Of a stretch of DNA of 46,409 nucleotides, positions 1 to 46,409 are shown piece after piece. The notes beneath the pieces are model-generated. The model saw only the letters and a program-made list of their open reading frames with translations. It searched no databases and was not told the origin of the DNA. The number at the start of each line of letters is the position of its first letter. Within the stretch, counting starts at the first letter, position 1. A program made the position numbers and the translations under genes. This DNA comes from an uncultured Caulobacteraceae bacterium (lineage in GTDB: Bacteria > Pseudomonadota > Alphaproteobacteria > Caulobacterales > Caulobacteraceae): the NCBI GenBank assembly GCA_903929535.1, contig CAIYVC010000089.1, positions 1 to 46,409 on the forward strand, in the 5' to 3' direction.

Positions 1-600
<600 letters not shown>

Positions 601-606
601 GCCGCC

Positions 607-870
607 ATGGCCAAGCTGCACTTCTCCCTGGTCGCGCCCGAGCGTCAGCTGTTCTCCGCCGAAGTCGATCAGGTGGATGCGCCGGGCGTCGAAGGCGACT
701 TCGGCGTTCTGGCCGGCCACGCGCCGTTCATGACCGCCCTGAAGGCCGGTTCGGTGACCGTCTATGAAGGATCGGCCACACGCGTCTTCACCATCGAAGG
801 CGGGTTCGCCGACGTGACGCCCGCCGGCCTGACCATCCTGGCCGAGCACGCCGAAGAGGCCGGGGCCTAA
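607..870 (+). CDS. atpC: ATP synthase F1 subunit epsilon, short form
   Basis: 87-residue epsilon subunit of the F1 central stalk. The sequence contains only the N-terminal beta-sandwich domain (KLHFSLVAPERQLFSAEVDQ; PGVEGDFGVLAGHAPF; IEGGFADVTPAGLTILAE) and stops where the C-terminal helix-turn-helix of longer epsilons (about 130-140 residues) would begin. The stop codon is genuine in this read. In several alphaproteobacteria ATPase inhibition is done by a separate zeta subunit, so loss of the inhibitory helices is compatible with function (inference). It lies 6 nt after atpD and is clearly co-transcribed. Confidence 0.96.
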   Translation: MAKLHFSLVAPERQLFSAEVDQVDAPGVEGDFGVLAGHAPFMTALKAGSVTVYEGSATRVFTIEGGFADVTPAGLTILAEHAEEAGA

Positions 871-881
871 AGCCCCACTCC

Positions 882-1124
882 ATGAGCATTCCGGACATCG
901 GCGGCGTCATCGGCGTCGCCCTGATGCTGTTCGCCTATGCGGCGGGCCAGCTGAACCGTCTGGAGATGACCAGCCTGCCGGCCCTGCTGATGAACCTGAC
1001 CGGTTCGGCCCTGGTGCTGTGGTCGCTGAGCTTCAAGTTCAACCTGTCCGCCGCCCTGATGGAAGGCGCCTGGTTCCTGGTGGCCCTCTATGGACTGGTC
1101 CGGCTCGCGCTGAAGAAGCGTTAG
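882..1124 (+). CDS. Small membrane protein, CBU_0592-like
   Basis: 80-residue protein with three hydrophobic segments (about residues 7-22, 31-48 and 55-76) and a basic C-terminus (LALKKR). The arrangement resembles the CBU_0592 family of small inner-membrane proteins of unknown function; the assignment is by pattern only. It starts 12 nt after atpC and ends convergently over rppH by 4 nt, so it is probably the last gene of the atp transcript. No clear Shine-Dalgarno sequence precedes the ATG. Confidence 0.75.
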   Translation: MSIPDIGGVIGVALMLFAYAAGQLNRLEMTSLPALLMNLTGSALVLWSLSFKFNLSAALMEGAWFLVALYGLVRLALKKR

Positions 1125-1654
1125 GCGCCGAACAGCCGGGTCAGCCAGCCACGCCGGGTCTGACCGGGGGCGGGGGCGTATCGGGCGAAAGCCTCAGCCA
1201 CATGCTCGTAGGTCTCGCGCTTGAACGGCACCACCCGAGCGGGAGCGTCCTCCAGCCGGCCCCAGCGCCAGGCGTCGAATTCCGGCGGCTGGTGGACATC
1301 CAGGTCGATCTCCGCCTCATCGCCCTCGAAGCGGAAGGCGAACCAGACCTGCTTCTGCCCCAGCCAGCCCTTCTGCGCCTTGCTGCCGTTCCAGCCGGGC
1401 GGGAAGTCGTAGGTCAGCCAGTCCTCGGTGCGGCCCAGCAGCGTGACCGTGGAGACGCCGGTCTCCTCGTGCAGCTCGCGCAGAGCCGCCGCATAGAGGT
1501 CCTCGCCCTCGTCGACCCCGCCCTGGGGGAACTGCCAGTTGTAGGGTCCACGGGTCTTGGACCGGCGGCCCAACCACACCCGGCCCTGGCCGTTGAACAG
1601 CACCACGCCGACATTGGGCCGGTAGAGCGACAGGTCGGGCGCGGGCGCTTGCAT
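1121..1654 (-). CDS. rppH: RNA pyrophosphohydrolase (Nudix hydrolase)
   Basis: 177-residue Nudix hydrolase. RppH removes pyrophosphate from the 5' triphosphate of mRNA, which starts 5'-end-dependent decay, and also hydrolyses dinucleoside polyphosphates. The Nudix box is visible as GGVDEGEDLYAAALRELHEE followed by TGV, preceded by RPNVGVVLFNGQGRVWLGRR and GPYNWQFPQGG, all typical of the RppH/NudH subfamily. Length matches the family. It follows the deacetylase-like gene (31 nt gap) and is probably transcribed with it. Confidence 0.93.
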   Translation of the reverse strand: MQAPAPDLSLYRPNVGVVLFNGQGRVWLGRRSKTRGPYNWQFPQGGVDEGEDLYAAALRELHEETGVSTVTLLGRTEDWLTYDFPPGWNGSKAQKGWLGQKQVWFAFRFEGDEAEIDLDVHQPPEFDAWRWGRLEDAPARVVPFKRETYEHVAEAFARYAPAPGQTRRGWLTRLFGA

Positions 1655-1685
1655 GAGGCGCTTATACCGCGCCGCAATAGGACGG

Positions 1686-2717
1686 CTAGGGGCGAAGCGC
1701 CATCAAGGCCGAGGCGGGGGCCAGGACATAGCCCCGGTCGCGCACGGCGGTCGCCCAGTGCTGCACCTGGGACACGGTCAGGGGATAGCCGGCGCCGGTG
1801 CCGACGGCCCCGCCGCTCTGCAGGGCCTGGGCTTCCAGCGCCAGCAACTGCTTGTCGATGGCCGCGCTGTCGAGATCGGCGTCGATGTGCACAGCCGCGC
1901 TGGCCCGGCGCACGCCCCCACCGCGATTGGCGGCCTGACCGTCGTCGACGAAGGCCACGCCGCGCTGGCGCAGCACCTGGTTGAACGCGGCCATCGGCTT
2001 TTCCTGGGTCAGGAAGCGGGCGCCGAAGGCGTTGGTCACGGCGAAATAGCCGGTGGCGCGGGACATCAGCCAGTCCATGCGGTGGCCGATCTCCCCCGCC
2101 TGGGCGCTGGTGGTCAGGGTGTAGGGGCCGGGATCGGTATCGGGATAGTCGAGCGGCTCCATCGGGATCTCGATCATCACCTCATGGCCGGCGAGGCGCG
2201 CCTGGTCGATCAGCTCTTGCAGGCTCTCGGCATAGGGGCTGAAGGACAGGGTCACCTCGGGCGGCAGATTGGCGATGGCCTGGCGGGTCATGTCGGCGTT
2301 CAGCCCCAGGCCGCCGATCACCAGGGCGATCTTGGGCCGGCCGTCGTCGGCGAAGGGCCGGGCGTAGGCCTGCCAGGAGGCGCGGCCATCAGAAGCGATG
2401 ATCGGCAGCAGGCCTCCGGGACCGGGGGCGGTCAGGCCGGCGATGGGGGCGGGCGGCAGGGCGCCGACCGTAGCAGCAGCGGCTCCCTTGGCCGAGGCAG
2501 CAGCGGCGGCGGGCGCGGCGGGGGCGCCGGACACATGCACCCGCACCACGGGAGCCCCATCATAGGGATTGCCTCGCGCGGCAAGCAGGGCAGCCGCAGC
2601 GGTCACGAAAAACAGGGCCGCGCCGGCCAGGGCCAGGCCGGACTTTTTCTGCGCGCCAGGGTCCGCTTGCACGGGCGCGGGCGCGGCGGTCTGGAGGGCG
2701 GGTTTTCTGAACATCAT
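1686..2717 (-). CDS. Divergent polysaccharide deacetylase family protein (YibQ-like)
   Basis: About 343-residue protein with an N-terminal membrane anchor (LALAGAALFFVTAAAALLAA), a low-complexity Ala/Pro linker and a C-terminal divergent NodB-like fold. Visible family motifs are RPKIALVIGGLGLNADMT, LSFSPYA, GHEVMIEIPMEP and AFVDDGQA. The family is envelope-associated and its substrate is unsettled. An upstream TTG (2750) lacks a ribosome site; ATG at 2717 (or 2714) with GGA about 11 nt upstream is preferred. It lies between divL and rppH with short gaps. Confidence 0.85.
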   Translation of the reverse strand: MMFRKPALQTAAPAPVQADPGAQKKSGLALAGAALFFVTAAAALLAARGNPYDGAPVVRVHVSGAPAAPAAAAASAKGAAAATVGALPPAPIAGLTAPGPGGLLPIIASDGRASWQAYARPFADDGRPKIALVIGGLGLNADMTRQAIANLPPEVTLSFSPYAESLQELIDQARLAGHEVMIEIPMEPLDYPDTDPGPYTLTTSAQAGEIGHRMDWLMSRATGYFAVTNAFGARFLTQEKPMAAFNQVLRQRGVAFVDDGQAANRGGGVRRASAAVHIDADLDSAAIDKQLLALEAQALQSGGAVGTGAGYPLTVSQVQHWATAVRDRGYVLAPASALMALRP

Positions 2718-2755
2718 GGGCGCGGTCCGGGCGAGCCGGGATGGTCGCAAATCGC

Positions 2756-2771
2756 GGTTAACAAAGCTTAA
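2756..2771 (-). promoter_or_regulatory. Possible CtrA-like box (TTAA-N6-TTAAC)
   Basis: Between the divL stop and the start of the deacetylase-like gene, the minus strand reads TTAAGCTTTGTTAACC. CtrA, the Caulobacter cell-cycle regulator, binds TTAA-N7-TTAA; here the spacing is 6. The position upstream of a gene is right but the spacing is not canonical, so this is only a candidate. Confidence 0.3.
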
Positions 2772-2774
2772 GGC

Positions 2775-5105
2775 CTAGAACTGGAGTTCCGGCGCGGCGG
2801 CCCCGGCGTAGGCTTCTTCGGGCAGGTGGCAGGTGAAGGTGGCTCCGGCGCCCGGCTCGCTCTCCAGCGCCACCCAGCCGCCGTGCAGCTCCACCAGCGC
2901 CTTGACCAGAGCCAGCCCCAGGCCCGGTCCGCCCCGATCGCGGCCGATGAAGCGGTCGAAGATGTGCGCCTGGACGTGGAAGGGGATGCCCCGGCCTTGG
3001 TCGGACACCTGAATCTGGATTTCCCCCAGAGCGCGGCGCGCGGTCAGGGTGATGGTCCCGCCCGAGGGCGACTGGCGCACCGCGTTCTCCACCAGATGAT
3101 CAAGCACCTGGCTCAGCCGCTTGGAATCCGCGCGCATCACCCCGATCTCCTCGGCCAGGATCATGTCGATGCGGGCGCCGGCTTGGGACGCCTCGCGCTC
3201 CCAGCGCTGGGCCGCGCCGCCCAGCAGCGTCTCCACCGCCACGTCGTCCAGGTCCAGGGCCATCTCCCCGGCATCGACCTGGGCCATGTCCAGCACGTCG
3301 TCGATCGAACGGCCCAGGTGGGTGGCCGCCACCCGCACCGCCGCCACATAGCCCCGCGCGCGGTCGCTCAGGCCCTCGCCCATGTGATCGAGCAGTTCGG
3401 AATAGCCGATGATGGTGGTGAGCGGCGTGCGCAGTTCGTAGGAGACGTTGCCGACGAAGTCCCGCTTCAGCCGCTCGGCGTCTTCCAGCGCCTGGGACCG
3501 GTCCACCAGGGCGCCCTCCAGGTTGCGGGTGTCGGTGATGTCGGCGAAGGCGATCAGGGTGGCGCCGTCCGGCAGGGGGCGGGACTGATAGGCGACGATG
3601 CGGCGGTCGGAGGTGCGCACCTCGCCCGCCAGGGGCGTGCGGGCCTGCGGATCGATGTCCGTCACCCGCGCCTTCAGCTCGCGCCACAGTTGCAGGTCAT
3701 GGACCCGCCGTACGCACAGGTCGACCACCCCGTCGAAGTCGGAGGCCGCCTCCAGCTGGGCCGCCGTGGCTTCCCACAGGCCGGCGAAGGCCTCGTTGTA
3801 GAGCCGCAGACGCCCGTCGGAGCCGAACACGGCCACCGCGTCCGACAACTTGTCCAGCGTCGCCTGCTGCACCTGGATCAGGGCGTTGTACTGGGCCTTC
3901 AGCTTCAGCTCGTCGGTGATGTCGCTGAACAGCAGCAGCAGGCCGCCCAGCGGATGGGGCTGGCGCACCAGACGCAGGGTGCGCCCATCCGGCAGGGTCC
4001 AGATCTCGTCGGCGGTGACGTCCAGCGCCTGATAGTGGCGAAGCTCGGCGGCCTTCCAGCCGGCGTAGTCGGCGGTCTCAGGCAGGCGGCGGCGCTGACG
4101 TAAACGGTCGAGGATCTCGCCGTGGGTGGGGCCTTCCTCCAGCCAAGCCGGCTCCAGCGTCCACAGTTCGGCGAAGGCGGTGTTATGGAACAGCAGGGTG
4201 CGGGCCGGGGAGAAGATGGCCACCGCCTCACCGATGTGATCCAGCGTCTCACCCTGGGCCTCGATATGCTTGCGCAGAGCCTCGCGGGCCTCCTCGGCGT
4301 CGGTCACATCCAGGGCGGCCACGGCGATCAGGCCGCCCCGCAGGGGCCGGGCGGAGAGCTGGAAAGCTCGGCGGCGGCCCTCGGTGCTGATCCAGCGCAG
4401 GGCGGTGCGAGCCTCGCCCGTCCCCGCCGCCTCGCGCACCAGCCCCTCGGCGCTGTCGTCGAAGGACAGCCCGCGCTTGAAGGCGTCTTCCGGCGAGGAG
4501 GCGTCGACCGCCTTCAGCCATGCCTGGTTGGCCCAGATCAGCTTGCCGTCGCCGCGCGCAAGCCAGACCGGCTCGGCCTGGGCGTCCAGGAAGTCGCTGA
4601 GGAGCCCGACGCTGGGCACCCCCGGCTCGGCGGTCATGCCCATGCCGTACTGGCGGATCGACAGCCGCACCCAGCAGATCGAGCCGGCGGCGCGGCCCTC
4701 GATCTCCACCGCCGCCTCGCCGCGATGGGCCTGGCCGGTGAAGGGCTCGCCGCTGTCCACCAGGGCTTGCAGACGCGCGCCCAGCTGCGGTTCGGCCAGG
4801 GAGAGAGCCTCCAGCACCGCGCGGGGATCGTCGCCGACGCCGAACAGCTGGGCGCAGGCCGAGGCCGTCTCCTCGCCGCAGACCAGGTGCACCTCGTCCG
4901 CCTCGATGGCCAGGACCGCCCCGTCGAAGGCTTCCGCCGCGCCCCGCGCCGCCTCGGCCTGGCGTTCGGCGATCTTCAGGCGGTCGGATAGGACGGCGAT
5001 GCGCGCGGCGGCGCTGCGCCGCTGGGCGAAGGCCCAGACGGTGGCCGCCAGGGCCAGACTCACCGCACCCGCGGCGGCGGCCATGATCAGATCGGAAACG
5101 CCCAT
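2775..5105 (-). CDS. divL: DivL, tyrosine-site histidine-kinase homologue (cell fate)
   Basis: 776 residues. In Caulobacter DivL binds phosphorylation-state-specific DivK and modulates CckA, and through it CtrA, in asymmetric division. An N-terminal membrane segment (about residues 8-26) is followed by a coiled helix and several PAS-like domains (about 60-540). The dimerisation domain reads [19 protein letters not shown], so the usual phospho-histidine is Tyr556, the hallmark of DivL (Tyr550 in C. crescentus, from memory). The catalytic domain keeps an N box (LVENAVRQS), DQGRGIP and GLGL. Start ATG 5105 is preceded by AAGG. It appears monocistronic with a divergent upstream neighbour. Confidence 0.94.
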
Positions 5106-5207
5106 CAGCCTTCAATCCGGCGCCGCCCATGCGCCGTACCCGAATCATTCGCCTGCCAGGATAGGCATGGCGTGGGGGTAGGGAAACTGAAGAGGTTGTT
5201 TGCCTAT

Positions 5208-5233
5208 GCGCTATCGCTTCGCTGCTTGAGCGC
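5208..5233. repeat. Short dispersed hairpin repeat, copy A
   Basis: GCGCT...AGCGC stem enclosing ATCGCTTCGCTGCTTG. Read on the minus strand it has the core CAAGCAGCGAAGCG. The same core recurs at 5246-5273, 10877-10906 and 36654-36687, always between genes. It is followed on the plus strand by a T-rich stretch. Confidence 0.7.
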
Positions 5234-5245
5234 AGGTTTTTCTTT

Positions 5246-5273
5246 GCCCTATCGCTCCACTGCTTGAGCGCGG
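5246..5273. repeat. Short dispersed hairpin repeat, copy B
   Basis: Near-duplicate of copy A in direct orientation, 38-41 nt downstream (CTATCGCTCCACTGCTTGAG), differing at two core positions. It lies just upstream of the GTG start at 5286. Confidence 0.6.
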
Positions 5274-5285
5274 CACAATGGGCCG

Positions 5286-5804
5286 GTGAGCGCCATCCTC
5301 TATCCCATCGCCAACAGCCCGGCCCAGGCGCTGGAACAGCCGGTCGGGCGCGCGGCGCGGGAGAGCGACGCCCAGCGCCTGGCGGGGGAAGCGGTCAGTT
5401 TCGTGCGCGAGTTCGTCGGCCAGCCTTTCCGCGACGAAGAAGAAGCACGCCGGGTCTGGGCCGCGCGACTGGACGGTCCGGGCTCCGGCCTACAGCCCGA
5501 GGACCGCTTCTGCGATCTGAAGCCGATCATCCAGCGCAGCCGCGTGCCGTTTGTGGCGCCCCATTCGGTGTGGCGGCTGTCGGTGGGCTACTGGAAGATC
5601 GGCGCCGTCGTGAACCCCAAAGCCGACCTGCCCCAGGCCCGCGCGGCGCGGCGCACGCGCAAGGGCGACCTGCCCGACACCGCTGCGCTGGGCGCCCTGG
5701 CCCACCAGCCCCTGCGCCCTATCAAGCCGCAGCAGCCGCTGGACATCGGCCTGTTCGAGGTTCCCATGCCCGAAGACCCGCAGAGGCTGATCCCCGATGA
5801 GTAA
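5286..5804 (+). CDS. Conserved hypothetical protein
   Basis: 172-residue soluble protein that I do not recognise. It has no signal peptide or membrane segment. The N-terminal half is charged and helical (EAVSFVREFVGQPFRDEEEA); the C-terminal part is Pro/Arg rich. It starts with GTG without a strong ribosome site and overlaps the downstream metallopeptidase gene by 8 nt, so the two are translationally coupled and may act together (inference). Codon use matches the neighbours, which supports a real gene. Confidence 0.7.
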   Translation: MSAILYPIANSPAQALEQPVGRAARESDAQRLAGEAVSFVREFVGQPFRDEEEARRVWAARLDGPGSGLQPEDRFCDLKPIIQRSRVPFVAPHSVWRLSVGYWKIGAVVNPKADLPQARAARRTRKGDLPDTAALGALAHQPLRPIKPQQPLDIGLFEVPMPEDPQRLIPDE

Positions 5805-6207
5805 ATCTGTGGACTGGACGAACGCCCCCGCCCCGTCGCTGGACGACTTCGCCGCCCTGGCGCAGGCAGCGCTGAAGGCCTTGCCCGAGCCGTTCCGCGG
5901 CCTGGCGGGCGATGTGCGCATGCAGATCGAGGACTTCGCCGACGACGACATCCTGGAGCAGGTCGGGGCCGCCGACCCGTTCGAACTGACGGGCCTCTAT
6001 CAGGGAGCGCCGCTGAATGAGCGTTCGGTGCTGGACCCCTCTCCCTTCGCCTCCCAGGTCTTCCTCTACCGCCGCCCGATCCTGGACGAATGGGCCGAGC
6101 GCGGCGACGTGACCCTGGGGGAGCTGATCGCCCACGTCTTGGTGCACGAGATCGGCCACCACTTCGGCTTGAGCGACGAAGGGATGCACGCGGCGGAGGA
6201 GGATTGA
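5797..6207 (+). CDS. Metallopeptidase family protein (short zincin, DUF1025 type)
   Basis: 136-residue cytoplasmic protein. The C-terminus carries the zinc motif in LVHEIGHHFGLSD (HExxH with a second histidine and Asp downstream), and the middle has the family segment LFLYRRPILDEWA-like (VFLYRRPILDEW). This short family (about 120-140 residues) is widespread and its substrate is unknown. It overlaps the preceding gene by 8 nt. Product family is secure; function is not. Confidence 0.88.
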   Translation: MSKSVDWTNAPAPSLDDFAALAQAALKALPEPFRGLAGDVRMQIEDFADDDILEQVGAADPFELTGLYQGAPLNERSVLDPSPFASQVFLYRRPILDEWAERGDVTLGELIAHVLVHEIGHHFGLSDEGMHAAEED

Positions 6208-6268
6208 ACTTGGTGAAGCGGGGGGTATCCTCCGCTCTTCGCCAGCCCGCGCCTTCCGAAGGATGCGC

Positions 6269-6490
6269 ATGAAGCTGAACTACGCGCCCCAGGCCGGTCT
6301 TCGCCGGCGCAAGCCCGACCAGCGTCGGGATCGCGCCGCGTTCTGGGCTGGCGTGGCCATTGTGGCGGCCTTCGAACTGATCCTGATGGCCAAGACCGGG
6401 CCCGGCCTGGCCGACATGCGCTGGCCGTGGAGCAACGCCTCCGGGGCCCAGGCGGCCGACGACGCGGCCTTGCCCTCGCAGGCGGACTAG
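6269..6490 (+). CDS. Small single-pass membrane protein, hypothetical
   Basis: 73 residues with a basic N-terminus (LRRRKPDQRRDR), one hydrophobic segment (FWAGVAIVAAFELILMA) and an Ala/Asp-rich tail, which predicts an inner-membrane protein with its basic end in the cytoplasm. Two in-frame ATGs exist (6263, 6269); GAAGG ending at 6262 is correctly spaced for 6269. I do not recognise a family. Confidence 0.6.
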   Translation: MKLNYAPQAGLRRRKPDQRRDRAAFWAGVAIVAAFELILMAKTGPGLADMRWPWSNASGAQAADDAALPSQAD

Positions 6491-6504
6491 ACCAAAAGGC
6501 GAAG

Positions 6505-6706
6505 CTTGGCGGTTCCCCTCGCAAGGGGGGCCAAGAGGGAACGCGGTCAGGGCCTTGCCCGATGCCGCGGCTGTACCCGCAACTGTAGGCGGCGAGGTCG
6601 CCGTCCATCCGACCGGGCCGCAAGAGCCCGGCGGCGCCACTGAGGTCAAAACCCTCGGGAAGGCGTGGACGACGCCCGATGACCCGCAAGCCAGGAGACC
6701 TGCCGC
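6505..6706 (+). ncRNA. Cobalamin riboswitch
   Basis: AdoCbl-type aptamer upstream of btuB. The core elements occur in order: AAGAGGGAA followed by CGGT, GCCGCGGCTGTACCCGCAAC, a GCCACTGAGG segment, GGGAAGGCG, GATGACCCGCAAGCC, and the B12 box GCCAGGAGACCTGCC at 6690-6704. Cobalamin binding normally shuts off the downstream gene. About 175 nt separate the aptamer from the start codon; this expression platform holds GC-rich inverted repeats (for example GGCCCCGTCCGACGGGCC near 6772-6787), but I cannot say whether control is transcriptional or translational. Confidence 0.93.
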
Positions 6707-6880
6707 CAAACGTCGCTCGTCCGAGGCCCGGGAACAGGCCAAGGCGCGGAAGTCTCCGCAAAGCGACTGGCCCCGTCCGACGGGCCGATCCGCGGCCTTC
6801 TGGCGGCGCGATGGGCCCGTGGCCACACGCTTTGCAAGGCTCGCCCCCGGCGCGGAGGCGGCCTCTGGAGATACAGCGCC

Positions 6881-8689
6881 ATGCCGCGTTCCCACCTGAT
6901 CGCCTGCCTGCTCGGGGGCTGCGCCTTCGCCCTGCCGCCTTTTGCGAAGGCCCAGGACGTCAGCCCACTGACCGTCACCGCCTCGCGCCTGCCCGCCCTC
7001 CTGGCGCGCACCCCGGACGCCTATGTCGTCACCTCCGACCAGATCGATCGCCGCCAGGCGACGCTGGCGACCGATGTCCTGGCCCAGGTTCCGGGCGTCA
7101 GCATCAGCGAGAACGGCGCCTTCGGCGGCGTCTCCTCAGTGCGGCTGCGCGGGGCCTCGTCCGACAAGACCCTGGTCCTGATCGACGGAGTTCCGGTCAA
7201 CGACCCGTCCCAGCCGGCCGGCGGCTTTGACTTCTCCAGCTTGGATCTGGGCGACATCAGCCGCATCGAGGTGCTGACCGGGCCGCAGGGATCGCTGTGG
7301 GGCTCGGACGCCATTGGTGGGGTGATCGCCTTCACCAGCCGCGAGCCGGATGGGCTGCGCGCCTCGGCGGAGGGCGGCTCCCTGACCACCCTGCGCGAGA
7401 CCGCCTCGCTCGGCCGCGCCACGGACGCCTACGCATTTGGATTCAGCGCCTCGGCCCTGCGCACCGCCGGCATCTCCAAGGCCGACGCCCGCGACGGCAA
7501 CAAGGAACTGGACGGTTTCAACACCACGACCCTGGCGCTGAACGGCCGCGTCGCCCTGACCGACGCTGTTACCCTGGACGCCCGCGCCCGCTACAGCCAC
7601 GCCGGGACCGAGTACGACGGCTTCGGCGGCAAGACCGGGGTGGTCGACAGCAACGACAATTCCGACGTGAAGAACGCGTCCGGCTATGTCCGCGCAGGGG
7701 TCAAACACCTGTTCGGTTTCGACCAGGAGGCCCGTGTCGACCTGATGGACCTGAACCGGCAGTACCACGGCGCCTTTCCGTTCGGCGCGCTGGGCAATGA
7801 GCAGGTCTATCGCTGGGCGGCCCAGCGCCAGACCGACCGCTATGGCCTGGCCTTCGGCGTCGAGCACAAGAGCGCCACGGAAAACACCGGCGGCGGCCCC
7901 CAGACCGAGGCCGCTAACGGCTACTACGCCATCGGCCGCTGGACGCCGGACGCCAAGCTCAACCTGACGGTTAGTCTGCGGCGCGACGATCCGGACCGCT
8001 ATCAGGGCCAGACCACCGCGCGGGCGGCGGTCAGCTACGCGGTGGGATCAGGCTTCACCCTGAACGGATCGGCGGGCCAGGGATTCAAGGCGCCGTCGAT
8101 CTACCAGACCACCTACCCCTGCTTCGAATGCGCCAAGGCCGGTCCGCCGCACCTGAAGCCGGAACGGGCCGAGGGCTTCGACGGCGGTGTCGCCTGGCGT
8201 TCGGGGGATGGGGCGGTGCAGCTGGAGGCGACCTATTTCGACCTGAAGGTCACCGACCAGATCAGCTACCTCTATCCCACCGGCTATCTCAACATCGCCA
8301 GGGTGAAGAGCCGAGGGGTGGAGGCAGGCGGCCAAGCCAAGCTGCCCGGCGGCTGGTCCCTGCACGGGTCCTACACCCACGACGACGCGGTGGACGGAAC
8401 CACCGGGCGGCCGCTGATCCGCGTGCCCAAGGATGTCGGGACCGGCGCGGTGGGCTGGGAGGGCCGGGGTTGGCAGGCCGAGGCCGGGGTCCGCGCCCAG
8501 AGCCTGGCGCCGGACACCAACGGCCCGATTGGAGCCTTCACCGTCGCCTACGCCACCGCCGCCTATGCGGTCACACCGCATCTAAGCGTCACCGGCCGGA
8601 TCGAGAACCTGGCCGACGTCCACTATCAGGAGGCTTACGGCTACGGCGAGCCGGGGCGGACGGTGATGGTCGGTCTGAGGTGGCGCTGA
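6881..8689 (+). CDS. btuB: TonB-dependent vitamin B12 receptor BtuB
   Basis: 602-residue outer-membrane receptor. A signal peptide (cleavage near AKAQD, residue 25) is followed by a TonB-box-like LTVTASR, a plug domain (DVLAQVPGVSISENG, SSVRLRGASSDKTLVLIDGV, IEVLTGPQGSLWGSDAIGG) and a 22-strand barrel ending in an aromatic-containing terminal strand (VMVGLRWR). The cobalamin riboswitch in its leader identifies the substrate as B12. The start ATG follows TGGAG at a somewhat long spacing. No B12 ABC transporter genes lie nearby, so the inner-membrane step must be encoded elsewhere. Confidence 0.93.
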   Translation: MPRSHLIACLLGGCAFALPPFAKAQDVSPLTVTASRLPALLARTPDAYVVTSDQIDRRQATLATDVLAQVPGVSISENGAFGGVSSVRLRGASSDKTLVLIDGVPVNDPSQPAGGFDFSSLDLGDISRIEVLTGPQGSLWGSDAIGGVIAFTSREPDGLRASAEGGSLTTLRETASLGRATDAYAFGFSASALRTAGISKADARDGNKELDGFNTTTLALNGRVALTDAVTLDARARYSHAGTEYDGFGGKTGVVDSNDNSDVKNASGYVRAGVKHLFGFDQEARVDLMDLNRQYHGAFPFGALGNEQVYRWAAQRQTDRYGLAFGVEHKSATENTGGGPQTEAANGYYAIGRWTPDAKLNLTVSLRRDDPDRYQGQTTARAAVSYAVGSGFTLNGSAGQGFKAPSIYQTTYPCFECAKAGPPHLKPERAEGFDGGVAWRSGDGAVQLEATYFDLKVTDQISYLYPTGYLNIARVKSRGVEAGGQAKLPGGWSLHGSYTHDDAVDGTTGRPLIRVPKDVGTGAVGWEGRGWQAEAGVRAQSLAPDTNGPIGAFTVAYATAAYAVTPHLSVTGRIENLADVHYQEAYGYGEPGRTVMVGLRWR

Positions 8690-8693
8690 CGGA

Positions 8694-9611
8694 TTAGGCC
8701 GCGGCCCAGCCGCCCTGGCCGACAAGGGCGGCGGGATCTTCCAGGGCCATCTCGTTCCAGTCGAGGTCCGGCGGCGGGCTGGCGGAGGCGGCGATAACCG
8801 CCTGCAGCTCGGCCGCCGAGGCCACCCCGACGATGACGTGACGCGCTTCGGGCCGCGACAGGGCGAAGCCCAGGGCGGCCTGAAGCGGGTCGCTGCGCCC
8901 TTCGGCGATCAGGCGGCGAACGCGGGACAGCGGTCCGGACGCGCCCTTGAGCGCCACCGGCATCCGGTCGGGAGGCAGGAACAGCAGGCCCTGCAGGAAG
9001 ATCGAGCGCAGATGCACCTCGACGCCGAGCCCGGCGATCTCGGCCAGGGCGCCGGAGGTGATCAGGCGCTGGTCGAGCAGGGAGGCGGGCGCCTGGATGA
9101 CATCGGGCTTGAACCGGCGGGTCAGGGCCACCGGCTCATCGGAGGCGAACACCGAGACGCCGATCTTGGCGAACAGACCCTGGTCCTTCAGCCGGCGCAG
9201 ACGGTCCCACACCGCAGCGCCCTGCGGACCGCAGAGCTCACCCGCGCTCTGCACCATGATGGTGTCGGCCTTGTCGAGGCGCAGCCGGCGCAGGGCCGCA
9301 CGGGCCTCGCCCTCCACGAAATCGGGGCCGCGATCGGCGCGGCCCGCCTTGATCATGACGCGGAAGGGGTTGGGGCGCGGCATCAGGTTGCCGATGACGG
9401 TTTCGGCGTGGCCGAACGACACCTGGGCGTCCAGCACCGACAGGCCGGCGCGAGCGGCGATCTGCATGGCGTCGGCGGCCTCGCGTTCCGGCGGGCGGCC
9501 GCGCGGGACCGAGGGCGTCTGGTCCAGGCCCAGCTGCGACGCGCCCAGCCCGAGCTTGGGATGGCCGTGCCGGAAGGACGCAGGAGAGGCGGGGGAATGG
9601 GTCATAGTCAT
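8694..9611 (-). CDS. Aldo/keto reductase family protein, catalytic tetrad degraded
   Basis: 305-residue TIM-barrel protein of the aldo/keto reductase superfamily (LGLGASQLG; LGVEVHLRSIFLQGLL; ALGFALSRPEARHVIVGVAS). The usual tetrad is Asp-Tyr-Lys-His. Here Asp61 and Lys88 are present, but the Tyr position in the DxxxxYGxSE motif is Phe66 (LDAQVSFGHAE) and the His position after strand 4 is Gln121 (DTIMVQSAG), so ordinary reductase chemistry is unlikely. Start ATG 9611 overlaps the stop of the aminotransferase-like gene (ATGA); an upstream extension to 9797 is an open-frame artefact. Tight coupling to another apparent pseudoenzyme suggests a joint role. Confidence 0.82.
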   Translation of the reverse strand: MTMTHSPASPASFRHGHPKLGLGASQLGLDQTPSVPRGRPPEREAADAMQIAARAGLSVLDAQVSFGHAETVIGNLMPRPNPFRVMIKAGRADRGPDFVEGEARAALRRLRLDKADTIMVQSAGELCGPQGAAVWDRLRRLKDQGLFAKIGVSVFASDEPVALTRRFKPDVIQAPASLLDQRLITSGALAEIAGLGVEVHLRSIFLQGLLFLPPDRMPVALKGASGPLSRVRRLIAEGRSDPLQAALGFALSRPEARHVIVGVASAAELQAVIAASASPPPDLDWNEMALEDPAALVGQGGWAAA

Positions 9612-10798
9612 CCTGCGGCGCGCCGGCCGGCGGGCCCATCGACGGAAGGAACAGCCCGGCGGACCGCCAAGGCCAGACGCTCGACCGCCTGCTCGCAGGC
9701 GGTCAGCAGCACCCCGATCTCGCGATCGCCGTGCGCGTAGGACATGTTGACGGCGCCCAGGGTGAATAAACGGTGCGCAAGGCACTCGCTGGTCCACACA
9801 TTCTGCATCTGGCCGGCGTCCACCCCGGTCGCGCCGAGCGCCGAGGGGCGGAACTCCATGCGCAGGGCCGCCGGATCGCCCTCGATCTGGACCGCTTCCT
9901 CAAGCCCCGCGCCCCGGATCAGCCGCGTGACCTCGGCCTGGATCTCGGCCCCGCCGATACGCAGTTGAGAGATGACCGGGTCGGTGGCGATCTTGTTCAG
10001 CACCGCCTTGGCGGCGGCCAGGGAAGCGATGTCGGGGCCGAGATGCTCGTTGTCCTGGGCCACCTGGACCAGATCGCGGCGTCCGATCAGGGCGCCCAGC
10101 GGCAGGCCGTTGGCCAGGTTGTCGCCGAACACCGCCATGTCGGCCTCCACGCCGTGCAGCGCCTGGGCGCCGCCCTCGTGTACGCGGAAGCCGGACAGGG
10201 TCTCGTCGAAGATCAGCACCGCGCCGTAACGGGCGGCCAGGGCCTGGACGGCGGGCAGGTAGCCCGGAGCGGTCTCGCGCAGACAAGGAGCGATGACCAG
10301 GGCGGCGATATCGCCAGAATGCATGTCGAGCAAACGGCGAAGCGCCGGCAGGTCGCCGAAAGGGAAGGGCGGCGCGCGCACGGCCGAGCCGCAGGCGAAC
10401 ACCAGTTCACGGCCCGTGACCAGCCGCGCCGCGGTGAGGGCCGCGCGCATGGCCTGGGACACGTCCGCGCCGAAGGCGGCGGCCTCGGCGCCGGGCGCCA
10501 TGGCCTGGATACGGTCGGCGACATCGGCGGTGTAGCGGTCCAGCCCCCGGCGCTCATCGGCCGAGCGGGCCAGGCGTACGGCGGCGATCACGGTCGGGTC
10601 GCGGTGGCCCAGAAGCACGGCGCCGCCGGCATTGTCGAAATCGATGTATTCGGCCCCGTCCGCGCTCCACACCCGCGAACCGATCGCCTGGACCATCTGC
10701 GGCAGGGCGATCTCGGCCACGTCGAACGCAGGCGTGATCCAACCCGCGCCGGAACGGGACGGATAGGCTGCGGGCAAGAGGGACGCCGAGACGGGCAT
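9608..10798 (-). CDS. Class III aminotransferase-like protein lacking the PLP lysine
   Basis: 396 residues, related to glutamate-1-semialdehyde aminomutase and sugar aminotransferases (YIDFDNAGGAVLLGHRDPTV; LIFDETLSGFR; ANGLPLGALIGRRD). The Asp that contacts the pyridine nitrogen is kept (D198), but the Schiff-base lysine in the GKxxANGMPL-type motif is Asp226 (FGDNLANGLPLGAL), and the phosphate-binding SGTEA motif is replaced by FGADVSQ. It therefore looks like a non-aminating homologue. It overlaps the aldo/keto reductase-like gene by ATGA. Related pairs occur in glycan and flagellin modification loci (general knowledge), but no other sugar genes are nearby. Confidence 0.82.
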   Translation of the reverse strand: MPVSASLLPAAYPSRSGAGWITPAFDVAEIALPQMVQAIGSRVWSADGAEYIDFDNAGGAVLLGHRDPTVIAAVRLARSADERRGLDRYTADVADRIQAMAPGAEAAAFGADVSQAMRAALTAARLVTGRELVFACGSAVRAPPFPFGDLPALRRLLDMHSGDIAALVIAPCLRETAPGYLPAVQALAARYGAVLIFDETLSGFRVHEGGAQALHGVEADMAVFGDNLANGLPLGALIGRRDLVQVAQDNEHLGPDIASLAAAKAVLNKIATDPVISQLRIGGAEIQAEVTRLIRGAGLEEAVQIEGDPAALRMEFRPSALGATGVDAGQMQNVWTSECLAHRLFTLGAVNMSYAHGDREIGVLLTACEQAVERLALAVRRAVPSVDGPAGRRAAG

Positions 10799-10876
10799 GG
10801 GCCGTCCTTCACGGTCTTGGAAGGAGGGGCCAGGGTGGCGGAAATAGTTTAACGAACCGGTATCATTAACGGGCCC

Positions 10877-10906
10877 GCGCTCATGCAGCGCGAAGCGCGG
10901 TAGCGC
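10877..10906. repeat. Short dispersed hairpin repeat, copy C
   Basis: GCGCT...AGCGC stem with an internal GCAGCGCGAAGCGCGG segment, a variant of the repeats at 5208, 5246 and 36654. It lies in the 137-nt region between the divergent aminotransferase-like and cysG-like genes, which otherwise shows no clear promoter. Confidence 0.6.
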
Positions 10907-10935
10907 AAACCAGAATCGCCAAGCAGGTTCACGCC

Positions 10936-11814
10936 ATGAACGCCTTCCCCGCCTTCTTCACACTGGCCGGCCGCAGGGTCGTAATCGTCGGCGAGGGCGA
11001 GGGCGCGCAGATCAAGGCGCGGCTGTTCGAGGGCTCGCCCGCCGAGGTGGTGCGGCTGACGGCGGTGCAGGGCGCCGATCCGCAGGCCTACGCCGGCGCA
11101 GTCCTGGCCTTTGTCGCGATCAAGGACGATGGGCAGGCCGCCGCGGCGGTCGCCGCCGCCCGGGTGGCCCGGATCCCGGTCAATGCGGTCGACCGGCCCG
11201 CCCTGTGCGACTTCACCACCCCGGCTCTGATCGACCGGGGCGATGTGGTGGCCGCCGTCGGCACCGGCGGGACAGCCCCGCTGCTGGCCAGCCTGCTGCG
11301 CGGCGACATCGAGGCGCGGCTGCCCGAAGGCGCGGGCCATGTGGCGGCCCTGCTTGGGCGGATGCAGGGCGAGGTGCGTGAGGCCTTCCCCGATCTGGCC
11401 CGCCGCCGCGCCTTCCTGCGCTCGGCCCTCTCCGGACCCGCTGCCGAAGCGGCCCTGGCGGGAGACGCCAAGCGGGCCGAGACCCTGCTCCGCGAGGCGA
11501 TGGCGGCGGATGCGCCCCAGGACGGCCGGATACGGCTGCTGGACGGCGGCGGCCCGGCGGACCTTCTGACCCTGCGCGCCGCCCGCGCGCTCAGCGAAGC
11601 GGACCTGCTGATCGTCGAAGAAGGCGTTGCCCTCGAAATCCTCGTCCTGGCCCGCCGCGACGCCCCGCGCCTGGGCGCCGCCGACATCGAGGCCGCAGAT
11701 ATCGCGGAAAAGCTGGCGGAAGGGCTGCAGCTGGTTTGGATCACGGCGGCGGGCGCCGCCGAGGGGCGCGCGGACCTGCTGGCGGCGTCGGGCATCGCCG
11801 CGGCGATCCTCTAG
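10936..11814 (+). CDS. cysG: Siroheme synthase-type protein (precorrin-2 dehydrogenase/ferrochelatase) with truncated SUMT remnant
   Basis: 292 residues. The N-terminal NAD-binding domain (FFTLAGRRVVIVGEGEGAQI, about 1-110) and the dimerisation/ferrochelatase part with ALIDRGDVVAAVGTGGTAPL (Asp101 matches the catalytic Asp of CysG) resemble the bifunctional half of CysG that converts precorrin-2 to siroheme. From about residue 198 the sequence resumes as the first strands of the uroporphyrinogen-III methyltransferase half (GGGPADLLTLRAARALSEAD, then ILVLARRDAPRL) and stops about 45 residues later. The SUMT domain is therefore a vestige and methylation must come from another enzyme. Its stop overlaps that of the convergent MFS gene. 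Confidence 0.8.
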   Translation: MNAFPAFFTLAGRRVVIVGEGEGAQIKARLFEGSPAEVVRLTAVQGADPQAYAGAVLAFVAIKDDGQAAAAVAAARVARIPVNAVDRPALCDFTTPALIDRGDVVAAVGTGGTAPLLASLLRGDIEARLPEGAGHVAALLGRMQGEVREAFPDLARRRAFLRSALSGPAAEAALAGDAKRAETLLREAMAADAPQDGRIRLLDGGGPADLLTLRAARALSEADLLIVEEGVALEILVLARRDAPRLGAADIEAADIAEKLAEGLQLVWITAAGAAEGRADLLAASGIAAAIL

Positions 11815-13166
11815 ACCGGCCCGGCTCTGCGGCCCCAGACAATGAACAGGCCTCGGATCAGGATGGCGCTGTTGAGCAGCGCCGCCATGGCGAACGGACC
11901 CGCCGCGCCGAAGCGGTCGAACAGGGCGCCGCCGGCCATGCTCATTCCCGCCACGCTGAGCACTCCCAGAAGGACGAAGATGCTGGTGGCCATGCCGCGC
12001 AGATGGGGCGGCGCTTCCTGACCGAGCAGGACGCTGGTCGGCACGGTGATGGCGCCCTCCGCCAGGCCCATGGCCAGGGCGGCGACGTCGATCTGGGGCG
12101 ACATCAGGTCGTGCACCAACATCGGCGACAGCAGGGCGATGCTGACGATCGCCAGGCCCGCCAGCAGCAGCTTGCGCCGGTCGAACCTGTCCAGCAGCAC
12201 GCCCATGGTGAGGGCGCCGACCAGGGCGCCGACCTGGACGAAGGAATAGACGGTCCCGGCGTGCCGGGCGGCGGCGGCGGGGTCGATGCCCCGGGCGCGG
12301 GCGGCGGCGGCGATCGACAGCGACAGGAAGGTGGCGACCACCGCCAGGTCGCCGCGCACCGTCATCGAACCCAGCAGGGCCATCTGGAAACCGCCATTGC
12401 GTTTGGCGTGGGCGTAGAGCTGGCCGAAATCGCTCAGCACCGAGGACAGGGAGGCTATCGGCTTGGCCCGATCCGGCGCACGCTTGGTCTCCGGCTTCAG
12501 GCCGAACAGCACCAGGGCCAGGGCCGGAACCCCCATGGCGGCGATGCACCAGAAGGCGATGCTGAGGCCGCTTTCCGCTCCGGCTCCAAACCGCATGGCC
12601 CAGCCGGGCAGCCGCACCCCGATCTGGCCGACAATCAGGGCCGTTCCGACCAGCTGCACCCCCAGCATAGACGACATGAAGAGGCCGCGGGACTCGTTGC
12701 GCGGATAGTCGATGCCGAGCGCCTGGTTGGCGACCAGCTGAGCCCCGAGACCCGCGCCGATCAGCAGCGCCGCCCCGACAAAGCCGCCCTGCGTGGACTG
12801 GAGGGGATAAAGGGCCACGCCGCAGGCCATGGCGACATAGGTGAAGAGCAGCAGCTGGCGGCGTCCGATCCGATCGGCCAGGGCGCCGAACACCAGGGCC
12901 AGGGCGCCGACAGCCAGGCTTTGCCAGCCGGACAGGCCGCCCACCACCCGGCCCAGCTGATTGGCGGGCAGATGCAGGCGCGCGGACGCCAGATAGGGGA
13001 GCATCAGGGGCGTGAAGCCGGTGAAGCAGACGGCGGTCAGGGCCAGGGTGACATAGGCCAGCACATGGCGGGGCAGAACGCCGGGCGCCAGCCGGATCGG
13101 ACCGACCCTGTGTTCCATCGGCTCGGCCGGAGCCGTCCCATCGACGATGTCGGACGCGGCGCTCAA
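11811..13166 (-). CDS. MFS transporter
   Basis: 451-residue integral membrane protein with about 12 hydrophobic segments in two halves. The loop-2 motif appears as GALADRIGRRQLL and its second-half counterpart as GVLLDRFDRRKLL, typical of the major facilitator superfamily. Substrate is unknown. The TTG start at 13166 overlaps the stop of the binding-protein gene (TTGA), with ATG at 13118 as an alternative; both lack a good ribosome site. It is the last gene of the TonB receptor / binding protein / MFS run, which suggests it moves the same ligand across the inner membrane (inference). Confidence 0.85.
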   Translation of the reverse strand: MSAASDIVDGTAPAEPMEHRVGPIRLAPGVLPRHVLAYVTLALTAVCFTGFTPLMLPYLASARLHLPANQLGRVVGGLSGWQSLAVGALALVFGALADRIGRRQLLLFTYVAMACGVALYPLQSTQGGFVGAALLIGAGLGAQLVANQALGIDYPRNESRGLFMSSMLGVQLVGTALIVGQIGVRLPGWAMRFGAGAESGLSIAFWCIAAMGVPALALVLFGLKPETKRAPDRAKPIASLSSVLSDFGQLYAHAKRNGGFQMALLGSMTVRGDLAVVATFLSLSIAAAARARGIDPAAAARHAGTVYSFVQVGALVGALTMGVLLDRFDRRKLLLAGLAIVSIALLSPMLVHDLMSPQIDVAALAMGLAEGAITVPTSVLLGQEAPPHLRGMATSIFVLLGVLSVAGMSMAGGALFDRFGAAGPFAMAALLNSAILIRGLFIVWGRRAGPV

Positions 13167-14137
13167 GACAGACGCACCGCTTCGGCCAGCCGCAGCCGAT
13201 CGGCGGCAGCGGGCAGGAAGGCGGGGTCGAACATCTCCTCGGCCGAAGGCGCGCGGGGCAGAGGCGTGGTCTCGGCCAACAGATCGGCGGCTCGGCCCAG
13301 ACGGGCGGGGTCCATGGCGCCGAAACCGGAAACCGCAGTTTCCGGATGGGTCATTTCATCGCCGATGGTCCCGGTCCAGCGGTCCAATTCGATAGTCCGG
13401 TCCAGGGCGGGGTTGCGGGCCAGCGCCGCCGCCACCGCCGCCTCCGGGTCGGCGACCGCGGCCAGAAGACTGAGATTCAGGGCCCGCAGGAAGGCGCGCA
13501 GGGCCTCGGCCTTGCCCTCGATGGCCGGGCGGGACGCCATGACCACGCTGCCGTAGAGGTCGGGAACGATGGCGGGAAAGGGCAGGAAGCGCAGCCGTCC
13601 GGCCAGGGCCGGGTCGGCCTGACGCAGCACCGCCTTCTGGCTGGAGATGTAGCCGAACACCCCATCCGCTTGGCCGGCCAGCATGGTCTGCAGCATGGCG
13701 GCCATAGGATCGTCCGAAATGTCGATCTCGACCTTGGCCCGGTCCAGGCCGGCGGCCTTGGCGTAGGCCGGAAAGCTGCGATAGGCGACGTCGGAGGCGT
13801 GGGTGATCAGCCGGCGCCCCTCCAGGTCGGCGGGGACGTGGATCGGACCGTCGCTGGGCACGGCCACGGCGGACGGACTGCGATGGTGGATGGCGTAGAT
13901 GGCCGCCGGACCCGCCCCGGTCAGCCTGGCCAGCAGGCCGACTAGCGAACACATGTCGCCGAAGGTCAGGTCGAAGCCGCCCTCGATCATCATGGCCGGA
14001 GCGCGATAGGCGCCCGAACCGGCGACAAACGCGACGTCCAACCCCTCGTCGGCGAAAAGACCCCGCTCCTCGCCCAGGGCGAACCAGGCGTTGGCCCCGG
14101 AATAGTAGGAGTTGAGCAGCACCTTGAGGTCGGTCAC
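13163..14137 (-). CDS. NMT1/THI5-like (SsuA/TauA-type) substrate-binding protein without signal peptide
   Basis: About 324 residues with the bilobal binding-protein fold of nitrate/sulfonate/HMP-type ligands (DLKVLLNSYYSGANAWFALG; GLFADEGLDVAFVAGSGAYR; FDLTFGDMCSLVGLLARL; DVAYRSFPAYAKAAGLD). There is no Sec, Tat or lipoprotein signal, so as read it is cytoplasmic. The longer frame to 14191 is rejected because it starts inside a terminator hairpin; GTG 14137 with GGA upstream is better. No ABC permease or ATPase gene is nearby. It could be a sensor-like or enzyme-like NMT1 protein, or the signal may have been lost. Confidence 0.75.
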   Translation of the reverse strand: MTDLKVLLNSYYSGANAWFALGEERGLFADEGLDVAFVAGSGAYRAPAMMIEGGFDLTFGDMCSLVGLLARLTGAGPAAIYAIHHRSPSAVAVPSDGPIHVPADLEGRRLITHASDVAYRSFPAYAKAAGLDRAKVEIDISDDPMAAMLQTMLAGQADGVFGYISSQKAVLRQADPALAGRLRFLPFPAIVPDLYGSVVMASRPAIEGKAEALRAFLRALNLSLLAAVADPEAAVAAALARNPALDRTIELDRWTGTIGDEMTHPETAVSGFGAMDPARLGRAADLLAETTPLPRAPSAEEMFDPAFLPAAADRLRLAEAVRLS

Positions 14138-14165
14138 GTCGGGTCCAGTACGCGCAAAAGGCAGT

Positions 14166-14189
14166 GGCCGCCCGCTTGCGCGGGCGGCC
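14166..14189 (-). terminator. Hairpin terminator after the TonB receptor gene
   Basis: Perfect 10-bp stem (GGCCGCCCGC / GCGGGCGGCC) with a TTGC loop, 20 nt past the receptor stop. On the minus strand it is followed by ACTGCCTTTT. It probably reduces read-through from the highly expressed receptor gene into the binding-protein gene. Confidence 0.75.
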
Positions 14190-14208
14190 AAGGCGGCAGG
14201 GGAGCCGC

Positions 14209-16716
14209 CTATTCGAACTTCAGGTCGAGCGACACGCCCACGGTGCGCACAGCCTCGTTGTTGAGCACGTTGGTGAAGCCGCCGTTCCCCGCCTGACGCC
14301 CACCGGTGTAGAAGGTGTTCAGCGCGTTACGGGCGTAGAGGCCGATACGGTACATGCCGTTGGGCGAGGTGATCCCCGCATCCAGGTTCAACTGGCCGTA
14401 GGGCGGGTTGATCAGATTGGGGTCCATCGGCGCCGACAGCCATTGCGAGCGCCACAGATAGACGGCGTTGGCCTCGATCAGGAACTTGTTGGCCAGCTGG
14501 TGAGTGTAGGTCGGGCCCACGCGATAGGTATATTTGCTGGAGTTGATGAGGGCGGTGCCCGCGGCCTGGGCCGAGGAGGCGCCGTTGACCGTGATACAGC
14601 CCCCCTGCCCGCTCTTGGCCTGCTTGATCGGCTCGAAGGCGTTCCAGCAGGAGGTGACGAAGTCGGTGTAGTGGTTGTCGTCGAACGAGAATGAGCCGTT
14701 CAGCTTCCAGTCGTCGGTGGGACGGAAGTTGACTTCCAGCTCGGCGCCCTGAGCGAGCATCCCGCCGGCGTTGCCCAGCTGGAACACGTTGGGGATCACC
14801 GACTGGTTCAGCACGCTGACCTGGTAGTTCTTGTACTGCTCGCGGAAGAGGGTGAGGTCGAAGGTCAGCTTGCGGTTGAACCAGGTGGACTTGATGCCGC
14901 CTTCCAGCTCGTCGACCTCTTCCGGCTTGATCGGGTTGAGGACGAAGACCGAGGTATCGATCAGCGGGCCTTTGTAGCCGTGAGCGACGGTGCCGTAGAC
15001 CTGGACGTCGGGCGTGATGAAGTACTGAGGCGAGATGCGCCAGGTGTAGCCAGTGTTCTGGATGTCCAGCGACCGGGGCGGCAGGATCGAGATGGTCGGG
15101 GTCACGCCCGCCACATACTTGGCCCCGTTCACCGCCGTGGCCTGATAGACGCCCTGATAGCCCTGGGCGTAGGGGATGACATTGATGCCGGCGTAGACAT
15201 CGTCGTGTGTCACCCGCATCCCCAGGTTCAGCAGAAGCTTGTCCGAGAAGTGGTAGGCGCCGTCGATAAAGGCCGCGTAGTTCTTGTTGATGTTGCGGAC
15301 ACGCTGAATGCCGCCGGTGGTGGTGATCAGCACGTTATCGCCATAGGGCGTGTTGGGATATTCGTCGATCGCCTCGCCGTAACCCTGGGTGAGTTGCAGC
15401 GCCTTCGACATCGTATCGCGGTCGTTAAAGTATAGGCCGGCCACGAAGGTGATCTTGCCGGTGTCGGGCGAGGCGAGGCGCAGTTCTTCGGAGGACTGGC
15501 CGCCGTTGTACCAGTTGTTCAGATAGCCGTTGGTATAGTAGCCGGAACCCAAGGGGCCATGGAAGAACCGCGACATGAAGCGGTAGGCCGTGATCGACGT
15601 CAGGGTGTAATTACCCAGCTGATAGGTGGCCTTGATGCCCGCGCCGCCGGCATCTGTGTTGCGATAGGCGGTCTGGGCCTCGGCGCTGGAGCCGTTGGCG
15701 GGATTGACATTGAGCCCCGGCACGCCGGCGAATGTCCCGCCGGTCGGGCTGGCCAAGGCGGCGGACATGGTGCCGATCAGCGGACCGAGCGTGGCCCCGT
15801 TGCAGCCCGGCAGGGAGCCGGGCGCGGTGATCACGCCAGCGGCGTTGCGGGTGGGGCCGTAGAAGGTCGCCCACGGTTCGGAGATACCCGGGCCGCAGGC
15901 GCCCCAGGCCTGCGGGAAGTTGGGATATTCCTTGATCCGGCGTACGTCGCTGCTGAACACGACGCGCAGCTTATCGCTGGCGTCCCACAGAAGCTTGCCG
16001 CGGAAGCCATCGAGGTAGCGGCCGCCTTCGTTGATCCCGAGGCTGGGGTCTCTGAAAACCCCGTCGTGGTTCTGGTAGGAAACCATCGCCCGCGCCGCCA
16101 GGGCGTCGTTGATGGCGAAGTTCTTGACGATGTAGGAACCGATGTCGGTGTGTTCGCCGTAGGTGGCGTGCGCCTTCAGCTCGTTGGACCCGATCTTGGG
16201 ATCGTTGGTCTGGATCGAAACGGCGCCGGCCGTGGTGTTCATCGCGAACTGAGTGCCCTGAGGCCCGCGGTAGACTTCGATGTGGTCCAGGTCGGAAAGG
16301 TCGCCGCCGATGTCGTCGACGAAGCCGATCAGCACCCCGTCCACCACCAGGCCGACCGACTGTTCGGTGCCGCCGTTGGAGCTGTTGGTGCCTGACCCGC
16401 GGATATAGATGGCGTTGGCGCCCTGGATCGACACCTGCACGCTGGGCGAGACGAACTGCAGGTCGCCTGGCTTCTGGTAGCCGGCGTGGGAGAATTCGGT
16501 GGCGGCCACGGCGGTCACCGCCATGGGCACATCTTGAAGCTTCTGGGTGCGCAGAGCGCCGGTGACGACGATCTCCCCGACCTGGGCCGTCCCAGCGGGA
16601 TCAGCGGCCGCCGCGGCTTCGGCGGCCAAGGCGGGGCCGCCAGCAGTCAACGCCAGGACGCCCGTCGCCAGCAAGGTGCTGGTCAGTAATTTTGCACCGC
16701 ACTGTACTATTTTCAT
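14209..16716 (-). CDS. TonB-dependent receptor
   Basis: About 835-residue outer-membrane receptor of the Caulobacter/sphingomonad type. It has a signal peptide (MKIVQCGAKLLTSTLLATG, cleavage after GPALA), a TonB-box-like EIVVTGALRTQKLQDVPMAV, a plug (SVQVSIQGANAIYIRGSG; GLVVDGVLIGFVDDIGGDL; IEVYRGPQGTQFAMN) and a barrel ending in VGVSLDLKFE with terminal Phe at the penultimate position. Ligand is not evident. ATG 16716 is chosen because GAGGGG precedes it by 7-8 nt; the GTG at 16731 overlaps that site. It heads the receptor / NMT1-like / MFS cluster. Confidence 0.92.
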   Translation of the reverse strand: MKIVQCGAKLLTSTLLATGVLALTAGGPALAAEAAAAADPAGTAQVGEIVVTGALRTQKLQDVPMAVTAVAATEFSHAGYQKPGDLQFVSPSVQVSIQGANAIYIRGSGTNSSNGGTEQSVGLVVDGVLIGFVDDIGGDLSDLDHIEVYRGPQGTQFAMNTTAGAVSIQTNDPKIGSNELKAHATYGEHTDIGSYIVKNFAINDALAARAMVSYQNHDGVFRDPSLGINEGGRYLDGFRGKLLWDASDKLRVVFSSDVRRIKEYPNFPQAWGACGPGISEPWATFYGPTRNAAGVITAPGSLPGCNGATLGPLIGTMSAALASPTGGTFAGVPGLNVNPANGSSAEAQTAYRNTDAGGAGIKATYQLGNYTLTSITAYRFMSRFFHGPLGSGYYTNGYLNNWYNGGQSSEELRLASPDTGKITFVAGLYFNDRDTMSKALQLTQGYGEAIDEYPNTPYGDNVLITTTGGIQRVRNINKNYAAFIDGAYHFSDKLLLNLGMRVTHDDVYAGINVIPYAQGYQGVYQATAVNGAKYVAGVTPTISILPPRSLDIQNTGYTWRISPQYFITPDVQVYGTVAHGYKGPLIDTSVFVLNPIKPEEVDELEGGIKSTWFNRKLTFDLTLFREQYKNYQVSVLNQSVIPNVFQLGNAGGMLAQGAELEVNFRPTDDWKLNGSFSFDDNHYTDFVTSCWNAFEPIKQAKSGQGGCITVNGASSAQAAGTALINSSKYTYRVGPTYTHQLANKFLIEANAVYLWRSQWLSAPMDPNLINPPYGQLNLDAGITSPNGMYRIGLYARNALNTFYTGGRQAGNGGFTNVLNNEAVRTVGVSLDLKFE

Positions 16717-16823
16717 GTCAGCACCCCTCACGCTTGATCTGGACCAACAGCAAGTTGATCGTTTTTCAGCTCGGGGGCGCCGACGCTTCTAGTTAGCGCC
16801 GGAACGAAGATTCCATTTTTACT

Positions 16824-16853
16824 ATAATATTTGAAAGTGCTGCAGCGCAGCAA
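16824..16853 (-). promoter_or_regulatory. Sigma70-type promoter of the TonB receptor gene
   Basis: On the minus strand TTGCTG (16853-16848), an 18-nt spacer and TATTAT (16829-16824), inside an unusually AT-rich 190-nt intergenic stretch. It leaves a leader of roughly 100 nt before the ATG at 16716. The spacer contains TGCTGCAGC-type symmetry that could be an operator. Confidence 0.5.
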
Positions 16854-16903
16854 AGATAAGGGGTATTTTTGCCGAGTGACCGCACGCCAGGGTTGGTAGT
16901 CCC

Positions 16904-17659
16904 CTAGCCGCCGCGAGCGACGAACCAGCCGTTGCGGAAGCCCTGATCGGCCTTGCCGTAGAGGAAGGCTTGGCCGTCGGGCTGGGCCAGGCGGCCTCCG
17001 GCGGCGACAAGCACGGCGTGGGCGGCGGCGATGTCCCATTCCATGGTGGGGCCGTGACGCGGATAGATGTCGGCGGACCCCTCGGCGATGATGCAGAGCT
17101 TGATCGAGCTGTCCATCGCCAGGGTCTCGGCGAAGCCGTACTGCGCCTTCAGCGCCTCAGCCTCCTCGGGCTTCATGGTGTGGCTGATCAGGGCCACCGC
17201 CTGATCCGACCAGGAGCGCACGTGGACCGCCTCGCCTTTTCCCGCGAAGGGGCGGCGCTCGCAGCCTTGATCCGTGGTGTACCAGGTGCGGCCCTGGACC
17301 GGCGCCGCCACGGCCCCGGCCACGGGCAGGCCGTTCTCCACCAGACCGATGTTGACGGTGAAATGGCTGTCGCCGCGCACGAACGCCTTGGTCCCGTCCA
17401 GCGGGTCCACCAGGAAGAAGCGCGGGCCGATGGCCGAGGGGGTTCCGAAGGCGGCGGCGTCCTCCTCGGCGATGATCGGGACGTCGGGGAAGGTGGCGCG
17501 CAGCCGCGCCAGGATCACCTTTTCCGCCGCATGGTCGGCCTCGGTCACCGGGGAGGCGTCGCTCTTGTGGCTCATGGCGAACTCGCCCCGCCACAGGGGC
17601 AGGATGACCGCCGAGGCCTCTTCGACGATGGCCGCGAGCAGGGGGCCGATATTGGTCAT
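16904..17659 (-). CDS. cysQ: 3'(2'),5'-bisphosphate nucleotidase CysQ (inositol monophosphatase family)
   Basis: 251-residue Mg-dependent phosphatase that hydrolyses 3'-phosphoadenosine 5'-phosphate from sulfate assimilation. The metal-binding signatures are all present: PVTEADHAAE, PIIAEEDAA, FFLVDPLDGTKAFVRG and MEWDIAAAHAVLVAAGG. Length is normal. It is followed upstream, 9 nt away, by the DUF3553 gene, with which it forms a two-gene unit. Confidence 0.9.
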   Translation of the reverse strand: MTNIGPLLAAIVEEASAVILPLWRGEFAMSHKSDASPVTEADHAAEKVILARLRATFPDVPIIAEEDAAAFGTPSAIGPRFFLVDPLDGTKAFVRGDSHFTVNIGLVENGLPVAGAVAAPVQGRTWYTTDQGCERRPFAGKGEAVHVRSWSDQAVALISHTMKPEEAEALKAQYGFAETLAMDSSIKLCIIAEGSADIYPRHGPTMEWDIAAAHAVLVAAGGRLAQPDGQAFLYGKADQGFRNGWFVARGG

Positions 17660-17668
17660 GGAGCGACG

Positions 17669-17854
17669 CTACTCTCTAGGATCGGGGCCGACATAGGCCA
17701 GGCGCACATGGTTGGTGTCGATCACCCGCTTGCCCGCATCCTGGAAATTGACGGTGACGCGGGAGCCGACCACGGTCTGGACCTGACCCAGGCCCCAGCT
17801 CTCCTGGCCCGGATGGCGCACCAGGGCGCCCGGCTCGATGAAGGGGTCGATCAC
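17669..17854 (-). CDS. DUF3553 small protein
   Basis: 61-residue protein (PGALVRHPGQESWGLGQVQT; VNFQDAGKRVIDTNHVRL) matching the short beta-rich DUF3553 pattern, in which the conserved VRHP..WGxGQV core resembles a Tudor/CarD-like strand motif. Function is unknown. GTG 17854 is the likely start; the extended frame to 18016 runs antisense through chpT and is an artefact. It is divergent from chpT and followed by cysQ. Confidence 0.8.
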   Translation of the reverse strand: MIDPFIEPGALVRHPGQESWGLGQVQTVVGSRVTVNFQDAGKRVIDTNHVRLAYVGPDPRE

Positions 17855-17917
17855 GCGGCCTGTTTGGCATGGCGGCGCCGTTTCCCAAAGCGGCAAATCA
17901 GGCCAACCTCGCCGGCC

Positions 17918-18598
17918 ATGCTCGATGTTCAAGACCCATCCATGATGACCCCGGACGCCGCCAAACCGGTCCCGCAAGCGGAGCTCGCCGCCCATCTGGC
18001 GGGGCGCCTCTGCCACGACATGATCAGCCCGGTGTCGGCGATCGTCTCTGGCCTGGACCTCCTGGAAGACCCCTCCGCCCAGGACATGCGCGAGGACGCC
18101 ATGGGCCTGATCGACCAGAGCGCGCGCAAGTTGGCGGTGATCCTGTCCTTCGCCCGCGTCGCCTACGGCTCATCGGCCTCGGCGGAGACCTTCGACCCCA
18201 AAGATCTGGAGACCCTGACCCGCTCCATCTTCGGCCATGTGCGCGCCGAGCTGGACTGGGCGGTGGACAGCGAGCGCCTGGATAAGCCGGCGGCCCGCGC
18301 CCTGCTCAATCTGGCCCAGCTGGGCGTCACGGCCCTGCCCATGGGCGGCCAGGCGCGGCTGACGGTGCAGACCCCTCCGGACCAGACCGTGGTGATGCTT
18401 GAGGCGCGCGGCGCGCGCGCGCGGCTGCGCCCCGAAGCGCTGGCGGGCCTGCGGGGCGAGACCTCCAGCGAGGGCCTGCCCGGCCAGTGGGTGCAACCCT
18501 ACTATCTGCACGCCCTGGTGACCGACGCGGGCGGGCGGTTGACCTGCGCCGTCGAGGAAGAAACCATCACGGTCAGCGCCTATCTTCCACGGACATAA
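17918..18598 (+). CDS. chpT: Histidine phosphotransferase ChpT
   Basis: 226-residue phosphotransferase that relays phosphate from CckA to CtrA and CpdR. The signature LAGRLCHDMISPVSAIVSGL carries His33, the phosphoryl-accepting residue, in a two-helix dimerisation domain (to about residue 95). A degenerate kinase-like domain without ATP-binding motifs follows (RARLRPEALAGLRGE; GLPGQWVQPYYLHALV). The start at 17918 puts the histidine at 33, as I remember for Caulobacter ChpT; ATG 17942 is an alternative and neither has a strong ribosome site. The much longer open frame upstream is antisense to cysQ and spurious. Confidence 0.92.
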   Translation: MLDVQDPSMMTPDAAKPVPQAELAAHLAGRLCHDMISPVSAIVSGLDLLEDPSAQDMREDAMGLIDQSARKLAVILSFARVAYGSSASAETFDPKDLETLTRSIFGHVRAELDWAVDSERLDKPAARALLNLAQLGVTALPMGGQARLTVQTPPDQTVVMLEARGARARLRPEALAGLRGETSSEGLPGQWVQPYYLHALVTDAGGRLTCAVEEETITVSAYLPRT

Positions 18599-18631
18599 AA
18601 TCGGACGGCGCCGCGCCCCGCGTGAAGGTTC

Positions 18632-18640
18632 CTTAACCAT
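18632..18640 (+). promoter_or_regulatory. Possible CtrA half-site (TTAACCAT)
   Basis: TTAACCATG occurs 40 nt upstream of the receiver gene start. TTAACCAT is a common CtrA half-site form in Caulobacterales; no second half is seen at the right spacing, so it is weak evidence. Confidence 0.25.
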
Positions 18641-18676
18641 GCCTGCGCCAGATAAATGCCCGAGGAGATCCGGCCG

Positions 18677-19042
18677 GTGAAAACCTGTCTCGTGGTCGAC
18701 GACAGCCGCGTGGTTCGCAAGGTTGCCCGTCGCATTCTTGAAGAGCTCGACTTTGAAGTCGCGGAGGCGTCCGACGGCATGGAGGCGCTCGCCTGGTGCC
18801 GGACCGATATGCCTCGCGCCATTCTGCTGGACTGGAACATGCCGGTGCTGAACGGAATCGAATTCCTGCAGCAGCTGCGCCGCGAGCCGGGCGGCGACAA
18901 GCCGGTGGTGGTGTTCTGCAGCGTGGAAAACGATCCGGACCATATCGGCCAGGCCCTGGAGCACGGCGCGTCCGAGTACATCATGAAGCCGTTCGACAGC
19001 GACATCATCGAGTCCAAGTTCGTCGAGGCGGGCCTTCTATGA
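18677..19042 (+). CDS. Single-domain CheY-like response regulator
   Basis: 121-residue stand-alone receiver domain with phospho-acceptor Asp52 (AILLDWNMPVLNG), acidic pair Asp8-Asp9 (LVVDDSR) and the conserved Lys in YIMKPFD. The GTG at 18677 is chosen because AGGAG lies 9 nt upstream; the ATG at 18656 has no ribosome site. Its stop overlaps the cheR start (ATGA), so the pair is co-translated. The gene directly follows chpT, as I recall for C. crescentus. It is probably a chemotaxis or motility regulator, but without an output domain the target cannot be read from sequence. Confidence 0.9.
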   Translation: MKTCLVVDDSRVVRKVARRILEELDFEVAEASDGMEALAWCRTDMPRAILLDWNMPVLNGIEFLQQLRREPGGDKPVVVFCSVENDPDHIGQALEHGASEYIMKPFDSDIIESKFVEAGLL

Positions 19043-19857
19043 CGTTTGACGAGATCCATGCCCTGGCCGACCTGGTTCGCCGCCGTTCGGGCGTGATCGT
19101 CGACGTCGACAAGACCTATGTCATCGAGACCCGCCTGGCGGCGGTGGCGCGCCGGGCCGGTTTCACCACCATCGGCGAGCTAATCCGCGAGCTGATGCAC
19201 AAGCGCGACGAGACCCTGACCTGGTCGGTGGTGGAGGCGATCGCCTCGACCGAGACCCAGTTCTTTCGTGACCGGACGCCCTTCCAGCAGATGCGCGACG
19301 ACATCCTGCCGGCCCTGGCCGCTCGGCGCAGCGGGCCGGTCAAGATCTGGAGCCTGGGCTGCTCCACGGGGCAGGAGCCCTATTCTCTGGCGATGCTGGC
19401 GGACGAAGAGGGCGGCCGGCACCCGGGCATGAAGCTGGAAATCCTGGGCGGCGACCTTTCCGAACGGTGCCTGGAAAAGGCCAACAGCGGCCTCTACACC
19501 CAGTTCGAGGTGCAGCGGGGGCTACCCGCCCGCCTGCTGGTCAAATATTTCGACAAGATCGACGACGCCTGGGTCCTGGACCCGCGCATCCGCCACGCGG
19601 TGCAGCTGTCGCGGCTGAATCTGCTGACCGATATCCGGGGCTCAGGCCCGTTCGACGTCATCTTTTGCCGCAACGTCCTGTCTTCCTTCGATCCGCCGAC
19701 GCGCAAGGCGGTGCTGGAACGGCTGGCGGGGGTGCTGGCGACGGATGGCTATCTGATGCTGGGCATCAATGAAACGGTGGCCTCCCCCGCCTTCCGCGCC
19801 CAACCGGACAAGCAGGGCCTCTACGTTCGCGACCCCGCTTTCCAAGCAGCGGCCTAG
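19039..19857 (+). CDS. cheR: CheR-type protein-glutamate O-methyltransferase
   Basis: 272-residue SAM-dependent methyltransferase that methylates glutamates on chemoreceptors. The N-terminal helical domain (about 1-75; ADLVRRRSGVIVDVDKTYVI) is followed by TETQFFRD, the SAM-binding loop SLGCSTGQEPYSLAM, LGGDLSERCLEKA and FDVIFCRNVLSSFDPPTR, all CheR hallmarks. Its start overlaps the receiver stop. No receptor, CheA or CheB gene is nearby, so it is an orphan module or acts with a chemotaxis cluster elsewhere. Confidence 0.92.
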   Translation: MTFDEIHALADLVRRRSGVIVDVDKTYVIETRLAAVARRAGFTTIGELIRELMHKRDETLTWSVVEAIASTETQFFRDRTPFQQMRDDILPALAARRSGPVKIWSLGCSTGQEPYSLAMLADEEGGRHPGMKLEILGGDLSERCLEKANSGLYTQFEVQRGLPARLLVKYFDKIDDAWVLDPRIRHAVQLSRLNLLTDIRGSGPFDVIFCRNVLSSFDPPTRKAVLERLAGVLATDGYLMLGINETVASPAFRAQPDKQGLYVRDPAFQAAA

Positions 19858-19871
19858 CTCCAGAATCACAA

Positions 19872-19893
19872 AACCCCGCCGGTGAGGGCGGGG
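19872..19893 (-). terminator. Intrinsic terminator of the entericidin-like gene
   Basis: CCCCGCC / GGCGGGG stem with a GGTGAG-type loop, followed on the minus strand by TTTTG. A second perfect hairpin (ACGGAAGC-CGAA-GCTTCCGT, 19903-19922) lies between it and the stop codon, so two stem-loops sit in tandem. The T-run side favours minus-strand use; cheR converges from the other side and may share it. Confidence 0.8.
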
Positions 19894-19925
19894 CTCTGCA
19901 GCACGGAAGCCGAAGCTTCCGTCGC

Positions 19926-20060
19926 TTACTTGGCGTCGCGAGCGGTTTCCGTCACGGCCTTGCCGGCGGACGAAACGTCCTTGCCGGCGCCTTCAACGGT
20001 ATTGCAGGCCGAAACGGCCAGGCCGGCGGCCACGATCATCAGAACAACGAGCTTACGCAT
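19926..20060 (-). CDS. Entericidin EcnA/B-type small lipoprotein
   Basis: 44-residue lipoprotein. A signal sequence ends in the lipobox VSAC (Cys19), followed by the typical entericidin tail (NTVEGAGKDVSSAGKAVTET). Such proteins are small envelope lipoproteins often induced by stress. ATG 20060 is chosen because AGGGG lies 9 nt upstream; a second ATG at 20069 sits directly on that site. A canonical EcfG promoter lies about 40 nt upstream. The longer frame to 20171 is an artefact. Confidence 0.9.
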   Translation of the reverse strand: MRKLVVLMIVAAGLAVSACNTVEGAGKDVSSAGKAVTETARDAK

Positions 20061-20098
20061 TGGAGACATCCCCTGTGAATTTGGACTAGCGGACAAGG

Positions 20099-20123
20099 AA
20101 CGCCTACGCTGCAGCTTGGTTCC
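20099..20123 (-). promoter_or_regulatory. EcfG promoter of the entericidin-like gene
   Basis: On the minus strand GGAAC (20123-20119), 16-nt spacer, CGTT (20102-20099). This matches the alphaproteobacterial general-stress sigma consensus. It lies over the last codons of phyK, and the predicted transcript starts about 30 nt before the ATG. Confidence 0.85.
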
Positions 20124-21831
20124 CCCCGTCCGGATGGGTCGGCCCCGTGTCGGAGTCCGACGGGCGGCCATGCTCGCCCGGGGTCGGGAAGACCAGGCGG
20201 GCGGTAATGCCGCCCCGGGCGTTCTGCACGATCTCGCAGCGGCCGCGCAGCTGGCGGGCGAAAGCGGTCATCAGGGTGCGCCCGACTCCCTCGCCCACCT
20301 GAGCGGGCGGACCTTTGCCGCCGTCATCAGTGATCTCCAGACAGCCCTCCTCGTCCTTCAGGGTAAAGCGCACGTGCAACGCGCCTCCCGAGGGTCCGAA
20401 GGCATGTTTCTGGGCGTTGGAGATGGCCTCCACCGCGAACAGGGCCAGGGGCGCCAGCTTGTCTGGGTCGACGATCAGCTCGTCGGCCTCCAGGTCGGTG
20501 CGGATCGCAGCGGAATGGCCTCCCTCCGACTGGATGATCTGGGCGATCAGCTCCTCCAGGAAGATGCGCAGGTCGACCCGCTTGAGGTCCGGCCCCTGGT
20601 AGAGGGCGCGGTAGATCAGGGCCAAAGCACCGATGCGCTGGCGGGTGTCGGACATGGCCGCGCGCGCCGCCGGGTCGGTCAGGGCGCGCTGCTGCATGTT
20701 GAGCAGGGAGGTGATCACCTGCAGGTTGTTCTTCACCCGGTGATGGATTTCGCGCATCAGCCCGTCCTTCTGGGCGAGGCTGTCGCGCAGGGACTGGTCG
20801 CGCTGGGCGATGGCCTCGGCCATCACGTCCAGGGTGTGGGCCAGGGCGCGCACCTCGAGGGGCGCCTGCTGGGCCTGCAGCGGCCGCACGGTGAAGCGCC
20901 CACGCGCATAGATGGCGGCGATCCGGTCCAGATAATGTAGCCAGCGCACCACCACACGCTCAGTCACTACCCACACCGCCAGCAAAGCCAGGGTGAAGGC
21001 GGCCAGGGGGAAGAGCAGGGTCGACAGCGGGTTGAACCGCGCCCAGGAGGCCAGGCCCCGGTCCGGCGCCGACAGCACCACGGTGATATCGCGCAACAGG
21101 GGCGCCACGGCGAACACCCGCTCTTCGCCCGACGTGTCGCGCGCACGGAACAGGGAAGGGGCAGCCCCTGGGCCGGCAGCGGGCAGGGGCGCGAAGGCGG
21201 CGGGCTTGGTGCGGATCAGGTAATTACCCCCCCGGTCGGCCAGAGCCACCTCGGTGCCCACGGGCAGGCTGCGGTCGGAGAGGTCGGGTTTCAGGTCGCT
21301 GAGCGGGATGAGGGCGGCCACGGCGCCGGAAAAAGCCCCGTCGGGACCGGAATCGCGCACGGCGATCAGCACGGCGGGAACGTTGGCGTAGACGCGGGCG
21401 GGAGCACGGGTGACCACCACTCGCTCGCCGCTCTTCAGTCCCTGGAACCAGGCCGACTGGGAACGGCCGGGATCGGGGCCCACGGTTCCGGCGGCGCAGG
21501 ACACCCGGCCCAGGGCGTCCAGCCGGATAATGTTGGCGAACCCGCCGCCCGAACGGCTGAGGGCCTCGGCCAGTCGCGGCGAGCATTGCAGGCCGATGGC
21601 CTCTGGGCTGAGGGTCTCCAGCAACACCTCAGCGCTCTGCATGCGCACCCGGGCGGTGGCGGCGGTGCGCTCCGCAGCGGCTGTAAGGCTGGTGCGCCGC
21701 TCTTCAGCGTCTCGGCGGAAAGAAACCACGGACTGGGCGGCGCCGAGCAAAAGCACCGGCATCAGGGCGACGGCCAAGGCCACGCCCAATCTCAGTCTGA
21801 TGGTCAGCGGGCCCCACGCCAACCTGGTCAT
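20104..21831 (-). CDS. phyK: PhyK-type sensor histidine kinase (HisKA_2/HWE class) of the general stress response
   Basis: 575 residues. Membrane segment 1 (about 11-35), a periplasmic sensory region (about 36-268), membrane segment 2 (about 270-292), a HAMP-like linker, then a HisKA_2 domain with phospho-acceptor His364 in MREIHHRVKNNLQVI and a catalytic domain (FAVEAISNAQKHAFG; LEITDDGGKGPP). In Caulobacter PhyK phosphorylates PhyR to release EcfG from NepR. Its start lies 4 nt beyond the ecfG stop, so it is the last gene of a nepR-ecfG-phyK operon and should be positively autoregulated. Confidence 0.92.
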   Translation of the reverse strand: MTRLAWGPLTIRLRLGVALAVALMPVLLLGAAQSVVSFRRDAEERRTSLTAAAERTAATARVRMQSAEVLLETLSPEAIGLQCSPRLAEALSRSGGGFANIIRLDALGRVSCAAGTVGPDPGRSQSAWFQGLKSGERVVVTRAPARVYANVPAVLIAVRDSGPDGAFSGAVAALIPLSDLKPDLSDRSLPVGTEVALADRGGNYLIRTKPAAFAPLPAAGPGAAPSLFRARDTSGEERVFAVAPLLRDITVVLSAPDRGLASWARFNPLSTLLFPLAAFTLALLAVWVVTERVVVRWLHYLDRIAAIYARGRFTVRPLQAQQAPLEVRALAHTLDVMAEAIAQRDQSLRDSLAQKDGLMREIHHRVKNNLQVITSLLNMQQRALTDPAARAAMSDTRQRIGALALIYRALYQGPDLKRVDLRIFLEELIAQIIQSEGGHSAAIRTDLEADELIVDPDKLAPLALFAVEAISNAQKHAFGPSGGALHVRFTLKDEEGCLEITDDGGKGPPAQVGEGVGRTLMTAFARQLRGRCEIVQNARGGITARLVFPTPGEHGRPSDSDTGPTHPDGGNQAAA

Positions 21832-21835
21832 CGTC

Positions 21836-22441
21836 TCACCTCGGCGTGCTCAACCGCTCCGCGTCGGCGAGGATGGAGCGCATCGCGTCGCCAGCGGATT
21901 TACCGTCGCGCGTATAGGCTCCGAGTTCCAGAATTCCTTGCAGCGCGCGGCGCGCGCGGCTGACCCGGCTCTTCACCGTTCCCACGGCGCAGCCGCAGAT
22001 CTCGGCCGCTTCCTCGTAGGCGAAGCCGCCGGCTCCGACCAGGATCAGCGCCTCGCGCTGTTCGGGGGGCAGCATGCCCAGGCCCAGACGCAGCTCGTCC
22101 AGCGCCACCGGCGATTCCGGATCGTCCACGGCCATCAGGGTGCGTTCGGCGGCTTCCTGGTCCAGCTGGATCTGACGCCAGGAGCGGCGCTTCTCCGAAT
22201 AGAACTGGTTGCGCAGGATCATGAAGGTCCAGGCCTTCATATTGGTGCCCATCTGATAGCTGGCCCGGGCGTCCCAGGCCTTGATCAGGGCGTCCTGCGC
22301 CAGGTCGTCGGCGCCGGTCGGATCGCCGGCCAGGGTGCGGGCGAAGGCGCGCAGATGAGGGATCAGGGCGACGAGTTCAGCCTTGAAGGCCGCTTCCCGC
22401 TTGGGATCGGCCATGTCGTCCTGTTCGCGAGGCTCGCGCAT
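21836..22441 (-). CDS. ecfG: General stress ECF sigma factor EcfG (SigT)
   Basis: 201-residue ECF sigma factor (group 15, EcfG). Region 2 (about 20-90: LRAFARTLAGDPTGADDLAQ; QDALIKAWDARASYQMGTNM; WTFMILRNQFYSEKRR) recognises the -10 element and region 4 (about 115-170: LPPEQREALILVGAGGFAYE; CAVGTVKSRVSRARRAL) the -35 element. Held inactive by NepR until PhyR is phosphorylated. Its ATG overlaps the nepR stop by 1 nt (TAATG), with GAAGAG as ribosome site. Eight matching promoters are present in this window. Confidence 0.96.
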   Translation of the reverse strand: MREPREQDDMADPKREAAFKAELVALIPHLRAFARTLAGDPTGADDLAQDALIKAWDARASYQMGTNMKAWTFMILRNQFYSEKRRSWRQIQLDQEAAERTLMAVDDPESPVALDELRLGLGMLPPEQREALILVGAGGFAYEEAAEICGCAVGTVKSRVSRARRALQGILELGAYTRDGKSAGDAMRSILADAERLSTPR

Positions 22442-22671
22442 TACTCTTCACCCGACTTTTGGTCGGCGCGTTTGAGGATGCTGAGGAACTCGTCGGGAAC
22501 AGGCTCGTTGACCACCTGGTCGAACATTTGGCGCAGCTTCACGCCTATGGCCTGCTGGCGCAGACGCGCCTCATCCAGGGACGGGTCGCTTTTACGGCGC
22601 GGATCGGACTGCCTTTGATCGATCATTTTATCGGCCGGCGCTTTTGCGCCATCGCCCCCTCTGGTCTTCAT
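22441..22671 (-). CDS. nepR: Anti-sigma factor NepR
   Basis: 76 residues (61 if started at 22626). The conserved NepR core is QQAIGVKLRQMFDQVVNEPV followed by PDEFLSILKRAD, two helices that clamp EcfG and swap to PhyR~P. The N-terminus is variable. Start is unsettled: ATG 22671 is only about 4 nt from the predicted transcription start, while ATG 22626 overlaps the stop of a 9-codon leader frame. It is divergent from phyR, and both carry EcfG promoters in the shared 220-nt intergenic region. Confidence 0.9.
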   Translation of the reverse strand: MKTRGGDGAKAPADKMIDQRQSDPRRKSDPSLDEARLRQQAIGVKLRQMFDQVVNEPVPDEFLSILKRADQKSGEE

Positions 22672-22681
22672 GCCGGTCCAC

Positions 22682-22706
22682 AACGCCCCATGCGCCCGAG
22701 AGTTCC
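22682..22706 (-). promoter_or_regulatory. EcfG promoter of nepR-ecfG-phyK
   Basis: Minus strand GGAAC (22706-22702), 16-nt spacer, CGTT (22685-22682). It makes the sigma factor operon autoregulated. The predicted transcription start near 22675 is almost at the first ATG of nepR. Confidence 0.88.
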
Positions 22707-22746
22707 ATGCAGTTTCAAGCTTGGCCGTAAAAAATCAATCCAGACC

Positions 22747-22771
22747 GGAACTCGCTCGTCTGATGCACGTT
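22747..22771 (+). promoter_or_regulatory. EcfG promoter of phyR
   Basis: GGAAC (22747-22751), 16-nt spacer, CGTT (22768-22771). It gives a leader of about 113 nt before the phyR ATG, within which 22779-22786 can pair perfectly with 22852-22859. Confidence 0.9.
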
Positions 22772-22890
22772 GAGGCTTGGCAGCCTTGCCATGCCGGTCG
22801 GTCTGCGTCTTTCTGTCACACGTTTCCGGTCCAGGCCAAGCCATCCCCTACAGGCTGCCGGGCCCGTCCTACCTCGGGGGAGGATTTGAT

Positions 22891-23685
22891 ATGAGCCTGC
22901 TAGCCCGCATCGCGCCTCATCTGCCCTATGTGCGCCGCTACGCCCGCGCCCTTACCGGCGATCAGACCACCGGCGACAACTACGTCCGCGTGGCGCTGGA
23001 AGCCCTGGCCGCCGGGGAAACCCAGCTGGACGCCAACCTCACGCCTCGCGTCGCCCTCTACCGCGTGTTCCACGCCATCTGGTGCTCCACCGGAGCCCAG
23101 TTGGAAGCGCCGCAGGACGACAACGCCGCCGACGATACCTCGCACCGGCTGATGCGGATCGCGCCTCGCTCGCGCCAGGCCTTCCTGCTCACCGCCCTGG
23201 AAGGCTTCACCCCGTCCGAAGCCGCCCAGATCCTGGACACCGATTTCGAAGAGGTCGAACGCCTGATCGGCGAAGCCCAGACCGAGATCGACGCCGAGCT
23301 GGCGACCGACGTGCTGATTATCGAGGACGAGCCGGTCATCGCCGCCGATATCGAAGCGCTGGTGCGCGAACTGGGCCACGACGTGGTCGATATCGCCGCC
23401 ACCCGCCGCGAAGCCATCGAGGCCATCAACCGCAAGGTGCCGGGCCTTGTTTTGGCCGACATCCAGCTGGCTGACGGCTCGTCGGGCATCGACGCGGTGA
23501 AGGACATCCTGGCCCGCTTCAACGTGCCGGTGATCTTCATCACCGCCTTCCCCGAGCGTCTGCTGACCGGCGAGCGGCCCGAACCCACCTTCCTGATCAC
23601 CAAGCCCTTCCAGCCGGAAACGGTGAAGGCGGCGATCGGCCAGGCGCTGTTCTTCCACCCCTCCTCGCGGCGCCAAGCGGCCTAG
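22891..23685 (+). CDS. phyR: PhyR, general stress response anti-anti-sigma regulator
   Basis: 264 residues. The N-terminal ECF-sigma-like domain (about 1-130; LARIAPHLPYVRRYARALTG; APRSRQAFLLTALEGFTPSE) mimics EcfG and binds NepR. The C-terminal receiver (about 140-260) has EDE at 145-147, phospho-acceptor Asp190 (LVLADIQLADG), Thr in FITAFPE and Lys in LITKPF. Phosphorylation exposes the sigma-like domain and sequesters NepR. ATG 22891 follows GGGAGG at good spacing; the open frame from 22777 is leader sequence. Confidence 0.96.
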   Translation: MSLLARIAPHLPYVRRYARALTGDQTTGDNYVRVALEALAAGETQLDANLTPRVALYRVFHAIWCSTGAQLEAPQDDNAADDTSHRLMRIAPRSRQAFLLTALEGFTPSEAAQILDTDFEEVERLIGEAQTEIDAELATDVLIIEDEPVIAADIEALVRELGHDVVDIAATRREAIEAINRKVPGLVLADIQLADGSSGIDAVKDILARFNVPVIFITAFPERLLTGERPEPTFLITKPFQPETVKAAIGQALFFHPSSRRQAA

Positions 23686-23695
23686 GACGGCGGCG

Positions 23696-23720
23696 GGAAC
23701 GCGGGCGCGAAGCCTGCGTT
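23696..23720 (+). promoter_or_regulatory. EcfG promoter of the first DUF1328 gene
   Basis: GGAAC (23696-23700), 16-nt spacer, CGTT (23717-23720), 10 nt past the phyR stop. The terminator-like hairpin at 23732-23756 lies only a few nucleotides downstream of the predicted start site. Confidence 0.85.
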
Positions 23721-23731
23721 TTGCAAGCGAT

Positions 23732-23756
23732 GGGGCCGCGGCCTGCGGCCCCTTTT
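23732..23756 (+). terminator. phyR terminator / leader hairpin of DUF1328 gene
   Basis: Perfect 8-bp stem GGGGCCGC / GCGGCCCC with GGCCT loop followed by TTTT. It has the form of an intrinsic terminator for phyR but lies inside the predicted leader of the DUF1328 transcript, about 5 nt from its 5' end. Confidence 0.75.
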
Positions 23757-23772
23757 GCTTCGGAGAACCGCC

Positions 23773-23946
23773 ATGCTCGGCTGGGCCCTGACTTTCGTGA
23801 TCCTCGCCATCATCGCCGGCCTGCTGGGCTTCGTCGCCCTGGCCGGTCTGGCCGCCACCATCGCCAAGGTGCTGTTCCTGATCTTCCTGGTGCTGCTGGT
23901 GATCAGCTTCGTGATGCGGGCGTTCCGCGGCGACTCGGTCGTCTAA
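23773..23946 (+). CDS. DUF1328 small membrane protein (first copy)
   Basis: 57 residues, almost entirely hydrophobic, with two membrane helices ([39 protein letters not shown]) and the DUF1328 pattern. Function is unknown; the family is commonly stress-induced in proteobacteria. ATG 23773 is preceded by GGAG 7 nt away. It is controlled by an EcfG promoter. A paralogue with the same promoter type lies at 27167-27340. Confidence 0.9.
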
Positions 23947-23967
23947 GGGGCCAGATCGGAGCCGTGG

Positions 23968-23993
23968 CGCCGCCCGGACCTATCCGGGCGGCG
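23968..23993 (+). terminator. Strong hairpin after the first DUF1328 gene
   Basis: Perfect 11-bp stem CGCCGCCCGGA / TCCGGGCGGCG with a CCTA loop, 22 nt after the stop codon. There is no T-run, so it may be a 3' stabilising hairpin or a weak terminator. Confidence 0.55.
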
Positions 23994-24039
23994 ATGTTGC
24001 GGGCTTGCCAGTGACCTCGGCCATAGCCACCTTGGCGTC

Positions 24040-24333
24040 ATGAACAAACCCGCCGCCGCTCTTACCGCCCTGTTCCTGATCCTCGCCCCCGCCGCTCAGG
24101 CCCAGACACCCGCGCCGCGCATGGTCGGCGCCAAGGTCGTCGATGCCAAGGGCAAGGCCGTCGGCCAGATCGAGCGGGTCATCACCGGGCCGGAGGGCCA
24201 ACCGGTGCAGGTTCTGGTGCGGGTGGACCGCGTGCTGCGCACCCTGCCGGCCAACGCCCTGACCCCGGCGGCTGACGGCTACGCCTCAGTGCTGAGCCGC
24301 GCGGAGATCGCCGCCCTGCCGCCGTCGGAATAG
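24040..24333 (+). CDS. Secreted PRC-barrel-like small protein
   Basis: 97 residues with a signal peptide (cleavage after AQA, residue 21) and a short beta-rich domain (MVGAKVVDAKGKAVGQIERV; VQVLVRVDRVLRTLPANAL) of PRC-barrel type, found in small periplasmic proteins. Function is unknown. No EcfG promoter is seen directly upstream; the 93-nt gap after the DUF1328 gene contains only the hairpin at 23968. Confidence 0.75.
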   Translation: MNKPAAALTALFLILAPAAQAQTPAPRMVGAKVVDAKGKAVGQIERVITGPEGQPVQVLVRVDRVLRTLPANALTPAADGYASVLSRAEIAALPPSE

Positions 24334-24380
24334 GCGCGCGGACGCACCTCGAAAAAATTTGCATTTTTCTTGTTCGGCTC

Positions 24381-24405
24381 GGAACAACAGCCGGGCCCCT
24401 GGGTT
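24381..24405 (+). promoter_or_regulatory. EcfG-type promoter of the GsrN-like RNA
   Basis: GGAAC (24381-24385), 16-nt spacer, GGTT (24402-24405), differing from the other sites only in the first base of the -10 element. No ORF follows; the next element is a structured RNA with a terminator. Confidence 0.75.
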
Positions 24406-24410
24406 TATGT

Positions 24411-24525
24411 GATGCGGAGGCGGCGACGCCCCCCCGACTTGAGACCGGCATTGCCCGGTCAGCTGCCTCCGCACCCCTATTCTCGATGATGCATTTCCTT
24501 AGCGGCCTTCGGGCCGCTTTTTTTT
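24411..24525 (+). ncRNA. gsrN: GsrN-like general-stress small RNA
   Basis: About 115 nt with no credible ORF. A 9-bp stem TGCGGAGGC/GCCTCCGCA (24413-24421 with 24465-24473), extendable by three pairs, encloses a seven-cytosine loop segment (24429-24435) and an inner hairpin GACCGG-CATTGC-CCGGTC (24443-24460). After a short single strand it ends in a textbook terminator, AGCGGCC-TTCG-GGCCGCT plus eight T (24501-24525). The promoter just upstream is EcfG type. Caulobacter GsrN is a SigT-dependent sRNA of about this size whose C-rich loop pairs with targets such as katG. Identity is inferred from architecture, not alignment. Confidence 0.78.
24501..24525 (+). terminator. Intrinsic terminator of the GsrN-like RNA
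   Basis: 7-bp stem AGCGGCC/GGCCGCT with a TTCG tetraloop and an eight-T tail. It is the strongest intrinsic terminator in the window and lies 8 nt from the stop of the convergent lipoprotein gene. Confidence 0.92.
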
Positions 24526-24532
24526 GCGCCGA

Positions 24533-24793
24533 CTAGAAGCGCGGTTCGCCGTTTTCCCAGTAGTAGCGGCCGGTCGAGGGGTCGAAGTAGTAATAGCGAG
24601 CGGTCTTGTCGTCGTAATACTGCCTGCGGTCCGTCGGCGGGCAGCCCACCCCGCCCTTGCTGCAATCCCGGGCCACGACCGCCGGGGCGGCCCGGGGCGC
24701 CTGGGAATCCTCCCTAAAGGTGGCGATGGTCTTGCAGCCCGCCAGAAGCGCGGCGGCGCCGGTTAGGGCGATCAGAGCCAGACGCATATCCAT
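24533..24793 (-). CDS. Small lipoprotein, hypothetical
   Basis: 86 residues (84 from ATG 24787). A lipoprotein signal peptide ends in LLAGC (Cys19), followed by a short mature part rich in Tyr and Asp (RQYYDDKTARYYYFDPSTGR, then YYWENGEPRF), where a YYFDPxTGRYYW motif resembles small envelope lipoproteins. Two other cysteines (CSKGGVGC) could form a disulfide. GGAG fits 24787 slightly better. It converges on the GsrN-like RNA. No EcfG motif is seen on its strand. Confidence 0.75.
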   Translation of the reverse strand: MDMRLALIALTGAAALLAGCKTIATFREDSQAPRAAPAVVARDCSKGGVGCPPTDRRQYYDDKTARYYYFDPSTGRYYWENGEPRF

Positions 24794-24810
24794 CTCTCCA
24801 TCCCAGGCGG

Positions 24811-24835
24811 GGAACCCACCGCCCGGCCCTCCGTT
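24811..24835 (+). promoter_or_regulatory. EcfG promoter of the 24921 operon
   Basis: GGAAC (24811-24815), 16-nt spacer, CGTT (24832-24835). The leader of about 80 nt contains a CGCAGG-AAC-CCTGCG hairpin. Confidence 0.87.
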
Positions 24836-24920
24836 GAATCGGTCGGGTTAGGACCTGTCAATTCCCTTGGACGCAGGAACCCTGCGCAGGCCCGAGGGAC
24901 GGACGACCGGAGAGATCAAA

Positions 24921-25328
24921 ATGGAATTCTGGAAATACCGCAGGCGCACGGTGGTCGATCCGATCGACCCGGTCGTCATTCAACCGGCCCCCGTCATCAC
25001 CGACCTGGGGCCGCCGGACCGCAAGACCGCCTTCGACCAGGGCGTGAAGCTGGGCCGTAAGCAGGAACGCAGCCGTCATCACGGTCATCCGCTGATGAAG
25101 TTGACGGTGGCCCTGGTGGCCATCGCCGGTGCGGCGGGCCTGGCCCTGGCGGCGCACGAAGGGTCCTTTTCCCGCGGCGGCGCGGTGGTAGACCGTAATC
25201 TGGCGACCGCGACCGACAATGCTCAGCTTTCCGCCGCCAACGCGGCGGCCCAGGCCGGGCAGGCGGTAAAGGAAGCCGGCGACACGGTGGCCAAGAAGAT
25301 CACGGACGCCACGGGGGCCAAACATTGA
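24921..25328 (+). CDS. Single-pass membrane protein, hypothetical, EcfG-controlled
   Basis: 135 residues. A basic cytoplasmic-like N-terminus (MEFWKYRRRTVVDPIDPV) and charged region precede one membrane segment (about residues 76-95), then an Ala-rich helical tail (AANAAAQAGQAVKEAGDTVA) similar in style to entericidin tails. No known family recognised. ATG 24921 follows GGAGAG; the open frame from 24867 is leader. First gene of a probable unit with the lipid-kinase-like and phosphoesterase genes, under an EcfG promoter. Confidence 0.75.
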   Translation: MEFWKYRRRTVVDPIDPVVIQPAPVITDLGPPDRKTAFDQGVKLGRKQERSRHHGHPLMKLTVALVAIAGAAGLALAAHEGSFSRGGAVVDRNLATATDNAQLSAANAAAQAGQAVKEAGDTVAKKITDATGAKH

Positions 25329-25362
25329 TCGCGCTCGCGTCTTGAAGCGGGCCGGGGGGCTG

Positions 25363-26329
25363 ATGACAAACGCGGATGCGTCGGCGGGAGGACCGGTCCT
25401 GGAACCGGCGCCCCGCCTGCGCCACATCGAGATCGTCGCCAACGAACATTCCGGCAGCGTCGGGGTGGGCGCCGCCGCGCAGGCCGAGGCCATCGCGCGC
25501 GCTAGGCTTCGACGTCACGGCCAGGGCCGTCGCGCCGCATGACCTGCGCGAGGGCCTGCGGGAGGCTATCGCCCGCAAGCCCGACCTTTTGGCCGTCATC
25601 GCTGGAGACGGCACCGCCAACATGGCCGCCACCCTGTGCGGGCCTGACGGGCCGCTGCTGGCCTGCCTGCCCGGCGGCACCATGAACATGCTGCCCCGCG
25701 CCCTTTACGGACACCGCGACTGGAAGACCGCGCTGCACGCCATCCTGGAGGACGGGGCGGTGATGCCGGTGGCGGGCGGGGCGGTGAACGGAAACCCCTT
25801 CCATGTCGCCGCCATCCTCGGCAATCCGGCGCTGTGGGCCCCGGCGCGGGAGGCGATCCGCGACGGCAAGCTGACTGAGGCCTGGAAACGGGCGATCTAT
25901 GCCTGGCGGCGCGCCTTCCGCTCTAAGATCCACTATTCCCTGGACGGCGGCATGCACGGCAGGGCGGAGGGGGTCGGCCTGCTTTGCCCGATCGTCTCCA
26001 AGGGCGTGCCGGACGACAATCCGGCCCTGGAAGTCGCCGCGGTCAATCCGCCGGGCATGATGGCCATTCTGCGCCTGGGTCTGGAAACCCTGGTCCTGCC
26101 CTTCCTCAGCCCGATGCTGGGCGGCGACTGGCGGGCCAATCCTTACGTCAAAATCGGCGAGTGCCGCGAAGGGCACGCCTCGGGCCGCCGCCGGGTCCAC
26201 GCCATTCTCGACGGCGAGATCGTCCGCCTGCCCAAGTATGTGAAGATCAGCTTCACCCCGGTGGCCTTCCGCGCCCTGGTGGTGGCGTCCGACAAGGGGC
26301 GGCCGGAGGGTGGCGGGGCGGCGATCTGA
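25363..26329 (+). pseudogene. Diacylglycerol/lipid kinase family gene, frameshifted near 25500
   Basis: The protein is split over two frames. The N-terminal 47 or so residues (RLRHIEIVANEHSGSVGVGA) are read from ATG 25363 and run out of frame at 25494-25504; the remainder (LGFDVTARAVAPHDLREGLR; VIAGDGTANM; CLPGGTMNMLPRAL) is in another frame and ends at 26329. Together they form a DAGK-catalytic-domain protein of normal length (GDGT nucleotide loop and PGGTxN motif present). The break is in a (CG)4 tract and one more CG unit would restore IARALGFDV. It is a sequencing error, a recent mutation or a slippage switch. Its end overlaps the next start (TGATG). Confidence 0.8.
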
Positions 26330-27114
26330 TGGCGCGCATCCTGCACATGTCGGACATCCATTTCGGGGCCGAGAACACCATGGCGGTGGCCGCCGCCGCC
26401 GACTACGCCCGCTCTCAACCGTTCGACCTGCTGGTGGTGTCCGGAGACATCACCCAGGACGGCAAGCCGCTGGAGTTCGAGGCGGCCTCCCGCTGGTACA
26501 AGGTGCTGCCGGGACCCAAGATGATCACGCCGGGCAACCACGACATGCCCCAGATCAATATCGAGCGCCTCTACCATCCCTTCGGCCGCTATGAGCGCCG
26601 CTTCGGGCCGCCCGGCAGCGCCTGGTTCGACGGGGCGGGCATGGCGGTGCGGGCCTTCAACACCGCACGCGGAGTGCAATTCCGTCCCAACTGGTCCAAG
26701 GGCGCCCTGTCCGCAGGCCAGGCCAGCGCGGTTTCCCATGACCTGACCGCGACCCCGTCGCATCTGTTGAAGGTGGCGGTCTGCCACCATCCGCTGGTCG
26801 AGGTTCCGAACGGGCCGATGACCGGGCGGGTGATCGGCGGGCCGGCGGGGGCCAAGCTTATGGCCGAGGCGGGGGTCGATGTGATCTTGTCAGGCCACGT
26901 CCACACGCCCTTCGCCTTCCCCCTGCCCTTCGGTGACGGCAAGACCTATTCGGTGGGCGCAGCGACCCTGTCCCTGCGCGAGCGCGGGGCTCCGGCGGGG
27001 TTCAACGTGATCGAGACCGATGCCGAGACCATCCGCGTCCTGGCCCTGGGCTGGACCGGCTCGCACTTCGAGCCCGAGCGGACCTGGGCGCTTCCCCGTA
27101 GACATCACGCATAG
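26329..27114 (+). CDS. Metallophosphoesterase (calcineurin-like)
   Basis: 261-residue binuclear-metal phosphoesterase. The five metal motifs are visible: MSDIHFG, VVSGDITQDG, TPGNHD, VCHHPLVE and LSGHVHTP. It is close to the class III cyclic-nucleotide phosphodiesterase / CpdA-like group, but substrate cannot be assigned. The start overlaps the lipid-kinase stop by 1 nt, so they are translationally coupled; a lipid kinase paired with a phosphatase-like enzyme suggests phospholipid or phosphatidate metabolism (inference). Confidence 0.88.
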   Translation: MARILHMSDIHFGAENTMAVAAAADYARSQPFDLLVVSGDITQDGKPLEFEAASRWYKVLPGPKMITPGNHDMPQINIERLYHPFGRYERRFGPPGSAWFDGAGMAVRAFNTARGVQFRPNWSKGALSAGQASAVSHDLTATPSHLLKVAVCHHPLVEVPNGPMTGRVIGGPAGAKLMAEAGVDVILSGHVHTPFAFPLPFGDGKTYSVGAATLSLRERGAPAGFNVIETDAETIRVLALGWTGSHFEPERTWALPRRHHA

Positions 27115-27118
27115 AAAA

Positions 27119-27142
27119 AGCGCCCCGGCGGGCCGGAGCGCT
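27119..27142 (-). terminator. Terminator of the second DUF1328 gene
   Basis: Minus strand AGCGC-T-CCGG, loop CCCG, CCGG-G-GCGCT (a T-G wobble in the stem) followed by TTTTT. The A-run side faces the phosphoesterase stop at 27114, so it serves the minus-strand gene and perhaps both. Confidence 0.8.
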
Positions 27143-27166
27143 CGATCTATCGCTGGGAGGCCGCCG

Positions 27167-27340
27167 CTAGAGCGCTCGGCCGCCGCGCGCCAGGTGCATG
27201 ATCAGCGAGACGACCAGCAGCACCAGGAAGACGTAGAACAGGATCTTGGCGATCCCCGCCGCCGCGCCGGCGATGCCGACAAAGCCCAGAAGGCCGGCGA
27301 TCAGCGCGATAACCAGGAAGATTAGGGCCCACCTCAGCAT
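27167..27340 (-). CDS. DUF1328 small membrane protein (second copy)
   Basis: 57 residues, two hydrophobic helices: [20 protein letters not shown] and [20 protein letters not shown] lie around a Gly/Ala hinge. Nearly the same length and pattern as the copy at 23773, so the two are paralogues. The ATG at 27340 follows AGGGA. An EcfG promoter lies about 100 nt upstream and an intrinsic terminator 25 nt downstream, so it is a self-contained stress gene. Confidence 0.9.
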
Positions 27341-27439
27341 CGTCCCTGCCTTTTTCCGGCGCCCCAGCCTTGATCAGGAGGAGGCGCGTTGATGACAAAC
27401 CCGGCCCCATTCCTCTTGGGTGTTGTGGCCGTTGCTTGG

Positions 27440-27466
27440 GGAACGTGCGGAAGGGGCCCTCGTTCC
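27440..27466. promoter_or_regulatory. Bidirectional EcfG promoter (second DUF1328 gene on minus strand)
   Basis: Minus strand GGAAC (27466-27462), N16, CGTT (27445-27442) points to the DUF1328 gene. Because the element is flanked by GGAACG and CGTTCC, the plus strand also reads GGAAC (27440-27444), N16, CGTT (27461-27464), pointing antisense into the 3' end of sodB. Confidence 0.8.
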
Positions 27467-27472
27467 GAATCC

Positions 27473-28093
27473 CTAGGGGTGGGTCCAGGCCGGGCCCTTG
27501 CCCTGGGCGGCGGCGAGCTGGCTGGCGGCGAGCGCCCAGTTGGGCAGGGCCTCGAACCAGGCCCTTAGGAAGGCCGCTCTGTCGTTCCTGTAGTCGACGT
27601 AATAGGCGTGCTCCCAGAGATCGCAGACCAGCAGCGGCGTCAGGTTCTGGGTCAGCAGGTTCTCGCCATCGTGGGTCTGCACGATGCTGAGGGCGCCCGA
27701 GCCGGCGGCGGCCAGCCACACCCAGCCCGAGCCGAAGTGGGCGCCGCCCTCCTCCACGAACTTGGCCTTCAGCCCGTCCAGTCCGCCGAAGGAAGAGGTG
27801 ATCACATCCAGCAGGGCCGGGGCGGGCGCGGCCTTGTTCGGGGTCATGCTGTTCCAGAAGAAGGTGTGGTTCCAGGCCTGGGCGGCGTTGTTGAACAGCT
27901 TCTTCTCGCCGGCCTTGGCCGCAGCCCGGACCACGTCTTCCAGCGAACCGGGCGCGGGACGGCCTGCCAGCAGCTCGTTGGTCACCGCGAAATAGCGGGC
28001 GTGATGCTTGTCGTGATGCAGATGCAGGGTCTCTGCCGACATGGCGGGCGCCAGATCGTCATAGCCGTAGGGCAGCTCGGGGAGGGTAAACAT
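27473..28093 (-). CDS. sodB: Superoxide dismutase (Fe/Mn)
   Basis: 206-residue cytoplasmic superoxide dismutase. Metal ligands are visible: His26 (ETLHLHHDKHHARYF), His in AAQAWNHTFFWNSM, and Asp and His in VCDLWEHAYYVDYRNDR. The sequence resembles iron enzymes (AAQAWNHTFFW). ATG 28093 follows GGGGG-rich sequence. It starts 48 nt after the holin-like gene on the same strand, with a GGGGGC-GCG-GCCCCC hairpin between them, so it may be partly read from the EcfG promoter at 28943 or have its own. Confidence 0.96.
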   Translation of the reverse strand: MFTLPELPYGYDDLAPAMSAETLHLHHDKHHARYFAVTNELLAGRPAPGSLEDVVRAAAKAGEKKLFNNAAQAWNHTFFWNSMTPNKAAPAPALLDVITSSFGGLDGLKAKFVEEGGAHFGSGWVWLAAAGSGALSIVQTHDGENLLTQNLTPLLVCDLWEHAYYVDYRNDRAAFLRAWFEALPNWALAASQLAAAQGKGPAWTHP

Positions 28094-28140
28094 GCGCGGT
28101 ACTCCACTGGGGGCGCGGCCCCCGGGGAGGACGGCGCGCG

Positions 28141-28548
28141 TTACTTGGCTCTCTTGCTCGGCGGCCCTTTGGGATCGAGGAACGCCTTCACAACGATCGC
28201 GACCAGGGCGGGGTTGCGGATAGCCAGGGTCGCCGCGCCGATCAAGGCGCCGACCGAGACGATCGGGCGGTCCTTGGCCATGGCCACCAGCCGTTGCACC
28301 AGGTCCGGCTCGGCCTCGGGCTTGGCGGTCTTGAAGCCGTTGGCCCAACGCTCGAAGCCGAAGGCCACCAGGGCGGCCAGGATGGCGGCGGCCAGGGCCA
28401 CCACCGCGGCGGCGCCGGCGGGACCCAGCGGGTCGCGGACCACGGCGTAGAGGGCGAAGCCGGCGGAAACCACCAGCACCGAGGCGGCCGCGGCGATGGT
28501 GGCCGCGGCGATCAGGCCGACCAGAAGCTTGCGCAGGATGGCCTTCAC
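28141..28548 (-). CDS. Holin-like membrane protein (phage holin/DUF1469-type)
   Basis: 135 residues with two long N-terminal hydrophobic helices (about 9-36 and 42-65), an amphipathic linker (PDLVQRLVAMAKDRPIVSVG) and a further weak hydrophobic stretch. The two-helix arrangement is found in Actinobacterial holin-X/DUF1469 proteins, which in proteobacteria usually sit next to ElaB/DUF883 proteins, as here. Start overlaps the upstream stop by ATGA. No lysis genes are nearby, so a phage function is not implied. Confidence 0.75.
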   Translation of the reverse strand: MKAILRKLLVGLIAAATIAAAASVLVVSAGFALYAVVRDPLGPAGAAAVVALAAAILAALVAFGFERWANGFKTAKPEAEPDLVQRLVAMAKDRPIVSVGALIGAATLAIRNPALVAIVVKAFLDPKGPPSKRAK

Positions 28549-28838
28549 CGGCGGCGGCCGGAGATCAGGACGCCGATCAGAACGCCCACGCCGAGCGCGG
28601 TCAGGGTGGCGGCGACGGGACGCTCCTGCACCCGGTCGACGACGTACTTCTGGGCCACGTCGAACTGCTCGCCGGCCACGTCGGCATAGTCGCGCGAGCG
28701 GACACGCAGCTCGGCCAGGCCTTCCTGGATGGCCTTTTCCGCACGCTTGGCCAGGTCGGTCAGCGAGCGTTCGGTTTCGGCAGCGGCCTCGGCCGCGATC
28801 TTGGCGGCATGGTCCACGGAGGCGGAAGCGTCGGGCAT
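28545..28838 (-). CDS. DUF883/ElaB-YqjD-like membrane-anchored protein
   Basis: 97 residues. A long charged helix (AETERSLTDLAKRAEKAIQE onward) ends in a Gly-rich membrane anchor with basic tail (ATLTALGVGVLIGVLISGRRR-like, residues 77-97), the typical layout of ElaB/YqjD/YgaM proteins, which tether to the inner membrane and can bind ribosomes in stationary phase. It heads a unit with the holin-like gene and possibly sodB, under an EcfG promoter. Confidence 0.85.
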   Translation of the reverse strand: MPDASASVDHAAKIAAEAAAETERSLTDLAKRAEKAIQEGLAELRVRSRDYADVAGEQFDVAQKYVVDRVQERPVAATLTALGVGVLIGVLISGRRR

Positions 28839-28918
28839 GGGAAGAGCTCTCGCAGGAACGGCGGAAACGGGAATGGACTTAACCAGCGGATTTTAGCGCA
28901 AAATCGGCCTGTTGCACA

Positions 28919-28943
28919 AACGCCAGCTAAGCCGCGTCGTTCC
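28919..28943 (-). promoter_or_regulatory. EcfG promoter of the ElaB-like/holin-like/(sodB) unit
   Basis: Minus strand GGAAC (28943-28939), 16-nt spacer, CGTT (28922-28919). The predicted leader is about 75 nt. Confidence 0.87.
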
Positions 28944-29063
28944 TGGGGAAACGCACGGAAGCTTTGCGCTTAGGCCGCCCACGATTTAGGAACAGTTGAC
29001 GCGGCATGATCTGACCGCCAGAGGACGCGACACAACGCCCCCGCCATGCTTTCGGAGCACCCT

Positions 29064-29660
29064 ATGAACCGTTATCTGCTCGTCGCCGGCGCCGCAGCCC
29101 TGGTGCTGGTCGGCTGCAACAAGTCCGGCCCGGCCGCCGACAACGCCGCCTCGACCGCCGCTCCGGCCCATCCGGACGCCGTGGCCCTGGCCGGCAGCCC
29201 TTCGGACGCCGATCCCCTTGCTGTCCCGGCCCCGGTGCTGGTGGAAAACGCGGGCGTGGACGACATGTTCGAGATGAAGGCCTCTGAGCTGGCCGCCAAG
29301 AAGAGCAAGAGCAACGACGTGAAGGGCTACGCCAAGGCGCTGGCCGACGACCACAAAAAGTCGTTCGACGCCCTGAAGGACGCGATCAAGGACGCCGGCA
29401 AGGGCCTGGAAGCGCCGACGGAACTGTCCGAGGAAAAGGAAGCCATGCTGTCCGACCTCGACAAGGTCCCCGACACCCTGTTCGACACCATGTACCTGAC
29501 CCAGCAGGTGACGCTGCACTCCGACCTGGAGAACCTGCTGACCCACTACGCCGCGGCGGGTGGCGAGCCGGCGATCAAGACGTTCGCCGGCAAGATGGCG
29601 CCGGACGAGCAGAAGCACCTGGACCGGGCCCACGCCATCCAGACCAAGCTGGCCAAATAA
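29064..29660 (+). CDS. DUF4142 lipoprotein
   Basis: 198 residues. Lipoprotein signal ending in VLVGC (Cys18), an Ala/Pro-rich linker, then a four-helix DUF4142 domain (about 70-195) with the ferritin-like pattern MFEMKASELAAKKSKSNDVK, KALADDHKKSFDALK, MYLTQQVTLHSDLENLL. Family members are periplasmic and of unknown function. ATG 29064 follows GGAG; the frame from 29046 is upstream extension. No EcfG motif was found in front of it, although it borders the stress island. Confidence 0.88.
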   Translation: MNRYLLVAGAAALVLVGCNKSGPAADNAASTAAPAHPDAVALAGSPSDADPLAVPAPVLVENAGVDDMFEMKASELAAKKSKSNDVKGYAKALADDHKKSFDALKDAIKDAGKGLEAPTELSEEKEAMLSDLDKVPDTLFDTMYLTQQVTLHSDLENLLTHYAAAGGEPAIKTFAGKMAPDEQKHLDRAHAIQTKLAK

Positions 29661-29666
29661 ATAGGA

Positions 29667-30326
29667 CTAATCGGCGGGCGCGGTGGCCAGGGTCCTGGCG
29701 CGTGGCCGCCGATGGCTCATCAGAGCCCGCATCACCGGCGGCAGCCTGACGATCAGCAGCCCCGCGATCAGCGCCATGTAGATGGCCGGCTGGGTGTGGT
29801 CGATGGACGCCTGCCACAGGGCGTGGATGCTGATCAGTATCATCGCCGCATAGACCGTCTGATGCAGCCGCCGCCAGCCGATGGGCCCGAGGCGGCGGAT
29901 CATGCCGTCGGTTGACGTGATCGCCAGGGGCGTCAGCAGGATCAGCCCGGCGATGCCGAACAGGAAGTAGAGCCGCCGCTCCCAGACTTCCAACGGCAGC
30001 TCCCACAGGCGCCCGTAGACCGCGTAATAGGGTCCATGCACGGCGGCGTAGACGAACCCGAACAGACCCACCGTGCGCCGATAGCGCAGCAGGCCCGGCC
30101 GGCGCAGCAGCCGCGCGGCAGGGGTGATGCACAGCCCCGCGATCAGGATGCGCACGCCCCATAGCCCTAGGTCGCGGATCATGTCTTCGCGCAGACGGAC
30201 CGGGCCGGTGAGCCCGTGGATCAGGATGATCGGCAGCGGCAAAGCCAGCAGCACCCAGACGATCCGATAGACCAGCCGGTCGCGCGCGGCGCCGGGTTTC
30301 AGGATGGAAGGCTGGGGCGAGGTCAC
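29667..30326 (-). CDS. msrQ: MsrQ, haem-binding membrane subunit of the MsrPQ methionine sulfoxide reductase
   Basis: 219-residue inner-membrane ferric-reductase-like protein with about six helices. MsrQ passes quinol electrons to periplasmic MsrP, which repairs oxidised methionines. Motifs include YRRTVGLFGFVYAAVHGPYY, RLYFLFGIAGLILLTPLAIT, GWRRLHQTVYAAMILISIHA, with the conserved haem histidines. GTG 30326 is chosen over the longer frame because it gives the family length. MsrP, normally adjacent, is absent; convergent to the DUF4142 gene. Confidence 0.88.
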   Translation of the reverse strand: MTSPQPSILKPGAARDRLVYRIVWVLLALPLPIILIHGLTGPVRLREDMIRDLGLWGVRILIAGLCITPAARLLRRPGLLRYRRTVGLFGFVYAAVHGPYYAVYGRLWELPLEVWERRLYFLFGIAGLILLTPLAITSTDGMIRRLGPIGWRRLHQTVYAAMILISIHALWQASIDHTQPAIYMALIAGLLIVRLPPVMRALMSHRRPRARTLATAPAD

Positions 30327-30475
30327 GCGGCGGGAGTTTCCGGGGTGGGGCGGGCAAAATAGCTGCCCGAGCAAGTATGACGAGAGCTCGTAAAAGTGCA
30401 AAACAACGACGCGCCCTTTAGGTGGGCGTGAAAGGCGTCGGACGCGTCCTAGCCAAAAAATGCAGGAAGCCAAGA

Positions 30476-30736
30476 ATGAAATTGCTCCTGATTTGCTCAG
30501 CGATTTTTCTATTAAGCAGTACTCGATCCGATGCTGCTGATGCAGAACAGTGCAGATCTGCCATTCAAAAATACAATTCTGCTATTAACGACATATCGGA
30601 CTACATGCGCCGATACACTTCTTGTGTCGGCGATAGCAGGGGAACGGATGATTGCTCGAGCGAGTTTCGTCGCCTCAAAGACGCCCAAGATGATTTTGAA
30701 GATGCAGTGAGTCACTATCGTTCTTACTGCAGATAA
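30476..30736 (+). CDS. Small secreted cysteine-containing protein, atypical base composition
   Basis: 86 residues with a signal peptide (MKLLLICSAIFLLSSTRSDA, then ADAEQC) and a helical mature part with four cysteines (EQC, SC in YTSCVGD, DDC, SYC), so two disulfides are likely. The pattern DDCSSEFRRLKDAQDDFEDA recalls unnamed secreted proteins of other alphaproteobacteria. Composition is strikingly AT-richer than all neighbours (runs of TTTTTC, ATAC, AAAAAT), suggesting recent acquisition. AGGAAG precedes the ATG. Function unknown. Confidence 0.75.
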   Translation: MKLLLICSAIFLLSSTRSDAADAEQCRSAIQKYNSAINDISDYMRRYTSCVGDSRGTDDCSSEFRRLKDAQDDFEDAVSHYRSYCR

Positions 30737-30795
30737 TTAGGCGACTGGGTCGGAAGCGCCTGAGGCCCCTCATTGGCTTTGAGCCGCTTGACCGC

Positions 30796-30810
30796 GAACG
30801 AAAGACGAAC
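30796..30810 (+). promoter_or_regulatory. SOS (LexA) box of mmcB
   Basis: GAAC-GAAAGAC-GAAC, i.e. GAAC-N7-GAAC, equal to the alphaproteobacterial LexA site GTTC-N7-GTTC on the other strand. It ends 3 nt before the mmcB ATG, so LexA would cover the transcription or translation start. Confidence 0.88.
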
Positions 30811-30813
30811 AAG

Positions 30814-31269
30814 ATGGCGAGCATGGACAGCGCCGCCCTGACTCTTTCCGCCTGCGAGGGCAGCCGCCCGGAGATAACCAGCCTGGTCACGCGGGGCGCG
30901 GCGCGGCTGATGGCGGCGATGGGCTATGCGCCGCTGCTGGAAGTTTGCCTGCCCAACGGGCGGCGGGCGGATGTGATGGCGCTGGGGCCCAAGGGCGAGA
31001 TCGTCATCTGTGAGGTCAAGTCGGGGCTGGAGGACTACCGCGTCGACCGCAAATGGGGCGAATACCTGCCCTTCTGCGACGCCTTCTACTTCGCCGTGGC
31101 GCCGGAGTTCCCGCAGGGCGTATTGGCGCCCGAGCCCGGACTGATCGTGGCGGATGGTTTCGGCGGGGCGGTGGTGCGGGCTTCGCCGCATACGCCGTTG
31201 GCGGGCGCGCGGCGCAAGGCTTTGATTGTGGCGTTCGGCAGGCTGGCGGCGACCAGAGCGGCGGTTTAG
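30814..31269 (+). CDS. mmcB: MmcB family DNA repair protein
   Basis: 151-residue predicted nuclease of the PD-(D/E)xK type. The motif is visible as RRADVMALGPKGEIVICEVK, followed by GEYLPFCDAFYFAVAPEFP. In Caulobacter MmcB is an SOS-induced protein needed for resistance to mitomycin C, linked to ImuA/ImuB/DnaE2 translesion synthesis (from the literature). The SOS box immediately upstream supports the assignment. Its stop overlaps that of the convergent 565-residue gene. Confidence 0.92.
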   Translation: MASMDSAALTLSACEGSRPEITSLVTRGAARLMAAMGYAPLLEVCLPNGRRADVMALGPKGEIVICEVKSGLEDYRVDRKWGEYLPFCDAFYFAVAPEFPQGVLAPEPGLIVADGFGGAVVRASPHTPLAGARRKALIVAFGRLAATRAAV

Positions 31270-32963
31270 CTCGCCATCATCAGCGGGCGCAGCCTCTCGA
31301 CCAGCTCCGGAGCCTTGGCGAGATCGGCGCGGATGTCGGGGGACTTGCCCAGCTTCAGGGCGGCTTCCTTGGCCTTGGCCGAGGCAGGTCCTAGAGGAGC
31401 CGTCTCGCCCAACGCCAACTTGAGCAGGTGGGTCAGGGTCTGCACCGGCGACAGGGCCGAGCGGGTCACCGAATTGACGATGTTGGAGTCGGCCTCCACC
31501 ACCCCGCCGATGTCGCCGAAGCGCTTGGCCAGGATCTGGCGGTCGGCCTCGGGCAGGTCGACGCGCATCACGGCGCGCTGCAGGTCGGCCAGCACGCCCA
31601 GGCGCGTCATCGGCGGCTCGGCGCCGTTGCGCATTTCCTTCTCGAAGCGGACGGCGGTGACCGCGCCGATCAGCCACTGGGCGGCCTGGCTCTTGTTGGC
31701 CTTGCCGGTGACGTTCTCGGCCAGACGGATCAGGGCGCGCACCTCCTCGGTGGCGTTGGTGGTGTTGGTTACGGCGGCGGTGACGAATTCGGAGCTGATC
31801 AGCATCGAGGAGCGCTCGATGAAGGCCTCACGAATGTCCTCGGCCGACAGCATCTTGCCGGCGGCGGCGGTCAGGGCCATGGCCAGGGCGCGCAGGATGT
31901 CGATCTCGGCGTTGGCGTCGCTCGGGCGCAGGCGGCGCGAGGTCTTGATCTCGGCGATCACCCGCTTGCCGATGGCCATGCGCACGGCCTGGAAGTGGGA
32001 GCCCTCCATCCAGTGCGACAGTCGCTTGGCCGCGCCTTCCAGCGGCGGCATCACCCGCACCATGGTCGGGTCGATCTTGGACAGCATCTCCACCGAAGCG
32101 CCGGCGGCAAGGCGGGTCAGGGCGGCGAGGCTGCCGCCGAGGTCGAGGTCGGGGCCCAGAAGCTCGGCCACGCCGGCCTTGGAGCCGAGGATTTCGCCCA
32201 GCGGCTGCTCCAGCACCTCGAACGCCAGGGCGCGGGCGCGCGGGTCGGTGGGGGCGCCGTCGGCCAGGTCCAGCAGACGGTCGATCTTGTCGGCCCAGCT
32301 TTTGGCGTCGGCCAGATAGGAGGCGACCCCGCCGCCGAGCCTGTATGCAGCCTCGGGCTCTTCCAAAAGACGTGCGCAGGCCACGGCGAAGGGCTCGGTC
32401 TTGAAGTTGGCCAGGGACCCCTTGCGGCCGTCCTTGATCAGCCGCTCGATGGCCCGGTCAATCAGGCTGTTGAAGGTGCGGATCACCTCGTGCACCGACA
32501 GGCCCTTGGCCTGGGCCTCGGGGATGGCGATCTTCTGCACGGCGTGCTGCAGGTCGGTGCCGGAGGCTTCCAGCTTCTCGGCCAGGTCAGGCCGGTGCAG
32601 CAGCTCGAAGGGAATCACCTTGTTGCGGCCGAGCCAGCCTTCGAGCAGGCGCACGATCCGCTGGCGGGCGTGGACGGTGTAGAGGTCGGCGGGGGCCACG
32701 CAGGGCGGGCCGGTCTCTTCGAAGTCGCCCTTGGATTTCGGGGGCCCGGCTGTGCCCTTGGCCAGGATGGTAAGGCTGGAGTATTCGCCGGTCGCCTCGT
32801 CGAGGATTTCCTTGCTCACCCGCACCGCGCAGGAGCCGCCTTCCAGCATTTCCTCGGCATAGGCCAGCGCCCTGGCGCGGTCCTCCGTCGCCATCTCAAG
32901 CGCCAGCGAGCCGTTTTGGTGGCGGCGGGCGAAGACTTCGAAGTGGACCTGACCGGTGCTCAT
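31266..32963 (-). CDS. Large conserved hypothetical protein, mostly helical
   Basis: 565 residues, soluble, no signal peptide. The first 70 residues form a distinct domain (VHFEVFARRHQNGSLALEMA; GGSCAVRVSKEILDEATGEY); the remainder is a long run of helices with charged surfaces (AEKLEASGTDLQHAVQKIAI; SNIVNSVTRSALSPVQTLTH) resembling helical-repeat proteins. I do not recognise it. ATG 32963 has GGGGAA 4 nt upstream. It occupies the position next to chvI where many alphaproteobacteria carry pckA. Confidence 0.8.
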   Translation of the reverse strand: MSTGQVHFEVFARRHQNGSLALEMATEDRARALAYAEEMLEGGSCAVRVSKEILDEATGEYSSLTILAKGTAGPPKSKGDFEETGPPCVAPADLYTVHARQRIVRLLEGWLGRNKVIPFELLHRPDLAEKLEASGTDLQHAVQKIAIPEAQAKGLSVHEVIRTFNSLIDRAIERLIKDGRKGSLANFKTEPFAVACARLLEEPEAAYRLGGGVASYLADAKSWADKIDRLLDLADGAPTDPRARALAFEVLEQPLGEILGSKAGVAELLGPDLDLGGSLAALTRLAAGASVEMLSKIDPTMVRVMPPLEGAAKRLSHWMEGSHFQAVRMAIGKRVIAEIKTSRRLRPSDANAEIDILRALAMALTAAAGKMLSAEDIREAFIERSSMLISSEFVTAAVTNTTNATEEVRALIRLAENVTGKANKSQAAQWLIGAVTAVRFEKEMRNGAEPPMTRLGVLADLQRAVMRVDLPEADRQILAKRFGDIGGVVEADSNIVNSVTRSALSPVQTLTHLLKLALGETAPLGPASAKAKEAALKLGKSPDIRADLAKAPELVERLRPLMMAS

Positions 32964-33002
32964 GAGTTCCCCAAGTGAACCCAAATGCCGTCCGTAAGCT
33001 TA

Positions 33003-33035
33003 ATATCGGGTTGAAAGGCCATATATCGGGCTGAA
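33003..33035. repeat. Tandem 13-bp direct repeat upstream of chvI
   Basis: ATATCGGGTTGAA (33003-33015) and ATATCGGGCTGAA (33023-33035) lie exactly 20 bp apart, about two helical turns, in the 168-nt region between the divergent 565-residue gene and chvI. The arrangement suits cooperative binding of a dimeric OmpR-type regulator. The rest of the region holds a CCGCC/GGCGG hairpin followed by TTTTT near 33049-33067. Confidence 0.6.
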
Positions 33036-33131
33036 TGCCGCCCTAATCGGCGGTGAGGGTTTTTGGCCCGCGTTGCCGCCTCGGCTCACAGCCGATAGGT
33101 TTCGCGGGACCGGAGCGGAAGAAGAAACAAG

Positions 33132-33854
33132 ATGGCGAAAATCACCCTGGTCGATGACGACGAGAACATCGTCGCTTCGGTATCCCTGGCGCTGGAAAGC
33201 CACGGCCATACGGTCAAGGCCTACTACGACGGCGCGGCGGGCCTGGAAGGGCTGGAGTCCGATCCGCCGGACCTGGCGATCCTGGACGTGAAGATGCCGC
33301 GCATGGACGGCATGGAGGTGCTGCGCCGCCTGCGCCAGACCTCGGCCACGCCAGTGATTATCCTGACCTCCAAGGACGAGGAGATCGACGAGATCCTCGG
33401 CTTCAACCTCGGCGCCGACGACTACATCCACAAGCCCTTCAGCCAGCGGCTGCTGATCGAGCGGGTCAAGGCGGTGTTGCGGCGCGCCGGAGCCGACGCC
33501 GCCGACCGCTCCAGCGCCGCGGGTCCGGCCAATTCCGCCGCCGCGGCGGCCCGCGCCATCCGCCGGGGCAAGCTGACGCTGGACCCCGAACGCCACGACT
33601 GCCTGTGGGAAGACCGGCCGGTGAAGCTGACCGTCACCGAGTTCCTGCTGCTGCAGGCCCTGGCCCAACGCCCCGGCTTCGTGAAGAGCCGCGACAACCT
33701 GATGGACGCCGCCTACGAGGATCAGGTCTACGTCGACGACCGCACCATCGACAGCCACATCAAGCGCATGCGCAAGAAGTTCAGGCAGGTCGACCCGGAG
33801 TTCGACGCGATCGAAACCCTGTATGGCGTCGGCTACCGCTATCGCGAGACCTGA
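33132..33854 (+). CDS. chvI: Response regulator ChvI
   Basis: 240-residue OmpR-family regulator. Receiver domain 1-120 with phospho-acceptor Asp52 ([19 protein letters not shown]) and Lys in YIHKPFS; Ala-rich linker; winged-helix DNA-binding domain (about 145-238: [49 protein letters not shown]). In alphaproteobacteria ChvI responds to acid and envelope stress. It heads the chvI-chvG-hprK-EIIA-HPr block; chvG follows after 6 nt. Confidence 0.95.
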
Positions 33855-33860
33855 TCGCGC

Positions 33861-35474
33861 GTGAAGGCCAAGGCCGACAGGGACAAGACGGCCAAGGGCC
33901 GGGCTGAACGGCGCCGCTGGCTGCCGGGCTCGCGGCTGGGCCGGCTGATCATCGCGCTCAACCTGGTGGGCCTGCTGATCCTGATCGTCGGCGCCCTGGT
34001 GCTGAACGAGTTCCGCCAGGGCCTGATCCAGGCGCGCCTGGACAGCCTGCGCACCCAGGGCGAGCTGATCTCCAAGGTCATCATCATCGGCGCCACCACC
34101 GACGCACCGTCAATGGACTCCGAACGGGCGGGCGAGCTGCTGCAGGCCCTGTTCATTCCCGAAGCCCAGCGCGCGCGGCTGTTCGACCGCGAAGGGCGGC
34201 TGATCGCCGACTCCTATCTGGTGGCCGACCGGGTGGAGCAGCGGGTCCTGCCTCCGGCGCGCAAACGCGGCGACCTGCGCCTCGAACTGCCCCGCGACGC
34301 CAAGCAGGGCGCCACACAGCAGGCCAAGGCGAAGGATCAGCTCAACAAGGAGGTGGCCAAGGCCCTGACCGGCCAGCGGGTGGCGGGGGTGCGGGCCTCT
34401 CCCGCCGGCGGCCAGGTGGTGTCGGTATCCCTGCCGATTCAGCACGCCAAGGCGGTTCTGGGGGCCCTCACCCTCGAAACAGGCGATGTCGACCAGATCA
34501 TCGCCGCCCAGCGCCGGGCGCTGATGCCCTTCATCCTGGTGGCCATCGCCGCCACCATCCTGACCTCCCTGCTGCTCAGCGCCCTGATCTCCCAGCCAGT
34601 GCTGCGCCTGGCGCGGGCGGCGGACCGGGTGCGGCTGTCGCGGGCGCGGGCCATCTCGCTGCCGGACCTGGCCAAGCGCGACGACGAGCTGGGCGACCTG
34701 ACCCGGGCGCTGGAGAGCATGACCGACGCCCTGTCGACCCGGATCGACGCCATCGAGCGGTTCGCCGCCGACGTGGCGCACGAGATCCGCAATCCCCTGA
34801 CCTCGATCCGCTCGGCCATCGACACCCTGCCCCTGATCAAGCACGGCGATGGACGCGAGCGGCTGCTGGCCATCCTGCAGCAGGACGTCAACCGGCTGGA
34901 CCGGCTGGTCACCGACATCTCGAACGCCTCCAGGCTGGACGCTGAGCTCTCCAGGGAGCCGCCGCGAACCTTCGACCTGCAGCGGCTGCTGTCGGAGATC
35001 GTCGGAACCTACGCCGCCGACCTTCGCCCCGGTGGCGCGCCAGTGCGCTTCATCGCGCCGGACGACGGCGAGCCCCTGATGGTGTCCGGCCGCGAAGGCC
35101 CCATCGCCCAGGTGTTCCGCAACCTGATCGACAACGCCCGCTCGTTCAGCCCGCCGGAGGGCGAGGTGCGGGTGCGGCTGGCCCACAGCGGCCGCAACGT
35201 GCGCGCCTTCGTCGACGACGATGGTCCCGGCGTGCCGCCGGAGAATCTGGAGACGGTGTTCGAGCGCTTCTACACCTCGCGGCCCAAGGGCGCGGCGTTC
35301 GGCTCCAACTCGGGCCTGGGCCTGTCTATCGCCCGCCAGATCGTGGAGGCCCACGACGGCCGCATCTGGGCGGAGAACCGCGAGGACGCGCAAGGCAAGG
35401 TGACCGGCGCAAGGTTCGGCCTCGAATTCCCTGAAAAGCGCCCTGACCCACGCGCGCACGGCAAGCATGAGTGA
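33861..35474 (+). CDS. chvG: Sensor histidine kinase ChvG (ExoS family)
   Basis: 537 residues. Two membrane segments (about 27-49 and 220-245) flank a periplasmic sensor domain; a HAMP domain, HisKA with phospho-acceptor His307 (FAADVAHEIRNPLTSIRSAI) and HATPase (FRNLIDNARSFSPPEG; DDDGPGVPPENL; GSNSGLGLSIA) follow. In related bacteria ExoR inhibits this kinase from the periplasm. GTG start 6 nt after chvI; the end overlaps hprK by 8 nt. Confidence 0.94.
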   Translation: MKAKADRDKTAKGRAERRRWLPGSRLGRLIIALNLVGLLILIVGALVLNEFRQGLIQARLDSLRTQGELISKVIIIGATTDAPSMDSERAGELLQALFIPEAQRARLFDREGRLIADSYLVADRVEQRVLPPARKRGDLRLELPRDAKQGATQQAKAKDQLNKEVAKALTGQRVAGVRASPAGGQVVSVSLPIQHAKAVLGALTLETGDVDQIIAAQRRALMPFILVAIAATILTSLLLSALISQPVLRLARAADRVRLSRARAISLPDLAKRDDELGDLTRALESMTDALSTRIDAIERFAADVAHEIRNPLTSIRSAIDTLPLIKHGDGRERLLAILQQDVNRLDRLVTDISNASRLDAELSREPPRTFDLQRLLSEIVGTYAADLRPGGAPVRFIAPDDGEPLMVSGREGPIAQVFRNLIDNARSFSPPEGEVRVRLAHSGRNVRAFVDDDGPGVPPENLETVFERFYTSRPKGAAFGSNSGLGLSIARQIVEAHDGRIWAENREDAQGKVTGARFGLEFPEKRPDPRAHGKHE

Positions 35475-35907
35475 GATCGTCCACGCCGGGCTGATCGCCT
35501 TGCACGACCGCGGGAGTTGGCGCGGCGTGCTGATCGAGGGGCCGTCCGGCGCCGGCAAGAGCGATCTGGCCCTGCGCGCTCTGGATCATGGATTCCGGCT
35601 GGTGGCTGACGACCGGGTGCTGATCTGGACCAGCCAGGGTCGCCTCTATGGCGCCGCGCCGCCGGCCATCGCCGGCCTGATGGAGGCGCGAGGGGTCGGG
35701 ATCACCGCCCAGCCGACCCGTTCCTTCGTTGAAATCCAGCTGATCGCCCGTTGCGTCGGCCCGACCGAACCCGTCGAACGGATGCCGGATGAAACCCGTA
35801 AGGTCCTGCTGGGCCTGGCTATTCCGACCCTCGGCCTGCGACCTTTCGAAGCCTCCGCCCCGTTGAAACTGATTCAGTCGCTGAGTCTTCTTGGAGGCGG
35901 GCGTTAA
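35467..35907 (+). CDS. hprK: HPr kinase/phosphorylase, short alphaproteobacterial form
   Basis: 146 residues, only the catalytic half of the longer Firmicute enzyme. Walker A at 25-32 (EGPSGAGKSDLALRAL), then VADDRVLIWTSQGRLYG and LMEARGVGITAQPT with the HprK signature. It phosphorylates HPr on a serine (Ser47 of the HPr encoded downstream), which lets the PTS sense metabolism and, in some alphaproteobacteria, feed into ChvG. Start overlaps chvG by 8 nt; followed 65 nt later by the EIIA gene. Confidence 0.93.
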   Translation: MSEIVHAGLIALHDRGSWRGVLIEGPSGAGKSDLALRALDHGFRLVADDRVLIWTSQGRLYGAAPPAIAGLMEARGVGITAQPTRSFVEIQLIARCVGPTEPVERMPDETRKVLLGLAIPTLGLRPFEASAPLKLIQSLSLLGGGR

Positions 35908-35972
35908 GGAGCGTATCTAGCGCCGCTGCGGCGCATGCCGTCTCGCGGGGGGGACCCGGTGGAAGGTCGTCT

Positions 35973-36377
35973 ATGATCGGGCTCGTGATCGTAACGCACG
36001 GGCGTCTGGCGGAAGAATTCGTGCTGGCGATGGAACACGTTGTGGGGCCCCAGCGGGGCGTCAAGGCGGTGTGCATCGGGCCCGAAGACGATATGGAGCG
36101 CCGCCGCCGCGACATCCTCAAGGCCGCCGAGGAGGTCGACGAGGGCCAGGGCGTGATCCTGCTGACCGACATGTTCGGCGGCACCCCGTCCAACCTGGCC
36201 ATCTCGGTGATGGAGCAGACCCGCGCCGAGGTGATCGCCGGGCTCAATCTGCCCATGCTGATTAAGCTGGCCAGCGTGCGCGGACGCGAAAACCTGCAGA
36301 CCTGCGTCGCCTACGCCCAGGAGGCCGGGCGCAAATACATCTCCGTCGCCTCCTACGTTCTGGCCGGCGAGAAGTGA
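35973..36377 (+). CDS. PTS EIIA component, mannose family (regulatory PTS)
   Basis: 134-residue EIIA of the mannose/fructose class with phospho-acceptor His9 (MIGLVIVTHGRLAEEF) and the LLTDMFGGTPSNLA motif. No EIIB, EIIC or EIID genes are nearby, so it belongs to the regulatory PTS found in alphaproteobacteria rather than to a sugar transporter. Its end overlaps the HPr start by 4 nt (GTGA), so the two are made together. Enzyme I must be elsewhere. Confidence 0.92.
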   Translation: MIGLVIVTHGRLAEEFVLAMEHVVGPQRGVKAVCIGPEDDMERRRRDILKAAEEVDEGQGVILLTDMFGGTPSNLAISVMEQTRAEVIAGLNLPMLIKLASVRGRENLQTCVAYAQEAGRKYISVASYVLAGEK

Positions 36378-36646
36378 CGGTCACGCGGTCCGTCGACATC
36401 TGTAACGCCCGCGGCCTGCACGCCCGCGCGTCCGCGAAATTCGTCAAGCTGGCCTCCACCTTCGACGCCGAAGTCACCGTCAGCCGCGATGGGACCACCG
36501 TGGACGCCCGCTCGATCATGGGCCTGATGATGCTGGCCGCCGGCCCCGGCTGCGTGATCGACATCGCCGCCGAAGGCCCCGACGCGCAACCCGCGCTCGA
36601 CGCCCTGGTCGCCCTGGTCGAAGCCAAGTTCGACGAAGAGCAGTAG
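36374..36646 (+). CDS. ptsH: HPr phosphocarrier protein
   Basis: 90 residues. His16 in NARGLHARASAKF is the site phosphorylated by Enzyme I and Ser47 in DARSIMGLMML the HprK site, both conserved. GTG start overlaps the EIIA stop. It transfers phosphate to EIIA in the regulatory PTS. Confidence 0.95.
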   Translation: MTVTRSVDICNARGLHARASAKFVKLASTFDAEVTVSRDGTTVDARSIMGLMMLAAGPGCVIDIAAEGPDAQPALDALVALVEAKFDEEQ

Positions 36647-36653
36647 CCAAATT

Positions 36654-36687
36654 CCCGCCGCTCAAGCAGCGAAGCGGTAGCGGCGGG
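36654..36687. repeat. Short dispersed hairpin repeat, copy D
   Basis: CCCGCCGCT...AGCGGCGGG 9-bp stem around CAAGCAGCGAAGCGGT, the same core as the repeats at 5208, 5246 and 10877, with a longer stem. It ends 7 nt before the CYTH-CHAD gene. Confidence 0.7.
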
Positions 36688-36693
36688 ATCAAA

Positions 36694-38250
36694 ATGGCCC
36701 AGGAAACGGAACTCAAGTTCGAGCTTGATCCTGCCGCCGCCGACCGGCTGGAGCAGAAGCTGCTGCTGCGGTCGCGCTCAAGGACGCCCGCTCGGCCCCA
36801 GACCCTGACATCGGTCTACTACGACACCGCGGATGGCGAGTTGCTCAAGGCCGGTGTCAGCCTGCGTGTCCGCGAGGGCGGCGGCAAGAGGGTGCAGACT
36901 GTCAAGAGCGGGGGCGGCCTCACCTCGCGGGGGGAATGGGAAACCGAGCTCAACGCGCCGGGGCTGAACCTGAAAGCCGTCGCCCGCACGCCACTAGAAC
37001 CGGTGCTGCGCGCGCTGCGCGGCGAGCTGGTTCCGGTGTTCTTCACTACCGTGGAGCGGACCAAGCGCATCGTCCGCCAGGGCGCGGCAAGGGTCGAGGC
37101 GGCGATCGACCGGGGGCATGTCGAGGCGGGCGGGCGCAGCATCCCGATCTGCGAACTGGAACTGGAACTGATCTCCGGCCAAACCGGCGCCCTGTTCGAC
37201 CTGGCGCGGCGGCTGGCCGAGGACGCGCCCCTGCGGCTGAGCTTCGAAACCAAATCCCAGCGCGGCTACCGGCTGCTGGCGGGGCGCGGCGTCGGCGAGG
37301 CGATGAAGGGCGAGAAGGTTAGGCTGAAGCCGGGCATGACCGCCCGCAAGGCCTTCCAGGCGATCGCGGCGGCCACCCTGCGCCAATGGGCGGGCAACGC
37401 CGCCGTCCTGCGCGCCGCCCGGCGGCCCGAGGCCCTGCACCAGATGCGGGTGGCGCTCAGGCGCCTGCGCACCGCGCTGAAGCTGTTCGAGACGGTGGTC
37501 GCCGACGACGCCTATCCCAGGCTGGTGGCCGAGCTGGAGTGGCTGACGGGCGAACTGGATCAGGGCCGCGACATCGACGTGCTGATCGCCGAGACTTTCC
37601 GGCCCGCCGCGGCCCGCTTTCACGACCAGCCGGGCCTGGCGGGACTGGGCGAGCGGCTGTTGAAGGCCCGCACCCGCGCCTACGACCGCATCCTCGCCAC
37701 TCTGGACACGCCCCGCTACCTCAGCCTGGTGCTGGACATGGCGGGCTGGGTCGAGTCGGGCCGCTGGGCCCAGCCGAAAGAGGCCCTGTTCGCCGCCAAG
37801 GCCGACGCGCCGGTGGCCGAGATGATCCGCGTGGGCCTCGACCGGCTGCACCGTCAGATCAAGCGTCGGGGGGTCGGGCTGCAGCGGCTGGATCCGCTCA
37901 GCCGGCACAGGCTGCGCATCCGCGCCAAGCGCATGCGCTACGCCCTGGAGTTCTTCGGCGACCTCTATGACGCCCGCAAGGACGAGCGCGACGCCTATCT
38001 GGCCACGCTGAAGGCCATGCAGGACTGCCTCGGGGCGCTCAACGACCTGAATGTGGCGCGCGAGAAGGGTCTAGCCCTGGCCGAGGGCGGCGGCCGCGCC
38101 GCCGGAGAGTCGGAAACCGAGGGCGCTCAGCAGGCCTTCGCCGCCGGCCTGATGATCGGGGCCCGAGCGGTATCGGAAAAGATCATGCTGAAGCAGGCCG
38201 ATCGCCAGTATGCCGCCCTGATGGACGCCAAACGCTTCTGGCGAGGCTGA
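36694..38250 (+). CDS. CYTH-CHAD domain protein (inorganic triphosphatase-like)
   Basis: 518 residues. The N-terminal CYTH tunnel domain (about 1-200) carries the ExExK signature (ETELKFEL) and basic/acidic strands (VYYDTADGELLKAGVSLRVR; VEAAIDRGHVEAGGRSIPIC; CELELELISGQTGALFDLAR). The C-terminal CHAD domain (about 215-510) has the His-rich helices that bind polyphosphate (ALHQMRVALRRLRTALKLFE; RHRLRIRAKRMRYALEFFGD). Homologues such as YgiF hydrolyse triphosphate. ATG 36694 lacks a clear ribosome site and the dispersed repeat lies just upstream. Confidence 0.93.
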   Translation: MAQETELKFELDPAAADRLEQKLLLRSRSRTPARPQTLTSVYYDTADGELLKAGVSLRVREGGGKRVQTVKSGGGLTSRGEWETELNAPGLNLKAVARTPLEPVLRALRGELVPVFFTTVERTKRIVRQGAARVEAAIDRGHVEAGGRSIPICELELELISGQTGALFDLARRLAEDAPLRLSFETKSQRGYRLLAGRGVGEAMKGEKVRLKPGMTARKAFQAIAAATLRQWAGNAAVLRAARRPEALHQMRVALRRLRTALKLFETVVADDAYPRLVAELEWLTGELDQGRDIDVLIAETFRPAAARFHDQPGLAGLGERLLKARTRAYDRILATLDTPRYLSLVLDMAGWVESGRWAQPKEALFAAKADAPVAEMIRVGLDRLHRQIKRRGVGLQRLDPLSRHRLRIRAKRMRYALEFFGDLYDARKDERDAYLATLKAMQDCLGALNDLNVAREKGLALAEGGGRAAGESETEGAQQAFAAGLMIGARAVSEKIMLKQADRQYAALMDAKRFWRG

Positions 38251-38260
38251 TCGCGCGCCC

Positions 38261-38288
38261 GATCATATAAAGACATCTTTATGTGATC
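38261..38288. promoter_or_regulatory. 28-bp operator-like palindrome upstream of ahcY
   Basis: Half-sites GATCATATAAAGA and TCTTTATGTGATC form a near-perfect 28-bp palindrome ending 1-2 bp before the ahcY -35 box. The ATAAAG/CTTTAT core is the kind of site used by ArsR-family methionine-cycle regulators (SahR-like). Regulator identity is inference. Confidence 0.75.
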
Positions 38289-38289
38289 A

Positions 38290-38318
38290 TTGCCGCTGGG
38301 CCCGTGGACGGCTATAGA
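38290..38318 (+). promoter_or_regulatory. Sigma70-type promoter of ahcY
   Basis: TTGCCG (38290-38295), 17-nt spacer, TATAGA (38313-38318). It gives a short leader with GGAG before the ATG at 38347. The palindromic operator directly abuts the -35 element. Confidence 0.65.
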
Positions 38319-38346
38319 GCGACAAAGCCGATCACAGGAGCCTCCC

Positions 38347-39738
<1,392 letters not shown>

Positions 39739-39742
39739 GGCA

Positions 39743-39774
39743 ATTCAGCCCCTTCCTCCGGGGAGGGGCTGAAT
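39743..39774 (+). terminator. Hairpin after ahcY
   Basis: Perfect 11-bp stem ATTCAGCCCCT / AGGGGCTGAAT with a 10-nt loop, 5 nt after the stop codon. There is no T-run, so it could be a Rho-assisted terminator or 3' stabiliser. Confidence 0.65.
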
Positions 39775-39835
39775 ACCGCTGGCCTGTCATCCGACTCGGT
39801 TATGCTGAAGCTTCAGCAGAGCGCGGGATCGACCT

Positions 39836-41236
39836 TTGACGCCAGCCCACTACGACCTCATCGTCATCGGCAGCGGCCCGGCCGGGCGGCGCGCGGCGGT
39901 CCAGGCGGCCAAGTTCAACAAGACGGTGCTGGTGGTCGAGAAGGGCCGCCGGGTGGGCGGGGTTTCGGTGCATACCGGCACCATCCCCTCCAAGACCCTG
40001 CGCGAGACGGTGATGAATCTGTCCGGCTGGCGCGAGCGGGGCTTCTACGGCCGCGCCCACCGCAACAAGGAGACCATCACCGCCGAGGATCTCAGCCGGC
40101 GGCTGCGGATCACCCTGGACCACGAGGTCGAGGTGCTGGAGCATCAGTTCGCCCGCAACAGCGTGGACACCATCCACGGCGCGGCCCGATTCCTGGATCC
40201 GCACCGGCTGGAAGTGTCGGGCGATGACGATGCGGTCCACACCTATACCGCCGACCGTTTTCTGATCGCTGTCGGCACCCGCCCTTACCGGCCCGCCAAC
40301 ATCGCCTTCGACGGTCAGAACATCCTCGATAGCGACGAAATCCTCGACCTGCCGCGCATCCCGCGCCAGCTGGTGGTGGTCGGCGCCAGCGTGGTCGGGG
40401 TCGAATACGCCAGCATTTTCAGTGCGCTGGACGTGCGGGTCACGCTGGTGGAGCCTAACAGCCATCTGCTGCCCTTCATCGACCGCGAGGTCACCGACGA
40501 GTTCCTCCACGACCTGCGCGATCGCGGCGTGGTCATGCGCCTGGGCTGCAAGGTGACCTCCGCCGAGGTGCTGGGGCCGCAAAGCTGCCTGGTGACCCTG
40601 TCGGACGGCCGCGAAATCCGCGCGGACATGGTGCTGTTCTCGGCCGGGCGTGAGGGAGCGGTGCATGGCTTGGGGCTGGAAGCCTGCGGCTTGGAGCCGG
40701 ACGCCCGCGGCAGGCTGGCGGTGGACAAGGTGACCTTCCAGACCAAGGTTCCGCACATCTACGCCGCCGGCGACATCATCGGCTTCCCCAGCCTGGCCTC
40801 CACCTCCATGGAGCAGGGACGCATCGCCGCCTGCCAGGCCTTCGGTGCGCCCACCCACGCCCCGCCGGAATTCTTCCCCTACGGCATCTATTCCGTGCCC
40901 GAAATCTCCACGATCGGCATGACCGAAGAGCAGGTGCGCGAGCTGGGCCTGCCCTACGACTGCGGCATCGCCCGTTACCGCGAGCTGTCACGCGGCCACA
41001 TCATGGGCATCAGCTCGGGCTTCATGAAGATGATCTTCGCCACCGACACCCGGCGGCTGCTGGGCGTCCACATCGTCGGCGAGGGCGCGACCGAGCTGAT
41101 CCACATCGGCCAGGCGGTGCTGAACCTGGAAGGCACCCTGGATTATTTCGTCGAGAACACCTTCAACTACCCGACCCTGGCCGAGGCCTATAAGGTCGCC
41201 GCCCTGGACGCCTGGAATCGCATGCCCAGGCGCTGA
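39836..41236 (+). CDS. sthA: Soluble pyridine nucleotide transhydrogenase
   Basis: 466-residue flavoprotein that equilibrates NADPH and NADH in the cytoplasm. N-terminal FAD motif LIVIGSGPAGRRAAVQAA, then GGVSVHTGTIPSKTLRE where both redox cysteines of related disulfide reductases are Ser and Thr, as expected for SthA. NAD-binding VVVGASVVGVEYASIF, IYAAGDIIGFPSLAS and the C-terminal dimer interface (HIVGEGATELIHIGQAVLN) follow. The start is TTG (39836) with GGGA upstream; no in-frame ATG is plausible. Confidence 0.93.
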   Translation: MTPAHYDLIVIGSGPAGRRAAVQAAKFNKTVLVVEKGRRVGGVSVHTGTIPSKTLRETVMNLSGWRERGFYGRAHRNKETITAEDLSRRLRITLDHEVEVLEHQFARNSVDTIHGAARFLDPHRLEVSGDDDAVHTYTADRFLIAVGTRPYRPANIAFDGQNILDSDEILDLPRIPRQLVVVGASVVGVEYASIFSALDVRVTLVEPNSHLLPFIDREVTDEFLHDLRDRGVVMRLGCKVTSAEVLGPQSCLVTLSDGREIRADMVLFSAGREGAVHGLGLEACGLEPDARGRLAVDKVTFQTKVPHIYAAGDIIGFPSLASTSMEQGRIAACQAFGAPTHAPPEFFPYGIYSVPEISTIGMTEEQVRELGLPYDCGIARYRELSRGHIMGISSGFMKMIFATDTRRLLGVHIVGEGATELIHIGQAVLNLEGTLDYFVENTFNYPTLAEAYKVAALDAWNRMPRR

Positions 41237-41246
41237 AAGCTTAGTG

Positions 41247-42389
41247 ATGGCCGATCTTCCTGAGACCCCCTTCGGCGGCGACTGTCCGCCGCGTTTCGCC
41301 CCCGTGCGCGAGGCCTTCCTGGCCAATTTCACGGGCGACTTCGCTGAGCTGGGCGCGCGGTTCACCGCCTGCATCGACGGGCAGGTGGTGGTCGACCTGT
41401 GGGGCGGCTGGGCCGACCGCGACCGCACCAAGCCCTATGACGACAAGACTCTGTCGCCGGTCTTCTCCACCACCAAGGCGGCGGCCAGCCTGATGATGGC
41501 CTGGCGCGTGGGGCAAGGCGGTCTGGACTACAGCCAGCTAGCCACGGACCTCTGGCCCGAATTCGGCCAGGCGGGCAAGGACCGGCTCACGGTCGAGCAG
41601 GTCCTGTCGCATCAGGCGGGGCTGAGCGGCCTGCGCGGGCCGCTCGATCCCGACATCTGGTTTGACTTCCCAGCGGTCTGCCACGCGTTGGAGATCGCCG
41701 AGCCGCTGTGGCCGCCGGGGACCGCCTCCGGCTACCACCCGATGACCTTCGGCTATCTGGCGGGCGAGCTATTCCGCCGCGCCGACGGGCGCAGCCTGGG
41801 CCAGGCCCTGCGCCAGGATGTGGCCGAGCCGCTGGGCCTGGACCTCTGGATCGGCCTGCCGGAATCGGAAGACGCCCGCGTCAGTCAGGTGCAACGGCCG
41901 CCGGCCATGGCCAACCTCAACCCGATCACCGAGCCGCGCAAACTAGCCTTCCTGATGCCGTGGTCCGCGGTCGCTTCGCGCGACGTGCGCCGCTGGCGCG
42001 CGACCGAAAGCCCTGGGGCCAACGCCCACGGCACCGCAGCCGCCTTCGCCCGGCTGATGGCGATCATGGCCTGCGACGGCGAACTGGACGGGCGCGAGAT
42101 CCTGCCACCGGGTTTGGCGCTGGAGGCGGCCCGGCAGCGCATCCAGGGAGACGATCTTGTCCTGCCCTACACCGTCAGCTGGGGCGCGGGTTTCCTGAGA
42201 AACCAGGGACTGGGCATCTACGGGCCGTCGGACCACGCCTTCGGCCATTCGGGCTGGGGTGGGTCCTGCGCGGCGGCCGATCCGGAGCGGCGGCTGTCGC
42301 TGTCCTATGTGATGAACCGGCAGAGCCAGCACCTGATCGGCGACCCGCGCTCGCGCCGCCTGATCGACGCGCTCTACGCCTGTATCTGA
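41247..42389 (+). CDS. Serine hydrolase, class C beta-lactamase/EstB-like
   Basis: About 380 residues. The SxxK nucleophile motif is STTKAAASLMM, with a later Tyr motif (SGYHPMTFGYLAGELF; YxN-type replaced by YHP) and a C-terminal GHSGWGGSCAAADPE in the KTG-like position, all typical of the EstB-type esterase/beta-lactamase family. No signal peptide, so probably a cytoplasmic esterase rather than a resistance enzyme. GTG 41244 and ATG 41247 are adjacent candidates. Its end overlaps the convergent rarD gene by 16 nt. Confidence 0.88.
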   Translation: MADLPETPFGGDCPPRFAPVREAFLANFTGDFAELGARFTACIDGQVVVDLWGGWADRDRTKPYDDKTLSPVFSTTKAAASLMMAWRVGQGGLDYSQLATDLWPEFGQAGKDRLTVEQVLSHQAGLSGLRGPLDPDIWFDFPAVCHALEIAEPLWPPGTASGYHPMTFGYLAGELFRRADGRSLGQALRQDVAEPLGLDLWIGLPESEDARVSQVQRPPAMANLNPITEPRKLAFLMPWSAVASRDVRRWRATESPGANAHGTAAAFARLMAIMACDGELDGREILPPGLALEAARQRIQGDDLVLPYTVSWGAGFLRNQGLGIYGPSDHAFGHSGWGGSCAAADPERRLSLSYVMNRQSQHLIGDPRSRRLIDALYACI

Positions 42390-43312
42390 ACCGCCCGGCG
42401 GGCCGCGCGCAGCGACCCGACGCTGAACACCGCCACCCCCGCCCAGATGAAGACGAAGGCCAGGGCGCTTAGCGGCGTCAGCACCTCGCCCGTGCTCATG
42501 GCGATGATGAAGGCGATCGTCGGCATGACGAACTGCAGGAAGCCCATCAACGACAGGGGCAGCCGCCGCATGGCCGAGGCGAACAGAGCCAGCGGGATCA
42601 CCGTGGCGGGGCCGGTCGCCAGGATCAGCAGGGTCGCGGCCGGGGTCGTGCCCAACGGCTGCACGCCCTGGCCGTGCGCCCAGACCAGATAGGCGATGCC
42701 GATCGGCGCCAGCATCAGGCATTCCACGAACAGGCCCACCTGAGCGCTGGCCGGGACCTGCTTGCGCAGCACGCCGTAAGCCCAGAAGGTCACCGCCAGG
42801 CTCAGCGCCACCCAGGGCGGGTGGCCGACCGCCGCCGCCTGCAGGCCCACGCCGATCACCGCCAGGACAATGGCGATCATGCCCGACCGGCTGATCCGCT
42901 CGCGGAACAGAAACGCCCCGGCGGCCATGTTGAGCAGCGGGTTGATGTAGTAGCCGAGGCTGGCGTCCAGCTTGTGGCCCGTAGTGGAGGCGTAGACGAA
43001 GATCGACCAGTTGACCGAGACCAGGACAGCCGTCCCGGCCAGCCACAAAAGGGTGCGCGGGGTGCGCAGCACCGTCCAGGCCTCGCCCTGACGCCCGGCC
43101 AGCCAGACCAGCCCCGCCGACCAGGGCAGCGACCAGATGCAGCGGTGGGCGGTGATCTCCCAGGCGCCGACGTGCTCACGCCCCAGGGCCATGAACAGCA
43201 GCGACAGCCCGCCCCACAGGAAGTAGGCGGTGAAGCCCGCCACGAGAGCGGACCGGTCCCCGGCGACTCCGCCAGGACCAGCCTGGAGCGGAGAAGCCGA
43301 GGCGGTCGTCAT
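42374..43312 (-). CDS. rarD: RarD, EamA-family transporter
   Basis: 312 residues, ten hydrophobic segments. The RarD signatures are FTAYFLWGGLSLLFMALG, AWEITAHRCIWSLP, VNWSIFVYASTTGHKLDASL, LGYYINPLLNMAAGAFLFRE. Substrate is not established (chloramphenicol-sensitive phenotypes gave the name). ATG 43312 overlaps the asd stop (ATGA), so it is translated with asd; a longer frame to 43411 lies inside asd and is rejected. Confidence 0.9.
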   Translation of the reverse strand: MTTASASPLQAGPGGVAGDRSALVAGFTAYFLWGGLSLLFMALGREHVGAWEITAHRCIWSLPWSAGLVWLAGRQGEAWTVLRTPRTLLWLAGTAVLVSVNWSIFVYASTTGHKLDASLGYYINPLLNMAAGAFLFRERISRSGMIAIVLAVIGVGLQAAAVGHPPWVALSLAVTFWAYGVLRKQVPASAQVGLFVECLMLAPIGIAYLVWAHGQGVQPLGTTPAATLLILATGPATVIPLALFASAMRRLPLSLMGFLQFVMPTIAFIIAMSTGEVLTPLSALAFVFIWAGVAVFSVGSLRAARRAVQIQA

Positions 43313-44337
43313 GCGGGCGCGCGTTCCAGAAGGCCGCGCTCGTGCAGCAGCTGTGCGATCTGAATCGCGTTCAGCGCCGCGCCTTTGCGCAGGTTGTCGG
43401 AGACGACCCACAGGTTGAGGCCGTGCTCGACAGTGGCGTCCTTGCGGATGCGGCTGACATAGACGGCGTGCTCGCCCGCGGCCTCGACCGGCGTGATGTA
43501 GCCGCCGTCTTCGCGCTTATCGATGACGATAACGCCGGGAGACTCGCGCAGGATATCGCGGGCCTCGTCTTCGTCGATCGGCGAGTGGAACTCGATGTTC
43601 ACCGCCTCGGAGTGGCCGACAAAAACCGGAACGCGGACACAGGTCACCGTCAGCTCGATCTTGGGATCGAGCATCTTCTTGGTTTCCAGCCACATCTTGG
43701 CTTCTTCGTCGGTGTAGCCGTTCGGCAGGAAAGACCCGATCACCGGCAGAACGTTGAAGGCGATCTGCTTGGCGAACTTCTTGGGCGTGGCGTCGCCGAG
43801 GCCATAGATGGCCTTGGTCTGGTCCCACAGCTCGTCCATGCCCGCCTTGCCCGCGCCGGACACCGACTGATAGGTCGAAACCACCACCCGCTTGATCCGC
43901 GCCTCGTCGTGCAGCGGCTTCAGGGCCACCACCAGCTGGGCGGTGGAGCAGTTGGGATTGGCGATGATGTTCTTCTTGCGGAAGCCTTCGACCGCGTCCG
44001 GATTCACTTCCGGCACGATCAGCGGCACCGCCGGGTCCATGCGGAAGGCCGACGAGTTGTCGATCACCACCGGGCCAGCCTTGCCAATCTTCTCGGACCA
44101 GGCGCGTGAAACCTCGCCGCCCGCCGACATCAGCACGATGTCGACCTTGGAAAAGTCGAAGGTCTCCAGGTCCAGGCACTTGAGCGTGCGGTCAGCGTAG
44201 GAGACTTCAATGCCGATGGATTTGCGCGAAGCCACAGCGAAAATCTCGTCCACGGGGAACTTCAGTTCCTCGAGGATCGCCATCATTTCACGGCCCACGT
44301 TGCCCGTGGCGCCGACTACGGCCACCCGGTAACCCAT
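43309..44337 (-). CDS. asd: Aspartate-semialdehyde dehydrogenase
   Basis: 342 residues. NADP-dependent reduction of aspartyl phosphate, the branch point to lysine/DAP, threonine and methionine. N-terminal VAVVGATGNVGREMMAIL, the catalytic cysteine in IIANPNCSTAQLVVALKPL, VVSTYQSVSGAGKAGMDEL, and VRVPVFVGHSEAVNIEF are all present. The start ATG 44337 has an ideal AAGGAG. Followed by overlapping rarD; leuB lies 94 nt upstream on the same strand. Confidence 0.97.
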   Translation of the reverse strand: MGYRVAVVGATGNVGREMMAILEELKFPVDEIFAVASRKSIGIEVSYADRTLKCLDLETFDFSKVDIVLMSAGGEVSRAWSEKIGKAGPVVIDNSSAFRMDPAVPLIVPEVNPDAVEGFRKKNIIANPNCSTAQLVVALKPLHDEARIKRVVVSTYQSVSGAGKAGMDELWDQTKAIYGLGDATPKKFAKQIAFNVLPVIGSFLPNGYTDEEAKMWLETKKMLDPKIELTVTCVRVPVFVGHSEAVNIEFHSPIDEDEARDILRESPGVIVIDKREDGGYITPVEAAGEHAVYVSRIRKDATVEHGLNLWVVSDNLRKGAALNAIQIAQLLHERGLLERAPA

Positions 44338-44431
44338 CGCAATTCTCCTTAAGCTTGGGGAAGGGCGCAGTTACGCCTTCAAAGCCCATTTCGCAAGAGC
44401 GAGAAGGTCACACCCGCCGTCCGATGTCGGC

Positions 44432-45517
44432 CTAGCCCGCCAGCGCCTTGATCACCGCGTCGCCCATCTCGCGGGTGGAATTCTTGCCGCCGATGTCGCC
44501 GGTGCGCACGCCCGTATCCAGCGCCTTCTTGACCGCCGCATTGAGCCGGTCGTCCAGGTCCGGACGGCCCAGCGACCAGCGCAGGGCCATGCCGAAGGAC
44601 AGGATGGCGGCCAGGGGGTTGGCGAGGTTCTTGCCGGCGATGTCGGGGGCCGAACCGTGCACGGGCTCATACAGGCCCGGTTTGCCGGGGGTCGACAGGG
44701 CGGCGGAGGGCAGCAGGCCGATCGAGCCGGTCAGCATCGAGGCCTCGTCCGACAGCATGTCGCCGAACAGGTTGTCGGTGACGATCACGTCGAACTGCTT
44801 GGGATTCTTGACCAGCTGCATGGCGGTGTTGTCGGCCAGCTGGTGCTCCAGCTGCACGTCCGGGTATTCGGCGGCGTGAAGCGCGGTGACGACCTGGCGC
44901 CAGAACAGGCCCGAATCCATCACATTGGACTTCTCGGCCGAGACCACCTTGTTGCGCCGGCCACGGGCCAGTTCGAAGGCGACGCGGGCGACCCGCTCGA
45001 TCTCGCTCTGAGTGTACTGCTGCATGTCGTAGCCGCGCTTCTCGCCCGACGGCAGGGTATCGATGCCCTTGGCCCCGAAATAGACGCCCGAGGTCAGCTC
45101 GCGCACGATGATCAGGTCCAGGCCCGCCACCACTTCGCGCTTCAGTGTCGAGGCGTCAGCCAGGGCGTCGAAGCAGAGTGCCGGACGCAGGTTGGCGAAG
45201 GCGTCCATCGCCTTGCGCAGGCCCAGCAGGGCCGCTTCGGGTCGCTTGTCGCGCGCCGTGGTCGCATCCCACTTGGGCCCGCCGACCGCGCCCATCAGGA
45301 CGGCGGTGGAATTGAGCGCCGCGTCCAGGGTCTCCTTGGTCAGGGGTTCGCCGTACAGGTCATAGCTGGCGCCGCCGAAGGCCCGCTCGTCGATCTCCAG
45401 CTCCAGCTCGGCGTGCTCAGCCATCCAGGCGGCCACGCGGCGCACTTCGCCGATCACTTCCGGGCCGATGCCGTCGCCGGGCAGGAGCAGCAGGCGGGGG
45501 CGGTTGGGCAGGGTCAT
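44432..45517 (-). CDS. leuB: 3-isopropylmalate dehydrogenase
   Basis: 361 residues. Oxidative decarboxylation in leucine synthesis. Motifs: LLLPGDGIGPEVIGEVRR, MGAVGGPKWD, LRPALCFDALAD, IVRELTSGVYFG, QLVKNPKQFDVIVTDNLFGD, YEPVHGSAPDIAGKNLANP. The start follows TAGGA. It is part of a leuD / monooxygenase / leuB unit with short gaps, possibly continuing into asd. Confidence 0.97.
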   Translation of the reverse strand: MTLPNRPRLLLLPGDGIGPEVIGEVRRVAAWMAEHAELELEIDERAFGGASYDLYGEPLTKETLDAALNSTAVLMGAVGGPKWDATTARDKRPEAALLGLRKAMDAFANLRPALCFDALADASTLKREVVAGLDLIIVRELTSGVYFGAKGIDTLPSGEKRGYDMQQYTQSEIERVARVAFELARGRRNKVVSAEKSNVMDSGLFWRQVVTALHAAEYPDVQLEHQLADNTAMQLVKNPKQFDVIVTDNLFGDMLSDEASMLTGSIGLLPSAALSTPGKPGLYEPVHGSAPDIAGKNLANPLAAILSFGMALRWSLGRPDLDDRLNAAVKKALDTGVRTGDIGGKNSTREMGDAVIKALAG

Positions 45518-45542
45518 GGAACTGTTCCTAGAGGGACTTTTC

Positions 45543-45842
45543 TTAGAGTGACTTGGCGGAAACGGCCTCGTAGGCCGTCAGTTGTCGGTCGTGAAGCCCG
45601 AGCTCGGCGCCGGCGGCGCGCCAGGCGGCCATGTGGGCGCTCTCGGCGTAGGCCTTCAGCACCGCCCCGTCGCTCCAGGACTCCGAAACCCAGATCAGGC
45701 CGGGCTCGAACACGTCCTCGGCGTAGGAATAGTGCAAACAGCCTTGCTCGGCGCGGCTGGCGTCGACCATCGCGCGCATGGCGGGACGGCATTTGTCCAG
45801 GGAGCCGACGGGGATGCGCACGGTGCCGGTGATGACGATCAT
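45543..45842 (-). CDS. Putative quinol monooxygenase (ABM domain)
   Basis: 99 residues. A single antibiotic-biosynthesis-monooxygenase ferredoxin-like domain (VITGTVRIPVGSLDKCRPAM; SRAEQGCLHYSYAEDVFEPG; WVSESWSDGAVLKAYAESAH MAAW), as in YgiN. ATG 45842 is preferred over the frame extension to 45869, which overlaps leuD. Inserted between leuD and leuB, 11 nt after leuD; its link to leucine synthesis is probably only transcriptional. Confidence 0.85.
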   Translation of the reverse strand: MIVITGTVRIPVGSLDKCRPAMRAMVDASRAEQGCLHYSYAEDVFEPGLIWVSESWSDGAVLKAYAESAHMAAWRAAGAELGLHDRQLTAYEAVSAKSL

Positions 45843-45853
45843 CTGCAGGTTTC

Positions 45854-46409
45854 CTAGGACGCTGCCCATGCGCGGGTCAGCCGGCGGGTCTGTTCGAAGC
45901 GGTCGATGTCGGAGGCGTGCTCGAGCGTCTCGCCGATGGCGTCCAGCCCCTTGAGCATCTTTTCCTTGCGCGAGGCGTCGATCTCGAACCGGTAGTTGGT
46001 CCCCGAAGGCGAGACCACGGTCTGGGCCTCCAGATCCACGGTGAAGACGTGATTGCCGCCCTTGGCCTCGGCCATCAGGGCATGGACCTCGTCGGCCTGC
46101 AGGACCACCGGCAGCAGGCCGTTGGAGAAGCAGTTGTTGTAGAAGATGTCGGCGAACGACGTGGACACCACGCAGCGGATGCCGAAGTCCATCAGGGCCC
46201 AGGGCGCGGGCTCGCGGCTGGAGCCGCAGCCGAAATTGTCGCCTGCCACGATCATCCGGACGCCCCTGTAGGCGGCCTGGTTGAGCACGAAGTCGGGCTT
46301 CTCCTGGCCCTCCATGTCGAAGCGGAAGTCGTAGAACAGCCCCTTGCCCAGGCCCTCGCGCTCCACGGTCTTGAGGAAATGCTTGGGGATGATCTGGTCG
46401 GTGTCGATA
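45854..46409 (-). CDS. leuD: 3-isopropylmalate dehydratase small subunit, 5' end outside window
   Basis: C-terminal about 185 residues. The N-terminal [20 protein letters not shown] continues to the window edge, so the gene starts beyond it; ATG 46366 is internal. The swivel-domain signatures are [20 protein letters not shown] and [20 protein letters not shown]. With LeuC it isomerises isopropylmalate. It precedes the monooxygenase gene and leuB on the same strand. Confidence 0.96.

Follow-up and report, generated by a model that had tools for sequence, protein, structure and literature searches.

Two overlapping genes of an uncultured Caulobacteraceae bacterium encode homologues of metabolic enzymes that lack catalytic residues, and the question they raise is what such proteins do and from what they descend. 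The genes lie in a window of 46,409 nucleotides, by which we mean the whole stretch of DNA that was analysed. A sequence-only reading had described them as translationally coupled homologues of a class III aminotransferase and of an aldo/keto reductase, and had suggested a regulatory complex or an enzyme with altered chemistry, derived from a sugar-modification pair. The explanation that, taken as a whole, we consider probable is that the window contains a kidO operon, that kidO and the aminotransferase gene come from a three-gene sugar-nucleotide module, and that the aminotransferase homologue (hereafter AT) may act as a non-catalytic partner or stabiliser of KidO.

KidO of Caulobacter crescentus was reportedly described by Radhakrishnan et al. 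in 2010. According to the available portions of four papers, the C. crescentus protein is homologous to oxidoreductases and binds both NAD(H) and FtsZ; it also antagonises the CtrA pathway, and ClpXP degrades it (PMC7083601, PMC5900048, PMC8973945, PMC8262945).

The reductase homologue belongs to the KidO family

The downstream gene of the pair (positions 8694 to 9611, minus strand, start codon ATG at 9611-9609) encodes a protein of 305 residues that matches the NCBIfam model NF011432, 'bifunctional regulator KidO', with 445.5 bits against a cut-off of 244 (E = 9.5e-134), and the Pfam family Aldo_ket_red with 58.9 bits (cut-off 24). The upstream gene (9608 to 10798, minus strand) encodes AT, of 396 residues, which matches Pfam Aminotran_3 with 73.3 bits (cut-off 30.5, E = 2e-20); given the E values for the KidO model and for Aminotran_3, both family matches lie far beyond chance. 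Judged by its family match, the reductase homologue is KidO, an NAD(H)-binding regulator of cell division and the cell cycle known from Caulobacter, and a regulatory role for this half of the pair is already known; the earlier reading contained neither this identity nor the third gene considered below. Both frames are intact. The genes overlap by four nucleotides, ATGA (9608 to 9611, minus strand), which join the TGA stop codon of AT to the ATG start codon of kidO, and the same junction was found in 13 of the 17 AT-kidO junctions read among KidO-linked ATs, in line with the translational coupling claimed earlier.

Alignment of KidO with the Asp-Tyr-Lys-His tetrad of the reductases shows that Asp61 (9429 to 9431) and Lys88 (9348 to 9350) are kept, and that Phe66 (9414 to 9416) occupies the position of the catalytic Tyr and Gln121 (9249 to 9251) that of the catalytic His, all on the minus strand; the tetrad is incomplete, and the four residues are those named in the sequence-only reading. 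Lys88 is lost in Caulobacter-type KidO, a term that stands here for the genus coded g22, whose assignment to Caulobacter is a guess from its top KidO scores. Among the aligned KidO sequences, which were reduced to non-identical ones, the full tetrad is retained in family f6 and in the genomes G018, G003/G025 and G007, and at least one residue is lost in the others. The non-KidO reductases aligned all carry the tetrad except one (L149), which has Arg for His, and on the tree the whole-tetrad state requires a minimum of four changes, counting this one.

KidO of the window ends in Ala-Ala-Ala (8697 to 8705, minus strand), a candidate ClpXP degron. All 25 Caulobacteraceae KidO rows, that of G018 among them, end in an alanine tail, which is VA in three and AA in the rest; none of the three f6 rows has it, and 3 of 29 others do. 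In G018, G003/G025 and G007 the tail is thus present together with a whole tetrad. The available part of one paper describes such a degron in C. crescentus, where changing two alanines at the C-terminal end of KidO stabilised the protein (PMC7083601). The window protein resembles KidO of C. crescentus in its family match above the curated cut-off, its C-terminal alanines and its altered tetrad. It differs in keeping Lys88 and in having a pseudo-aminotransferase gene upstream in its operon, which is absent from many KidO loci. By orthology, it would bind NAD(H), be degraded by ClpXP and antagonise the CtrA pathway as well as the FtsZ ring. Outside the order, three relatives of KidO (the f6 loci L128, L129 and L130) have all four tetrad residues but end without the alanine tail, and their surroundings contain no AT; L129 adjoins a PseC homologue.

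Genomic context of the pair

In the window, the neighbours of the pair are TonB receptor and CysG-like genes, and no gene for PseI, PseC or a cytidylyltransferase lies beside it; the same genome encodes PseI on contig C98 and a canonical cytidylyltransferase on contig C148, away from kidO. The BtuB-like TonB receptor gene (6881-8689, plus strand) stands tail to tail with kidO, and a homologue of it adjoins kidO at six other loci. On the other side, the CysG-like protein (10936-11814, plus strand) has the precorrin-2 dehydrogenase and dimerisation parts and only a partial methylase domain. Next to it, a row of genes (11811-16731, minus strand) encodes an MFS transporter, an NMT1/THI5-like protein (13163-14191) with no signal peptide obvious by eye, and a TonB receptor of 840 residues; the row includes no ABC permease or ATPase, and is odd company for a substrate-binding protein. 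At eight loci a divergent gene of the XdhC/CoxI family lies upstream of the kidO operon. A search upstream of the kidO operon of the window found no canonical CtrA box (TTAA-N7-TTAA, with up to one mismatch); the sequence contains two TTAA with a spacing of 13 nt, at about 10849 and 10866.

AT lacks the PLP lysine, the phosphate motif and the ring-stacking loop

Position 226 of AT (10121 to 10123, minus strand), where the PLP lysine belongs, is Asp within FGDNLANG, and is Lys in all 26 sugar-operon-type ATs and all five outgroup ATs aligned. The phosphate-motif region reads GADVSQA, where nearly all of the 26 sugar-operon-type ATs have xKNG[S/T]D[A/V], and the ring-stacking loop YHGWxDW is absent. 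Present is Asp198 (10205 to 10207, minus strand), the residue that in class III enzymes pairs with the pyridine nitrogen; it is Asp in 14 of the 17 KidO-linked ATs and Glu in three. The alignment agrees with the earlier description of Asp226, the missing phosphate motif and the retained Asp198. The possibility raised there, of a nearby lysine at the PLP site, was not borne out: the only lysines of AT are K264 and K269, 38 and 43 residues past site 226 and neither of them conserved, and no alignment column has Lys in at least 8 of the 16 lysine-less ATs, so the missing lysine is not replaced by a nearby one.

The expectation that orthologues would share the substitutions holds for the loss of the lysine, which is missing from 16 of the 17 KidO-linked ATs; it fails for the substitute, which varies (one Asp, one Glu, two Ser, three Pro and nine Ala), and for G018, which has the canonical Lys. 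The phosphate motif and the YHGWxDW loop are absent from all 16 lysine-less ATs and both present in AT of G018; of the 16, 14-16 share many columns, ANG and GxxxxQ...V among them. The closest PDB sequences to AT are C-6' aminotransferases and GSA aminomutase; an AlphaFold prediction from two sequences had a mean pLDDT of 40.7, which is unusable, and was kept out of fold searches. With the class III aminotransferases of nonulosonic acid operons (GSA aminomutase-like, the NCBIfam PRK06209 group) AT shares the fold family, D198, the ANG motif and common ancestry; unlike them, it is missing the lysine that binds PLP, the phosphate motif and the YHG loop, and no pathway genes adjoin it in the window.

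Some sugar dehydratases that lack this lysine use PMP or PLP. AT might likewise still be an enzyme that uses PMP or PLP without the lysine, with KidO as its reductase partner in sugar chemistry, and the retained Asp198, the clear fold family and the sugar pathway of the ancestral module would fit this; we find it very improbable, given that all 16 lysine-less ATs have lost both the phosphate motif and the YHG loop, that Asp198 is Glu in 3 of 16, that the lysine site has no fixed residue and that KidO of the window has lost Tyr and His. The altered chemistry offered as one possibility in the sequence-only reading is for this reason thought unlikely: the phosphate motif and the ring loop are absent, and not the lysine alone.

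The window genome is fragmented (172 contigs), which might suggest an assembly error or a merely mutated copy. This is extremely improbable, because the same pair occurs in genome G004, with 79% (AT) and 90% (KidO) identity to the window and Glu at the lysine site, and 14 further genomes lack the lysine; the merely mutated copy is ruled out by these orthologues. A scan of genome contigs gave one close relative, and 549 plasmid records contained only distant aminotransferases, all under 60% identity.

Trees and gene order point to a sugar-nucleotide module

In the AT tree, the 17 KidO-linked ATs form one clade (100/97) that is nested in the sugar-operon-type ATs (100/98); the outgroup of this tree is not one side of a branch, as L023 grouped with mod_L127. 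The lysine-bearing AT of G018 is sister to the 16 lysine-less ATs (100/100), and one change of state accounts for the lysine. In the aldo/keto reductase (AKR) tree, KidO forms a single clade with support of 100/99. It lies within a group (98/85) that has 28 rows of KidO, 14 with the label module and a single row with the label non-module. In this tree one reductase (L135) is labelled module though no module gene was found near it, and another (L144) non-module though an acetyltransferase is near. The tree omits the outgroup L138 along with six KidO rows that were near-duplicates, and does not include L151; the reductase sample, drawn with KidO of G018 as the query, has few outgroups.

With this query, matches at E <= 1e-20 were obtained in 35 of 385 genomes of the class; seven are KidO and the other 28 are non-KidO reductases. 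These 28 nearest non-KidO reductases belong to other Alphaproteobacteria; 20 of them lie near a homologue of PseC, PseI, a cytidylyltransferase or AT, 12 near an AT, and eight neighbourhoods, some on short contigs, contain none of the four module genes. Gene orders such as AKR-cytidylyltransferase-AT and AT-AKR are recurrent. Many of these reductases and the nearest lysine-bearing ATs lie in nonulosonic (pseudaminic) acid operons, and close ATs were found only beside KidO or, with the lysine, in PseI operons. Besides the KidO-linked copy, G007 and G025 each encode another AT, which retains the lysine; its operon also contains homologues of PseI and PseC, acetyltransferases and a cytidylyltransferase. 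At the kidO locus of G018 (L068), the AT lysine, the Asp-Tyr-Lys-His tetrad and intact cytidylyltransferase motifs are found together in one operon; a search of G018 for PseI gave no match at E <= 0.001.

The third gene, absent beside kidO in the window, is a cytidylyltransferase homologue located 3' of kidO in 11 of the 22 genomes searched. The set of KidO-linked copies comprises 28 sequences, from 22 of 30 loci and six others; one locus gave no match and the other seven, mostly near-duplicates, were left out. The EHVT and WTVD motifs are lost in 27 of the 28 and kept in G018, and the other cytidylyltransferases (21 of 21) keep both in full or nearly (one EHVM, one WTLD). SPTA and WRVKT are common to 25 of the 27 altered copies, and six KidO-linked pairs gave dN/dS values of 0.04-0.62, which together suggest a new constraint on the altered protein. 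A quick tree separates the KidO-linked copies from the rest by one branch (97). For the proteins considered here, we infer from residues whether activity is present or lost. Membership of Pfam family PF02348 and the place in such operons indicate that this cytidylyltransferase is probably FlmC-like. In the available part of the source on the C. crescentus pseudaminic acid pathway, the cytidylyltransferase of that pathway, FlmC, reportedly lacks homology with PseF (PMC7591256). That pathway, as described there, shares with the present operons a homologous cytidylyltransferase family and PseI in related operons, and PseI and the canonical cytidylyltransferase are found elsewhere in the window genome; it differs in having no class III aminotransferase or reductase.

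The proposed descent of kidO from a sugar module is supported by the AT tree, the AKR tree, the gene order, G018 and the altered third gene. On the evidence of trees, gene order and residues, both kidO and AT would descend from an AT-reductase-cytidylyltransferase module whose chemistry went piece by piece, and the earlier suggestion of an origin in a sugar-modification set is upheld by the same evidence. A literature search that covered papers in part, and had the primary KidO paper outside its scope, found no paper proposing this origin. The ancestral module would have comprised a class III aminotransferase, an aldo/keto reductase and a cytidylyltransferase of the FlmC/SpsF type, as in nonulosonic or pseudaminic acid operons. 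For AT, the loss of the PLP lysine and of the phosphate and ring loops would fall on a single branch, later than the separation of G018. In the reductase, the alanines at the C-terminus would have been acquired in Caulobacteraceae, and part of the catalytic tetrad would have disappeared, apparently on more than one occasion. The cytidylyltransferase would have been altered in place in some lineages and be absent beside kidO in others, the window included.

AT is constrained and adjoins kidO in 17 of 17 genomes

KidO scores above the cut-off in 180 of 199 Caulobacteraceae genomes and at E <= 0.001 in 187 of 199, some of these matches being weak. With the window AT as the query, a search from which more divergent ATs may have escaped, close ATs were found in 17 of the 199 (E <= 2.8e-32; next best genome, 5.9e-20). 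These KidO-linked ATs directly adjoin kidO in 17 of 17 genomes and none of their frames is broken. The idea that the two proteins always co-occur does not hold; since most KidO genomes have no AT, AT is dispensable and not needed by KidO.

By Nei-Gojobori counting, dN/dS is 0.10-0.44 in eight pairs of lysine-less ATs, 0.235 in one lysine-bearing AT pair and 0.07-0.26 in nine KidO pairs, and AT exceeds KidO in each of eight matched pairs. AT is constrained, though less than KidO. Such values for the lysine-less ATs indicate that they are not simply decaying, as the sequence-only reading had concluded from the intact frames, the normal codons and the coupling.

Our tentative proposal is that AT may be a folded, non-catalytic protein that in certain lineages partners or stabilises KidO. 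In favour of the partnership are the strict adjacency, the coupling and the constraint; the many KidO genomes without AT weaken it. Through the ATGA overlap, the synthesis of AT would keep pace with that of KidO, and the two would interact by an interface inherited from the enzyme pair.

The main rival, possible if rather doubtful, is that AT is a relic without a job as a protein, its frame kept because translation feeds ribosomes to kidO through ATGA, and drifting to loss. Its absence from most KidO genomes would then be expected, as would the frequent ATGA overlap (13/17), the drift of the lysine site through D, E, S, P and A, and a dN/dS above that of KidO in every matched pair; what a relic explains poorly is a dN/dS as low as, or near, that of the lysine-bearing pair, together with the ANG and GxxxxQ...V columns kept in 14-16 of 16 and the absence of a broken frame among 17. 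That AT and KidO, joined by further module proteins that were retained, make up a complex for sensing metabolites, the signal being a sugar nucleotide or a related ligand, we regard as unlikely: some genomes do retain all three module genes in altered form, and the SPTA and WRVKT motifs of 25 of 27 altered cytidylyltransferases fit such a complex, but gene sets differ by lineage and kidO of the window has no third gene next to it.

A possible path from metabolic enzymes to regulators

At this locus, metabolic enzymes appear to be in transition to regulators; both proteins seem to stem from an enzyme set for the synthesis of surface sugars. In the available part of one paper, GdhZ and CitA are likewise metabolic proteins recruited to cell-cycle control in Caulobacter; they are active enzymes (PMC7083601), in contrast to the present case, where several genes of a single former operon encode proteins that have lost residues of the active site. 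More speculatively, and in our view with a rather low probability, a three-enzyme sugar-nucleotide operon may have turned into a non-catalytic regulatory assembly of pseudo-aminotransferase, KidO and pseudo-cytidylyltransferase that senses NAD(H), perhaps with a sugar or nucleotide ligand, and links flagellar-sugar metabolism with FtsZ and CtrA control. If this were true, G018 would be a living intermediate of that assembly, still enzymatic and with the degron tail already present.

Among homologues of metabolic enzymes that control division, KidO is a standard example, and the portions of papers available to us do not give its source. The trees and the gene order point to a specific one, a nonulosonic acid module, and to companions whose active sites were lost along with that of KidO. 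G018 is an extant genome in which all three active sites are apparently intact. Along the series f6, G018, G003/G007, the window and Caulobacter-type KidO, the passage from enzyme to regulator could be reconstructed step by step for activity, degron and FtsZ binding.

Follow-up and report, generated by a model that had tools for sequence, protein, structure and literature searches.

We identified the stretch at positions 24381 to 24525 of a Caulobacteraceae contig (46,409 nucleotides, referred to throughout as the window) as almost certainly the gsrN gene of this bacterium, an ortholog of a known small RNA (sRNA). As a gene it adds one genus to those already known to carry this family; the modest new part of our analysis is a comparative mismatch, in that the loop of this RNA is nearly invariant across relatives while katG, its sole proven target, is patchy in presence, which suggests that the important GsrN targets lie elsewhere.

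Identification of gsrN beside phyR

The Rfam covariance model RF01529 (CC3552) matches positions 24416-24519 at 67.4 bits, above its gathering score of 50 (E = 1e-8 in a search across the whole window); the match is single copy in the window's genome and scores lower than most of its relatives. Since the paper describing GsrN (PMC5869019) makes no mention of Rfam, we tested the equation of RF01529 with GsrN against the numbers given there: processed-RNA 5' ends at C53, T54, and T64, a loop with six tandem C, a C. crescentus gsrN located away from phyR, and GTCGGGG listed as the target site for katG. The RF01529 match in a C. crescentus-type genome (locus L010, genome G129; 113 bits) has six C and lies 84 kb from phyR, in line with the published separation. 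With the start placed at the second base of TGCGAAGG, and with no other of the nine offsets tried, its numbering gives C53, T54, and T64, and the katG leader of that genome carries GTCGGGG. Because numbering, loop, location, and katG site all match the published details, we take RF01529 to be Caulobacter GsrN. The features discussed below are as follows.

24381..24405, + strand: EcfG-type promoter GGAAC-N16-GGTT (sequence and pattern search)
24414..24525, + strand: gsrN sRNA gene (RF01529/CC3552 = GsrN; Rfam match 24416-24519)
24413..24424, + strand: long stem, 5' arm TGCGGAGGCGGC (fold z of -4.2, covariation)
24425..24443, + strand: predicted target-recognition loop GACGCCCCCCCGACTTGAG (C6-GAC invariant in 37 aligned relatives)
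24443..24460, + strand: inner hairpin GACCGG-CATTGC-CCGGTC (compensatory changes in relatives)
24462..24473, + strand: long stem, 3' arm GCTGCCTCCGCA (fold, covariation, numbering)
24501..24525, + strand: intrinsic terminator, UUCG tetraloop hairpin plus T-run (fold z of -3.8, terminator scan)
22891..23685, + strand: phyR, anti-anti-sigma response regulator (Pfam PhyR_sigma2, PhyR_sigma-like, Response_reg)
22441..22683, - strand: nepR, anti-sigma factor (Pfam NepR)
21836..22441, - strand: ecfG/sigT-type general stress sigma factor (Pfam Sigma70_r2, Sigma70_r4_2; adjoins nepR)

The sequence, promoter, and structure of gsrN can be read directly in the window. The promoter consists of GGAAC (24381-24385), a 16-nt spacer, and a -10 element GGTT (24402-24405) with one mismatch to the consensus CGTT, and it ends 8 nt before the gsrN start, taken to be 24414 from an alignment with C. 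crescentus-type GsrN numbering. Folding of the 5' domain gives -33.3 kcal/mol (z = -4.2), a stability that none of 200 shuffles reached, and the TGCGGAGGCGGC/GCTGCCTCCGCA stem of this domain is 12 bp long and encloses a loop containing a C7 run at 24429-24435. The terminator hairpin (24501-24518) has 7 bp and a TTCG loop, is followed by T's, and lies about 106 nt from the gsrN start. Compared to shuffles, the transcript 24413-24525 has a fold z of -4.1 and the terminator alone one of -3.8; a longer fold reached only -1.7 because the promoter was included.

An initial annotation of this DNA had proposed an unannotated, EcfG-driven, GsrN-like sRNA adjoining phyR and had called for the covariance-model comparison reported above. 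The Rfam match, promoter, synteny, and conserved stem and C-loop all support that proposal, and the promoter at 24381, the exposed C7, the inner hairpin, and the UUCG-loop terminator with its T-run were each found in the sequence and folds. The stem is likewise real, but it has 12 bp and not the 9 bp originally given, and "unannotated" holds for the supplied sequence but not for the family, which was already in Rfam.

The window copy shares with C. crescentus GsrN (CCNA_R0081; RF01529) an EcfG/SigT promoter, a long 5' stem, a C-rich loop followed by GACTTGAG, the inner hairpin, the terminator, total length, and the predicted processing point. It differs in having seven C instead of six, in its UUCG terminator loop, in its location next to phyR (a difference already published), and in the genome around it, where no katG was found. 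Homologs of gsrN have been reported in Caulobacter, Brevundimonas, and Phenylobacterium, typically near stress regulators (PMC5869019), and the window copy, with this published phyR-linked arrangement, is an ordinary ortholog. The same paper (PMC5869019, Fig. 9) describes putative GsrN-like RNAs in Rhizobiaceae with an EcfG promoter, a position near phyR, and an exposed C-rich 5' loop. RF01529 itself found no match outside Caulobacteraceae among 385 alphaproteobacterial genomes sampled (three matches in total, all in Caulobacteraceae).

By analogy with the Caulobacter work, from which the transcription, processing, and base-pairing activity of gsrN are carried over here, stress would act through PhyR to free EcfG from NepR, and EcfG would use the promoter at 24381-24405 to transcribe gsrN. 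The resulting RNA of about 112 nt would fold so that the long stem presents the C7 loop, which may pair with G-rich (GUCGGGG-like) sites in mRNA leaders and alter their translation and stability. Homology places a probable cleavage of the RNA near 24467/24468, the counterpart of C53/T54 in GsrN (the processing itself is known from PMC5869019), which would leave a stable 5' fragment, about 54 nt long, containing the loop. The linker between stem and terminator (CCCCTATTCTCGATGATGC, 24474-24498) is well conserved too, with TGATG in more than 90% of sequences; the exception is a Caulobacter subgroup that has TTTGTTGATGC in its place. GsrN has been described as exposing a further region for which targets are predicted (PMC5869019).

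Conservation and distribution

Of the 348 Caulobacteraceae genomes sampled, 243 have a homolog matching RF01529; family membership, covariation, and synteny were observed directly across these relatives. An equivalent EcfG promoter was found at 58 of 61 loci, the exceptions being two spurious weak matches and one contig end, and at every genuine locus with enough sequence the RNA is preceded by GGAAC-N16/17 and a -10 element of GTT type. Second RF01529 matches at two loci (L060 and L061) were discarded, as they have neither promoter nor C-loop. Of 118 loci fetched by pattern, 100 have a co-oriented phyR upstream of gsrN (median distance, 695 nt), and nearly all of the others are short of upstream sequence. 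Co-occurrence points the same way, with phyR present in 34 of 36 gsrN-positive and 15 of 30 gsrN-negative genomes in samples that were chosen rather than random; gsrN tracks the stress system. With a refined covariance model (R1), 29 RF01529-negative genomes yielded three more homologs, so some of the negatives are merely divergent.

Conservation of the stem and C-loop in related genomes, on which the initial annotation had staked its reading, is clear. In an alignment of 37 diverse sequences the stems are paired in 98.0% of cells, and two-sided changes occur in 14 of 25 pairs compared to 5.9 in shuffles, a signal that is abolished by sliding the partners. Within the long stem 99.1% of cells are paired and 5 of 12 pairs have two-sided compensatory changes, as do 6 of 7 pairs in the inner hairpin helix, and six C followed by GAC are invariant in the loop of all 37 relatives.

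These patterns also bear on two other accounts of the element. A frame of about 25 codons that opens at an ATG near 24411 and runs through the stem does exist in the window and could in principle encode a short protein, but the A before TGCGG is found in only 15 of 118 loci, the C-run varies from 6 to 10 in length among loci and would shift the frame, and conservation tracks base pairs, not codons; we regard a coding origin as the least credible of the accounts considered. Nearly as improbable is an origin as the terminator or 3' untranslated region of the upstream PRC-barrel gene (24040-24333), with no independent RNA. That gene is on the same strand and ends about 80 nt before the element; however, a conserved EcfG promoter separates gene from element in all genuine loci, and in few genera only does a PRC gene stand beside gsrN at all. 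An independently transcribed gsrN ortholog remains our preferred reading.

Patchy occurrence of katG

The only proven GsrN target is katG, whose activation in C. crescentus involves pairing of GsrN with GUCGGGG in the katG leader. A search of the window's genome (91% complete) gave no match to TIGR00198, and at this completeness absence of katG is likely, not certain. One of two congeners has katG and the other (79% complete) yielded none; over the whole set a katG match is missing in 55 of the 243 gsrN-positive genomes, several of them assembled in one or two contigs. Where katG is present, its site is rare: of 48 katG leaders sampled, only 5 have GTCGGGG within 190 nt, all of them from the genus-level group g22, and none of the 14 from the Brevundimonas group (g3) has it. 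Activation of katG via GUCGGGG, a functional trait of C. crescentus rather than a mark of family membership, was accordingly not found here. The window's genome does encode a catalase of the PF00199 type (G000:C148:10124-11281, + strand; L285), which has an EcfG-type promoter a short way upstream and no TCGGGG in its upstream region; this promoter would put the catalase directly under EcfG and not through GsrN and katG. Because katG is so often absent and GTCGGGG so rare in its leaders, the genomes sampled indicate that katG cannot be what keeps the GsrN loop constant family-wide.

Candidate targets beyond katG

The loop was scored for duplex energy against each 40-nt window across the 46 kb. 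Two leaders had been suggested as candidate targets, that of phyR and that of the gene at 25363, but by pairing energy neither does better than chance in this G-rich DNA: 11% of the 40-nt windows match or exceed the phyR leader, and 2.9% match or exceed the 25363 leader, which likewise does not stand out. The corresponding value for nepR, whose 5' region contains a GGGGGCG complementary to the loop, is 12%.

Comparison across genomes gave a slightly more favorable view of nepR and phyR. The median pairing percentile of the nepR leader against local background is 0.08 in gsrN-positive genomes versus 0.55 in gsrN-negative ones, and roughly half of 30 gsrN-positive genomes have G5-7C in this leader soon after the EcfG promoter, at a similar distance from it and in varying reading frame. 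Eight of 30 genomes, which span four genera, have GTCGGGG in the ribosome-binding region of phyR, where about 0.5% would be expected for each. The G-rich sites in these two leaders are our best guess at alternative targets, though unproven, and the mismatch between loop and katG directs the hunt for targets to the nepR-ecfG and phyR leaders, in testable organisms such as Brevundimonas.

A stronger version of this idea would retain the same sRNA and make feedback on the nepR-ecfG and phyR mRNAs its main conserved job, with control of katG arising later in some Caulobacter. If true, this would build sRNA-mediated feedback into the PhyR-NepR-EcfG switch across Caulobacteraceae. The lack of a detected katG in the window's genome and in 55 of the 243 gsrN-positive genomes, the confinement of the katG leader site to g22, the above-background pairing of the nepR leader, and the excess of GTCGGGG at phyR all fit such a role, and nepR-sigT mRNA co-purified with GsrN (PMC5869019). 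However, gsrN was without effect on EcfG-dependent transcription in published Caulobacter work, ribosome-binding sites are G-rich anyway, and the relatives compared are not independent. The nepR site is also largely missing in Brevundimonas, and one genome without detectable gsrN (L127) still has GTCGGGG at phyR. On balance we consider a primary feedback role rather unlikely, and we favor the reading of the element as an ordinary gsrN ortholog whose main targets probably lie outside katG.

Searches for exact complements to the loop gave no further candidates. Besides the gsrN antisense, the best in the window is TCAAGTCGGGG at 31016, which lies inside a coding sequence (V-K-S-G codons) that we take to be MmcB-like and was set aside as a coding coincidence. 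Genome-wide, AAGTCGGGG is not enriched: the reversed control has 85 sites compared to its 38, and of 30 sites examined most fall within open frames. The one clear intergenic site (L313) is at a tRNA end beside an integrase; the arrangement there, a tRNA gene and then an integrase (L313:1418-2610), is likely an integrated element of the same genome.

The surrounding stress island

The pattern search recovered 11 EcfG-type sites in the window compared to 1.3 expected. Those of phyR (22747-22771) and nepR (22682-22706) are among the EcfG-like promoters at 20099, 22682, 22747, 23696, 24381, 24811, 27442, and 28919, and many small genes near phyR (DUF1328 proteins and other small open reading frames [ORFs]) are preceded by such promoters, forming a compact stress island. 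A second PhyR-like protein, 53 to 57% identical, is encoded elsewhere in the same genome (G000:C73:41709-42449, - strand) and occurs in similar places in several genera. In another genome of the same genus (G002), the ORF upstream of gsrN is CheR-type-like and ends in the PhyR C-terminal residues QALFFHPSSRRQAA (L142:6788-7300, - strand); no phyR match was found elsewhere in that genome, and the arrangement reflects either a deletion or a misassembly. The window also contains a cobalamin riboswitch at 6493-6721 on the + strand (102.4 bits).
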